Positions 1 to 43,051 of a stretch of DNA of 43,051 bases are shown here, piece by piece (the first letter of the stretch is position 1; every line of letters begins with the position of its first letter). The notes below the pieces were generated by a model. The model did not search any database. It had not been told where the DNA came from and saw only the letters and a list, made by a program, of their open reading frames with translations. The stretch comes from Sphaerochaetaceae bacterium (lineage in GTDB: Bacteria; Spirochaetota; Spirochaetia; Sphaerochaetales; Sphaerochaetaceae). The stretch lies in contig JAQVOO010000002.1 of assembly GCA_028702575.1 (NCBI GenBank), positions 1-43,051 of the forward strand, read 5' to 3'. Both the position numbers and the translations under genes were made by a program.

Positions 1-86
1 AGGACTAGGAAAATAGTGAGGCTATAGATAAGTAAACTGCGTTTATTTTCTTGTATTTCTTTGTTTATTACACGTAAAAAGTTCAT
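1..86 (-). CDS. ABC transporter permease, N-terminal fragment
   Basis: An ORF starts at ATG 86-84 and runs off the left edge of the window. Its 28 visible residues begin MNFLRVINKEIQ and continue into a hydrophobic stretch (LLIYSLTIFLVL), the pattern of a cytoplasmic leader followed by the first membrane helix of an ABC-2 type permease. The start overlaps the stop of the upstream ATPase gene in an ATGA junction, with AGGAGG a few bases upstream, so the two are translationally coupled. The permease role is inferred from the coupling and the hydrophobic N-terminus; only the first helix can be seen. Confidence 0.7.
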   Translation of the reverse strand, partial: MNFLRVINKEIQENKRSLLIYSLTIFLV

Positions 87-925
87 AGGGTCTCCCTCCT
101 CATATGTGTAAAAGCTTGTGGATTGGCGATAACAGCGTTAAAGAGAGTCTCTAAATCTATCGGAGTTTCAAGTGATTCTTCATTACGCTGTTGCATTGTT
201 ACCCATCCGCTAGGGATCTTTTCACTGTAAATTATGTGGGATCCGGTTGGTTCGCTTTTTTCTACTTCTATGGTGAATTGTTGAGCTAGACTGGCTAAAC
301 TGGCCTCCAAGACAACCCTACCTGAGTGAATTATAATAATTGGATCAATTAAATTTTCCATGTCACGCACTTGATGCGTGCTGATAATAAAGGTCCTTTC
401 TTGAGTCATTGCTGAAGCCACGGTTCTTCTAAATTGACTTTTGGAGGGAATATCTAATCCATTAGTCGGTTCATCTAGAATTACAAGTGCTGTTTGTGAA
501 GCTAGTCCAAATGAGAGGAGGAATTTCTTTTTCTGGCCGAACGAAAGTTCATGTAATTTTTGTTTGAGATCAAGACCAAAGTCAGTACAATAATTTTGAA
601 AAGCTGTGTGGTCAAATTTCGGATAAAATGGGGCGTAGAGGGTTAGATAGTGATCGCCTCTCATGGATGGGAGAAAAAATTCTTCCGGTAGGTGAAAGAG
701 GTCTTCCAACATTGCTTTTTGGCGTAAAACTGGGTTATACCCTAAGACTTGTACATCCCCTTCTTGCGGAAATAATTGCCCAGAGAGAATTTTTAGCAAG
801 GTTGTTTTTCCAGCTCCATTCATGCCTAAGAGGCCATAGATATTCCCCTTTTGGATAGCGAGGTCGAGGGCGTTAAACAGCGGTTTTTTACCATATTGGA
901 AACCGATGTTGTGCATATGTATCAT
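83..925 (-). CDS. ABC transporter ATP-binding protein
   Basis: A 280-residue nucleotide-binding subunit of an ABC transporter, working at the inner face of the cytoplasmic membrane. Visible motifs are Walker A (GMNGAGKTT, about residues 34-42), a variant signature LSFGQ (127-131) in place of LSGGQ, Walker B LVILDEPTNGLD (D151/E152) and the switch histidine in STH (H184). The start is placed at ATG 925 because AAGGAG lies 7 nt upstream; a longer reading frame to 982 would begin inside the promoter and operator. The permease follows with a 4-bp overlap. The arrangement with a TAGTGTA...TACACTA operator resembles GntR/YtrA-regulated ABC operons. The substrate cannot be read from the sequence. 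Confidence 0.9.
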   Translation of the reverse strand: MIHMHNIGFQYGKKPLFNALDLAIQKGNIYGLLGMNGAGKTTLLKILSGQLFPQEGDVQVLGYNPVLRQKAMLEDLFHLPEEFFLPSMRGDHYLTLYAPFYPKFDHTAFQNYCTDFGLDLKQKLHELSFGQKKKFLLSFGLASQTALVILDEPTNGLDIPSKSQFRRTVASAMTQERTFIISTHQVRDMENLIDPIIIIHSGRVVLEASLASLAQQFTIEVEKSEPTGSHIIYSEKIPSGWVTMQQRNEESLETPIDLETLFNAVIANPQAFTHMRRETL

Positions 926-938
926 GAGCAGCTCCTTA

Positions 939-956
939 TAGTGTACTACTACACTA
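939..956. promoter_or_regulatory. 18-bp palindromic operator (TAGTGTA-n4-TACACTA)
   Basis: A perfect inverted repeat with 7-bp arms and a 4-bp centre (CTAC). It overlaps the last bases of the predicted -10 box and the start region of the ABC operon on the minus strand and ends 13 bp before its ATG. The AGTGTA/TACACT arms resemble operators of YtrA-subfamily GntR repressors, which control ABC operons. No GntR gene is visible in the window, so the cognate regulator is inferred. A repressor bound here would block the ABC promoter. Confidence 0.65.
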
Positions 957-982
957 ATACACCAATAAGCTAGGTTTGTCAA
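954..982 (-). promoter_or_regulatory. Promoter of the ABC operon
   Basis: On the minus strand, a consensus -35 TTGACA (982-977) is followed after 17 bp by TATTAG (959-954). The -10 box overlaps the outer edge of the palindromic operator. The same bases read in the other direction (TTGTCA, 976-981) could be the -35 of the divergent MFS gene, with TATTAT at 1001-1006 as a weaker, 19-bp-spaced -10. Confidence 0.6.
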
Positions 983-1053
983 TAGTTTTTATATTTCTTT
1001 TATTATTATGCTATTTGTTTTATGCTAGAGCAAAGATTGAGAGGGGTACTAGC

Positions 1054-2310
1054 ATGGCTGGAAGAAAGAAAAGTGAAGGATTTGAGAAGAATAGACAATT
1101 CTATAAGTTTTGTGCTTATGGATTTTTAAAGAATCTGCGTTTTTTTGAACCGTTTTTACTACTATTTTTCTTAGAAAAAGGACTTACCTATGCAGAAATT
1201 GGGACCTTGTATGCCATTAGGGAGATTTCTATAAATTTAATTGAGATTCCTTCAGGAGCGGCTGCCGATAGCTTAGGAAGGCGTCGAATCATGGCAAGCT
1301 CCTTTATAGCCTACATTTTATCGTTCATTATTTTCTTTTTGGCTCATTCTTATTGGACTTTAGCGCTCGCGATGATCTTTTTTGCATGGGGTGAAGCTTT
1401 CCGCACGGGAACCCATAAAGCAATGATTTTCGAATATTTGGAAATGCATAATTGGGGCCATCTTAAAACCTACTATTATGGGCATACTCGGGCATGGAGC
1501 CAAGTAGGATCTGCGCTCTCGGCTTTAATCGCTGGCGCCCTAGTGTTTTGGCAAGGATCGTATGCACCAATCTTTTTGTTCACTATTATTCCCTACGTAC
1601 TCGATCTCTTATTGGTGCTCAGTTACCCGGCCAATCTTGATGGGTTAAGGCATTCCAGTGACAAGACTTTTTCTGGAGAATTAGTACATGTACTTAAAGC
1701 AACTCTGAAAAGTATAAAGAATCCTGATTTATTGCGTGCAATAGCCAACCAAGCCCTCTATAGTGGCTATTATAAAGCTTGCAAAGATTATTTGCAGCCT
1801 ATTTTAAAGACTTTTGCTGTAGGGTTACCAATCTTATTAGCCTTGCAAGATCAGCAGAGAACAGCTTTGATTACTGGAATAGTGTATGCTCTGCTTTATT
1901 TGCTTACTGCCTACGCCTCCCGTTCTTCGGGTAGAATTTCAGAGCGTTACACTACTTTAGCCATCCCTTTGAATAGACTGTTACTCTGGGGAGTTTCTTT
2001 TGGTATTTTAAGTGCTGTAGCTTATTTATTAGGGGTCCCTCTAATTGCCATTTTCCTTTATGTTGGCATTTACACTATTGAAAACCTACGTAAACCAATG
2101 GGCATAGCGTATGTTACCGAACGGATGGACCAATCTTCTATGGCAACTTTATTGTCGGTTGAATCGCAGGCAGAAACTTTGGTCGCTGTAGTTATTGCAT
2201 TGTTATTAGGTTTCTTTATTACGGCGTGGGGCCTAGGGATGGGAATTTTGGTAGTATCTGTAATTACTCTACTAGTTGCATTTTTCTTACATCTACCCAC
2301 AAATTCGTAA
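1054..2310 (+). CDS. Major facilitator superfamily transporter
   Basis: A 418-residue polytopic membrane protein. The N-terminal half has the MFS loop 2-3 motif (G68-A-A-A-D72-S-L-G-R-R-R), and hydrophobic segments run through to the C-terminus with a hydrophilic central loop near residues 190-215. The start is taken at ATG 1054, which has GAGGGG about 7 nt upstream and gives the usual basic, cytoplasmic N-terminus; the open frame continues upstream to 976 but that part lies in the promoter. It is divergent from the ABC operon and may share its control region. The substrate is unknown; efflux is plausible but not shown. Confidence 0.85.
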   Translation: MAGRKKSEGFEKNRQFYKFCAYGFLKNLRFFEPFLLLFFLEKGLTYAEIGTLYAIREISINLIEIPSGAAADSLGRRRIMASSFIAYILSFIIFFLAHSYWTLALAMIFFAWGEAFRTGTHKAMIFEYLEMHNWGHLKTYYYGHTRAWSQVGSALSALIAGALVFWQGSYAPIFLFTIIPYVLDLLLVLSYPANLDGLRHSSDKTFSGELVHVLKATLKSIKNPDLLRAIANQALYSGYYKACKDYLQPILKTFAVGLPILLALQDQQRTALITGIVYALLYLLTAYASRSSGRISERYTTLAIPLNRLLLWGVSFGILSAVAYLLGVPLIAIFLYVGIYTIENLRKPMGIAYVTERMDQSSMATLLSVESQAETLVAVVIALLLGFFITAWGLGMGILVVSVITLLVAFFLHLPTNS

Positions 2311-2321
2311 TCGCATAAAGA

Positions 2322-2352
2322 GAAGGCCGTGTACAATATTGACACGGTCTTC
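2322..2352. terminator. Hairpin between convergent genes
   Basis: An inverted repeat GAAGGCCGTGT / ACACGGTCTTC with one G-T wobble and a 9-nt loop lies between the stops of the MFS gene and the convergent lipoprotein gene. Neither side has a strong T-run (CTCTTTAT follows on the minus strand), so its efficiency is uncertain, but position and stem fit a shared terminator. Confidence 0.55.
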
Positions 2353-2374
2353 AGAGACAACTTGGTAAATTTTC

Positions 2375-4417
2375 TCAATTGTCTGAGATCCTGAGCAGTC
2401 TTAGTTGATCATTTCCACTAATGCTTAGGAAATTACCCTTGGGAGAATAGGCAATGTCTGTCGGTTGATAGATTCCTGTGGCTGTAATACCTGAATCGTA
2501 TGTTGGGCATCCATTATATAGAGAAACTTTGGCAACATGAGGTTGACTGCCACCATGGATTACCCACCCTTTTGAATAGCTGGAGTCATAGCATACATTT
2601 TGTACTGGAGAATTGTCATCAGATAATTTGTGTTCGTAGATCCAATATTTCCCCGATACTGGAGGACTATAAAGATGGATTCCATCCTCCATGACCACCT
2701 GTAATAAATTACCCACAATCTTTGCCATATAGGGGCCTCCAGCCGATGATTCGGCCATGATGTTATTTGTTTCTGGGAATATAATGGGATCTAGAGTAGC
2801 AGAACGGGTGACTTTATAAGTGTGGAAGGTGTTGTTAGTTGGGCAGGTAATTGCGATGCGTTGGCCATCAGAACTTACAGTTAAGTACGTGGGATTGATT
2901 ACATCATAATCGAGATGGAATAATTTATTAGAGGTAAAATCTCCAACTGATTCACTAGTGTAAGTACTATAATAAAGTCGATTAGCAATGGAATCGGCTA
3001 CATAGAGGGTGTTTAACCCAGTATCTAGATCAACATTTGTAATGGAACTACCCCAAAGATTAGAAGTAGTATCGAATACTGCTATTTTTTCTAAATCAGC
3101 CACTGATGCATTGTATTTATAGACAACGACCGTTCCCAAATTCCTTGCAGTCGTGCATACAATATCATCAATCGTATCTACAACAATATCGGTAATACCA
3201 TTAGTTGGATAGCGATCAATTAGAGGTGAAGTCTCAGGGCTTGTGCTGGAAAAATTGTTGATCACTAGTAATGAATCTTGCTTAATTTCACACAATTGGA
3301 GCCCTTTTGAACTTGCTATAAAAAGACGGCCATCCCGCATGAATGCAATGTCGGTAACACCAGTAAGCCAATATTCTTGTTCATTAGTATCATAATCCCC
3401 ATCGTTAATAGCTAATACCGAAAAAGGGGTCCCTTGTAACGATTCAACCGAGGCCCGAAAAGATTTTGATTCAGAGCCCACACTACCCAATAACTCTGTC
3501 TGAGCTACTACATCAAGTCTATGAGCCCCTGTATATGTTGAAAATTGTAATGAATTTCCACTAGCAATATGAGTCCCGTCCAGATACCAGTCAATAGTTA
3601 CACTTTTGGGTCCCCCTCCTCTTGTTTTGGTAAACGTAGCTGTGATGGGGGTATTAGGAAGTACCGTAGCTTCAACGCCTTGAATGACACCTTCGACAGG
3701 TTCTACAATATTGCTAGAAATGAGTAATCCGGTTGCTTCAGGAGTCTCTTTATCGACAATAATTGTGATTTCACCCTCAGTGGCACAACCTTGTAAAATA
3801 CGGAGGGCTTCAACTCCTCCTGCCACCTTGGTACCATCTGAATAGAGAGTAAAACTAAGATCATACGATCCTGTAGGAAGGGTTGCTTGGTAACGAGCAG
3901 ATGCTGTCGATGGGTACACCGTTTTTCCTTCTGTAATAGTTGTCTCTTCTTCTCCTTGAGGTTTAAGTTTCAGTTCGAAAGTAATATTTGAATAGGCTGG
4001 ATCTCCCCAAGAAAAACCAATGTTTACTGTCCCTGTACCCGCTAAATCACTGAGTACTACTTCCACGACATTGTTTTTAGTCGTTAGATGATGAGATGCG
4101 GATCCTTCAGCAATTAAAGTTCCTTGTTGATTGTATCCCTTGACCTCAATTTCCCATGCTCCAATCACGAGACCGGTAATATCGACCTGCGTACTATGCG
4201 TCGAAACAGAGAAAGTTTTGCCATTTGGACCATTACCACTTACAGTATACCCCGTAATCGATAACCCTTGCCCTTCTGGACTTATGACCCGACTAATTTG
4301 TTTTTTTGTGGTCAATCTTAGGCGAAGAGTCGTTGATCCAGAAGTCTCCTCGCACGCAGTAAAAGTAAAAGTAGCAATAAGTACCAAGATCACAATGCAA
4401 TAGATTTGTTTTTTCAT
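2375..4417 (-). CDS. Large lipoprotein with Ig-like N-terminal and propeller-like C-terminal regions
   Basis: A 680-residue predicted lipoprotein. The N-terminus is a basic signal peptide ending in FTAC with Cys22 as the lipidation site, a relaxed spirochaete-type lipobox. Residues about 25-320 are Thr/Ser/Gly-rich and beta-prone, with sections resembling Ig-like or cleaved-adhesin folds. From about 335 onward, repeated units carrying motifs such as GVTDIAFMRDGRLFIAS and GITDIVVDTIDD suggest a beta-propeller with an NHL/YVTN-like pattern. The start is ATG 4417 because GGAGG sits 5 nt upstream; a GTG four codons earlier overlaps that site. The gene is monocistronic. Function is unknown; a cell-surface binding protein is the best guess. 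Confidence 0.8.
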   Translation of the reverse strand: MKKQIYCIVILVLIATFTFTACEETSGSTTLRLRLTTKKQISRVISPEGQGLSITGYTVSGNGPNGKTFSVSTHSTQVDITGLVIGAWEIEVKGYNQQGTLIAEGSASHHLTTKNNVVEVVLSDLAGTGTVNIGFSWGDPAYSNITFELKLKPQGEEETTITEGKTVYPSTASARYQATLPTGSYDLSFTLYSDGTKVAGGVEALRILQGCATEGEITIIVDKETPEATGLLISSNIVEPVEGVIQGVEATVLPNTPITATFTKTRGGGPKSVTIDWYLDGTHIASGNSLQFSTYTGAHRLDVVAQTELLGSVGSESKSFRASVESLQGTPFSVLAINDGDYDTNEQEYWLTGVTDIAFMRDGRLFIASSKGLQLCEIKQDSLLVINNFSSTSPETSPLIDRYPTNGITDIVVDTIDDIVCTTARNLGTVVVYKYNASVADLEKIAVFDTTSNLWGSSITNVDLDTGLNTLYVADSIANRLYYSTYTSESVGDFTSNKLFHLDYDVINPTYLTVSSDGQRIAITCPTNNTFHTYKVTRSATLDPIIFPETNNIMAESSAGGPYMAKIVGNLLQVVMEDGIHLYSPPVSGKYWIYEHKLSDDNSPVQNVCYDSSYSKGWVIHGGSQPHVAKVSLYNGCPTYDSGITATGIYQPTDIAYSPKGNFLSISGNDQLRLLRISDN

Positions 4418-4478
4418 ATTAGCCTCCACTGACTATACCTCAGGGGATTGTGTCTTGCTTCAAGGGCAGTCCTGCATA

Positions 4479-4507
4479 TTGCTAAAAAAGGGTAATAATG
4501 GTATTAA
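4479..4507 (+). promoter_or_regulatory. Predicted leaderless promoter of the IIA-antiporter operon
   Basis: TTGCTA (4479-4484), a 17-bp spacer and TATTAA (4502-4507) end 6 nt before the ATG at 4514. The predicted transcription start falls on or next to the A of the ATG, and no Shine-Dalgarno sequence precedes that ATG. Confidence 0.5.
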
Positions 4508-4513
4508 TTTAGT

Positions 4514-4960
4514 ATGAAAATCAAAAATATCCTTACCCCCGCGGTTATCTCTACTGAGCTAAAAAGCACCACTAAAGAGGGTGTAATAGGTGAATTACTC
4601 GATTTGTTGGTCGCTGCCAAGTTAGTTACAGATAGACAAGAGGTTCTTGCTGCGTTGATGGAACGTGAAAAAAAGATGTCAACTGGAATTCAACATGGTG
4701 TTGCTATTCCCCATGCTAAAACAAAAGCAGTAAAAAATTTGGTCGCTTGTATTGGAATTAAACGTGAGGGGATAGATTTTGAAGCTCTTGATGGTGAACT
4801 GAGCCAGATATTTATCATGACCCTTTCCCCTATTGACCGAGTTGGTCCCCACGTCCAATTTTTAGCTGAAGTTAGCACAGTAATTAAGACAAAAGAAGCA
4901 CGCCAGCAATTGCTCGCTGCAAAGACAGCACAGGATGTTCTCGCTGTGTTTGGACTTTGA
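4514..4960 (+). CDS. PTS EIIA (PtsN/fructose type) domain protein
   Basis: A 148-residue stand-alone EIIA domain of the fructose/nitrogen family. The phosphorylatable histidine is His67 in GVAIPHAKT, and the family's conserved tail region (GPHVQFLAEVS) is present. The length matches PtsN. It is the first gene of a two-gene operon; the antiporter ATG lies 8 bp after its stop with a GAGGTAGG ribosome site. No sugar permease is nearby, so a regulatory role (phosphorylation-dependent control of the antiporter) is more likely than sugar uptake; this is inference from context. The start lacks a Shine-Dalgarno sequence and is probably leaderless. Confidence 0.9.
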   Translation: MKIKNILTPAVISTELKSTTKEGVIGELLDLLVAAKLVTDRQEVLAALMEREKKMSTGIQHGVAIPHAKTKAVKNLVACIGIKREGIDFEALDGELSQIFIMTLSPIDRVGPHVQFLAEVSTVIKTKEARQQLLAAKTAQDVLAVFGL

Positions 4961-4968
4961 GGTAGGCC

Positions 4969-6588
4969 ATGGCACACGAAATGATGTTTTTAGTGCTTCA
5001 ATTGGGTGTAATTTTAGTAGTCGCGAAGTTAAATGGTTGGTTCTTTTCCCGTATACTCCGCCAACCAAAAGTCTTAGGCGAATTGGTAGCGGGGATGATC
5101 GTTGGGCCTTATGTGCTAGGAGCCATTCCTTTGGGGTCCCTCGGACCTTTATTTCCTCTAGTTGATGGACCTATTCCTGTTTCTCCTGAACTCTATGGAA
5201 TAGCCACCCTGGGTTCCATACTGTTACTTTTCTCTAGTGGCCTCGAAACAGATTTGCCCACCTTCATCCGATTCAGTGGCAAAGCTTCTGTAGTTGGTTT
5301 GGGAGGGGTCGTCGTCTCGTTTTTGCTCGGTTCTGGAATTGCTGTCATATTCCATCCGACCGTGCATTCCATAATGGATCCCGAAGCTCTATTTTTAGGT
5401 ACTATTTGTACCGCTACTTCGATAGGGATTACCGCTAGAATTTTAGGTGAAACTAAAAAAATATCCTCCCCGGAAGGGGTTACTATCCTCGCTGCTGCAG
5501 TGTTAGATGATGTTATTAGCATTGTCCTACTTTCTATTGTTGTGGGAGTTTCGGCTGTTGAAATGGGCGGAGGATCAGTTGCCTGGTCTGGAATCGGAGT
5601 TGTGGCTTTAAAAGCGGTCGGGTTTTGGGCCCTTTGTATGGTTGTTGGCATTCTTGCTGCTCCGCATCTTACGAAACGGATGAAAAAATTGGAATCTTTA
5701 GGTGTGTTAGCGGAAATTTCTTTTGGAATAGCTTTACTACTAGCAGGCCTTTCAGAAATGGCTGGATTAGCTATGATTATTGGAGCATATATTACCGGCT
5801 TATCTTTCAGCCAGACTGATGTTTCAGCTGAAATCACTGAACGAATAAAAGCTGTTGGAGAATATTTTATCCCTATATTTTTTGCTGTAATGGGCATGAT
5901 GGTCGATTTTAAAGCGGTCAGTACCGTTTTAGGATTTGGAATTCTCTTTTCGATATTAGCTTTTATTGGCAAGTTAGTTGGTTGCGGTTTGCCAGCTTTG
6001 TTTGTTGGGTTTAATTTACGCGGTGCATTTCGTATTGGAGCCGGTATGTTACCTCGTGGCGAGGTAACGCTCATAGTTGCTGGCATTGGTTTAGCTAGTG
6101 GTGCGATAGGACCGGATATGTTTGGCGTCGCTATTATGACTATGTTGCTAGCTTCCGTGGCAGCGCCGCCGCTGTTAGTGCAATCGTTCAAAGGGGGGTC
6201 GGGCTATCGTAAAAAGTTGCAGACTCCAGATGAGTCCGATATGGTCACCATTGAATTAAGTTTCCCCTCTGAGCGAGCAGCAGATTTCTTAAGACGATCA
6301 CTCGCAGATGGATTTCGGGCTGAAGGCTTTTTTCTCCGCACTATTGAGGGATCTGTCCGTTCCTGGCAAATACGCAAGGAAGAGATGATTTTTGTTATGC
6401 GTAGGCATGGTGAAAAACTTGAAATTACTTCTAAACGGTCCAATGAAGCTTTTGTCCGCTTGATGATGTTGGAAACATTGGTCGACTTCCAAGAATTTGT
6501 CGATAGCCTTAAAAGTATGGAGCAACCTGAGATGATGGGCGCGGCGCTCTTAATGAATATGTTTGCACAGCAAGCTGACGAAGATTAA
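4969..6588 (+). CDS. CPA2-family cation:proton antiporter
   Basis: A 539-residue membrane antiporter of the Kef/NapA (PF00999) type. About a dozen hydrophobic segments fill residues 1-410. The ion-binding Asp pair is seen in AAVLDDVISI (Asp180-Asp181), the signature of electrogenic Na+/H+ exchangers; CTATSIGITARIL and LPRGEVTLIVAG are other typical core segments. A hydrophilic C-terminal portion of about 125 residues follows and matches no TrkA-N/C domain that I can recognise. Start ATG 4969 has GAGGTAGG upstream. Coupled to a PTS EIIA gene. The stop overlaps that of the convergent DUF2156 gene in a TTAA tetramer. Confidence 0.9.
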   Translation: MAHEMMFLVLQLGVILVVAKLNGWFFSRILRQPKVLGELVAGMIVGPYVLGAIPLGSLGPLFPLVDGPIPVSPELYGIATLGSILLLFSSGLETDLPTFIRFSGKASVVGLGGVVVSFLLGSGIAVIFHPTVHSIMDPEALFLGTICTATSIGITARILGETKKISSPEGVTILAAAVLDDVISIVLLSIVVGVSAVEMGGGSVAWSGIGVVALKAVGFWALCMVVGILAAPHLTKRMKKLESLGVLAEISFGIALLLAGLSEMAGLAMIIGAYITGLSFSQTDVSAEITERIKAVGEYFIPIFFAVMGMMVDFKAVSTVLGFGILFSILAFIGKLVGCGLPALFVGFNLRGAFRIGAGMLPRGEVTLIVAGIGLASGAIGPDMFGVAIMTMLLASVAAPPLLVQSFKGGSGYRKKLQTPDESDMVTIELSFPSERAADFLRRSLADGFRAEGFFLRTIEGSVRSWQIRKEEMIFVMRRHGEKLEITSKRSNEAFVRLMMLETLVDFQEFVDSLKSMEQPEMMGAALLMNMFAQQADED

Positions 6589-7493
6589 TCTTTAGTTCTA
6601 ATTTTATATTTCATCAATAAATGTTTTGGTTGATAGGTGAGCTTAGCTTGGCGCAGACCGGGGATGCCCAAATCTTGTTCGCGGTTAACCTCTTTAACAC
6701 TCTCGGGTAAATCAGCTACAAATGCCCGATTAATATACTGATAGATGCCTCGGTACTTTGTATCTGCTTTTTCGAAGTGAATGACGAAGCGAGATTCTCC
6801 ATCAGGTTCTCCCAAAGTAAAAGCAACCGGGATGTCGTCAGTATAGAGTACCATTCCCCGTAGTCCGAGCTCTTGTTGGTTTTCAATAGCTAATACCGTT
6901 GCTTTATAATCTTCAATCAGGTCTCGCCCTTTACTCCAAGAATCTAGTATGCGAATCATGTCGGAGGGGCGGGCAAGGTGGGCTGGGAGGAGTACCCGAT
7001 GGGGGTTTTCTTCTGCAAATCGTAAGGCATGGGCCAATTTCTTGTGAAGACTCTGTCCAACCAAATCAATCAAACTTTTACGATCATAGATGTAATCGGC
7101 ATTATCACGGTCTTCTTCTAGAACCATATTAGGATGATGAGTTTGCAATTGGTGTTCCCACTCAGCGAGGTATACTTCGCTAATAGTGTTAATCTCATCA
7201 ACTTTTGTAAATACATCTTGAAATAACTCTTTTCCCGGATACCCTGATGGAAGCATTGCAAAGGTCTCTTCTTTGTCACCATCCCATTGTAATCCAAAAA
7301 TAATAAAGGCTTTTTCTCCATTAGTGTCGGTATAAGCACTAACAGTATAATGTCTCTTTTTCGTAAACGGAAACAATGATGCCATGGAAAATTCACTTAT
7401 TCCATGACGTTTTTCTAGTAAGTAGGGTTGCAACTCTTCTTTGTGAGCGAGTTCTAACGGTATTTTTGCTGGATAAGTAGGAATTAAATGCAT
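6585..7493 (-). CDS. DUF2156 protein (GNAT-like, phosphatidylglycerol lysyltransferase C-domain family)
   Basis: A protein of about 302 residues in the PF09924 family, a double-GNAT fold related to the C-terminal catalytic domain of MprF-type aminoacyl-phosphatidylglycerol synthases. The family's C-terminal signature NREQDLGIPGLRQAKLTY is present, followed by PKHLLMKYKI. There are no membrane helices, so unlike MprF it is soluble; substrate unknown. The frame extends to a TTG at 7583, but the extra 30 residues do not fit the family. ATG 7493 lacks a Shine-Dalgarno sequence and has a correctly spaced -35/-10 directly upstream, so a leaderless start is proposed. Confidence 0.8.
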   Translation of the reverse strand: MHLIPTYPAKIPLELAHKEELQPYLLEKRHGISEFSMASLFPFTKKRHYTVSAYTDTNGEKAFIIFGLQWDGDKEETFAMLPSGYPGKELFQDVFTKVDEINTISEVYLAEWEHQLQTHHPNMVLEEDRDNADYIYDRKSLIDLVGQSLHKKLAHALRFAEENPHRVLLPAHLARPSDMIRILDSWSKGRDLIEDYKATVLAIENQQELGLRGMVLYTDDIPVAFTLGEPDGESRFVIHFEKADTKYRGIYQYINRAFVADLPESVKEVNREQDLGIPGLRQAKLTYQPKHLLMKYKIRTKD

Positions 7494-7499
7494 AAGTTG

Positions 7500-7528
7500 A
7501 AGGTAATCAAAAGGAGGTAAAGAAGCAA
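7500..7528 (-). promoter_or_regulatory. Weak promoter for the DUF2156 gene (leaderless arrangement)
   Basis: Minus strand: TTGCTT (7528-7523), 17-bp spacer, TACCTT (7505-7500), then 6 nt to ATG 7493. Both boxes are weak matches, but the spacing is the same as in the better leaderless candidates of this window, and TACCTT also appears as the -10 of endonuclease IV. Confidence 0.3.
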
Positions 7529-7550
7529 GTAGTATATAAGTATAAAAGAG

Positions 7551-7579
7551 CTGACAGGGTATGAACCTTTTGATATAGT
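7551..7579 (+). promoter_or_regulatory. Predicted leaderless promoter of the 7586 gene
   Basis: CTGACA (7551-7556), 17-bp spacer, TATAGT (7574-7579), then 6 nt to ATG 7586. No Shine-Dalgarno sequence precedes the ATG. Confidence 0.5.
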
Positions 7580-7585
7580 GCAATC

Positions 7586-8080
7586 ATGAAAATTGTTTTG
7601 AAAGTGTTGTTGCTAGCAGTATTTGCAATAGTAGTATTCATGCCTATGAATAAGATAGCGATGTGGGCTTACTGGTCCATGTTTTTTCTCATGTTTGGAC
7701 TACTCTACTTGTATTACCGTTTTACTTATTGGGTATCGCTAAGCGATGTTGAAACGGTAGTAACTTCTCCCATTAAATTTTCAGTTTTTTGTGGAAAAGT
7801 TCCTCCGATAACTAGTGAAGATTTAGTGCGAGGGCGATTGATAGTGACCGATTCTGAGGTAATTCTTTTTCAACGTAATCAGGATAAAAACTCCACTAAA
7901 CGGATAAAGAATGTGTGGTCTGTTCCCATTGAAGAGATCGAGAAATTTAGTATTGGCCGTGTTGTTGGAGTACGCAACGGTCTGATCATTTCTTTAGTAG
8001 ATGGTAATCAGGGCCTTTTTGCAATTTTCTTTATGAAAAACAAGAAAGAAAGTCTCACAAAAGCTCTCGGTTGGTCATAA
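7586..8080 (+). CDS. Small membrane-anchored protein of unknown function
   Basis: A 164-residue protein. Two hydrophobic segments (about residues 4-20 and 28-48) form an N-terminal membrane hairpin. A soluble domain of about 115 residues follows with alternating hydrophobic beta-type segments (GRLIVTDSEVILFQ, NGLIISLVDGN), reminiscent of bacterial PH-like domains, though I cannot assign a family. It is divergent from the DUF2156 gene with a short shared control region. The ATG has no Shine-Dalgarno sequence and lies 6 nt after a good -10 box, so the mRNA is probably leaderless. Confidence 0.65.
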   Translation: MKIVLKVLLLAVFAIVVFMPMNKIAMWAYWSMFFLMFGLLYLYYRFTYWVSLSDVETVVTSPIKFSVFCGKVPPITSEDLVRGRLIVTDSEVILFQRNQDKNSTKRIKNVWSVPIEEIEKFSIGRVVGVRNGLIISLVDGNQGLFAIFFMKNKKESLTKALGWS

Positions 8081-8101
8081 TCAACTAACTTAAACTGACG
8101 A

Positions 8102-8130
8102 TTGTTCCCTCCCTTTTCCAGTGGTACGGT
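8102..8130 (+). promoter_or_regulatory. Candidate promoter of the 8172-9623 gene pair
   Basis: TTGTTC (8102-8107), 17-bp spacer and TACGGT (8125-8130) lie 41 bp upstream of the GTG at 8172. The -10 region falls within the palindromic element at 8123-8143. Confidence 0.35.
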
Positions 8131-8143
8131 TCATGAACGTACC
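8123..8143. repeat. Palindromic element GGTAC-g-GTTCATGAAC-GTACC
   Basis: A 21-bp near-perfect inverted repeat: GTTCATGAAC at the centre flanked by GGTAC and GTACC, with one unpaired G. An overlapping alternative pairing (ACGGT 8126-8130 with ACCGT 8141-8145) is also possible. It straddles the predicted -10/+1 of the downstream gene, so it is either an operator or a 5'-end mRNA hairpin. Confidence 0.5.
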
Positions 8144-8171
8144 GTTGAGAGATAGAGGAGGGCAAAGCATC

Positions 8172-8741
8172 GTGAATAGATATGTTTGGGTAGTGATTGC
8201 CTTATGTTTACTCGCTTTACCTGTTCTTATTACCTCTGCCCCGATTGATAACACCCTTAACTTTCATCTCTTTTTTGATGCCTGGGCTATTGATGCCCTT
8301 TGGGCACCCCATGTTGGTTTGCGAACTGGCATAGGAGCTACCTTAACCAGTGGAATAGGTTTTGAGCTCCCATTATTTTTTCTCATAGATCGAACCGGTG
8401 GTGGTGAAGCTCTATTAGATATTGCCCTTAAGCTCACTTGTTATCCGTGGCAAAAAGGACCTTTTATCTCCCTCTCTCTAGCTCAGGTTGCCCTTTTTAT
8501 TGGCCCTTTTGTACCACAAGAATCTATCCATTATCTCAACGAAATAGGTATTGGGTATACTTGGGAATTTATACCTGATTGGTACATTGAACCCGCTATC
8601 TTATATCGGGATCCTTCACACACATTTCCTGAAAGTTTCACCTACATTGCCGATTATATTCCAGGATATAAAAAGTTTCAGATTTGTTTGAAATTTGGCT
8701 GGATTTTTGCATCTATCTCACCGTCAGTGATGACGAAGTGA
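8172..8741 (+). CDS. Exported small beta-barrel-like envelope protein
   Basis: A 189-residue protein with a cleavable-type signal peptide (RYVWVVIALCLLALPVLITSA). The mature part has amphipathic strands with aromatic ends and many Gly/Tyr/Trp residues, a pattern seen in small spirochaetal outer-membrane proteins. The start is GTG 8172, because GAGGAGGG lies 9 nt upstream and the signal peptide follows at once; an upstream ATG at 8121 falls in the palindromic element. No family recognised. It is followed after 18 bp by a lipoprotein gene, probably in one operon. Confidence 0.65.
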   Translation: MNRYVWVVIALCLLALPVLITSAPIDNTLNFHLFFDAWAIDALWAPHVGLRTGIGATLTSGIGFELPLFFLIDRTGGGEALLDIALKLTCYPWQKGPFISLSLAQVALFIGPFVPQESIHYLNEIGIGYTWEFIPDWYIEPAILYRDPSHTFPESFTYIADYIPGYKKFQICLKFGWIFASISPSVMTK

Positions 8742-8759
8742 GAAAAGGAGGAGGACGAG

Positions 8760-9623
8760 ATGAAAAAGAAATTGCACATGGCATTAGCAAATGGGATCAA
8801 TCTTTGGGTAATCATAAGTTTGTTGGGATGTTCACTGGCTTGGGAGCCTAAAAGCAATCCAAAAATTGATCAAAAAGAGATGGTGCCGATTGTAGCGCGG
8901 GTTATTGATGAACAATTGACGGTTGTACAACCAGTACTTGAAGAACACGGGGAGTTACTAGAAGGTGCCCGAAGCATCCTTGAGACCCTAGATGGAGAGA
9001 AAGTAGTCACCGAGATGCTTAGCGAAGAGATGGGGTCAGAGTATCTCAGTTTTTGTCACGCAGTGGCTACTGGTGCCGATTCTGAGATGGTTCTCCAAGA
9101 GGCAGAGCTTTTGCTGACGGATGAAGATTTCAATGCACTTTCAAGTCGCCTAGTGAGTGTCAAGCGATCTTTACAATCGTATGGAGAAGTTCAAAGTCGT
9201 GCCATTCCTCCCAGCCAAAGAGCCGCTTTTATGCGCGATCTGCAAAAATTAGTTACCAAAACCTTAGTTCTCATGATTGCTGGGATTGTCTATGCTTGTA
9301 TTCCCAATGTTGTATTTTGGGGTAAAATTACTGCCGCTGCAGCAATTTCAGTTGCCGCAGGTATAGCAGCTACCACATTTATGTCTATTTATAGATATTA
9401 TAAGTATGATGCAGATTCCCTTTCGATCTCTTTTCAAGAATGGATCGTCGATGTAACAACTGACCCAGCAGCTTCGTTCGCAGTAGCCACCTCAATGATG
9501 ACCGTAGGGAAGACTATGGCCAATGGTCCTGTCGTTACTGGTCTAATTCTTGTTGTTTTTTCAATTTACCAAGTGATGGATATGGTTCGACCTATGTTAA
9601 AAAAATATAATTTTAATGCTTAA
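8760..9623 (+). CDS. Lipoprotein with C-terminal membrane segments, unknown function
   Basis: A 287-residue predicted lipoprotein: signal peptide ending SLLGC, lipidated at Cys24. Residues about 30-160 are acidic and helical (many Glu and Leu), perhaps coiled. Two long hydrophobic segments follow near residues 175-205, with another near 255-275, unusual in a lipoprotein and suggesting insertion into a membrane or a helical pore. AAGGAGGAGG precedes the ATG with good spacing. It shares an operon with the small barrel-like protein upstream. Family unknown. Confidence 0.65.
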   Translation: MKKKLHMALANGINLWVIISLLGCSLAWEPKSNPKIDQKEMVPIVARVIDEQLTVVQPVLEEHGELLEGARSILETLDGEKVVTEMLSEEMGSEYLSFCHAVATGADSEMVLQEAELLLTDEDFNALSSRLVSVKRSLQSYGEVQSRAIPPSQRAAFMRDLQKLVTKTLVLMIAGIVYACIPNVVFWGKITAAAAISVAAGIAATTFMSIYRYYKYDADSLSISFQEWIVDVTTDPAASFAVATSMMTVGKTMANGPVVTGLILVVFSIYQVMDMVRPMLKKYNFNA

Positions 9624-9650
9624 TAGTCCAGATGAAATAGGGGGAGCAAC

Positions 9651-9679
9651 TTGCCCGCCGTTGTCAAATGTGGAATAAT
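9651..9679 (+). promoter_or_regulatory. Candidate pepT promoter
   Basis: TTGCCC (9651-9656), 17-bp spacer and AATAAT (9674-9679), 34 bp before the pepT ATG. The -10 matches consensus at five of six positions. Confidence 0.4.
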
Positions 9680-9713
9680 GCAGACAACAAGTTATTACAG
9701 GAGATAACAAATC

Positions 9714-10964
9714 ATGAAAATCCCCCTTTCTCAAAATCTTCTAGAACGATTTTTACGCTATGTGAAAATAGATACAATGAGTGACCCCCATGTGATTGAC
9801 CAACGGCCGACCAGTGCCGGACAAATCGAATTATTACGCTTATTAGAGCAAGAATTAAGAGAGATTGGCCTAAAAGATCTTGCCTTTGATCCAAAGGGGT
9901 ACTTGATTGCTCGTATTCCAGCCAAATTGCCTAAAGGCAAAAAGGCTCCTACGATTGGATTTATGGCCCATGTTGATGTTGCCGATGATGTTATGGGCAA
10001 TGGGGTCAAACCTCGTGTGATTGAAACCTATGATGGAAAAGATATTGTTCTTAATGATACCTATACCTTAGCTGTCAAAGAAAATCCCGAATTACTCTCT
10101 TATCTCGGGCACTCATTAGTGGTCACCGATGGGACCACCCTTCTAGGAGGCGATAACAAAGCTGGAGTAGCGATCCTGATGGTCTTAGCAGAACAGCTCA
10201 TGAGTCCAGATAGTATAGAACATGGTCCAGTAGAACTTATTTTTACTACTGATGAAGAGACCGGAGCTGGGATGGATGCTTTTGATGTTAATCAGTTGAA
10301 ATCGCGGTGTTGCTATACTGTTGATGGGGGAGGATTTGGTGAAATTGAGGCTGAATGTTTTAATGCTGCCACCGTGGAAGTCGATTTTACTGGTATTCCG
10401 TTCCATTTAGGTGCGGCCCGGGGGCGGATGGTTAATAGTGTTTCAATGGCGGTTACTTTTCTGGCGGCTATTCCGCAAGCAGAAAGCCCTGAGGCTACCG
10501 ATGGGCGCTATGGGTATTATTGTGCTGAAGAGATTTCTGGTTCTCTGGCCCAAACTCACGTAGTTTTATACTTACGTGATTTTGAGATGGCTGAGTTAGA
10601 GCGGAGAATTGATGCTTTGCAAAGTTTAGCGGTAACTACCGAAAAGCTTTTCCCAGGTGGGAAAGTTACCTTGCAGAGCAAGATTGTCTACCAAAATATG
10701 TATGACTCTATTAAGAAAGACCCTCTTATCATGCAAGCTATTTGGCAGGCTGGAGAGAATCTGGGGATCAAATTAGAGGAGAAAATTATTAGAGGAGGTA
10801 CTGATGGCGCTCGATTAGCCGAAATGGGAATTCCGACACCTAATATATTCACTGGTTCCCATAACCTCCATTCTCGGTTTGAGTGGGTTGCTGTGAGTGC
10901 TATGGAAGAGTCAGCTTTATTGGTTGAACAGATAGTATCCTTTTGGGCGGGAGTTTCTATTTGA
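9714..10964 (+). CDS. pepT: Tripeptide aminopeptidase T (M20B)
   Basis: A 416-residue dinuclear zinc exopeptidase that releases the N-terminal residue of tripeptides in the cytosol. Metal-binding and catalytic motifs are in order: AHVDVADD (His86, catalytic Asp88), GGDNKAG (bridging Asp147), TDEETGAG (general base Glu181, Glu182) and SHNLHSRFEW with the C-terminal ligand His383. The length agrees with PepT (about 410). AGGAGATAAC precedes the ATG. The next gene starts in the pepT stop (TTGA), so PepT is co-transcribed with envelope genes. Confidence 0.95.
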   Translation: MKIPLSQNLLERFLRYVKIDTMSDPHVIDQRPTSAGQIELLRLLEQELREIGLKDLAFDPKGYLIARIPAKLPKGKKAPTIGFMAHVDVADDVMGNGVKPRVIETYDGKDIVLNDTYTLAVKENPELLSYLGHSLVVTDGTTLLGGDNKAGVAILMVLAEQLMSPDSIEHGPVELIFTTDEETGAGMDAFDVNQLKSRCCYTVDGGGFGEIEAECFNAATVEVDFTGIPFHLGAARGRMVNSVSMAVTFLAAIPQAESPEATDGRYGYYCAEEISGSLAQTHVVLYLRDFEMAELERRIDALQSLAVTTEKLFPGGKVTLQSKIVYQNMYDSIKKDPLIMQAIWQAGENLGIKLEEKIIRGGTDGARLAEMGIPTPNIFTGSHNLHSRFEWVAVSAMEESALLVEQIVSFWAGVSI

Positions 10965-12064
10965 AAAGAGCCACTTTACGCTATATTGTGATCTCTCTTT
11001 TTCTCCTTATTGGCATGTATGCGTTGATAGCAAATCCGGTTCGTTTAGAGTTTTTAACAGATGCAAAATCGACAATAAATGTTCAATCTTTGACCGAAGA
11101 GGTCGTTCGAAAGGAATTAGATTGGCGGTTTATATTTGATGGTGAAGCCAAAGATAGTCTTACCATACGGGTGGTAGAAGCTAGCATCGATGACGAGACC
11201 TTTGCCCCAAAACGATTGTATCAAGTAACTTTAGATTTCTTGTGGCAAACTAAGCAAGCAACTCGAACTGTAGCTTTTTTGGTAGCTCCAGGTGAAGATT
11301 GGCAAACGATGTACACTGAGGTGCTCACACAATTGGTCCGGGCCAATCTTGGCCTCTTCTTTGGAGAAGAGGGAGAAATTACTCTTAAGTATGCTTTAGA
11401 TTCGGGGTATTGGACAGTTGATGCTCTGCAATTGCGGCGGGGCCGACGAGTTTTGGTGCAAGGGGTTGACGCCAAATCCTTAGCAATAATGGAAGTTGCT
11501 GATGTTTTTACGTATCCGGAACATGATGTAGTGACTGAGTTGCGGCCTGTGTGGGCTAGTCGTCCTATAGTCAGTGGAATGTCCTTGGCTCCTCTTCGAT
11601 TCGATTTTCCGATCGAAATTGCTGGTAATTTCTCTTTAGGACACTATGGAATCTCTTTGGGCGCTAGTGTTCCCCTCTGGCTAGGTCCTTTTAGATTAAC
11701 AAGTCGCATAACAATAGACACTAAGTGGAATGAACCAATATATGAAGCATTAATTCACCTAGGATTAAAAACTCAATTTTCCTTAGGGGCTTTTCGGCTG
11801 AAGGCCGCCAGTGTAGGAACGTGGTGGTCGAATATTCAAATTGTAGCCAATGTCCATTTTGGACTTGGCTTGGCTTGGGAATCTTCTGCTACACCCGATT
11901 TTCTGTATGGAGCAGAAGCTGCCTTGCAATTATTTTACCAGCAAAACTCCCATCTGTATTGGGGCTTAACGGTAGGTTCTCACTATCGAATAAGAAAAGC
12001 TGTGGGCCTACAGGATAATATTATTAGAATAACCCTCTCGCCGACCTTAGGGTGGGTGTGGTAG
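10961..12064 (+). CDS. Exported protein with C-terminal beta-barrel-like region
   Basis: A 367-residue protein starting at a TTG that overlaps the pepT stop (TTGA, 4-bp overlap), with GGGAG 8 nt upstream. A longer frame begins at TTG 10943 but has no ribosome site. It has an N-terminal signal peptide (IVISLFLLIGMYALIA). Residues about 30-180 form a mixed alpha/beta domain, and from about 200 there are alternating strands rich in Gly, Trp and Tyr ending in aromatic residues (TLSPTLGWVW), typical of an outer-membrane barrel. Coupled with pepT and followed 12 bp later by the LPP20-like gene. Family not recognised. Confidence 0.65.
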   Translation: MKRATLRYIVISLFLLIGMYALIANPVRLEFLTDAKSTINVQSLTEEVVRKELDWRFIFDGEAKDSLTIRVVEASIDDETFAPKRLYQVTLDFLWQTKQATRTVAFLVAPGEDWQTMYTEVLTQLVRANLGLFFGEEGEITLKYALDSGYWTVDALQLRRGRRVLVQGVDAKSLAIMEVADVFTYPEHDVVTELRPVWASRPIVSGMSLAPLRFDFPIEIAGNFSLGHYGISLGASVPLWLGPFRLTSRITIDTKWNEPIYEALIHLGLKTQFSLGAFRLKAASVGTWWSNIQIVANVHFGLGLAWESSATPDFLYGAEAALQLFYQQNSHLYWGLTVGSHYRIRKAVGLQDNIIRITLSPTLGWVW

Positions 12065-12076
12065 ATTGGTAACGTA

Positions 12077-13471
12077 ATGAAAAAAATTGGGTATATTGTA
12101 ATAGTACTAATCTTGGCATCTCTTTTGGGTTGTTCTTCGTTAAGTACTTGGGTTCGTTCGAATATTGAGGGAGTTCCTGCCTGGGTTTACGAACCACAAT
12201 TTTCTAGAAATCAAAAAGCATTTGTCGGGAAAGGAACTGCAGCCAGTGAGACGCGAGCTCGAATTTTGGCTTATGAATCAATCTTAACTCAGATTTCGAC
12301 CTATATTGGTGAAGATGTTGTAGGTCTGCACATTGCGGAACTTTCGACGGCCGATACAGTTGCTGCCTATCGGCTTAAAATTACTCAAGAACATGTGAAA
12401 ATTGATGCAGATTCAATAACCATCTATTTCCTAGCCATTGCCGATAACGCAGTTTTAGAGACTGCCCGTACTGAGGCTGAAGTGCAGATGCTCGAAAAGC
12501 AACAAGAAATGGATCGTTACGCTAATCAGGCTGCTCAGGCTTTTAGAGCTAACAAAGATGTAGTGGCTGCATTAGCGTATCTTGAAATTGCTATGATTGC
12601 TAATTCTTTACCAGTTGAACGTGGTAAACAACGTTATACAGGAGCGATTAATCGCATGCGGGATATTCTTAGTGCGCTTCAGTTTTCTGTTCTTACTGGA
12701 GAGCCTACGGTCCCGACAACAACAGTGACGCTACGGCGGGGGAGGCGGGCAATATCACCTCGAGTTGATCAAGCTCCGATTGTAGTGCTAAGTCAAGCGC
12801 GAGACGGGATGGGCAAATATTATCAAGATCGCGAGCGTTTTGTTACCGATCAAGCAGGTCAAATTACTTATAACACGAGTAACCCCACCTTAGTGAGTAA
12901 AGGCGAGCTGGTATTTGCTATTGATATTGAACATGAACTTGAGGCATTACGAGAAATAGATCCCCTTGTCTATTCAGAATTCACTGAACTCCTGCGCAGT
13001 AAAGAAGTTTCATATCCATATAATCGAGTATCGATTATTGGAGCAGAACAATTATTAGTATCAATTTCTGAATATAATTTACAAGGTGAACTTTTGCCTA
13101 CTTCGTATGCTACCCAGAGTTTCATGCAAGAGATAAAAAAAGATGATATTAAAAGCATTGATGCCCACCAAAGTGTGGCAAATGGTGATGAAGATTATAG
13201 AAACGTGCTTAGGGCTCAGTATCCCGTTCAAACTTTTGCGATTATAGGCAATACCGGTATTTCGTATACGAAACAGCTTCAAAAAGGATCAACGGTAACT
13301 GTCTCTGGCGAAATCGCTCTAGTAAATTTAAAAACAGGAGTGCGTTTAGGGTCGAGTGAAATTGTAACTGTTAATGCAATAGGTACAACTTACGAGGAGG
13401 CCGAACAGCAAGCTTTTACCAAGTTTGGCATGGTTTCAGCTTTCTTACTTTATCGGTTTCTTTTTCGCTAG
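12077..13471 (+). CDS. LPP20-like lipoprotein
   Basis: A 464-residue lipoprotein. The signal peptide ends LASLLGC with Cys19 as the lipid anchor. Immediately after it comes the LPP20/FlgT-N type segment: GVPAWVYEP, FVGKGTAAS, and a helix with ARILAYESILTQIS, the conserved 'PxW...G.G.a......A...A...l' pattern. A helical region (about 130-200) and a beta-rich C-terminal region follow. LPP20-family proteins are envelope lipoproteins, some tied to flagellar or surface structures; here the role is unknown. Ribosome site is weak (GGTAACGTA). It ends the pepT-linked gene run. Confidence 0.7.
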   Translation: MKKIGYIVIVLILASLLGCSSLSTWVRSNIEGVPAWVYEPQFSRNQKAFVGKGTAASETRARILAYESILTQISTYIGEDVVGLHIAELSTADTVAAYRLKITQEHVKIDADSITIYFLAIADNAVLETARTEAEVQMLEKQQEMDRYANQAAQAFRANKDVVAALAYLEIAMIANSLPVERGKQRYTGAINRMRDILSALQFSVLTGEPTVPTTTVTLRRGRRAISPRVDQAPIVVLSQARDGMGKYYQDRERFVTDQAGQITYNTSNPTLVSKGELVFAIDIEHELEALREIDPLVYSEFTELLRSKEVSYPYNRVSIIGAEQLLVSISEYNLQGELLPTSYATQSFMQEIKKDDIKSIDAHQSVANGDEDYRNVLRAQYPVQTFAIIGNTGISYTKQLQKGSTVTVSGEIALVNLKTGVRLGSSEIVTVNAIGTTYEEAEQQAFTKFGMVSAFLLYRFLFR

Positions 13472-14053
13472 GTTAACGGTTTTTGATGTATTACTTTTTT
13501 ACACACCAAAATTAAGCGATTTCGACTACTTGATCCCACTAAAATTACACTTTTATTGGCGATATTCCCATTATATAATAGGACAACCATTAACAGGTTT
13601 GAGAACCCTAATGCTGTTATAAGTGCTGTTTTTGTCTCTTCTTTCAAAAATTATACAGCTCCAACAACAATCAATAGTACAGAGATAGGCAAAGGTGCTT
13701 AAAGAATAATGTTTCATAAAGATTTATTTTGATAAATTTTATAAAAAATGGCAGGTTCCTTATACCATTTTCAAAATTAAAACTTTCGTAAGCAAATGTT
13801 GATTCATTACAAGGGGAGAAATGGTTGTAAAACTACTGAAGTCCCCCTCTAGTGAATCTAGTTTGAATTCGAAAATGGAATCCCCTCTTTACACGGAGAA
13901 AACAATTTGTATCAAAAAGGAGGTTTGGTCGGCTCAAGTTCGTTAGGTTTTACACTTTTCTGTACCCATAACCTTCTTCCGAAATCGGGGAACTTTGGCT
14001 AACTGGAAAGGTTAGACATAGATTTACTATAGCTTTTGGACAATTTTGTGTGT
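13472..14053. other. 582-bp intergenic stretch without a supportable gene
   Basis: AT-rich DNA between the end of the envelope run and the convergent URO-D-family gene. No ORF has a ribosome site plus plausible protein. I see an AAAATGG/CCATTTT inverted repeat at about 13746-13772, followed on the minus strand by a T-rich run (possible terminator), and a CTAAC/GTTAG hairpin near 14000-14016. AAAAAGGAGG at 13914-13923 is a strong Shine-Dalgarno look-alike but no start codon follows at a workable distance. It could be a decayed gene or hold a small RNA; neither can be shown. Confidence 0.4.
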
Positions 14054-15100
14054 TTAAAGCTTAAATTGACGACACGCCTCGAACATGGCTAGGACATTTT
14101 CGACTGGGGTTTCTTCAAGTAGGTAGTCATGGCTGGCTGAGCAGATATATCCACCACCGGGGCTCATAACCTTGAGTACCTTCACAGTCTCTTCGTAAAC
14201 GAATTGGGGAGAGGGGCCCGAGATAAGTACGTTATGGGAATCGATGGCCCCGCTGAGGACTAGATCCTGGCCAAAATCACGTTTCAGTGCTGCACTCTCC
14301 ATGCCGACACAATCGGGCTGCAGAGCTTGTAGACCATCGAGACCAATTTCGATCATGGTAGGGATGAGTGGTCTAAATCCTCCGCAACAATGCATAATCA
14401 CTAACTTGCCGTGCTCATGTCCGAGATCAATTAATCGCTTCAGGGAAGGAACGAGGAACTGTTTAAACAGTTCAACGCTCAAAAGTGGTCCTGTCTGCGC
14501 ACCAAGATCGTTGCCGATAAAGAAAATGTCGATGGCATCCTTGCTTTGTTCGAATGTCCGGCGGGTTACTTCATAATAATAGTCGGTAATACGTTCAAAA
14601 AGAGCCTCAACCATGGCTGGCCTGTCGTACATCTGGTAATAGAGGTTTTCATGCCCCAACAAATCAATTGCATCATGCCAGAATGGAGACCACTCTCCCC
14701 CGAGGATCGCATATTCATCCTTCCATACAGACGCTTGTTCGCTTACAGTGGAAATATCGGCCCAATCAGGGGAAGGCCAAGGATAATGCTCTATTTCAGC
14801 CACTGTTTCCGCAGTTGCCAGTGGATGTACCATTGGTTGGCCATACCCATACCCATGTCGTTGAACTCCAAAAGGGCTACACCAGGTAGCATCGTTGGCC
14901 AATTCGACCTCCGGCCCTCGATAGATGGAATAGACTCTGCGAAAATCATCACCGATGAGTTGCAGGAATTTCTCCTCACTCCTAACACCTGTGTAGGCCA
15001 AAGCTTTTGCGATGAATTCGGGGCTGGCTCCACACCAAAGTGGAATTCGGTCGGGATCTTTGCGCGTGCATACAGCTAATACCCTTTCTCTCGGTTTCAT
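14054..15100 (-). CDS. Uroporphyrinogen decarboxylase-superfamily protein (MtaA/CmuA-like methyltransferase)
   Basis: A 348-residue TIM-barrel protein of the URO-D superfamily. The segment IMHCCGGFRPLIPTMIEIG matches the zinc site (H-x-C) of the cobalamin:CoM methyltransferase-like branch, and the second Cys of such sites may be the late Cys in GGGYICSASHD. The N-terminus (MKPRERVLAVCTRKDPDRIP) lacks the Arg-rich substrate loop of true HemE, and no other haem gene is near. Start ATG 15100 has AAAGGAG 5 nt upstream; the frame runs on to 15295 but that overlaps the next gene. A methyl transfer reaction is inferred; no corrinoid protein gene is visible nearby. Confidence 0.8.
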   Translation of the reverse strand: MKPRERVLAVCTRKDPDRIPLWCGASPEFIAKALAYTGVRSEEKFLQLIGDDFRRVYSIYRGPEVELANDATWCSPFGVQRHGYGYGQPMVHPLATAETVAEIEHYPWPSPDWADISTVSEQASVWKDEYAILGGEWSPFWHDAIDLLGHENLYYQMYDRPAMVEALFERITDYYYEVTRRTFEQSKDAIDIFFIGNDLGAQTGPLLSVELFKQFLVPSLKRLIDLGHEHGKLVIMHCCGGFRPLIPTMIEIGLDGLQALQPDCVGMESAALKRDFGQDLVLSGAIDSHNVLISGPSPQFVYEETVKVLKVMSPGGGYICSASHDYLLEETPVENVLAMFEACRQFKL

Positions 15101-15170
15101 CGCATCTCCTTTCTTGCTCATTTGTTTTAGTATAACTTGAAATTCAGAGGTTTTGTAGCAAAAATAACAA

Positions 15171-15209
15171 CCCTCTTTGAAAAGAAAGGTATAAGATGAG
15201 CAAGAGGGA
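15171..15209 (-). terminator. Candidate terminator after the glycerophosphodiesterase gene
   Basis: On the minus strand, CCCTCT (15209-15204) pairs with AGAGGG (15176-15171) across a long loop, followed by the T-rich TTGTTATTTTTG. The stem is short and the loop large, so this is tentative. Confidence 0.3.
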
Positions 15210-15236
15210 GATTGGTATGATGATTTTGAGTTCCTC

Positions 15237-15995
15237 TTAGTTTGTTTTAAACAATTTAGGATCGTTGGAAATAAGTCCATCAACTCCAAGATCAAGTAAC
15301 TTCTTCCCTTGTTCTTTATTATTGACAGTCCAAGTAATGATCGGAAATCCCTTTTTAGTAGAGAACTTATCCATCATCTGTTCAGTTACCTGTTTATGAT
15401 CAGGTTTAAGAACTGTGGCACGGGCAATGTGACGGCCCCAACCACGTCGCAGTACTTTCGGCACTGCTTCTGCTTCGCTGTAGATAACTGCAGTGGGAAT
15501 TGCTTTATGCGAAACCTTATTGAAATAACGAATCGCAAATGGATTAAAAGAAGAGACTAAGCAAACCTCTTCCAGATGGTGGGCTTGAATAGTTTGCCAT
15601 GTTTTACGAGCTATCCCAGTATCTTTGTATCCGTGCACCTTAAGTTCAATATCATAATAGAATTTCTTGGCGTAGGTAGTGAACAACTCCTCTAATAAGG
15701 GAATGCGTTCTCCAGCGAATTTCTTATCTTTGTGTGAACCAACGTCCAATTGTTTCAATGCAGTGAGACTCATCTCTTCAACAGTATGTTCCACCCCAGC
15801 TAAACGAAGTAGATCGTGATCATGGATTACCACCAACTCTCCCGTCTTACAGAGGTGAACATCGATCTCAATGCCTGGAATCTCATGGGTAACACAGAGA
15901 TCAAAAGCTGCCATAGTATTTTCTGGAGCAAGTTCTGAATATCCTCTGTGGCCAAATAATAAAGGTCGTTTTGCGTGAGGGAATAGAGTTTTCAT
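15237..15995 (-). CDS. ugpQ: Glycerophosphodiester phosphodiesterase
   Basis: A 252-residue GDPD-family TIM-barrel enzyme that hydrolyses glycerophosphodiesters to glycerol-3-phosphate and an alcohol. Family motifs are GHRGYSELAPENT (catalytic His16, Arg17), GIEIDVHLCKTGELVVIHDH (Glu43, Asp45, catalytic His58) and YYDIELKVHG (Glu ligand). No signal peptide, so cytosolic as UgpQ. AAAGGAG lies about 10 nt before the ATG. It is 15 bp downstream of endonuclease IV in the same operon. Its product could feed the same glycerol-3-phosphate pool as the glycerol kinase at 22263. Confidence 0.9.
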   Translation of the reverse strand: MKTLFPHAKRPLLFGHRGYSELAPENTMAAFDLCVTHEIPGIEIDVHLCKTGELVVIHDHDLLRLAGVEHTVEEMSLTALKQLDVGSHKDKKFAGERIPLLEELFTTYAKKFYYDIELKVHGYKDTGIARKTWQTIQAHHLEEVCLVSSFNPFAIRYFNKVSHKAIPTAVIYSEAEAVPKVLRRGWGRHIARATVLKPDHKQVTEQMMDKFSTKKGFPIITWTVNNKEQGKKLLDLGVDGLISNDPKLFKTN

Positions 15996-16010
15996 GGGTA
16001 GGTTGCTCCT

Positions 16011-16862
16011 TTAATTTTTTTCAGTGCCAAATGTGCGCAAGAGCTCTATCTCTTGACTCCAAAGATCTGGATTTGTTGTTTCAAGAATAAGTGGCATATT
16101 TTTAAAGCGCGGATCGGCCATAAGTGTTTTAAAAGGAGCGAGTCCTAAATTCCCATCACCTAAGGGGGCATGGCGGTCAACTCGGCTAGCATAAGTACTT
16201 TTGGCGTCATTGAGATGCATCCCCATGAGGCGGTCAAAGCCAATGATCCTCTCATATTCATCCATCACTGAGGCAAATCCCTCTGCGGTCCTTATATCGT
16301 ACCCAGCCGCAAATATATGGCAAGTATCGACACATACCCCAATTCTATCTTGGTGTTTAGCTCGTTCAATGATGCGTGCAATCTCTTCAAAGGTGCGCCC
16401 TAAGGCTGACCCCTGACCGGCGGTTGTTTCTATTACCGCATATACCCCTTCAGTTTGTTCAAGCGCGCTGTCTATTCCTTGAGATATGAGAAGCATAGAA
16501 TCATCGGCATCAATTTGTTTAAGGTGAGCCCCTGGGTGGAAATTAAGACGGTCAAGACCGAGTTGTTCAACTCGTTGCATCTCCTCAATAAACGCATTAA
16601 CGCTCTTTTCTCGTTTTTCGGGGTCTGGATTGCCCAAATTGATTAAATAGCTATCGTGTGGTAACACCTGTTTGGCAGAAAAACCATGAGCAACCATCGC
16701 CTGTTTAAAAAGACTAATTTGTTCTTCTGTGAGGGGAGGGGCTTTCCACTGTTTTTGATTTTTGGTAAATAGCGCAAACGCGTTTGCCCCAATGGCTACT
16801 GCATTCTCAACTGCGTTATGTACTCCACCAGAGGCACTTACATGGGCTCCAATATAATGCAT
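16011..16862 (-). CDS. nfo: Endonuclease IV (AP endonuclease)
   Basis: A 283-residue enzyme that cleaves DNA 5' to abasic sites in base-excision repair. Its trinuclear zinc motifs are seen: GAHVSASGG, NFHPGAH, VIETTAGQGSALG, GVCVDTCHIFAAGYD, HLNDAK, DRHAPLGDGNLG and PLILETTNPD. Length is typical. Start ATG 16862 is preceded by AGGAG with 6-nt spacing; upstream codons to 16910 overlap the promoter. A consensus promoter lies just upstream. The family-4 uracil glycosylase at 26207 would supply abasic sites for this enzyme. Confidence 0.95.
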   Translation of the reverse strand: MHYIGAHVSASGGVHNAVENAVAIGANAFALFTKNQKQWKAPPLTEEQISLFKQAMVAHGFSAKQVLPHDSYLINLGNPDPEKREKSVNAFIEEMQRVEQLGLDRLNFHPGAHLKQIDADDSMLLISQGIDSALEQTEGVYAVIETTAGQGSALGRTFEEIARIIERAKHQDRIGVCVDTCHIFAAGYDIRTAEGFASVMDEYERIIGFDRLMGMHLNDAKSTYASRVDRHAPLGDGNLGLAPFKTLMADPRFKNMPLILETTNPDLWSQEIELLRTFGTEKN

Positions 16863-16881
16863 AAAAACTCCTGTGTGTATA

Positions 16882-16910
16882 AAGGTACGGAAGAATGGAA
16901 GGGTTGTCAA
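16882..16910 (-). promoter_or_regulatory. Promoter of the nfo-ugpQ operon
   Basis: Minus strand: consensus TTGACA (16910-16905), 17-bp spacer, TACCTT (16887-16882). The predicted mRNA leader is only about 13 nt, just enough for the AGGAG. Confidence 0.5.
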
Positions 16911-16932
16911 TCCAGAGTGGGCATGCTAAGTT
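16904..16932 (+). promoter_or_regulatory. Candidate promoter of the M16C peptidase gene
   Basis: TTGTCA (16904-16909) shares its bases with the -35 of the opposing nfo promoter; after 17 bp comes TAAGTT (16927-16932), a weak -10. Confidence 0.3.
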
Positions 16933-16960
16933 CTTTGAGTGCTACTGTTAGGAGGCGTTT

Positions 16961-19900
16961 GTGCTTGAAGAAATAGAACTATCATTGGTACCAGGCGATG
17001 AGCTACATGGATTTATCCTTGAAGCAGTCGATGTACTCGACGATTATCATGGGTATGGTTATTTTTTCCGCCATCGAATTACAGGGATGGAAGTATACCA
17101 TGTTGCCAATAATGATATTGAAAATTTCTTTAGCTTTATATTCAAAACACCACCTAATAATGACTGTGGAACACCTCACATTATTGAACATTGTGTTCTA
17201 GCGGGTTCGAAACGATACCCTATCCGAGACCCTTTTATGTCCCTATTGAAGGGGAGCGCCAATACATTCATGAATGCGATGACCTATCCCGATTACACAG
17301 TCTATCCGGCAGCATCACCTTTACCTAAAGACTTTAATCATCTTTTTGCTGTGTACGCCGATGCTGTCTTTAACCCGCTGTTACGCGAAGAGACTTTCTG
17401 GCAAGAAGGGGTGCGCTTAACAGCCGATAGCACAGGTAAATTGAAATTTGATGGAGTTGTCTATAATGAAATGTTAGGAGCTTTATCGGATCATGATGCA
17501 ATAGTAGGTAGAAATAGCATTCGTAGCCTCTATCCTGACACCCCTTATTTCTATGAATCAGGAGGCGATCCCAACCATATTATTACGTTAGATTACCGCC
17601 AATTTGCTGGTTATTATGCTTCTCACTACCATCCATCCAACTGTCGCCTTTTTGTCTACGGGAATCAGGGTATTGCAGAACGGCTAGCCTTACTTGATGA
17701 TTTATATTTAGCAGACCATTCAGCTATCACTCGTATTGGTAGTACCCCTTTGGCAAAAACATGGACCAAAGCAAAAACTGTTTCGGTCACCAGTCCAAGT
17801 GAAGATGCTGCTACCGATGCGCATGATGCTTCAGTAGCTATCAGCTGGGCTACTACTTTGGCCGAAGACCCCCTTGAAGTCCTAACCCTCTCGATTCTCA
17901 CTGACATCTTGCTTGGCAATCCAGGAGCCCCTTTATATAAAGCAATTATAGATTCGAGACTAGCCAAGGATATTTCACAGGTAAGTGGTATGGACACCAG
18001 TTTCCGCCAAATGCCGTTTACCGTCGGGTTCAAAGGAATAGATCCACAACAGGCCGAAGTAGCGCAACAATTGATCTTAGATACTTTAACAAACATTGTT
18101 GAAGAGGGTATTCCTAATCAATTAGTCTTGAATGCAGTTAAACGTCAGGAATTTCTTTTACAGGAACTCACCGGTGATGTTCCCATGGGACTACGAGCTA
18201 TGAGTCGAGCTGTTCGTGGCTGGTTGCAGGGGCTGAAGCCACATGTCACTATCGGTATTTCAAAACCGCTGGAAACATTAAAACAGTTAATTGAAGAATC
18301 TACTTTACAAACTGGGGACCTCTTTGCCAAACGCGAAACAAAGACTGGTTCCTACGGCTATTTTGAACATTGGATTACCGAGAATTTGTTAGAGAACCCA
18401 CATCGCTGTCTTTTAATCGTTAAACCAGATCTGGCCTTCAATACTCAATTAGAGGCTTCCATTAATCAAAGACTCACTGATATTCAAGAACGGTTAGGCA
18501 AAGATGGTCTCGCTAAATTGCAAGCTGATACTGAACGATTTCATCAGTTCGAACTACAGCGAGATACTCCTGAGGCACTAAGAACAATCCCCCGTCTCAC
18601 AAAAAGCGACTTGCCTGAAACAATTCGGACTTTACCGCAAACATTAAAAAATGCGAGTGGAGTGCCCCTCTATCTCCAACCTATGGAGGCCAATGGTATT
18701 ATCTATACTGATGGCCTTTTTACAGTGGGAGATCTTACTGAAGAGGAACAGTTTCTACTCCCCTTATTGACCCGTTTACTGCACATGACAGGAGTAGGGT
18801 CCTACTCTTATGCTGAAATGGCAGTGCGTATTCGTGAAAAGACTGGAGGCCTCTTTTTCTTCATAGAAAGTTCTTCTTTTTTACAAACGTCCAGCTCTTC
18901 TCTTTCTGCACTTGCTTTCCGTTTAAAGAGTTTAGAGCGCGACCATAATCAGGCGCTCGAATTGCTCTCCTCTATTTTGCGTCAAGCGAATGTTGATGAT
19001 CCTGAACGTATCTATGCTGTATTAAACGATTTGATAAGTGATTATGAATCGAATGTGACAAGTGCAGGACAAATGTATGCTGCACAGCGTGCAGCCGCTC
19101 AATTTTCACCAGTATTACAGCAGAGTGAAATATGGAACGGGATTACTCAATGGTTCTTCTTAGTGGGGCATGATCCTACTAAATCAGAGACTATTGAGAA
19201 GTTAGGCACTGCCCTTCGGACGCTCCGTGATAAGATTATTGACCGCTCCCGTTTGACACTGCACGTGTGTACATCAGAATCTTTGCTACCTATGGCCGAA
19301 AGGCAGCTGTGGGATTTTGCCGCCACTTTTAAGAGTGCAGGAGATATAATCCTCACCACTCAAACCAATTATACTAGTTTTGATCCAACTTCTAAAGAAT
19401 CTTTGGAACTTTTTCGGATCCCTTCTTCGGTTAGTTTCAGTGCTTTAGTGTGTAAAGCCGCTGAACCAATTGATCCTCGGCAAGCCCATCAAGCAATATT
19501 AGGTCATATTCTTACTACAAACCATCTGTGGGAACAAGTACGTGGAGTTGGTGGTGCGTATGGAGTCAGTGCTCATATCGACATGCTAGAACGGCTTTGT
19601 ATTTTTTCTAGTTATCGCGACCCCCGTGTTGAGGGGACCCTCAATGATTTTAAAGATGTGCTTAAACGGGTTGCCAAAGAGGGGCTCGATGAAGAGCTCG
19701 TCGATTTAGCTATCATCTCAATTATCAGTCGAGAATTACGCCCGCTATACCCTAAAAATGCTGCGATGACTGCATTCCGGCGTGCCCTTTATGGTATCAG
19801 CGATACATTTCGCATAGAACGCCGTTCTTGGATACTGGAAACGACGGTAGAAGATGTACAACAGGCGGCCCAAGATCTCTTATTGTCGATGGAAACCTAT

Positions 19901-19996
19901 ACTAGTGCTGTGGTGATTGCGGGTCAAGAAATATTGGAGAGAGAAGCTTTACAAAGTGAGCGCTTACGCCAAGAGACGATTAAACTTCCGGTGTAG
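16961..19996 (+). CDS. M16C-family zinc metallopeptidase (PreP-like)
   Basis: A 1011-residue pitrilysin-clan peptidase related to mitochondrial presequence protease PreP. The inverted zinc motif HIIEH is at His73-Glu76-His77, early in the first of four domains, followed by PDYTVYPA and a downstream NEML segment holding the third ligand region. GVGGAYGVSA in the C-terminal half is the typical M16C late motif (R/Y substrate-binding region). The length matches PreP (about 1000). GTG start with GGAGG 5 nt upstream. No signal peptide: cytosolic degradation of peptides is expected. Its 3' end overlaps the convergent hydrogenase-like gene by 17 bp. Confidence 0.92.
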   Translation: MLEEIELSLVPGDELHGFILEAVDVLDDYHGYGYFFRHRITGMEVYHVANNDIENFFSFIFKTPPNNDCGTPHIIEHCVLAGSKRYPIRDPFMSLLKGSANTFMNAMTYPDYTVYPAASPLPKDFNHLFAVYADAVFNPLLREETFWQEGVRLTADSTGKLKFDGVVYNEMLGALSDHDAIVGRNSIRSLYPDTPYFYESGGDPNHIITLDYRQFAGYYASHYHPSNCRLFVYGNQGIAERLALLDDLYLADHSAITRIGSTPLAKTWTKAKTVSVTSPSEDAATDAHDASVAISWATTLAEDPLEVLTLSILTDILLGNPGAPLYKAIIDSRLAKDISQVSGMDTSFRQMPFTVGFKGIDPQQAEVAQQLILDTLTNIVEEGIPNQLVLNAVKRQEFLLQELTGDVPMGLRAMSRAVRGWLQGLKPHVTIGISKPLETLKQLIEESTLQTGDLFAKRETKTGSYGYFEHWITENLLENPHRCLLIVKPDLAFNTQLEASINQRLTDIQERLGKDGLAKLQADTERFHQFELQRDTPEALRTIPRLTKSDLPETIRTLPQTLKNASGVPLYLQPMEANGIIYTDGLFTVGDLTEEEQFLLPLLTRLLHMTGVGSYSYAEMAVRIREKTGGLFFFIESSSFLQTSSSSLSALAFRLKSLERDHNQALELLSSILRQANVDDPERIYAVLNDLISDYESNVTSAGQMYAAQRAAAQFSPVLQQSEIWNGITQWFFLVGHDPTKSETIEKLGTALRTLRDKIIDRSRLTLHVCTSESLLPMAERQLWDFAATFKSAGDIILTTQTNYTSFDPTSKESLELFRIPSSVSFSALVCKAAEPIDPRQAHQAILGHILTTNHLWEQVRGVGGAYGVSAHIDMLERLCIFSSYRDPRVEGTLNDFKDVLKRVAKEGLDEELVDLAIISIISRELRPLYPKNAAMTAFRRALYGISDTFRIERRSWILETTVEDVQQAAQDLLLSMETYTSAVVIAGQEILEREALQSERLRQETIKLPV

Positions 19997-21350
19997 GTTG
20001 TTGCTCAATAGGTATTCTCGCCTCTTTTTGTACCGCTTCACCCCAAATCTTAGCTAGGTGATTCAGTCCTTTAGGATCGGTGACCTTTAGTACTACACAA
20101 CGCCTTATACTCGCATTTCCTCTCGCAATGTCCTCCGCCAAGGCGCGGCAGGTGGGACTGCCACAGAGTCCGCAATCGATTCCTGGTAGAGCGGCGGTAA
20201 TCCTTTTAACCTGTTCTAACTTTTTTATGGCCACAGTTACGTCCTGATCTAGTTGTAAAGAATGTTTTGCTACAATTCGATCAATTTTTAAGTTATGGAT
20301 AAGTTTATCGGAAAGGGCTAAAATCTGGGCACGATGAGTTTCGTCGAGGATTTTCGGAAGTGTCGCAGCGTGATGTTTTATTCGCTCTGTAGCTAAAAAT
20401 CGGTTACGAGGAGTTAACACACCGCCAGTACAGCCAGTATCACACGCCCTGAGCTCAAGGAAGTCTAGATTCTCATGCCTTTCATCTTCCACTAATTCTA
20501 AAAATTCAATGACATTATGGACTTCATCAATAGATAAGGTCCGTCCTTGCATCATGGCACTTTCCCCTTTGGTTAGACTCCATAAGAAAGCGGGTCCAGT
20601 AATAATCGGAATTTCCCATTTTGTCGGAGATACTTTATAATGCCGAGGCCGCTGGGCAAAATAACTTTGCATAAGATTGAAGACAGAATCGAGATTTAAA
20701 CCACCTTGAATAAGCCCACTTGTCGCTGATCCTGGGGTCATAATTTGGGCATATTTAGCAGCACACGGTGTTACATAAAAAACGCCAATCTCTTGGGATG
20801 GTATACCTTGATCAATAAGTTTTACGCGAGCATAGAGTGCCGCAATTTGTGCTGGAGTACGCATCAGGTTCACATTTGGCAGTAACGAGGGGTAGCGTAG
20901 TTGAATGAGCCGCACTACAGCCGGACAATATGAGGAGACCACTGGATGAGCATCGGCGTACACACTAATTTTATTCCCTAATGTTTTTAATATATCGACT
21001 CCAAACTCGGCATAATGAATATGGGTAAACCCAATGGCATGGAGAGCATCGATCATCTCTAATTCAGTAATAGAATCTTCAAATTGACCGATAAGTAGTG
21101 TTGGAATGATGGCTATACGATACTGAAATTGAAATATTTGTTGAAAGTCACTCTGTTCAATGACAATAGCGTTGTGGGGGCAAACTCCCATACACTGACC
21201 ACAATCAATACACCGTTCAGGATCAACATGCGCTTTTCCTCCGATAATACGAATGGCTTCAGTGGGACAGCGCTTCATGCAATGGGTACAGCCCTGACAG
21301 AGATCTTTGCGGATGGTTAGGGTATGGTGGAATGGTTCATCATGGCTCAT
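19980..21350 (-). CDS. [FeFe]-hydrogenase-like iron-sulphur protein (probable sensory type)
   Basis: A 456-residue protein. Residues 10-60 hold two [4Fe-4S] ferredoxin motifs (Cys18/21/24/28 and Cys47/50/53/57). Residues about 75-320 match the [FeFe]-hydrogenase large-subunit fold, with counterparts of the H-cluster motifs: SSYCPA (Cys142; canonical TSCCP), TPCAAK (Cys196; canonical MPC) and ACDTGCTGG (Cys303, Cys307). The Cys used for proton transfer in catalytic enzymes is Tyr141. Residues 388-420 form a further Fe-S motif (Cys393/396/401/418). Encoded after a DRTGG protein and an anti-sigma-type ATPase, overlapping the latter by 11 bp. Redox or H2 sensing is inferred. Confidence 0.85.
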   Translation of the reverse strand: MSHDEPFHHTLTIRKDLCQGCTHCMKRCPTEAIRIIGGKAHVDPERCIDCGQCMGVCPHNAIVIEQSDFQQIFQFQYRIAIIPTLLIGQFEDSITELEMIDALHAIGFTHIHYAEFGVDILKTLGNKISVYADAHPVVSSYCPAVVRLIQLRYPSLLPNVNLMRTPAQIAALYARVKLIDQGIPSQEIGVFYVTPCAAKYAQIMTPGSATSGLIQGGLNLDSVFNLMQSYFAQRPRHYKVSPTKWEIPIITGPAFLWSLTKGESAMMQGRTLSIDEVHNVIEFLELVEDERHENLDFLELRACDTGCTGGVLTPRNRFLATERIKHHAATLPKILDETHRAQILALSDKLIHNLKIDRIVAKHSLQLDQDVTVAIKKLEQVKRITAALPGIDCGLCGSPTCRALAEDIARGNASIRRCVVLKVTDPKGLNHLAKIWGEAVQKEARIPIEQQPTPEV

Positions 21351-21774
21351 TTTTTACCTCGGTTGACACAGAGAAATGCATGGTAATACTCGTTGGTTGA
21401 TTTGCTCCCGTATCGATAGTTAATTCATCAGCATTTTTGCGGATGTTAGCCAAACCCATACCGGCACCAAAGCCCATTTCTCGAACTTCGGCAGTTGCAG
21501 TAGACCAACCTTCGGTCATGGCAAGTGACAAGTCTGGAATGCCAGGACCGGTATCGGTAACAACTATGATGACTGTATCTGGAGCAATATTACAGACAAC
21601 CTCGCCTCCATAAGAATGGGCTACAACATTAACTTCGGCCTCATACAAAGCTATAATAATGCGCTTAATGAGGCTTGGATGAAAGTTTAATTGTTTTAAA
21701 ATTTTTTTTATATTACTCGAGACGTTTCCAGCATTAGAAAAGTCTCCAGCTTGAACTTGATAGGAGATATGCAT
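21340..21774 (-). CDS. Anti-sigma-factor-type serine kinase/ATPase (HATPase_c, RsbW-like)
   Basis: A 144-residue GHKL ATPase of the RsbW/SpoIIAB class. The N box is EAEVNVVAHSYGG (Glu, Asn and His in the usual spacing), the G1 box is VTDTGPGIPD, and the G2 box is GFGAGMGLANI. There is no HisKA dimerisation domain, so it is not a two-component kinase. In this class the protein binds or phosphorylates a partner. The start has AGGAA 6 nt upstream, 8 bp after the DRTGG stop; its 3' end overlaps the hydrogenase-like gene. It probably links the Fe-S sensor to a regulatory output. Confidence 0.85.
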   Translation of the reverse strand: MHISYQVQAGDFSNAGNVSSNIKKILKQLNFHPSLIKRIIIALYEAEVNVVAHSYGGEVVCNIAPDTVIIVVTDTGPGIPDLSLAMTEGWSTATAEVREMGFGAGMGLANIRKNADELTIDTGANQPTSITMHFSVSTEVKNEP

Positions 21775-21782
21775 AGCAATTC

Positions 21783-22127
21783 CTAATACACAGGTTTCAA
21801 GCCGTGATTAAAGAGTAATCCACTGGCTCTGAACATAGAATAGGGGGTCGTGATAATCGTGATCTCATGTTCTATTGCCAGATCAATCATGGTTTTAGTG
21901 GGTTGTTTATTGCGCACAAAAAGAATTTGGAGGATATCGGACATTTCAGCAGTCCTAATAGCCTGGTTATTCGAAAGACCAGTTATTAATAGAATGTCGT
22001 CCGCAAGGAGCGTTAAAACATCACTCATTAAATCTGAGGCAAAACCGAGATGGATTTCTCTACTAAGGTTCTCCCTTCCACAAATTACAGTTCCCTGTAC
22101 AACTTCTACTACTTCATGTAATGTCAT
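21783..22127 (-). CDS. DRTGG-domain protein
   Basis: A 114-residue protein matching the DRTGG domain (PF07085) as a stand-alone unit. The visible pattern is LHEVVEVVQGTVICG at the N-terminus, then ASDLMSDVLTLLADDILLITGLSNNQAIRTAEM and a C-terminal TTPYSMFRASGLL. These domains occur with CBS domains and in phosphotransacetylase proteins and are thought to bind ligands. It is the first gene of the three-gene minus operon with the RsbW-like ATPase and the hydrogenase-like protein. A GAGGGAG ribosome site lies about 9 nt before the ATG. A ligand-binding role is inferred. Confidence 0.8.
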   Translation of the reverse strand: MTLHEVVEVVQGTVICGRENLSREIHLGFASDLMSDVLTLLADDILLITGLSNNQAIRTAEMSDILQILFVRNKQPTKTMIDLAIEHEITIITTPYSMFRASGLLFNHGLKPVY

Positions 22128-22147
22128 CTATGTGCTCCCTCAAGGGC

Positions 22148-22178
22148 AGTATACCATGGACAGGTCAATGTGTGTCAA
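22148..22178 (-). promoter_or_regulatory. Promoter of the DRTGG-ATPase-hydrogenase operon
   Basis: Minus strand: perfect TTGACA (22178-22173) and near-perfect TATACT (22153-22148) separated by 19 bp, a little long. The ATG lies 20 nt beyond the -10, with a ribosome site in the short leader. Confidence 0.55.
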
Positions 22179-22222
22179 ACCTCTATTGAGTAAATTAGCT
22201 GTGGCGACTTTTGTCGTTTCTC

Positions 22223-22235
22223 GGTATACTATACC
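22223..22235 (+). promoter_or_regulatory. GGTATA-c-TATACC palindrome with -10-like TATACT before glpK
   Basis: A perfect 6-bp-arm inverted repeat 27 bp upstream of the glpK GTG. It contains TATACT (22225-22230), a good -10, but the -35 at 17 bp (TGGCGA) is poor, so the promoter may need an activator or the palindrome may be an operator. TATACCAT also occurs at the opposing promoter (22150-22157). Confidence 0.4.
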
Positions 22236-22262
22236 ATAACAGGAAAGCATGAGGAGGGTTCT

Positions 22263-23780
22263 GTGAAATATGTTGGCGCATTAGACCAGGGGACTACCAG
22301 TACTCGTTTTATTTTGTTTGACCAAACCGGTTCACCCAAAGCATCACACCAAATAGAACATCAACAAATATTCCCCCAACCAGGTTGGGTCGAACATAAT
22401 CCGACTGAAATCTGGAAAAATAGTGTTGAGGTGATTTCACAGACATTGAATAAAGTGCGCGCAACTGCCAAAGAGGTGGTTGGCATTGGTATAACAAACC
22501 AGAGGGAAACCATAGTTGCTTGGGAGCCTGCCACCGGTAAAATCCGTTATAATGCAATTGTGTGGCAGGATTTGCGGGGAGCTGAATTAATTGAAGAACT
22601 TAAAAAAACGATTGATGTTACCAAATTACAATCGCACTCAGGTCTGATTTTAAGCCCCTATTTCTCAGCCTCTAAAATTGCTTGGCTCCTCGATCACGTC
22701 GACGGTTTGCGCAGTGATGCAGAAGCAGGTCGCGTAGTGTTTGGAACTATCGACTCCTTTTTGGTCTGGAATCTGACCGGAGGAGCAAACAAAGGTGTGG
22801 TAGTGACCGATGTGACCAATGCTAGTCGCTATATGTTGATGAATATTACGACACTGGAATGGGACGATTGGTTATTAGAAACTTTTAAGATTCCTCGTCA
22901 AAGTTTACCTAAAATAGTCAACTCTTTTGGAGAGGTGTATGGAGAGACAACCGGTATAGAAGCTTTACAGGGAACAGTTCCAGTGTGTGGAATCCTAGGT
23001 GACCAACAAGCAGCCTTATTTGGACAGGCTTGTTTTACCCCAGGCCAAGGTAAAAGTACCTATGGAACAGGCTGTTTCATCTTGATAAACACCGGAGATA
23101 AACCGAGCCTCTCTTCTCGTGGTTTGCTCACGACAGTGGCTTTTAAAGAGGCTGGGAAAGATGCTCGCTATGCCTTAGAAGGGTCAATAGCAGTAGCAGG
23201 TTCTTTAGTGCAATGGCTACGGGACAATCTCAAGATTGTTAAAAGTGCCCCCGAAGTTGATACGTTAGCCGAGTCAGTGCCCGATTGTGGAGGAGTCTAT
23301 ATCGTCCCCGCTTTTACGGGATTGTTTGCTCCTTATTGGCGCAGCGATGCTCGTGGTGTAATTGCAGGATTAACAGGATTTGCAACTTCAGCACATATTT
23401 GCCGGGCAGCCTTAGAGGCTACTGCATTCCAAGCAAAGGATATTTTCGCAGCAATGGAAGCAGACTCGGGAATTACGATGGAAGTATTGAAAGTCGATGG
23501 AGGGTTGACCAATAGTCGACCTCTGATGGAATTTCAAGCTGATTTGTTAGGAATTCCTGTTATTCGTCCTCAGGTAGTTGAAACTACAGCATTAGGTGCA
23601 GCCTATGCAGCTGGTCTCTCCTGTGGATTTTGGAAATCTTTTGAAGAATTAGGTGCTCATTGGCGTGAAAAATCACGCTGGGAACCAGCGATGGGTGAAG
23701 CAGATCGTAAGCAGAAAATTCAATTTTGGAATAAAGCGGTCCAACGGACCCTTGGTTGGGTTACTGCAGATGATCAATAG
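22263..23780 (+). CDS. glpK: Glycerol kinase
   Basis: A 505-residue FGGY-family kinase that phosphorylates glycerol to glycerol-3-phosphate with ATP in the cytosol. Motifs are ALDQGTTSTR (phosphate-binding loop), GITNQRETIVAW, WQDLRG, the central YGTGCFILINTG, and the C-terminal FGGY-type signature with GGLTNSRPLMEFQADLLGI and ETTALGAAYAAG. Length is standard (about 500). GTG start with GAGGAGGG immediately upstream. No glpF or glpD adjoins; instead cdaA follows after 12 bp, so the kinase appears to head a housekeeping gene train. Confidence 0.95.
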   Translation: MKYVGALDQGTTSTRFILFDQTGSPKASHQIEHQQIFPQPGWVEHNPTEIWKNSVEVISQTLNKVRATAKEVVGIGITNQRETIVAWEPATGKIRYNAIVWQDLRGAELIEELKKTIDVTKLQSHSGLILSPYFSASKIAWLLDHVDGLRSDAEAGRVVFGTIDSFLVWNLTGGANKGVVVTDVTNASRYMLMNITTLEWDDWLLETFKIPRQSLPKIVNSFGEVYGETTGIEALQGTVPVCGILGDQQAALFGQACFTPGQGKSTYGTGCFILINTGDKPSLSSRGLLTTVAFKEAGKDARYALEGSIAVAGSLVQWLRDNLKIVKSAPEVDTLAESVPDCGGVYIVPAFTGLFAPYWRSDARGVIAGLTGFATSAHICRAALEATAFQAKDIFAAMEADSGITMEVLKVDGGLTNSRPLMEFQADLLGIPVIRPQVVETTALGAAYAAGLSCGFWKSFEELGAHWREKSRWEPAMGEADRKQKIQFWNKAVQRTLGWVTADDQ

Positions 23781-23792
23781 GCAGAGGTAGGA

Positions 23793-24608
23793 ATGATCGC
23801 AAACGTATTCACCACTGTATGGAAAATTTTAGCCCCTGTAATAGAAATAGGGGTGATGTCCTTTCTTTTCTATCGCTTTTATGTGGCTGTAGCCCAAACG
23901 AAAGCGCAACAGATTGCTAAGATTGTTTTTGTCTTAGTGGCTAGTTATAGTGTTGCGCGTTTACTGAGACTGGAGACTTTTCTTTGGTTATATCGCTATC
24001 TAACGATTCCTATCGTTCTTTTCTTATGTGTTGTTTACCAACCAGAACTCCGGCGAGCATTCACCCAATTATTAAGTGGACGCAATAGGTTATTCCGAAT
24101 GGGAGCTCAAACTACTGCTGAACAAATTGATATTATTCTTAACGCTTGTACCGTCTTAGTGTCGAAAAACCGCGGTGCCCTAATTGTTTTCACCCGCCAT
24201 CTTGGCATCAAGGGGATCTCTGATTCAGGGACGCGCTTAAATGCCGATCTTTCATCGGCTTTAATCTTAACCGTGTTTGATCATGACACTCCCTTACACG
24301 ATGGAGCCATGGTGATTCAGGGGGGTAAAATCATTTCAGCTGGTTGTTATTTACCATTGAGTGAACAGACCGATATTAAGAAAAGTTTCGGAACTCGCCA
24401 CCGAGCTGCTTTGGGTTTGGCTGAAGAAAGTGATGCTATTGTGTTGATTGTATCGGAAGAGACTGGAGCCATAAGCTTAACGTACAATGCTAACCTCTAC
24501 TACGATTTGGATATACCAACGGTAAAAAGGATGTTATTGGCCTTATTCAGTTATCATGATATTACACCACTAGATATTACGGAGGCCACAGCAGATGAAG
24601 CCGAATAA
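23793..24608 (+). CDS. cdaA: Diadenylate cyclase (c-di-AMP synthase)
   Basis: A 271-residue membrane enzyme that makes cyclic di-AMP from two ATP. Three N-terminal hydrophobic segments (about residues 12-82) precede the DAC/DisA_N domain. The catalytic motifs are D170-G171-A172 in PLHDGAMVI and R202-H203-R204 in GTRHRAALGLAEESDA. The length and layout match CdaA (YbbP). A GAGGTAGGA ribosome site precedes the ATG. It overlaps the YbbR-domain gene by 14 bp, the usual cdaA-cdaR pairing. c-di-AMP typically governs potassium and osmotic balance, which is of note with the antiporter at 4969. Confidence 0.95.
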   Translation: MIANVFTTVWKILAPVIEIGVMSFLFYRFYVAVAQTKAQQIAKIVFVLVASYSVARLLRLETFLWLYRYLTIPIVLFLCVVYQPELRRAFTQLLSGRNRLFRMGAQTTAEQIDIILNACTVLVSKNRGALIVFTRHLGIKGISDSGTRLNADLSSALILTVFDHDTPLHDGAMVIQGGKIISAGCYLPLSEQTDIKKSFGTRHRAALGLAEESDAIVLIVSEETGAISLTYNANLYYDLDIPTVKRMLLALFSYHDITPLDITEATADEAE

Positions 24609-25029
24609 AATTATGCGCACGCTGTTATTTAACTGGCCTATAAAAGTATTTTCTCTACTATTAGCAATTGGTATATATATTGTGATCAATTATGCCCTAT
24701 TAGATACCCGTGTTGTTGAAATACCTTTGCAGGTTGTGATGCCGGTTGCCTATGAAGCTTCCAGTAACGTACCTACTTCAGTCTCCCTCTCGATGCGTGC
24801 CGATGAGCGTTATATTACCATGATTGATGCAGCCGCTGTTCGTGCTGTTGCCGATTTTTCCCATGTTCGAGCGGAAGGGGCCTTTAGTGCTCCGATTGTG
24901 TTACACGCTCAAAAATCTTTTGTCGATATGGAAGTTGCTTTTTCTACTGATCCCGAAACCATCCGCATCTATTTTGTTAAATCAGATGTAGTCCCTGAAG
25001 CCAAAGATTTGGGTGGGATAGAGTTGTGA
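24595..25029 (+). CDS. YbbR-domain membrane protein (CdaR-like)
   Basis: A 144-residue protein with one N-terminal membrane helix (about residues 12-35) and a single extracytoplasmic YbbR domain (RVVEIPLQVVMP through ETIRIYFV). CdaR of Bacillus, which regulates CdaA, carries several YbbR repeats; this one is a minimal version. ATG 24595 has GGAGG 9 nt upstream and lies inside the end of cdaA (14-bp overlap), so translation is coupled. The next gene starts in a GTGA overlap. A regulator of the cyclase is inferred from the pairing. Confidence 0.88.
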   Translation: MKPNKIMRTLLFNWPIKVFSLLLAIGIYIVINYALLDTRVVEIPLQVVMPVAYEASSNVPTSVSLSMRADERYITMIDAAAVRAVADFSHVRAEGAFSAPIVLHAQKSFVDMEVAFSTDPETIRIYFVKSDVVPEAKDLGGIEL

Positions 25030-25421
25030 GTAGAGCACGACTACGTGGAATAGGTGTTGATGCAGTAAAAATCAGTCGTATGGATGTTACACGAATGGGG
25101 ATGCATGTCATCAAGCGGATGTTCCATAATCAGGAAGTAGCTCAACTGCAGACTATGGAGCAAGGCCAATCAGAATTTTTAGCATCCCGCTTTGCGGCTA
25201 AAGAAGCTTTAGTAAAAGCTCTGGGAACCGGGTTCAAAGGTATCTCACCATCTGAGATTGCGGTAGTAGTTGACGACTTAGGAAAGCCTGAATTTTTGTT
25301 GACCAGCGAGTTCAGACATAGATTTAATGTAGAAAAAGCGACCTTTCATCTCTCATTAACCCACGATGGAGATCTGGCAATTGCTTTTGTAGTAGTGGAG
25401 GATATTGATGGCTCGTGCTGA
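25026..25421 (+). CDS. acpS: Holo-[acyl-carrier-protein] synthase
   Basis: A 131-residue phosphopantetheinyl transferase that converts apo-ACP to holo-ACP with CoA. The magnesium-binding Asp12 is in GIGVDAVKI and Glu60 in SRFAAKEALVKALGTG, both characteristic of AcpS; the length is right. The GTG start overlaps the upstream stop (GTGA) and has no strong ribosome site, so it depends on coupling. It overlaps truA by 14 bp. Confidence 0.93.
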   Translation: MSRARLRGIGVDAVKISRMDVTRMGMHVIKRMFHNQEVAQLQTMEQGQSEFLASRFAAKEALVKALGTGFKGISPSEIAVVVDDLGKPEFLLTSEFRHRFNVEKATFHLSLTHDGDLAIAFVVVEDIDGSC

Positions 25422-26220
25422 CTGGAAACGGCCCCATACTTTTCCGTTAAAGGAGGGGCATCGCCGCATACGATTAGTCTTAAGTTATGATGGATCTGGT
25501 TTTTCTGGATGGCAACGGCAACAAGGGGTGCCTAGTGTTCAGGAGGAAGTAGAGAAGGCCCTAAAAAAAATGCTCAAGATTCCCATCAAGGTGCAAGGTT
25601 CGGGACGTACAGATGCCGGTGTGCATGCCCTTGGGCAAGTTGCCCATTTTGACATTGAAAATAAAAGTGTCCCCGAGGAAGCCTTTCGGGTAGCCTTAAA
25701 TAAATGGCTACCCCATTCGATCCGCATTATTGAAAGTGGGTTGGAAGATGAACGGTTTCACGCCCGATTTACTTCAATTTGTCGTGAATACCGGTATCAT
25801 ATCAAAGAGTTGGCAGATTATACTCCGTTTGATAGAAATAGAGTATGTCGTATTCGTAAATTTCCTCCATTAGATTTGCTCAACGGCTATGCCGCCTGCA
25901 TTGTAGGAACTCATGATTTTTCGACCTTCAGTGCAGCTGATGATCAAAGCCATTCTAGAGTTCGTGATCTCTATACCAGTTTTTTTGCTTTTGAGAAATC
26001 GCAATGGGGCGGGCCGTTACTGGTCTATACGGTAAGTGGTAATGCGTTCCTCATGCATCAAGTGCGCTCCATGGTGGGGACCATGTTACAAATGGGGGAG
26101 AAGTTGAGACCGGTAGAAGATTTTAAAAGATGTCTTGCTTCACAAGACCGACTTCAAGCAGGCCGAACAGCCCCTCCGGATGGCTTGTATCTCTATAGGA
26201 TTGCATATGACCCAAAGTGA
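25408..26220 (+). CDS. truA: tRNA pseudouridine(38-40) synthase
   Basis: A 270-residue enzyme that isomerises uridines 38-40 of the tRNA anticodon stem. The catalytic Asp69 is in GRTDAGVHALGQ, with the family segments SYDGSGFSGWQRQ near the N-terminus and GNAFLMHQVRSMVGTM near the C-terminus. ATG 25408 is preferred over the TTG just before it because GGAGG lies 6 nt upstream. It overlaps acpS and the uracil glycosylase gene by 14 bp each. Confidence 0.95.
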   Translation: MARADWKRPHTFPLKEGHRRIRLVLSYDGSGFSGWQRQQGVPSVQEEVEKALKKMLKIPIKVQGSGRTDAGVHALGQVAHFDIENKSVPEEAFRVALNKWLPHSIRIIESGLEDERFHARFTSICREYRYHIKELADYTPFDRNRVCRIRKFPPLDLLNGYAACIVGTHDFSTFSAADDQSHSRVRDLYTSFFAFEKSQWGGPLLVYTVSGNAFLMHQVRSMVGTMLQMGEKLRPVEDFKRCLASQDRLQAGRTAPPDGLYLYRIAYDPK

Positions 26221-26971
26221 TTGTGAACAAAAACGCAAAGCAGTAGAATTCGCACTAACAGCTACTTACAACCTAGCTAATGAAGTGCAACATTATATTG
26301 ATGAACATAGCCTAAAAGAAGATAATCCCCCTGACTTTCTGGCTATAGCACAACAATTGGTACCTGGAGAACAACAACAAATGGAACATAGTTTAGAACG
26401 GAGTTCACTAGGTCAAATTGCCGAGATTATTACTACATGTGTGCAGTGTCCGCTCGGAAAACTACGTCAACACGCAGTGCCTGGGGAGGGGGCCGCCGAT
26501 GCGAGCTTAATGGTGGTAGGAGAGGGGCCTGGCCGAGATGAAGATGCCACCGGGCGGCCGTTTGTTGGGAGAGCTGGTAAATACTTTGATACTTGGCTTT
26601 CTGCAATTGGGATTAGTCGGGAATATAATGTGTTTATTACCAATATTGTCAAATGTCGACCTCCTCAAAATCGTAATCCTTACCCCGAGGAAGCGCACGC
26701 TTGTCTTCCTTATTTAAAACGGCAGATTGCATTGGTAAAACCAGATGCTATTCTTTGTCTTGGGAAAGTTGCGGCTAATTATCTACTGGAAACTAAGGCT
26801 GCTTTACATGCCATGAGAACAACTATCCATCGAGTTTCCAATATTCCGGTCCTTGTTACCTACCATCCAGCCGCGGTTTTACGGAATTCAGATTTACGTG
26901 CCCCGGTTTGGGAAGATTTAAAACGGCTAGCTGCAATTCTTAATCTCCCTCTTGATCAAGGAAGGTCTTAA
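26207..26971 (+). CDS. Family 4 uracil-DNA glycosylase (Fe-S)
   Basis: A 254-residue DNA repair enzyme that removes uracil from DNA. The four [4Fe-4S] cysteines are visible: Cys78 and Cys81 (CVQC), Cys150 (VKCRPP) and Cys166. The active-site motif is GEGPGRDEDATGRPFVG, with NRNP and the second motif HPAAVLRN; all are typical of type 4 enzymes, many of which come from thermophiles or anaerobes. About 70 N-terminal residues are an extension. ATG 26207 has AGGA upstream and sits 14 bp inside truA; the frame extends further upstream within truA. Confidence 0.92.
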   Translation: MTQSDCEQKRKAVEFALTATYNLANEVQHYIDEHSLKEDNPPDFLAIAQQLVPGEQQQMEHSLERSSLGQIAEIITTCVQCPLGKLRQHAVPGEGAADASLMVVGEGPGRDEDATGRPFVGRAGKYFDTWLSAIGISREYNVFITNIVKCRPPQNRNPYPEEAHACLPYLKRQIALVKPDAILCLGKVAANYLLETKAALHAMRTTIHRVSNIPVLVTYHPAAVLRNSDLRAPVWEDLKRLAAILNLPLDQGRS

Positions 26972-26974
26972 TTT

Positions 26975-28954
26975 ATGTATGCCCATGTGGTTCTTAAAGT
27001 TCCATTGGCCAGGCAATTTACCTATGTGGTTCCTGAAGGGATGATAACTGAAGTTGGTATGCGAGCTGTTGTCCCCTTCGGCAAGCGTGAATTAACGGCT
27101 TTTGTAGTTGGTCTCAGTGCAGAAATTCCAGAGGTCTCTTATACCATCAAACCAATTAAACGGATGATTGATAAAGAGCCATTATTTGGAATAGCCGAGA
27201 TTGAACTATCGCGCTGGATAGCTCGTTTTTACCTTTGTAGTGAAGGCGAAGCTTTGAGTGCCATGATCCCTAGTGGTCGCCGTGATATTGAACCAGCTTT
27301 TTTAGATGTTGATGAAGAGGCTATTGCCATCGAAGGCAATATGCTATCGAGCGAACAGCAAGCCGCCATCACAGCAATCTTACACAGTGAACAAAAAATG
27401 CACTATGTCTATGGGGTAACGGGCTCAGGGAAGAGTGAAGTTTTCCTCCGGGTGGCCGAGGCTGTAGTAGCACTGGGCAAACAAGTTATTTATTTAGTAC
27501 CGGAAATTACCCTTACCCACCAACTAGCTCGCCAAGTTTCAAAAAGGTTTGAAGGAAAAGTAGCAATCCTTCATTCGGGGATGTCACCTTCTCAACGACT
27601 AGCGACTTGGCGCAAAATAAAACGGGGTGAAGTCCAGATAGCTATCGGAGCCCGGAGTGCAGTCTTTGCCCCTTTTGAACGTCTTGGATTATTGATCATT
27701 GATGAAGAACATGAAAATTCCTATAAAGCTGGTAGTTCCCCACGCTACCATGCACGTCAAGTTGCCCAAAAGCGGGCTATAGATAGTGGAGCCATGATGA
27801 TCATGGGGAGTGCCACTCCTTCGTTGGAATCGTGGATGATGATGGAGGAGGGGGTTGTAGTCCGTCACATTCTGAGTTCTCGGGTAGCAGGGGGCGAGCC
27901 GCCACAGGTGACCGTAATAAATATGTTGGGTGAAAAACGTTTGCTTTCCCGTACATTAGTAGCCCAGATGAAAGAGACTTTAACCAAAGGGCGGCAGGTT
28001 ATATTATTTCTCAATCGCAGAGGGTTTTCTTACTTTTTCCATTGCCGTTCTTGTGGGTATGAAATGGTTTGTCCTCACTGTTCGGTTGCCTTAACTTACC
28101 ATAAAAGCCCTGAAAAGATGGTCTGTCACTACTGTGGAGCTACCCGTACGCCCATCACGGTCTGTCCTACCTGCAATTCAGTCGATGTTGGTTATGGTGG
28201 TTTTGGAACCGAAATGGTCGAAAAAGAGGTCCATCAATTTTTCCCTAATGCCCGTATTGCTCGTCTTGATACCGATTCAGCTAAAGAAAAATCGATGGTA
28301 GCAACCGTCCTCGCTGATTTTCGCGATGGGAACCTCGACATCTTATTAGGAACCCAAATGGTGGCAAAGGGGTTAAATTTCCCTTTGGTCGACTTGGTGG
28401 GGATTGTTCTGGCTGATAGTGCTTTAAACTTGCCCGATTTTCGCTCTCAGGAACGAACTTTTTCCCTTATTGTCCAAGTAAGTGGACGTGCCGGTCGGTT
28501 TAACAATGCTGGAAAAGTCATTGTCCAAACATTCCACCCTGAAAATAGCGCGATCAGGATGGCAACTAGTGGTAATATTTTACAATTTTATACTCAGGAA
28601 CTTGCTGCACGTAAAGCGACTGCGTTTCCTCCTTACACCCGGTTGGTGAATTTTGTTATTCGAGGTCGTAGTAAAGAACGTACGACTTCAGAAATTGAAC
28701 GGTTACATGCCTTAGTTCAAGCTCTCATAACAGCGCTCACTAAAGCACAGATTCCCACCAGTGAAATTCCCGATATCTTGGGAGTAGCTCCTTGCCCATT
28801 GGAGAAAATCGCTGGGAATTGGCGCCATCATTTAGTATTAAGAGGCACCCACATTGGGCGGATATTACAAGTTGCTACTGCAGTTCATCAAGAATTTAAA
28901 CCTCTCACTGGCATCTATCTCGAAATAGATTTGGATCCATTACAGATGCTCTAA
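26975..28954 (+). CDS. priA: Primosomal protein N' (replication restart helicase)
   Basis: A 659-residue superfamily 2 helicase that reloads the replisome at stalled forks. An N-terminal 3'-binding domain is followed by Walker A GVTGSGKS (Gly150-Ser154), DEEH (243-246), eight cysteines in the paired-zinc region (CRSCGYEMVCPHC...CHYCG...CPTC, about residues 360-410) and late helicase motifs (GTQMVAKGLNFP, QVSGRAGR). Somewhat shorter than the E. coli enzyme (732) but with all domains present. AAGGAAGG lies upstream. It starts 3 bp after the glycosylase stop. Confidence 0.95.
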   Translation: MYAHVVLKVPLARQFTYVVPEGMITEVGMRAVVPFGKRELTAFVVGLSAEIPEVSYTIKPIKRMIDKEPLFGIAEIELSRWIARFYLCSEGEALSAMIPSGRRDIEPAFLDVDEEAIAIEGNMLSSEQQAAITAILHSEQKMHYVYGVTGSGKSEVFLRVAEAVVALGKQVIYLVPEITLTHQLARQVSKRFEGKVAILHSGMSPSQRLATWRKIKRGEVQIAIGARSAVFAPFERLGLLIIDEEHENSYKAGSSPRYHARQVAQKRAIDSGAMMIMGSATPSLESWMMMEEGVVVRHILSSRVAGGEPPQVTVINMLGEKRLLSRTLVAQMKETLTKGRQVILFLNRRGFSYFFHCRSCGYEMVCPHCSVALTYHKSPEKMVCHYCGATRTPITVCPTCNSVDVGYGGFGTEMVEKEVHQFFPNARIARLDTDSAKEKSMVATVLADFRDGNLDILLGTQMVAKGLNFPLVDLVGIVLADSALNLPDFRSQERTFSLIVQVSGRAGRFNNAGKVIVQTFHPENSAIRMATSGNILQFYTQELAARKATAFPPYTRLVNFVIRGRSKERTTSEIERLHALVQALITALTKAQIPTSEIPDILGVAPCPLEKIAGNWRHHLVLRGTHIGRILQVATAVHQEFKPLTGIYLEIDLDPLQML

Positions 28955-28956
28955 CA

Positions 28957-28986
28957 TTGACGGTTTGTTGTTTTTACGAGTATTAT
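28957..28986 (+). promoter_or_regulatory. Predicted leaderless promoter of the def-fmt segment
   Basis: TTGACG (28957-28962), 18-bp spacer and TATTAT (28981-28986), ending 6 nt before the def ATG. No Shine-Dalgarno sequence precedes that ATG, so transcript and coding region probably begin together. Confidence 0.55.
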
Positions 28987-28992
28987 TAGCAC

Positions 28993-29490
28993 ATGTTGGA
29001 TATATATACCTTAGGTGATGAAATATTACGGGAAAAGACAGAAAAAATCAAAGTCTTCGATAGCGCATTAGCAATTTTTGTGGATGCTATGTTTGAAACG
29101 ATGGGAGAATCAGATGGTATTGGTTTAGCCGCTCCCCAAGTAGGCGTTTCTAAACAGTTGTTTGTAGTCGATACCCGCCGTCCTAATGAACGGTTGGTCT
29201 TTATTAACCCTGAAATTGTTGAAACTAGTTTTGAACAGGGGCTCTATGAAGAAGGGTGCTTGAGTATTCCTAATATGTACTCTGATATTATGCGGCCTTT
29301 AGAGGTGACGGTTCAAGCTCAAGACCTTTCCGGAAAATCGTTTACATTGCATGCTTCTGGGATTTTAGCGCGTGTTATTCAACACGAAAATGATCACCTT
29401 AATGGCGTGCTTTTTATAGATCGAATGGAAGAAGAAGCTCGGGAGAAACTGCTAGTAGCCTATAAAAAGCGCCATAAGCGCCGCAAATAA
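28993..29490 (+). CDS. def: Peptide deformylase
   Basis: A 165-residue metalloenzyme that removes the formyl group from nascent proteins. All three motifs are present: GIGLAAPQVG (from Gly42), EEGCLSIP (metal ligand Cys89) and QHENDHLNG (ligands His131 and His135, catalytic Glu132). It is followed by fmt after 13 bp, the classic pairing. A promoter-like pair lies in the 38-bp gap after priA and the start appears leaderless. Confidence 0.96.
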   Translation: MLDIYTLGDEILREKTEKIKVFDSALAIFVDAMFETMGESDGIGLAAPQVGVSKQLFVVDTRRPNERLVFINPEIVETSFEQGLYEEGCLSIPNMYSDIMRPLEVTVQAQDLSGKSFTLHASGILARVIQHENDHLNGVLFIDRMEEEAREKLLVAYKKRHKRRK

Positions 29491-29503
29491 ACGGAGAATG
29501 AAA

Positions 29504-30457
29504 ATGAAACTCTCTGACCTACGAATTCTTTTCGCTGGCAACCCTGCTATTGCGGTTCCGACATTACGAGCGCTGGCAGCTACGTGTAATGTGGTTGGGG
29601 TCTTAACTAACCCCGATCGGCCTTCTGGGCGCGGGAGAAGGCTAGAAGCTCCCCCGATCAAACAAGAGGCCCTTAATGTAGGGTTGCCTGTTTTGCAATA
29701 TGATCGATTGGGGAAAAAAGCCCGCGAAGAGGTTGCTGAACTTAACCCTAATCTTTTAATCTCTTTCGCTTGTGGACATTACTTTGGTCCTAAATTTTTG
29801 GCCCTTTTTTCTGTTGGGGCACTAAACATTCACCCCTCTCTTTTACCAAAATATCGCGGGAGTGCTCCGATTCAGTTTGCTATACTTAACGACGAACGAC
29901 AAACGGGGATCAGTATTCAGCGTATTGCCGCAGAAATTGATAGTGGGAATATACTAGCTAGTGAAATTATAGATTTGTCAGGTACAGAAACGACAGCACA
30001 ACTGACAGAGATTGTGGCTGCTCAAGCACCTGGGTTGTTGCTACGGACACTGAACAACCTATGTAGCGGAGAGCTTAAAGAAGTAGAACAAATCGGTGCA
30101 GAGGTTACGTTTTCACGGATGTTGACTAAAGCTGATGGTATTATCGATTGGACACAGAGTGCGCGACTTATTTATTGTAAAATTAGGGCTTTTTACCCTT
30201 GGCCAAAAGCTACGACAACATTTAACGGAACCTCTTTGGCCATTACCGAAACCTCTGGCTTTCTTCTTGACTCTTCATTTAGTACTCAGGAACCTGGTAC
30301 TGTGACCGCTTTAATAAAGAAGAAAGGGCTAGCGATAGTGTGCAAGGATGGATTGGTCTATGTAAGTCGAGTCCAACTGGCACAGAAAAAAGAGATGGAT
30401 AGCGCCTCATTTGTTAATGGAAATCCACAGATCATTGGGTCTGTATTAGGAACTTGA
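29504..30457 (+). CDS. fmt: Methionyl-tRNA formyltransferase
   Basis: A 317-residue enzyme that formylates initiator Met-tRNA with 10-formyl-THF. The N-terminal formyltransferase domain has LFAGNPAIAVPTL, the NIHPSLLPKYRGSAPI motif with catalytic Asn and His, and AEIDSGNIL with the Asp. The C-terminal tRNA-binding domain starts near residue 205 (IIDWTQSARLIYCKIRAFYP). Start ATG 29504 gives 7-nt spacing to GGAG; an ATG two codons earlier is too close to it. Confidence 0.95.
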   Translation: MKLSDLRILFAGNPAIAVPTLRALAATCNVVGVLTNPDRPSGRGRRLEAPPIKQEALNVGLPVLQYDRLGKKAREEVAELNPNLLISFACGHYFGPKFLALFSVGALNIHPSLLPKYRGSAPIQFAILNDERQTGISIQRIAAEIDSGNILASEIIDLSGTETTAQLTEIVAAQAPGLLLRTLNNLCSGELKEVEQIGAEVTFSRMLTKADGIIDWTQSARLIYCKIRAFYPWPKATTTFNGTSLAITETSGFLLDSSFSTQEPGTVTALIKKKGLAIVCKDGLVYVSRVQLAQKKEMDSASFVNGNPQIIGSVLGT

Positions 30458-30459
30458 TC

Positions 30460-32793
30460 ATGAAAAAGAGGCCTTTGTTTCTCTTATGCTGTCTAGGGTT
30501 GTTCTTGTCCTTGCAACAGGCTGTTACTGCTGATATTCAAAACTTCTATAACGAAGATAAAATTACGATTGCCACCTATGGTCTGAATACAGCCCAAGCG
30601 CAGTTACATCCCAAAATAGCCTTAGTTCTTTCAGGAGGAGGGGCGCGAGGTTTTGCCCATATTCCTGTTATTGAAGCAATTGAACGAGCTGGTATTCCTA
30701 TTGACATGGTGTTGGGGACCAGCATGGGGAGTTTAGTGGGGGGGCTCTATGCTGCTGGATATTCCCCTGGAGATATCCGCCGACTAATCAAACAATACGA
30801 TATGGTTGAGCTATTTACCACAGCCGCAATGCCTCCTTTGCAACCAATTGCTTTGCCCTTTTGTCTCCATAGTTATAATCTCTTTGTCCTTGGTTTTGAT
30901 AAAGGAGGAATTGGAGCCTCTGCAGGACTTATTGGAGATCAAGGGATCCTGCATTTGCTCAATGGCTCACTTTCACGAGTTGCCGGGATTACCGACTTTG
31001 ATCGTCTAGCCATTCCTTTTCGTTGTGTTGGTGCTGATTTAATTACCGGCGAACGGATAGTTTTTTCCTCTGGTTCGTTAGTAGCTGCAATTCGTTCTAG
31101 TATCTCAATCCCGGGAGTTTTTTCCCCTTATCCTGTTGAAGGTCAGCTCGTTATTGATGGTGGTTTAGTCGATAATCTACCCATAAATTTAGCAAAAGAA
31201 CTTGGTGCTGATGTGGTAATTGCAGTCGATGTTAATCCGATTGATTACACAATTACTGGCCAAGAATTAGAATCATTGACTGCTGTCTTTAATCAGTTAG
31301 TCGTTATTCTCACCAGAAACACGGTGGTAGAACAGACTGTGAATGCCGATCTCGTCATTATCCCTGAACTCACCAAGTATGGAATTCTTGATTTTATGAG
31401 TGTCGATGCGATCTTAGAAGTAGGTGAGGAATCTGTGAGAGCTCACGATAAGGATTTTTCAGAGTTAGCTGAAAAAATAGCTCTCCAACGGCCTCTAAAA
31501 GTGCGTGATCCAGACAGATTTGGACAATATTTTAATTTGCCTGATGTCTTTATTGACACTATTGCTCATCGTTCACTACAAGTCGGCTCCGATTATGGTG
31601 ATGATTTTTTTAAGCTTACTCCATTTAAGAAATATATTGGATTACCACTCGATAAGACAAGAAAAACATGGCTTCATCAACAATTGGATGAACTACGTAA
31701 TACTGGTGAATATGCTACAGTAACGTACGATTATACTAATGTTCGTTTTGGCAAATCTGATATGGTCTTAGGAACTTTAGAAATTCAAACCCGACAATTT
31801 GCACCTAAACGAGCTTCAATTGCAGCTGGTGCATATGGGGCAACTGCTATTCAATTGACCCCTGAAGGAAAAACTACTTTTGAATTTAGGCCCGATTTTG
31901 CTCTGCGTTACAATCAAGACAAGATTTTCGCCTCGCCGACGAGTTGGTCTCTTGCGATAGCTAATGATGATGCTCTTAGCTTCTCTACCCAATTATTTCA
32001 TGAGTTTGCCGCCGATTGGGAAGTGGGTGCCGATGTTGGCTATACTACCGGCGGTATTCATCCGTTAAATCTACGACATGGTAGTTTTGCTCCCGACATA
32101 CGTGACCGGTTAGTTAATATCGGCTTATTGCTACGGTATCATCCCCAACCCAATGTTTTGATTCAAACTGCCAATTATTTTGATTACATTTGGTTTGGGG
32201 TGGCACCAACGTTAGATACTTTTATTCCCTCGGTCCGTTTTGATAGTTCGTATGTCACCCTCCAACCCAGTTTTTTTCCTAAAAAGGGGTTGCGCCTTGA
32301 TATTTCAGCACATGGAGAGGGCTTTGTGCCGTTTGGGTACCGTGTAGAAGTCCAATTTCAGCAGGTCTTTGAACTGGGGAGTCGACATGCGCTCTGGTAC
32401 GATTTGAGAGCCGGGAGTGCCCATGTTTCTATTCCTCGCCAATCCTCTTTATTGGATTATGGAGGGGCCTGTGGTATGCCTTCCTATCTGACTAAAACGT
32501 TAGTCGATGACTTGCTCTTAGCTCGTCTAAAACATCTCTTTTGGATTAGTGATCGTGCTATTCCTCTTATTTTGCAAACAATGGTTGCAGTGGGTAGTCG
32601 CGGAGAGCTCATGACTGAGGTGCTTGAATCTGCCCCCTATATGGCCAATCACGGAGCCCCTTTCTCTTCGTTACAAGGAGTCGAAGCTAGCATCTCTTTC
32701 GCTATTGGATTTTCACTAGGGACCGTTGATTTTTTGGTTGGAACAGCGCTCGACTCAAGTTTGAGAACGTCCTTATTTTTAGAGGTCCGTTAA
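30460..32793 (+). CDS. Patatin-like phospholipase fused to outer-membrane barrel (type Vd, PlpD-like)
   Basis: A 777-residue exported protein. A signal peptide (LFLLCCLGLFLSLQQAVTA) precedes a patatin domain, about residues 50-330, with oxyanion loop GGGARG (59-64), nucleophile Ser88 in GTSMG and Asp233 in DGG, giving a Ser-Asp dyad. A POTRA-like segment (about 345-430) and a 16-strand-type surface-antigen barrel (from about 440, ending FLEVR) follow. This layout is the type Vd secretion design of PlpD and FplA. ATG 30460 has AGGAA upstream and is 2 bp past the fmt stop. Phospholipase activity is inferred. Confidence 0.88.
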   Translation: MKKRPLFLLCCLGLFLSLQQAVTADIQNFYNEDKITIATYGLNTAQAQLHPKIALVLSGGGARGFAHIPVIEAIERAGIPIDMVLGTSMGSLVGGLYAAGYSPGDIRRLIKQYDMVELFTTAAMPPLQPIALPFCLHSYNLFVLGFDKGGIGASAGLIGDQGILHLLNGSLSRVAGITDFDRLAIPFRCVGADLITGERIVFSSGSLVAAIRSSISIPGVFSPYPVEGQLVIDGGLVDNLPINLAKELGADVVIAVDVNPIDYTITGQELESLTAVFNQLVVILTRNTVVEQTVNADLVIIPELTKYGILDFMSVDAILEVGEESVRAHDKDFSELAEKIALQRPLKVRDPDRFGQYFNLPDVFIDTIAHRSLQVGSDYGDDFFKLTPFKKYIGLPLDKTRKTWLHQQLDELRNTGEYATVTYDYTNVRFGKSDMVLGTLEIQTRQFAPKRASIAAGAYGATAIQLTPEGKTTFEFRPDFALRYNQDKIFASPTSWSLAIANDDALSFSTQLFHEFAADWEVGADVGYTTGGIHPLNLRHGSFAPDIRDRLVNIGLLLRYHPQPNVLIQTANYFDYIWFGVAPTLDTFIPSVRFDSSYVTLQPSFFPKKGLRLDISAHGEGFVPFGYRVEVQFQQVFELGSRHALWYDLRAGSAHVSIPRQSSLLDYGGACGMPSYLTKTLVDDLLLARLKHLFWISDRAIPLILQTMVAVGSRGELMTEVLESAPYMANHGAPFSSLQGVEASISFAIGFSLGTVDFLVGTALDSSLRTSLFLEVR

Positions 32794-33791
32794 TGCAATA
32801 TCCATGGCGTGATTATAAATCATATTTGGAAGATCGCTATGGAGAACGGGTCTATCGGATCGGTCTTGATGGGGGATTTTCTTGTCCCAATCGCAGTGCA
32901 CAGCGCACTGGAGGATGCATCTATTGTGATGCTAAAGGCTCTTCAGCTATTTACCAACGAGAAAATGAGAGCGGTTATACTCGAAAAAGTAAATTCATTG
33001 CCGATATAGATGCACAGCTTTTATCGCCAGCTCAGAAAAATCTTGAACAACGTCTCGCTTCAGTTACCCATCAAATAGAAAGAGGGAAACGTTTTATTGA
33101 CGAACGATACCCTCATTCAGCAAAGAGCATCTATTTTCAGGCATTTACCAGCACGTATGACGCACCAGATACTTTACGGGCGTTATATGATCATGCTTTA
33201 TCGACCGGCATCTATAAAGAGCTTATTATCAGTACACGGCCCGATTGCATTGATGAAGCGGTGGTTGAGTTGCTATCTACCTACCAATCTAAAGTAGATG
33301 CCGTCTGGGTTGAATTAGGGTTGCAAAGCGGTAATGATGCCACGTTAGCGTGGATTGGGCGAGGGCATCTGGTAAGAGATTATCTAGCGGCCTGTCACCG
33401 CCTAAAAATGGCAGGAGTGAAGGTGAGTGCCCATGTGATTTTGGGGTTTCCCCAAGAGGCCGATGCTGAAATTCTTACTACTGCCCATACCATTTGTGAG
33501 AGCCATCCTGAAGCAATTAAGATCCATAATTTACAGGTTGTTGCGGGAACTCGTTTATATGATTTATACCGGCAAGGGAAGGTGCGTGTAGCTTCGTTCA
33601 GTGACCACATTCACAATACGATATTGCTTTTACGCCATATCCCCTCCGACATCGTTATCCAGCGATTTTTAAGTGAAACACCAGCTCATCGTCTGGCAGC
33701 GCCTCGAGATTTTGGCGATAAAAATTCTTTTATCATCGCCCTTAGTAAAGAGATGCAAAGGTTGCAAGTGACGCAAGGAGATGCCCTATGA
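32793..33791 (+). CDS. TIGR01212-family radical SAM protein (YhcC/YtqA-like)
   Basis: A 332-residue radical SAM enzyme. The cluster-binding cysteines are in the family form CPNRSAQRTGGCIYC; the barrel motifs EAIKIHNLQVV and ELGLQSGNDATL fit TIGR01212. The reaction is not established for most family members, though a link to tRNA modification or to redox control has been proposed for some. The ATG shares one base with the patatin stop (TAATG) and has GAGG 7 nt upstream. Confidence 0.88.
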   Translation: MQYPWRDYKSYLEDRYGERVYRIGLDGGFSCPNRSAQRTGGCIYCDAKGSSAIYQRENESGYTRKSKFIADIDAQLLSPAQKNLEQRLASVTHQIERGKRFIDERYPHSAKSIYFQAFTSTYDAPDTLRALYDHALSTGIYKELIISTRPDCIDEAVVELLSTYQSKVDAVWVELGLQSGNDATLAWIGRGHLVRDYLAACHRLKMAGVKVSAHVILGFPQEADAEILTTAHTICESHPEAIKIHNLQVVAGTRLYDLYRQGKVRVASFSDHIHNTILLLRHIPSDIVIQRFLSETPAHRLAAPRDFGDKNSFIIALSKEMQRLQVTQGDAL

Positions 33792-34228
33792 AATACAGTT
33801 TTTCCACCCTTGTAAGATGGGTGGGCATGGGAGCGACCCCGGTCGTTATTGTCATTGTTACCATATTATCATTATCACCAGCATCAGAGGTCTCTGAAAT
33901 AGTCACATATATCCCTTTTGGCGATAAGGGAGCCCACATGCTTGCCTATATGGTTATGGGTTTTTGTATGATTTGTGGAGTAGCCCATAGCGATGGGCAA
34001 ACCTCTGTTAAGTATATGTTACGGCGTAATCGGCTTCAAATTGTAGTTATAATGGTCCTGATTTGTCTGATTGGGGCAACTATAGAGTTGGTTCAACCTC
34101 TATTTTCACGTGGGTGTGAACTAGGGGATCTTATTGCCGATTGTATTGGCGGCGCAATTGGGGTATTCTTAGGGATAAGTATTGTCACTCTAGTGCAAAA
34201 ATGTGAACAAAAAAGAGGTAAGTCATGA
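33788..34228 (+). CDS. VanZ-like membrane protein
   Basis: A 146-residue protein with four hydrophobic segments, matching the VanZ-like family: the IPFGDKGAHMLAYMVMG motif after the first helix and ATIELVQPLFSRGCELGDLIADCIGG near the end are diagnostic. Family members are linked to teicoplanin tolerance in one case, but most have no known role. The start overlaps the upstream stop in an ATGA junction, with AAGGAG 7 nt upstream. Confidence 0.85.
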   Translation: MKYSFSTLVRWVGMGATPVVIVIVTILSLSPASEVSEIVTYIPFGDKGAHMLAYMVMGFCMICGVAHSDGQTSVKYMLRRNRLQIVVIMVLICLIGATIELVQPLFSRGCELGDLIADCIGGAIGVFLGISIVTLVQKCEQKRGKS

Positions 34229-35136
34229 AAAATGTTAGACAGGTAGATCTAATAGCCCGTATACGTGATGCTTTAATTGATGCATCAGTCCATTTAGAAC
34301 CAAGTTTGATGGAGAAACTAGATTGGATGCGTCGCGAAACTCTACAAGCAGTGGAGGCTTTAGCTCCAGAAGATGCCAACTATAAACCATATAAAGCTTC
34401 ACTTGAAGTCTTAGATATGATTCAAGAAAACTTACGTTTAGCAGAATCTCATCGTTTGCCAATGTGTCAGGATACAGGGATGGTCGTAGCTTTTATCGAG
34501 ATCGGCCCAGATGTTCCCCTGTCGATGTTTGCTATAGAAGAGGCTTTGCATGCGGGAATTGCCGATGCAGTAAAAGATGGGTCATTTAGAAATTCAGTGG
34601 TGGTGGAGCCAGTTTTTGACCGGGTTAATACTGGGACAAATCTCCCACCGATTATTCATTGGTTCCCTACAGAAAAGCCAGGTTTAACCTTTAGTATGTT
34701 ACTCAAGGGTTTTGGCAGTGAAAATTGTTCAGCATTAGCTATGCTTAATCCTACTGCAGGGCCAGAGGGTGTTGTTACTGCTGTAGCTGAGATAGTACAG
34801 AAGGCGGGGGGGAAGCCTTGTCCTCCCATCGTTGTTGGGGTGGGGCTAGGGGGAACAGCTGAACGAGCTGGCTTGCTCTCTAAGCGCGCTCTCACAAGAA
34901 AAGTAGGTGATGCTCATCCTGATCCTCGTTATGCCCAACTGGAGCAACAAATTTTTGATAAGTTGCAAACTTTAGAGATAGGACCAGGCGGTTTTGGTGG
35001 TCCCTTAACAGCTCTTGGTGTTGCTGTTGAGTATGAACCTACCCATATCGCAGGTTTACCGGTAGCTGTCTCAATTAGTTGTTGGGCGGATCGAAAAGCA
35101 ACATTTGTTTGGGAGGGTCCCTATGCGCGAAATTAA
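34225..35136 (+). CDS. Class I fumarate hydratase, alpha subunit
   Basis: A 303-residue N-terminal half of a two-subunit iron-sulphur fumarase (hydration of fumarate to L-malate). Three cysteines fit the [4Fe-4S] ligands: Cys81 (MCQDTGM), Cys168 (ENCSAL) and Cys199 (GKPCPP). It resembles the TtdA/FumA N-domain; L-tartrate dehydratase is the alternative but less likely without other tartrate genes. GAGG 6 nt upstream; starts in an ATGA overlap with the vanZ-like gene and overlaps the beta subunit gene by 14 bp. Confidence 0.9.
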   Translation: MKNVRQVDLIARIRDALIDASVHLEPSLMEKLDWMRRETLQAVEALAPEDANYKPYKASLEVLDMIQENLRLAESHRLPMCQDTGMVVAFIEIGPDVPLSMFAIEEALHAGIADAVKDGSFRNSVVVEPVFDRVNTGTNLPPIIHWFPTEKPGLTFSMLLKGFGSENCSALAMLNPTAGPEGVVTAVAEIVQKAGGKPCPPIVVGVGLGGTAERAGLLSKRALTRKVGDAHPDPRYAQLEQQIFDKLQTLEIGPGGFGGPLTALGVAVEYEPTHIAGLPVAVSISCWADRKATFVWEGPYARN

Positions 35137-35644
35137 TCTACCACTAACACGTGAAACTATTGCTAGTCTTAATGCCTATGATCGTATCTTGTTGAATGGA
35201 CCTATACTTGTAGGACGTGATCAAGTGCATTTAAGGATATCTAAACTACTAAAGGAAGGTTCCCCTTTACCTGTTTCTTTAGAAAATGAAACAATCTATT
35301 ACATGGGTCCCGCAGCTACCCCTAAGTCGATGATAATCGGTTCAAGTGGGCCAACAACAGCAGCTCGAATGGATCCTTTTACTCCGACCTTAATGGACGC
35401 TGGCTTAGCCGCTTCAATTGGCAAAGGACCGCGCAGTGAGGCTGTTCTAGAAGCTGTTCGTACCAATAAAGGGCTCTATTTGATAGCTTTTGGTGGTTGT
35501 GGAGCGCTGTATGCAACGAAGGTTATTGCAAAAGAAGTTATTGGTTTTGAAGATTTAGGACCTGAAGCATTAATGCGGTTAGAAGTCCGAGGGTTTCCGG
35601 TTATTGTAGGTATCGATAGCAAGGGAAACTCGGTATTTACCTAA
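35123..35644 (+). CDS. Class I fumarate hydratase, beta subunit
   Basis: A 173-residue C-terminal half of the fumarase, with INLPLTRETIASLNAYD, the GPAATPKSMIIGSSGPTTAARMD substrate-binding region and GKGPRSEAV. The length matches TtdB-type subunits. ATG 35123 has GGGAGG 6 nt upstream and sits 14 bp inside the alpha gene, assuring equal synthesis. The TTG at 35105 is discarded because it lies upstream of the ribosome site. Confidence 0.9.
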   Translation: MREINLPLTRETIASLNAYDRILLNGPILVGRDQVHLRISKLLKEGSPLPVSLENETIYYMGPAATPKSMIIGSSGPTTAARMDPFTPTLMDAGLAASIGKGPRSEAVLEAVRTNKGLYLIAFGGCGALYATKVIAKEVIGFEDLGPEALMRLEVRGFPVIVGIDSKGNSVFT

Positions 35645-35712
35645 ATTTTAGTGGACGGTTGCTCATTTAGCGTATACCATAAAATATTGGGGTGGGGATA
35701 AGGATGTGAAGC

Positions 35713-36546
35713 ATGGTTGTGTGGCGACGACAAAATGTTCCCAAAATATTTTTTCTCATTATCTGTGGCTTGCTTGTGGTGATTTTTAGTTGTGTAAAAG
35801 AACCTGTATCAACGGAAGTTCCTCAGAATGAGACCGTGAAAATATCGAATTCTACCACCGTGGCTGAAGTGCCCGAAAGTGACAATGTGTCCGAAGTAGC
35901 GCCTGAGCCGGCAGGAATTGAAGCTCTAGCACCACCGTTAACGTTAGAAGAACGATTCAGTTACACGTATGGCTATTTGCTCATGGAAACAGCGATGCGT
36001 GATGTCCAAGGGATAAATCCAAATTATTTTGCACGGGGAGCGTTTGACTCGGGGTTAGGTGCTTCTCCTCTGATCGATAAATCTTCTATGAATACAGTTC
36101 TCTATGAATATCAGGATAAACTAATTACAGAAGCTGCAAAAAGATTAGAAGAATTAGCGCGTAAGAATCTTGAAGATGCAGAGAGTTTTTTAGCTGTAAA
36201 TGGGCAGCGGGAAGGGGTAATTACGACCCCGAGCGGTTTGCAATATGAGATATTGAATATTCCAGAGGGGGAAAGTCCTAAGGAGTCTGATACTGTCCGT
36301 GTTAATTATCGTTTAACCTATCTTGATGGTCGTGAAGGTGATGCTTCGATCCGGGGAATTCCGAGTACGTTCAATCTCCCTTCGTTGATTCCGGGGTTTC
36401 GTGAAGGTCTCTTGTTAATGAGCGAAGGTTCTAAGTTTAGATTTTACGTGCACCCTGATCTCGGCTATGGAGCTACGGGCTCAACACGGATAGAACCCAA
36501 TACTTTGCTTATTTTTGATGTTGAATTAGTGGAAATCGTAGACTAG
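35713..36546 (+). CDS. FKBP-type peptidyl-prolyl isomerase lipoprotein
   Basis: A 277-residue exported lipoprotein (signal peptide ending VIFSC, Cys27). A Pro/Glu-rich linker (about 30-75) is followed by an FKBP N-terminal dimerisation segment (about 80-165, helical) and an FKBP domain (about 175-277) with SDTVRVNYRLTYLDGREGD, IPGFREGLLLMSEGSKFRFYVHPDLGYG and NTLLIFDVELV. It would assist folding of exported proteins, like Mip/FkpA. GGATAAGGA precedes the ATG. Its stop shares the tetramer CTAG with the convergent HAD gene. Confidence 0.9.
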   Translation: MVVWRRQNVPKIFFLIICGLLVVIFSCVKEPVSTEVPQNETVKISNSTTVAEVPESDNVSEVAPEPAGIEALAPPLTLEERFSYTYGYLLMETAMRDVQGINPNYFARGAFDSGLGASPLIDKSSMNTVLYEYQDKLITEAAKRLEELARKNLEDAESFLAVNGQREGVITTPSGLQYEILNIPEGESPKESDTVRVNYRLTYLDGREGDASIRGIPSTFNLPSLIPGFREGLLLMSEGSKFRFYVHPDLGYGATGSTRIEPNTLLIFDVELVEIVD

Positions 36547-37235
36547 TGTTCTAGAATAGGAAGCAGCTCCTTAAGGCTTGTTATCTCATATGTTGGTATC
36601 GTTGATTCATCTCTTTCCATGCCAAAGCGATTTACCCAGCAAGTGTCGAGGCCAGCATTTATTCCTCCCCGGATATCACTGGTGAGGCTATCACCAATCA
36701 CTAGGGGGTTATCCGCTGTGGCGCCCGATGCACGTGCTAGTGCTACGGCCTTATGAAAATAGGCTGGATTGGGCTTTTGAACTCCAATTTCTTCACTAAT
36801 TACGATTGCTTTGAAGTAGTTGAGGGTTCCTGTGGCCACTAAACGGCCACGTTGAATTTCTGAAATACCATTAGTAATTAAAGAAATGGGATAATGTTGT
36901 TTAGAGAGTTCTTCCAAGACGGGGATGGCATCATTATAGAGTTGGAATGATTTGGCAAGTGTTTCAGCATAATGTTTAGCGGTGAGTTCTGGATCTATAG
37001 CAATACCATAGATGGTCTGAAATCGCCGAAAACGTTCAATTTTTAATGTTTCTAATGTAATAAGACCTTGTTCGAATTCCAACCAAGCCTCGTTGTTAAT
37101 TTGACTGTAAGTGTTTAATGCCCTTGTACTCGGTTTAACGTTTAAAAGAGTGAAAACTTGAGAAAGAGCCCATCTTTCCGCGGCAACAAAATCAAAAAGT
37201 GTCCCATCTGCATCAAAGAATAAATGATCGTACAT
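36543..37235 (-). CDS. HAD-family nucleotidase (YjjG-like)
   Basis: A 230-residue haloacid dehalogenase phosphatase. Motif I is FFDADGTLFD (Asp8 nucleophile, Asp10), motif II is in SLITNGISEIQRGRL, motif III is in QKPNPAYFHKAV, and motif IV is VIGDSLTSDIRGGINAG. The cap region and the ISEIQ/GVQKP pattern fit the YjjG/YfnB group, pyrimidine 5'-nucleotidases that clear non-canonical nucleotides. AAAGGA lies 6 nt before the ATG. Monocistronic and convergent with the FKBP gene. Confidence 0.85.
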   Translation of the reverse strand: MYDHLFFDADGTLFDFVAAERWALSQVFTLLNVKPSTRALNTYSQINNEAWLEFEQGLITLETLKIERFRRFQTIYGIAIDPELTAKHYAETLAKSFQLYNDAIPVLEELSKQHYPISLITNGISEIQRGRLVATGTLNYFKAIVISEEIGVQKPNPAYFHKAVALARASGATADNPLVIGDSLTSDIRGGINAGLDTCWVNRFGMERDESTIPTYEITSLKELLPILEH

Positions 37236-37331
37236 AGAATTCCTTTACATCGTAGTTTAAAAAGGTGATACTACAACTATATAGATACTCTGGATCATAG
37301 GCAATATTAGTATGTATCTTGGGAGGCCTGG

Positions 37332-37916
37332 ATGAAGCTGAAAAAACAATGGATTTTACAATTTTTGATTGGGATAGTGTTGATAGTACTTGGTATTTTT
37401 ATCTTAATACGACCGGATATGTTTAAACAGGTGTTTGTCATTACCCTCGGTGTTGTGGCAATAATTACAGGGATAAGTTCTTTAGCAACGATGAACAAGT
37501 ACTCTTTTGGTCGTTTTAATCGAGGGTCCACCCTGGTTAAAGGTATCTTAGGGATTATTATTGGAGTACTTGCGGTGATATTACCACTGGCTATGGCTGA
37601 GGTGGCTTGGAAAGTTATTATCTATATACTTGCTGCTCAAATGGCAATTTCTGCGGTTGTTATGTTACTCGATGCCGTGGCCGTTCGTTCCGCAGGCTTT
37701 TCTCCTGTTTACTTAGTAGTGGAAGGTCTAGTTTCTTTAGTGTTAGCGATTGTTCTCTTTTTAGCACCTAGTAGTATCGCCGATATTTTAGTAACTGTGT
37801 TAGGAGTTACGGTAATTGTAGTAGGGTTAACATTTGGCTTGCTCGCATTAGCTAGCAAGAAAAAAAGTGGGGGTATCACGGTGGAGGCTACTGAGGTGCA
37901 CATAGATGAGACTTAA
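37332..37916 (+). CDS. DUF308 (HdeD-like) membrane protein
   Basis: A 194-residue protein with six hydrophobic segments in three pairs, ending in a charged, cytosolic tail. The repeats ILQFLIGIVLIVLGIFILIRP and LVKGILGIIIGVLAVILPL are typical of DUF308/HdeD proteins. HdeD of E. coli is linked to acid stress, but the function here is unknown. GGGAGG precedes the ATG. The his promoter begins 8 bp after its stop, so it may share no transcript with the his genes. Confidence 0.82.
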   Translation: MKLKKQWILQFLIGIVLIVLGIFILIRPDMFKQVFVITLGVVAIITGISSLATMNKYSFGRFNRGSTLVKGILGIIIGVLAVILPLAMAEVAWKVIIYILAAQMAISAVVMLLDAVAVRSAGFSPVYLVVEGLVSLVLAIVLFLAPSSIADILVTVLGVTVIVVGLTFGLLALASKKKSGGITVEATEVHIDET

Positions 37917-37924
37917 TGATGCTA

Positions 37925-37953
37925 TTGACACAAGGCGTGACGTTCGTTAGTGT
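37925..37953 (+). promoter_or_regulatory. his operon promoter
   Basis: Consensus TTGACA (37925-37930), 17-bp spacer and TAGTGT (37948-37953), a weak -10. Transcription should begin at about 37960, next to the hisL ATG at 37961, making the leader ORF leaderless. No better promoter is visible between the DUF308 stop and hisL. Confidence 0.5.
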
Positions 37954-37960
37954 CATGAGC

Positions 37961-38011
37961 ATGAATAGTTTATTTGCACACCATCATCATCACCACATTT
38001 TGACTCTTTGA
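37961..38011 (+). CDS. hisL: his operon leader peptide with six consecutive His codons
   Basis: A 16-codon ORF, MNSLFAHHHHHHILTL, ends in TGA 48 bp before the attenuator stem completes. The six His codons (37979-37996, mixed CAC/CAT) are the hallmark of his leader peptides (E. coli HisL has seven). No Shine-Dalgarno sequence precedes the ATG and the predicted transcript start is at or next to it. An in-frame ATG two codons earlier (37955) is possible if transcription begins further upstream. The stalling ribosome senses histidyl-tRNA charge. Too short for ordinary gene calling. Confidence 0.9.
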   Translation: MNSLFAHHHHHHILTL

Positions 38012-38063
38012 TGGAATGCGTGTGCGTTGATTGAGTAGTATCGACTCCGCATTTCGCGGGGTC
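37976..38063 (+). promoter_or_regulatory. his attenuator: competing RNA hairpins
   Basis: Three pairings compete. Protector: GCACACCAU (37976-37984, Ala and first two His codons) with 38016-38025, 9 bp with C38019 bulged. Antiterminator: 38012-38020 (UGGAAUGCG) with 38048-38056 (CGCAUUUCG), 9 bp with two wobbles. Terminator: 38043-38050 with 38056-38063. A ribosome stalled at His codons covers the protector arm, freeing the antiterminator and allowing readthrough; a ribosome reaching the stop covers 38013-38020, and without translation the protector forms, so termination results in both cases. This is the classical attenuation logic. Confidence 0.85.
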
Positions 38064-38067
38064 TTTT
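38043..38067 (+). terminator. his operon attenuator (intrinsic terminator)
   Basis: GACTCCGC and GCGGGGTC form an 8-bp, GC-rich stem with one T-G wobble and an ATTTC loop, followed at once by TTTTCT. It lies between hisL and hisG with no other function in the gap. Confidence 0.88.
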
Positions 38068-38073
38068 CTGTCT

Positions 38074-38086
38074 AAAGGGGGGGGCT
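38074..38086 (+). promoter_or_regulatory. hisG ribosome binding site with a run of eight G
   Basis: AAAGGGGGGGGCT directly precedes the hisG ATG. The homopolymer of eight G (38077-38084) replaces an ordinary GGAGG; its length sets the spacing and strength of the site. Confidence 0.6.
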
Positions 38087-38947
38087 ATGACAACTCGGTT
38101 AAGGATTGCGGTCCAAAAAAGTGGTCGATTGAGTGAACGCTCATTACAAATTATACGTGATTGTGGGATCAGGTTCGGGTCTGATTCAAGATTACTTAAA
38201 GAAGAAGCTGAAAATTTTCCATTGGAATTCCTTTATCTGCGAGATGATGATATTCCCCGGTACGTTAATGATGGGGTTGCCGATATCGGCATTGTTGGGC
38301 GCAATGAATATGATGAACAGGATCTTCCCTTAGAGATTATTCGTGATTTGGGATTTTCGAAATGCCGCCTTTCTGTTGCCGTTCCGATAGATTTTGTCTA
38401 TACCGGATTGGCATCGCTCGCTGGTAAGCGGATTGCCACCAGTTATCCCAACATATTGCGCAAAAAATTAGCAGAAGCCCAAATCGAAGCACGGATTTAT
38501 GAGATATCGGGGTCGGTTGAGATTACCCCTTCGATTGGTGTTGCCGATGCTATTTGTGATTTGGTTAGTACTGGAGCCACTTTGGCTAGTAATGGGTTAC
38601 GCGAGGTTGAAGCTATTTATCATTCCACAGCAGTGATGATTGGGCATCAAGGACTTTCACAAGAGAAAAGGCTTATCCTTGAACGCCTCTTATTACGGAT
38701 AGATGCTGTGTTACGGGCAGATGATTTTAAATACATTATGTTTAATGTGCCCAAAAAACACTTGGATAAAGTTGCTGCAATTATAGGTGGTATAACAAGC
38801 CCGACGGTTACTCCTTTGTTGGATGCGACTTGGGTTGCTGTGCAGACTGTAGTGCGTGAAGCACAATTTTGGGATGTTTTAGAACAGCTCAAAACTCTCG
38901 GAGCTCAAGGGATACTTGTGACTGCCATTGAAAAGATGGCTGATTAG
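38087..38947 (+). CDS. hisG: ATP phosphoribosyltransferase, long form
   Basis: A 286-residue enzyme catalysing the first step of histidine synthesis (ATP + PRPP). It starts LRIAVQKSGRLSERS and has VADIGIVGRNEYDE and the PRPP loop region GVADAICDLVSTGATL. Residues about 210-286 (FNVPKKHLDKVAAIIGG...) are the C-terminal regulatory domain, so it is the long HisG that is feedback-inhibited by histidine and needs no HisZ. First structural gene after the attenuator; 12 bp to hisD. Confidence 0.96.
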   Translation: MTTRLRIAVQKSGRLSERSLQIIRDCGIRFGSDSRLLKEEAENFPLEFLYLRDDDIPRYVNDGVADIGIVGRNEYDEQDLPLEIIRDLGFSKCRLSVAVPIDFVYTGLASLAGKRIATSYPNILRKKLAEAQIEARIYEISGSVEITPSIGVADAICDLVSTGATLASNGLREVEAIYHSTAVMIGHQGLSQEKRLILERLLLRIDAVLRADDFKYIMFNVPKKHLDKVAAIIGGITSPTVTPLLDATWVAVQTVVREAQFWDVLEQLKTLGAQGILVTAIEKMAD

Positions 38948-38959
38948 AAGGATACACTT

Positions 38960-40288
38960 ATGGGGCGAATCAAGCGAATTATAAATCCAGAGCTCAATGC
39001 CATCTCCTCTCTTTTGGCGCGACCTTCAAGTGATAGTAAGTCAGTAGAGACTGCTGTTAGTGCTATTATTGCACGCGTGATAAGTGAAGGCGATGCTGCA
39101 TTGCTTGCATATACACAAAAATTCGACCATGTTTCTCTTGCTTCCCTTATCGTGTCCTCTGAAGTAATTGCCGAGGCACAAAAGGGGCTTGCAGCAACGC
39201 TCCGTGCTGCGATTGATCATGCGAAACAAAATATTTATAAGTTCCACTGGTCTCAAAAGCCGCGGGATGAGCAGGTCGAGACTCAACCTGGGGTCTATTG
39301 TTGGCGTAAGAGTATTCCCATTGAGAAGGTGGGGATCTATGTTCCTGGAGGGAGTGCTCCTTTGTTTTCTACCGTGCTTATGCTAGCTGTTCCGGCTCAA
39401 ATTGCTGGATGTAAAGAGATAATTTTAACGACACCACCACGCCACGATGGAAGCGTTGATCCTGCTATTTTATACGCAGCTTCTATAAGTGGTGTGACTA
39501 AAGTTATTACCGTAGGAGGTGCTCAAGCTATTGCAGCACTTGCCTATGGTACAGAGTCGATACCAGCTGTTGATAAGATTTTTGGCCCAGGTAATCGATT
39601 TGTTACTGAAGCTAAACAACAGGTAGCTACCCATCAATGTGCAATTGATCTCCCAGCTGGTCCTTCCGAAGTTATGGTCGTTATTGATGCTACTAGCAAT
39701 GCTGCCTTTGCCGCGGCAGACTTGCTTAGTCAGGCTGAACATGGTCCTGACAGTCAAGTTGTGTTGGTAGTTGAGGCTAGCGACGAAGCAACAGGTCATG
39801 CCATTGTCGATGCGGTTGAATCCCATATTGCGATGCAAATAACCCACTTATCGCGGCATGAAATAATTAGGGCATCTTTAGAGCACAGTAAGGCCGTTAT
39901 TATAACGCAAAAAGAGTTGACCGCTGCTGTCATAAATAGTTATGCGCCTGAACATCTTATTATTAACACGGCTAATTTAGTTGAGCTGGCAACCAAGATA
40001 CAACATGCTGGTTCTGTTTTTCTAGGACAATGGTCGTGCGAATCGGTGGGTGATTATGCTTCAGGAACTAATCACACGTTGCCAACTGCAGGTTGGGCGC
40101 GCTCTTATAGTGGTGTTTCTTTGGATAGTTTTTATAAGAAAATTACCTTTCAACGTATTACATGCCAGGGGTTAAAAGCAATTGGGCCAATAGTAGAAGT
40201 TTTAGCTTCTGGTGAATCGCTAGAGGCCCACTCGGAGGCGGTAAGTGTCCGTTTGAAATCCTTGAGGAGGAGTGATGAGTGCCTTTAG
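38960..40288 (+). CDS. hisD: Histidinol dehydrogenase
   Basis: A 442-residue zinc enzyme that oxidises histidinol to histidine in two NAD-dependent steps. Family segments include KVGIYVPGGSAPLFSTVLM, GGAQAIAALAYGTESIP, DKIFGPGNRFVTEAK, DLPAGPSEVMV, DLLSQAEHGPDSQ and GDYASGTNHTLPTAGWA. The length is typical. AAGGATAC precedes the ATG. It overlaps hisC by 14 bp. Confidence 0.97.
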   Translation: MGRIKRIINPELNAISSLLARPSSDSKSVETAVSAIIARVISEGDAALLAYTQKFDHVSLASLIVSSEVIAEAQKGLAATLRAAIDHAKQNIYKFHWSQKPRDEQVETQPGVYCWRKSIPIEKVGIYVPGGSAPLFSTVLMLAVPAQIAGCKEIILTTPPRHDGSVDPAILYAASISGVTKVITVGGAQAIAALAYGTESIPAVDKIFGPGNRFVTEAKQQVATHQCAIDLPAGPSEVMVVIDATSNAAFAAADLLSQAEHGPDSQVVLVVEASDEATGHAIVDAVESHIAMQITHLSRHEIIRASLEHSKAVIITQKELTAAVINSYAPEHLIINTANLVELATKIQHAGSVFLGQWSCESVGDYASGTNHTLPTAGWARSYSGVSLDSFYKKITFQRITCQGLKAIGPIVEVLASGESLEAHSEAVSVRLKSLRRSDECL

Positions 40289-41357
40289 TATTACGCAATT
40301 GATGCGTCCCAATATTGTATCATTAAAACCTTATTCATCTGCTCGTAATGAGTTTACTGGTGATGCGGAAGTTTTTCTCGATGCTAATGAAAATTGGCGT
40401 GATTTTGTGAGGGATTCTGGATTAAATCGTTACCCTGATCCAGCTCAAAAGTCATTAAAACAGAAGATTGCCAAGGTTATGGGGTTACCCGAAGCTAATT
40501 TAGTAATTGGTAACGGCAGTGATGAGATGATTGATCTAATGTTTAGGATTTTCTGTGTTCCCCACAAGGACAAGGTTTTAATAATTGAACCAACCTATGG
40601 GGCCTATTCTGTATTTGCCGCTATTAACGACACAGGAGTTTCTAGTTGTCGTTTAAAGGAGAATTTTGCATTAGATCTACCAAGAATGGAAGCCATCTGC
40701 CATTTGGTGAATAATGGAACACCCCAAACGGGGATGCATAAGATGTTATTTATCTGTTCTCCTAATAATCCATCTGGCAATAGTTATCCGTTAAAAGATA
40801 TTGCCATGATAGCCCAACGTTTTTCGGGTATAACCATCGTTGATGAAGCTTATTATGAATTCTCCGATAAACCCTCAGCTGTTTCATTGATGGAGAGTTG
40901 TCCCCGCCTAGTTGTTCTGCGCACGTTTTCCAAGAGTTGGGGACTTGCTAATGTCCGTGTTGGGATTGCTATTGCCCCTTTAGAAATAGTAGAGACGATG
41001 CATAAGGTTAAATATCCCTATAACTTGAGTGGCGTCGCTCAAGAATTAGCAGAAGAGGTGCTCAACCATGCTGATGAAGTAGCACAGAATATTGAAACGA
41101 TAAAAGCGGAACGGGCACGAGTTGCACAACAATTGCGATCTTTACCTTTTGTTGAGCAGGTTTTTCCTAGTGATGCTAATTTTTTGTTAGTCCGGGTTCT
41201 TGATCCCGATAATGTATGCCTTTATTTACGTGAAAGGGGCATTATTATCCGCAATCGTTCAACTTTACGGGGTTGTTTTGGATGTGTCCGTATCACAATC
41301 GGTAGTAGAAGAGAAAACGATATATTATTGAAAGTATTAAAGCAGATGGAGGTGTGA
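40275..41357 (+). CDS. hisC: Histidinol-phosphate aminotransferase
   Basis: A 360-residue fold-type I PLP enzyme making histidinol phosphate from imidazole acetol phosphate and glutamate. The PLP lysine is Lys220 in RTFSKSWGLANVRVG; other motifs are DANENW, RYPDPAQ, GNGSDEMIDL, SPNNPSGN and DEAYYEF. ATG 40275 is preferred over GTG 40272 because of its distance from GAGGAGG. It sits 14 bp inside hisD. Confidence 0.95.
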   Translation: MSAFSITQLMRPNIVSLKPYSSARNEFTGDAEVFLDANENWRDFVRDSGLNRYPDPAQKSLKQKIAKVMGLPEANLVIGNGSDEMIDLMFRIFCVPHKDKVLIIEPTYGAYSVFAAINDTGVSSCRLKENFALDLPRMEAICHLVNNGTPQTGMHKMLFICSPNNPSGNSYPLKDIAMIAQRFSGITIVDEAYYEFSDKPSAVSLMESCPRLVVLRTFSKSWGLANVRVGIAIAPLEIVETMHKVKYPYNLSGVAQELAEEVLNHADEVAQNIETIKAERARVAQQLRSLPFVEQVFPSDANFLLVRVLDPDNVCLYLRERGIIIRNRSTLRGCFGCVRITIGSRRENDILLKVLKQMEV

Positions 41358-41359
41358 TT

Positions 41360-42349
41360 ATGACGAGGCGTCTAGCGACCATCTTTCTTGCCCTTGAAGG
41401 GCCCGTTATCGCTACCACTTCTTTGCGTTCGTTCGCTGATCTGGTGTGGACTTCAGAAGTTTTTAGTAGTTTGTATACTATTATGTTATCGGGGCGTTAC
41501 CGCTTGGTCGTTTTCTTACAGGAAGAACATGATCAAGAGGTTTTACAGCGAGTCTTCAATACCCTCTCGAGTCAGGGCATTGCAGTAGAACAGGTTCTTA
41601 CTAATAAAGAACTCCCAGATTTTGATATCGCTTTGTATGACAATAATCATTCATTGGTAATTGCTTCTAATCCAGAACATTTGGCTAAAAAGTGGGGATT
41701 TAAAGGGCAAGTCTTCAGTGATTGGAAGCATCTTGAATCGATGCTACTTGGTGAAAAAGTGCTTCCACCTCGAAGGGCAAGGATTGTTCGTCAGACCAAG
41801 GAAACCGCTATTCGATTAGATTTGCAGCTTGATGGCACAGGTCAAGCCGACATTGAAACTGGCCTTCCATTTTTTGATCATATGCTCCACCAAGTCGCCC
41901 GCCATGGGCGTATCGATATGACGCTCCGTTGCCATGGAGATCTAGAGGTGGATGAACACCATTCTGTGGAAGACGTGGCCATTGTTCTCGGACAGGCTGT
42001 AGCACAAGCTTTAGGAGATAAACGAGGCATTAGCCGCTATGGATTTGAAATTGTTCCTATGGATGAATGCCTTGCTCAAGTTGCTCTTGATTTTTCTGGT
42101 CGACCTTGGTTTGTCTGGAAAACTGCTTTTACCCGACCTCTGATAGGAACTTTTCCTACTGAATTGCTGGAGCACTTTTTTAAATCATTCAGTGATGAGT
42201 CGAAAAGTACTCTTCACATGGAGGTTAATGCCGGTAATGCTCATCATCAGGCTGAAGCACTATTTAAAGCTTTTGGGCGGGCCTTGCGGACAGCGGTTTT
42301 TAGGTATCCCGATAATACTGATTTGCCGTCAACGAAGGGAGTCTTATAA
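41360..42349 (+). CDS. hisB: Imidazoleglycerol-phosphate dehydratase with degenerate N-terminal HAD domain
   Basis: A 329-residue protein laid out like the bifunctional E. coli HisB. Residues about 138-329 are an intact dehydratase domain (RIVRQTKETAIRLDL, FFDHMLHQVARHG, DEHHSVEDVAIVLGQA, GNAHHQAEALFKAFGRAL, STKGVL). Residues 1-135 align with the histidinol-phosphatase half but the catalytic FxDxDGT appears as FLALEGP (Ala11, Glu13, Pro15), the motif IV GDxxxD appears as ASNPEH, and the zinc-binding Cys/His loop is absent. So the dehydratase should work and the phosphatase should not. GGAGG lies 7 nt before ATG 41360. Confidence 0.93.
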   Translation: MTRRLATIFLALEGPVIATTSLRSFADLVWTSEVFSSLYTIMLSGRYRLVVFLQEEHDQEVLQRVFNTLSSQGIAVEQVLTNKELPDFDIALYDNNHSLVIASNPEHLAKKWGFKGQVFSDWKHLESMLLGEKVLPPRRARIVRQTKETAIRLDLQLDGTGQADIETGLPFFDHMLHQVARHGRIDMTLRCHGDLEVDEHHSVEDVAIVLGQAVAQALGDKRGISRYGFEIVPMDECLAQVALDFSGRPWFVWKTAFTRPLIGTFPTELLEHFFKSFSDESKSTLHMEVNAGNAHHQAEALFKAFGRALRTAVFRYPDNTDLPSTKGVL

Positions 42350-42942
42350 TGGCCTCGGTAGCTGTGGTGAAATACAATGCGGGGAATATTCGTTCTGTCT
42401 TGTGTGCGTTAGCCCGTCTAGGTGTTGATGCTGAAGTCACAGATGATCCACAACTCCTTAAAAAAGCTTCACATGTAATTTTTCCAGGTGTTGGTGAAGC
42501 TTCTTCCGCTATGCGTTATTTACACCAGAAACATCTCGATGAAGTGTTAGTCTCTTTAAAGCAACCTTTTTTAGGTATTTGTCTGGGCATGCAGCTTATG
42601 TGTAGTCTTAGTGAAGAGTCTCATACAGAGTGTTTGGGAATCTATCCTACTCCAGTGATCCGTTTTCAGCCCTCTTTGAAAGCTAAAATACCGCACATGG
42701 GCTGGAATAGTGTTACTGTTTATGATAATTCTTTATTTAACAAGATACCTGATCCAAGTTGGTTCTATTTTGTCCACTCCTATTATGTTCCTCTTTCCAA
42801 GCAAACAGAGGCTTGTTGTACCCATGGTAGAACTCAGTTCAGTGCAGCTTTGAATTTAGGCAATTTTTGGGGTGTCCAATTTCATCCTGAAAAGAGCGGA
42901 CCCAGCGGCGCTCAACTTCTTACCAATTTTCTACAATTTTAG
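42349..42942 (+). CDS. hisH: Imidazole glycerol phosphate synthase, glutaminase subunit
   Basis: A 197-residue class I glutamine amidotransferase that passes ammonia to HisF. The nucleophile is Cys78 in [10 protein letters not shown]; the His179 and Glu181 of the triad are in [10 protein letters not shown]. The N-terminal [10 protein letters not shown] and MGWNS motifs are typical. The start shares one base with the hisB stop (TAATG), with GGGAG 7 nt upstream. Confidence 0.96.
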
Positions 42943-42950
42943 GGGGTTTT

Positions 42951-43051
42951 ATGGTTATTATTCCTGCAATGGATATTATAGATGGACGCTGTGTTCGTCT
43001 GCGTATGGGTGATTATTCACAAAAAACAATCTACGGAGAAGATCCGCTTAC
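42951..43051 (+). CDS. hisA: HisA (ProFAR isomerase), N-terminal fragment
   Basis: The first 33 residues of a TIM-barrel enzyme, cut by the right edge. [20 protein letters not shown] is the HisA N-terminus, with catalytic Asp8, and matches HisA better than HisF, which begins with Cys-Asp at that site. It starts 8 bp after hisH with AGGGGG upstream. hisF and hisI/hisIE are expected beyond the edge. Confidence 0.93.

Follow-up and report, generated by a model that had tools for sequence, protein, structure and literature searches.

The leader region of hisG in a spirochaete his operon is very probably, as a whole, a ribosome-mediated transcription attenuator that works from a leaderless message. 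The region was studied in a stretch of 43,051 nt from a Sphaerochaetaceae bacterium, the whole of which is called the window here. The genome that carries it is 2.29 Mb in size, and its nearest named relatives were Spirochaetota genomes from metagenomes, such as HGW-Spirochaetae-4. Upstream of the element, on the same strand, is a DUF308 gene that ends at 37916. All features described below are on the forward strand unless noted.

A leader peptide ORF of 16 codons (MNSLFAHHHHHHILTL*) was found at 37961–38011. It carried six consecutive His codons (CAC CAT CAT CAT CAC CAC) at 37979–37996, as the preliminary description had reported. No run of six His codons appeared in any of 5000 dinucleotide shuffles of the region. 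A second in-frame ATG was present at 37955, 1 nt past the –10 hexamer; the relatives aligned to the ATG at 37961, which was also the start chosen earlier. The ORF was preceded by a sigma-70-type promoter (37925–37953), composed of TTGACA (37925–37930), a 17-nt spacer and TAGTGT (37948–37953). This promoter scored below the threshold of a generic consensus scan because its –10 element keeps only TAnnnT. Nearly every leader of the hisG clade had the pattern TTGAC-N15–19-TAnnnT in the corresponding position.

The GC-rich terminator with a TTTT tract that had been described ahead of hisG was found at 38043–38067. It consisted of a hairpin, GACTCCGC-ATTTC-GCGGGGTC (38043–38063; –13.1 kcal/mol), followed by TTTT (38064–38067). 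The two further pairings proposed in the preliminary description, 37976–37984 with 38016–38025 and 38012–38020 with 38048–38056, were also correct. In the fold, the first of them formed an anti-antiterminator or pause hairpin, designated P1. Its strand 1 (37975–37992) overlapped the His codons, and strand 2, the 3' arm (38009–38026), overlapped the stop codon as well as the antiterminator strand at 38013–38020. The P1 core was formed by GCACACCAT (37976–37984) and ATGCGTGTGC (38016–38025). The second pairing was the antiterminator, in which GGAATGCG (38013–38020) paired with CGCATTTC (38048–38055), the latter being the end of the terminator 5' arm together with the loop. P1 and the antiterminator thus had strand 2 in common. 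The total fold energy of the leader region in the window was not unusual (z = –0.55), and therefore the evidence for the element comes from conservation and coevolution, not from stability.

In the mechanism that we propose, RNA polymerase would start approximately at the A of the leader AUG, and a ribosome would initiate on the leaderless message and trail the polymerase. With charged His-tRNA available, the ribosome would reach the UGA at 38009–38011 and cover GGAAUGCG; the terminator at 38043–38063 would then form and transcription would stop at the U-run. When charged His-tRNA is short, the ribosome would stall on the His codons and cover strand 1 of P1. The freed GGAAUGCG (38013–38020) would then pair with CGCAUUUC (38048–38055), block the terminator and allow hisGDCBH and the genes beyond to be transcribed. 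In the absence of leader translation, P1 would form, GGAAUGCG would be occupied, and transcription would terminate. Of these steps, we infer where transcription starts, that the leader is translated, and that stalling and termination take place in the cell.

The preliminary description had held that this logic works in all three states. Equilibrium folding of the window bore this out, with a terminator probability of 1.0 in the untranslated leader, about 0.57 with the ribosome stalled at the His codons, and 1.0 with the ribosome at the stop codon. The switch was of modest sharpness in the co-transcriptional model, in which the terminator 5' arm was sequestered at 0.57, 0.86 and 0.72 in the same three states. 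The element had the features of an attenuator: a short ORF whose codons include a run for the end product of the operon, an intrinsic terminator between the leader and the first gene, and, in the computations, mutually exclusive antiterminator and anti-antiterminator structures that depend on the ribosome position.

The regions upstream of hisG were collected from relatives of the same family and class. The 111 sequences retrieved comprised 107 distinct regions of the same hisG clade. A His-rich leader, defined as an ORF that begins with ATG and has three or more His within seven codons, was found in 103 of these 107, and the same definition picked up 25 of 1110 dinucleotide-shuffled upstream regions (approximately 2%). 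A hairpin and a T-run followed the leader in all 103. Among the four exceptions, L073 reads as a two-His leader with the terminator kept, and one was a distant hisG copy (48% identical) without a leader. The other two (L203 in genome G070 and L204 in G082), both of genus g16, had lost promoter, leader and terminator altogether, and hisG in these genomes lies approximately 50–65 nt directly behind the DUF308 gene. These two are natural losses of the attenuator. No His leader was found in 37 more distant hisG regions of the class and phylum. Retention of hisG in relatives with loss of the His run or of the compensating base pairs had been named beforehand as the outcome that would speak against an attenuator; what was found instead was the His run in 103 of 107 regions and co-variation of the pairings.

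A promoter-leader pattern was also used to search the family for other His-controlled genes. Nearly all matches were hisG leaders, with three exceptions (G120, G122 and G135). The G120 match was rejected, being the start of an ordinary gene.

Across genera, the primary sequence of the leader was conserved only in the His run, the start, the terminator and the complementarity. The strands of P1 differed completely between genera with the pairing kept: GCACAC/GTGTGC in the window, CGCG/CGCG in L002, and TTAAAGGC/GCTTTTAA in L006. Column-wise covariation counts were dropped, since the MAFFT alignment of nine close leaders misaligned the 5' strand of P1; for this reason shuffling and swapping were relied on. 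Transcripts of 92 distinct leaders were folded as far as the loop of the terminator, and their 5' ends were trimmed to mimic the ribosome.

The mean predicted sequestration of the terminator 5' arm in these leaders was 0.24 in the untranslated state, 0.63 when the ribosome sat on the His codons, and 0.37 when it sat at the stop codon. The difference between the stalled and the untranslated state was 0.395 for the real sequences. It fell to 0.015 when the spacer between the stop codon and the terminator was shuffled, and was 0.257 when the terminator arm was taken from another leader. The expected number of pairs between ORF and spacer was 14.2 with the leader's own ORF versus 10.0 with an ORF swapped in from another genus, and the swap raised sequestration in the untranslated state from 0.24 to 0.43. 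The leaders are related by descent, so that p-values overstate their independence, and counts by genus are the safer figure. By this count, the gain in ORF-spacer pairing of own over swapped ORFs was positive in 18 of 19 genera, as was the switch amplitude over shuffled spacers. At equilibrium, the terminator still won in most leaders with the ribosome stalled, and its probability fell below 0.5 in only about one-third. The switch must therefore be partly kinetic, and the co-transcriptional model was used in addition for this reason. Conservation, coevolving alternative pairings, the terminator and the promoter-to-AUG spacing described next are the parts of the attenuator that these computations show.

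The distance from the –10 hexamer to the leader ATG was exactly 6 nt in 78 of 103 leaders, and 6–10 nt in 92, including the window (7 nt). The 6-nt gap occurred in many genera, with freely varying bases and no Shine-Dalgarno (SD) sequence. SD complementarity was weak before the leader ATGs (mean run 2.9) versus strong before hisG (5.8), and some of the 5-base SD-like runs before leader ATGs were part of the –10 sequence TAAGGT. From the usual distance between a sigma-70 –10 element and its start site, which is well established, and the spacing observed, the start site was placed at the leader AUG.

Leaderless genes, defined by a –10 element TAnnnT approximately 12 bp before the start codon and by the lack of an SD sequence, are among the published predictions for some Spirochaetes (PMC3160421). 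The window agrees with this definition, with the first T of its hexamer 13 nt before the ATG at 37961 and no SD sequence. The leader of the his attenuator is thus apparently leaderless throughout the family, a feature absent from the preliminary description. It is not universally so, since nine leaders, eight in genus g11 and L157, had a 5' UTR of 19–35 nt, several of them with AGGAG-like sites.

Sampling of the window's genome by the promoter-ATG pattern only (TTGACA-N16–18-TAnnnT-N6-ATG) gave seven sites versus one in a reversed-pattern control. Five of the seven sites (C21, C132, C141, C240 and C249; L158 and L160–L163) opened long reading frames, including ones that resemble a ZIP-type transporter and ribonuclease HII, which suggests that leaderless starts are a general feature of the genome.

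One of the closest known systems is the enterobacterial his attenuator (hisL; RF00514). It and the window are alike in the His-run peptide, the three-strand logic (1:2 and 3:4 against 2:3), the terminator before hisG and the operon order hisGDCBHAFI. The window differs in its predicted lack of an SD sequence and of a 5' UTR, and in having 75 nt between the stop codon and hisG versus 145 nt in Escherichia coli. In a 211-nt scan, the RF00514 His_leader model gave the window 19.1 bits (E 0.39), below the gathering threshold of 49, whereas the leaders of E. coli (131.6) and Pasteurella (74.3) matched. Fifteen other spirochaete leaders gave no match up to E 5, and neither did L215 and L216 (Bacteroidales) or L218 (Deinococcus) match the model. 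The window attenuator would be classical in its working and lies outside RF00514 by that family's own threshold.

Other comparable systems are known or were found here. His attenuators in Firmicutes have been published as predictions by comparative genomics, with three to five His codons and a predicted terminator and antiterminator; these are in another phylum and operon context, and the parts of that report available to us do not mention a leaderless start (PMC9413887). The leaders in Bacteroidales (L215–L217) and Deinococcus (L218), which have the closest non-spirochaete HisG tested, resembled the window in the His run and a terminator-like hairpin before hisG. The Bacteroidales leaders, unlike the window, had an apparent short A-rich 5' UTR, and the Deinococcus leader had its ATG approximately 10 nt from a –10-like hexamer. 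Attenuators whose transcripts begin at the leader AUG are represented by Sinorhizobium meliloti trpL (PMC7298713) and Corynebacterium diphtheriae ilvB (PMC5784534). They respond to Trp or branched-chain amino acids in other phyla, and their start sites were measured, whereas those here are predicted. The reading of a his attenuator outside the enteric bacteria was supported by the conservation and the co-varying pairings, but is not in itself new, given the cases in Firmicutes, Bacteroidales and Deinococcus.

The operon downstream contained hisG (38087–38947; long-form ATP phosphoribosyltransferase with the C-terminal regulatory domain; TIGR00070, TIGR03455, PF01634 and PF08029; 183 bits versus a cut-off of 75.75 for TIGR00070), hisD (38960–40288; TIGR00069), hisC (40272–41357; TIGR01141), hisB in the bifunctional layout (41354–42349; NF002111 and NF003937) and hisH (42349–42942; TIGR01855). 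The contig ends shortly after hisH, and the operons of relatives go on with hisA, hisF and hisIE. By motif comparison, the N-terminal HAD half of HisB (41354–41770) looked catalytically degenerate. Its DxDGT motif was lost (FLALEGPVIA; FVEPEGPLI in a close relative), and HisB of other genera keeps FLDRDGI or FIDRDGV. A HisJ-like PHP phosphatase scored above its cut-off elsewhere in the genome (contig C126), and may have taken over from the degenerate half. A gene assigned only to the HAD hydrolase family, with no particular substrate, lies near the operon on the reverse strand (36543–37235), and might conceivably stand in for the degenerate half of HisB.

Could the element be something else? 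The DUF308 gene is on the same strand, and with the fold energy as unremarkable as it is, the hairpin might be merely the terminator of that gene and the His ORF a chance occurrence or a relic. This is extremely improbable, since a promoter separates the hairpin from the DUF308 gene, the His run recurs in nearly all relatives, and the pairings coevolve. Moreover, promoter, leader and terminator were lost together in the two genomes where hisG directly follows DUF308, as expected of one module. Only slightly more credible is sensing without translation, in which the leader RNA would be bound by a ligand, a tRNA (T-box) or a protein and the His codons would be incidental. For his genes of other bacteria, control by T-boxes or by the repressor HisR has been described (PMC9413887). 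The scan of the entire window gave no Rfam match at the gathering threshold, histidine T-box included, and thus no known riboswitch or T-box, and the poor conservation of the leader outside the elements named above is unlike a ligand-binding aptamer. A real attenuator that is SD-led, or transcribed from a second promoter further upstream, is unlikely but deserves more weight than these. The nine relatives with a longer 5' UTR, in several of which it carries purine runs resembling an SD sequence, point that way, and the start sites of the leaders are predictions only. Against it stand the exact, SD-free 6-nt spacing in 78 leaders, the excess of promoter-N6-ATG sites in the genome, five of which open long frames, and the leaderless genes predicted in some Spirochaetes (PMC3160421). 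We therefore prefer the attenuator with a leaderless start.

Regarding its history, HisG of the window was 50–51% identical to that of Bacteroidales, approximately 47% to Deinococcus and 47% to E. coli, versus 27–37% to the remaining HisG sequences of Spirochaetota that the tree contained. In the maximum-likelihood tree it was placed with Bacteroidales, gammaproteobacteria and Deinococcus (support 100/100), apart from the other Spirochaetota copies. The order hisG-D-C-B-H-A-F-IE and the two-domain HisB are as in E. coli. His leaders were present at all eight non-spirochaete hisG of the E. coli type examined (four from gammaproteobacteria, three from Bacteroidales and one from Deinococcus). The HisG type, the enteric-type operon and the leaders of the Bacteroidales and Deinococcus relatives together indicate that the operon was likely acquired horizontally, and the attenuator probably came aboard with it, judging from these eight outgroup sequences. 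The host is indeed a spirochaete, which the preliminary description had considered unexpected; the surprise is partly explained by an operon that is E. coli- or Bacteroidales-like and probably acquired by transfer. An independent origin in spirochaetes after acquisition of the operon, with the same working and a different history, is a possibility we take seriously but would not favor. It would fit the low His_leader score of the window beside those of E. coli and Pasteurella and the different initiation mode of the spirochaete leaders. The presence of leaders at all eight outgroup genes, and a GGTGGGC motif after the stop codon common to Bacteroidales and some spirochaete leaders, argue for descent with the operon. 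Tentatively, and at somewhat less than even confidence, His attenuation may be an ancient module, carried along by the E. coli-type hisGDCBHAF(IE) operon through four phyla or more (Pseudomonadota, Bacteroidota, Deinococcota and Spirochaetota). Its sequence would have drifted beyond recognition with the pairing logic kept, and its translation start would have been rebuilt in each host (SD-led, in an SD-less UTR, or leaderless).

The mechanism itself is known; the novelty lies in the phylum, in a leaderless start shared across the family, in the sequence family, and in an operon and a switch that apparently travel together. Our literature search found no report of a his attenuator in Spirochaetota, although Lopatovskaya et al. 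2010, which we saw only as cited in PMC4833913, may list some. The element extends ribosome-mediated his attenuation to Spirochaetota, with approximately 100 checkable leaders that the standard RNA model misses. The results also suggest that a whole family may, as a rule, have attenuators that operate on leaderless messages. In such an attenuator the first ribosome must load in time with the polymerase and without help from an SD sequence. The leaderless leaders, the longer 5' UTRs within one genus and the two losses form a natural series for studying the inheritance of a regulatory RNA, and its rebuilding, once an operon has been transferred.
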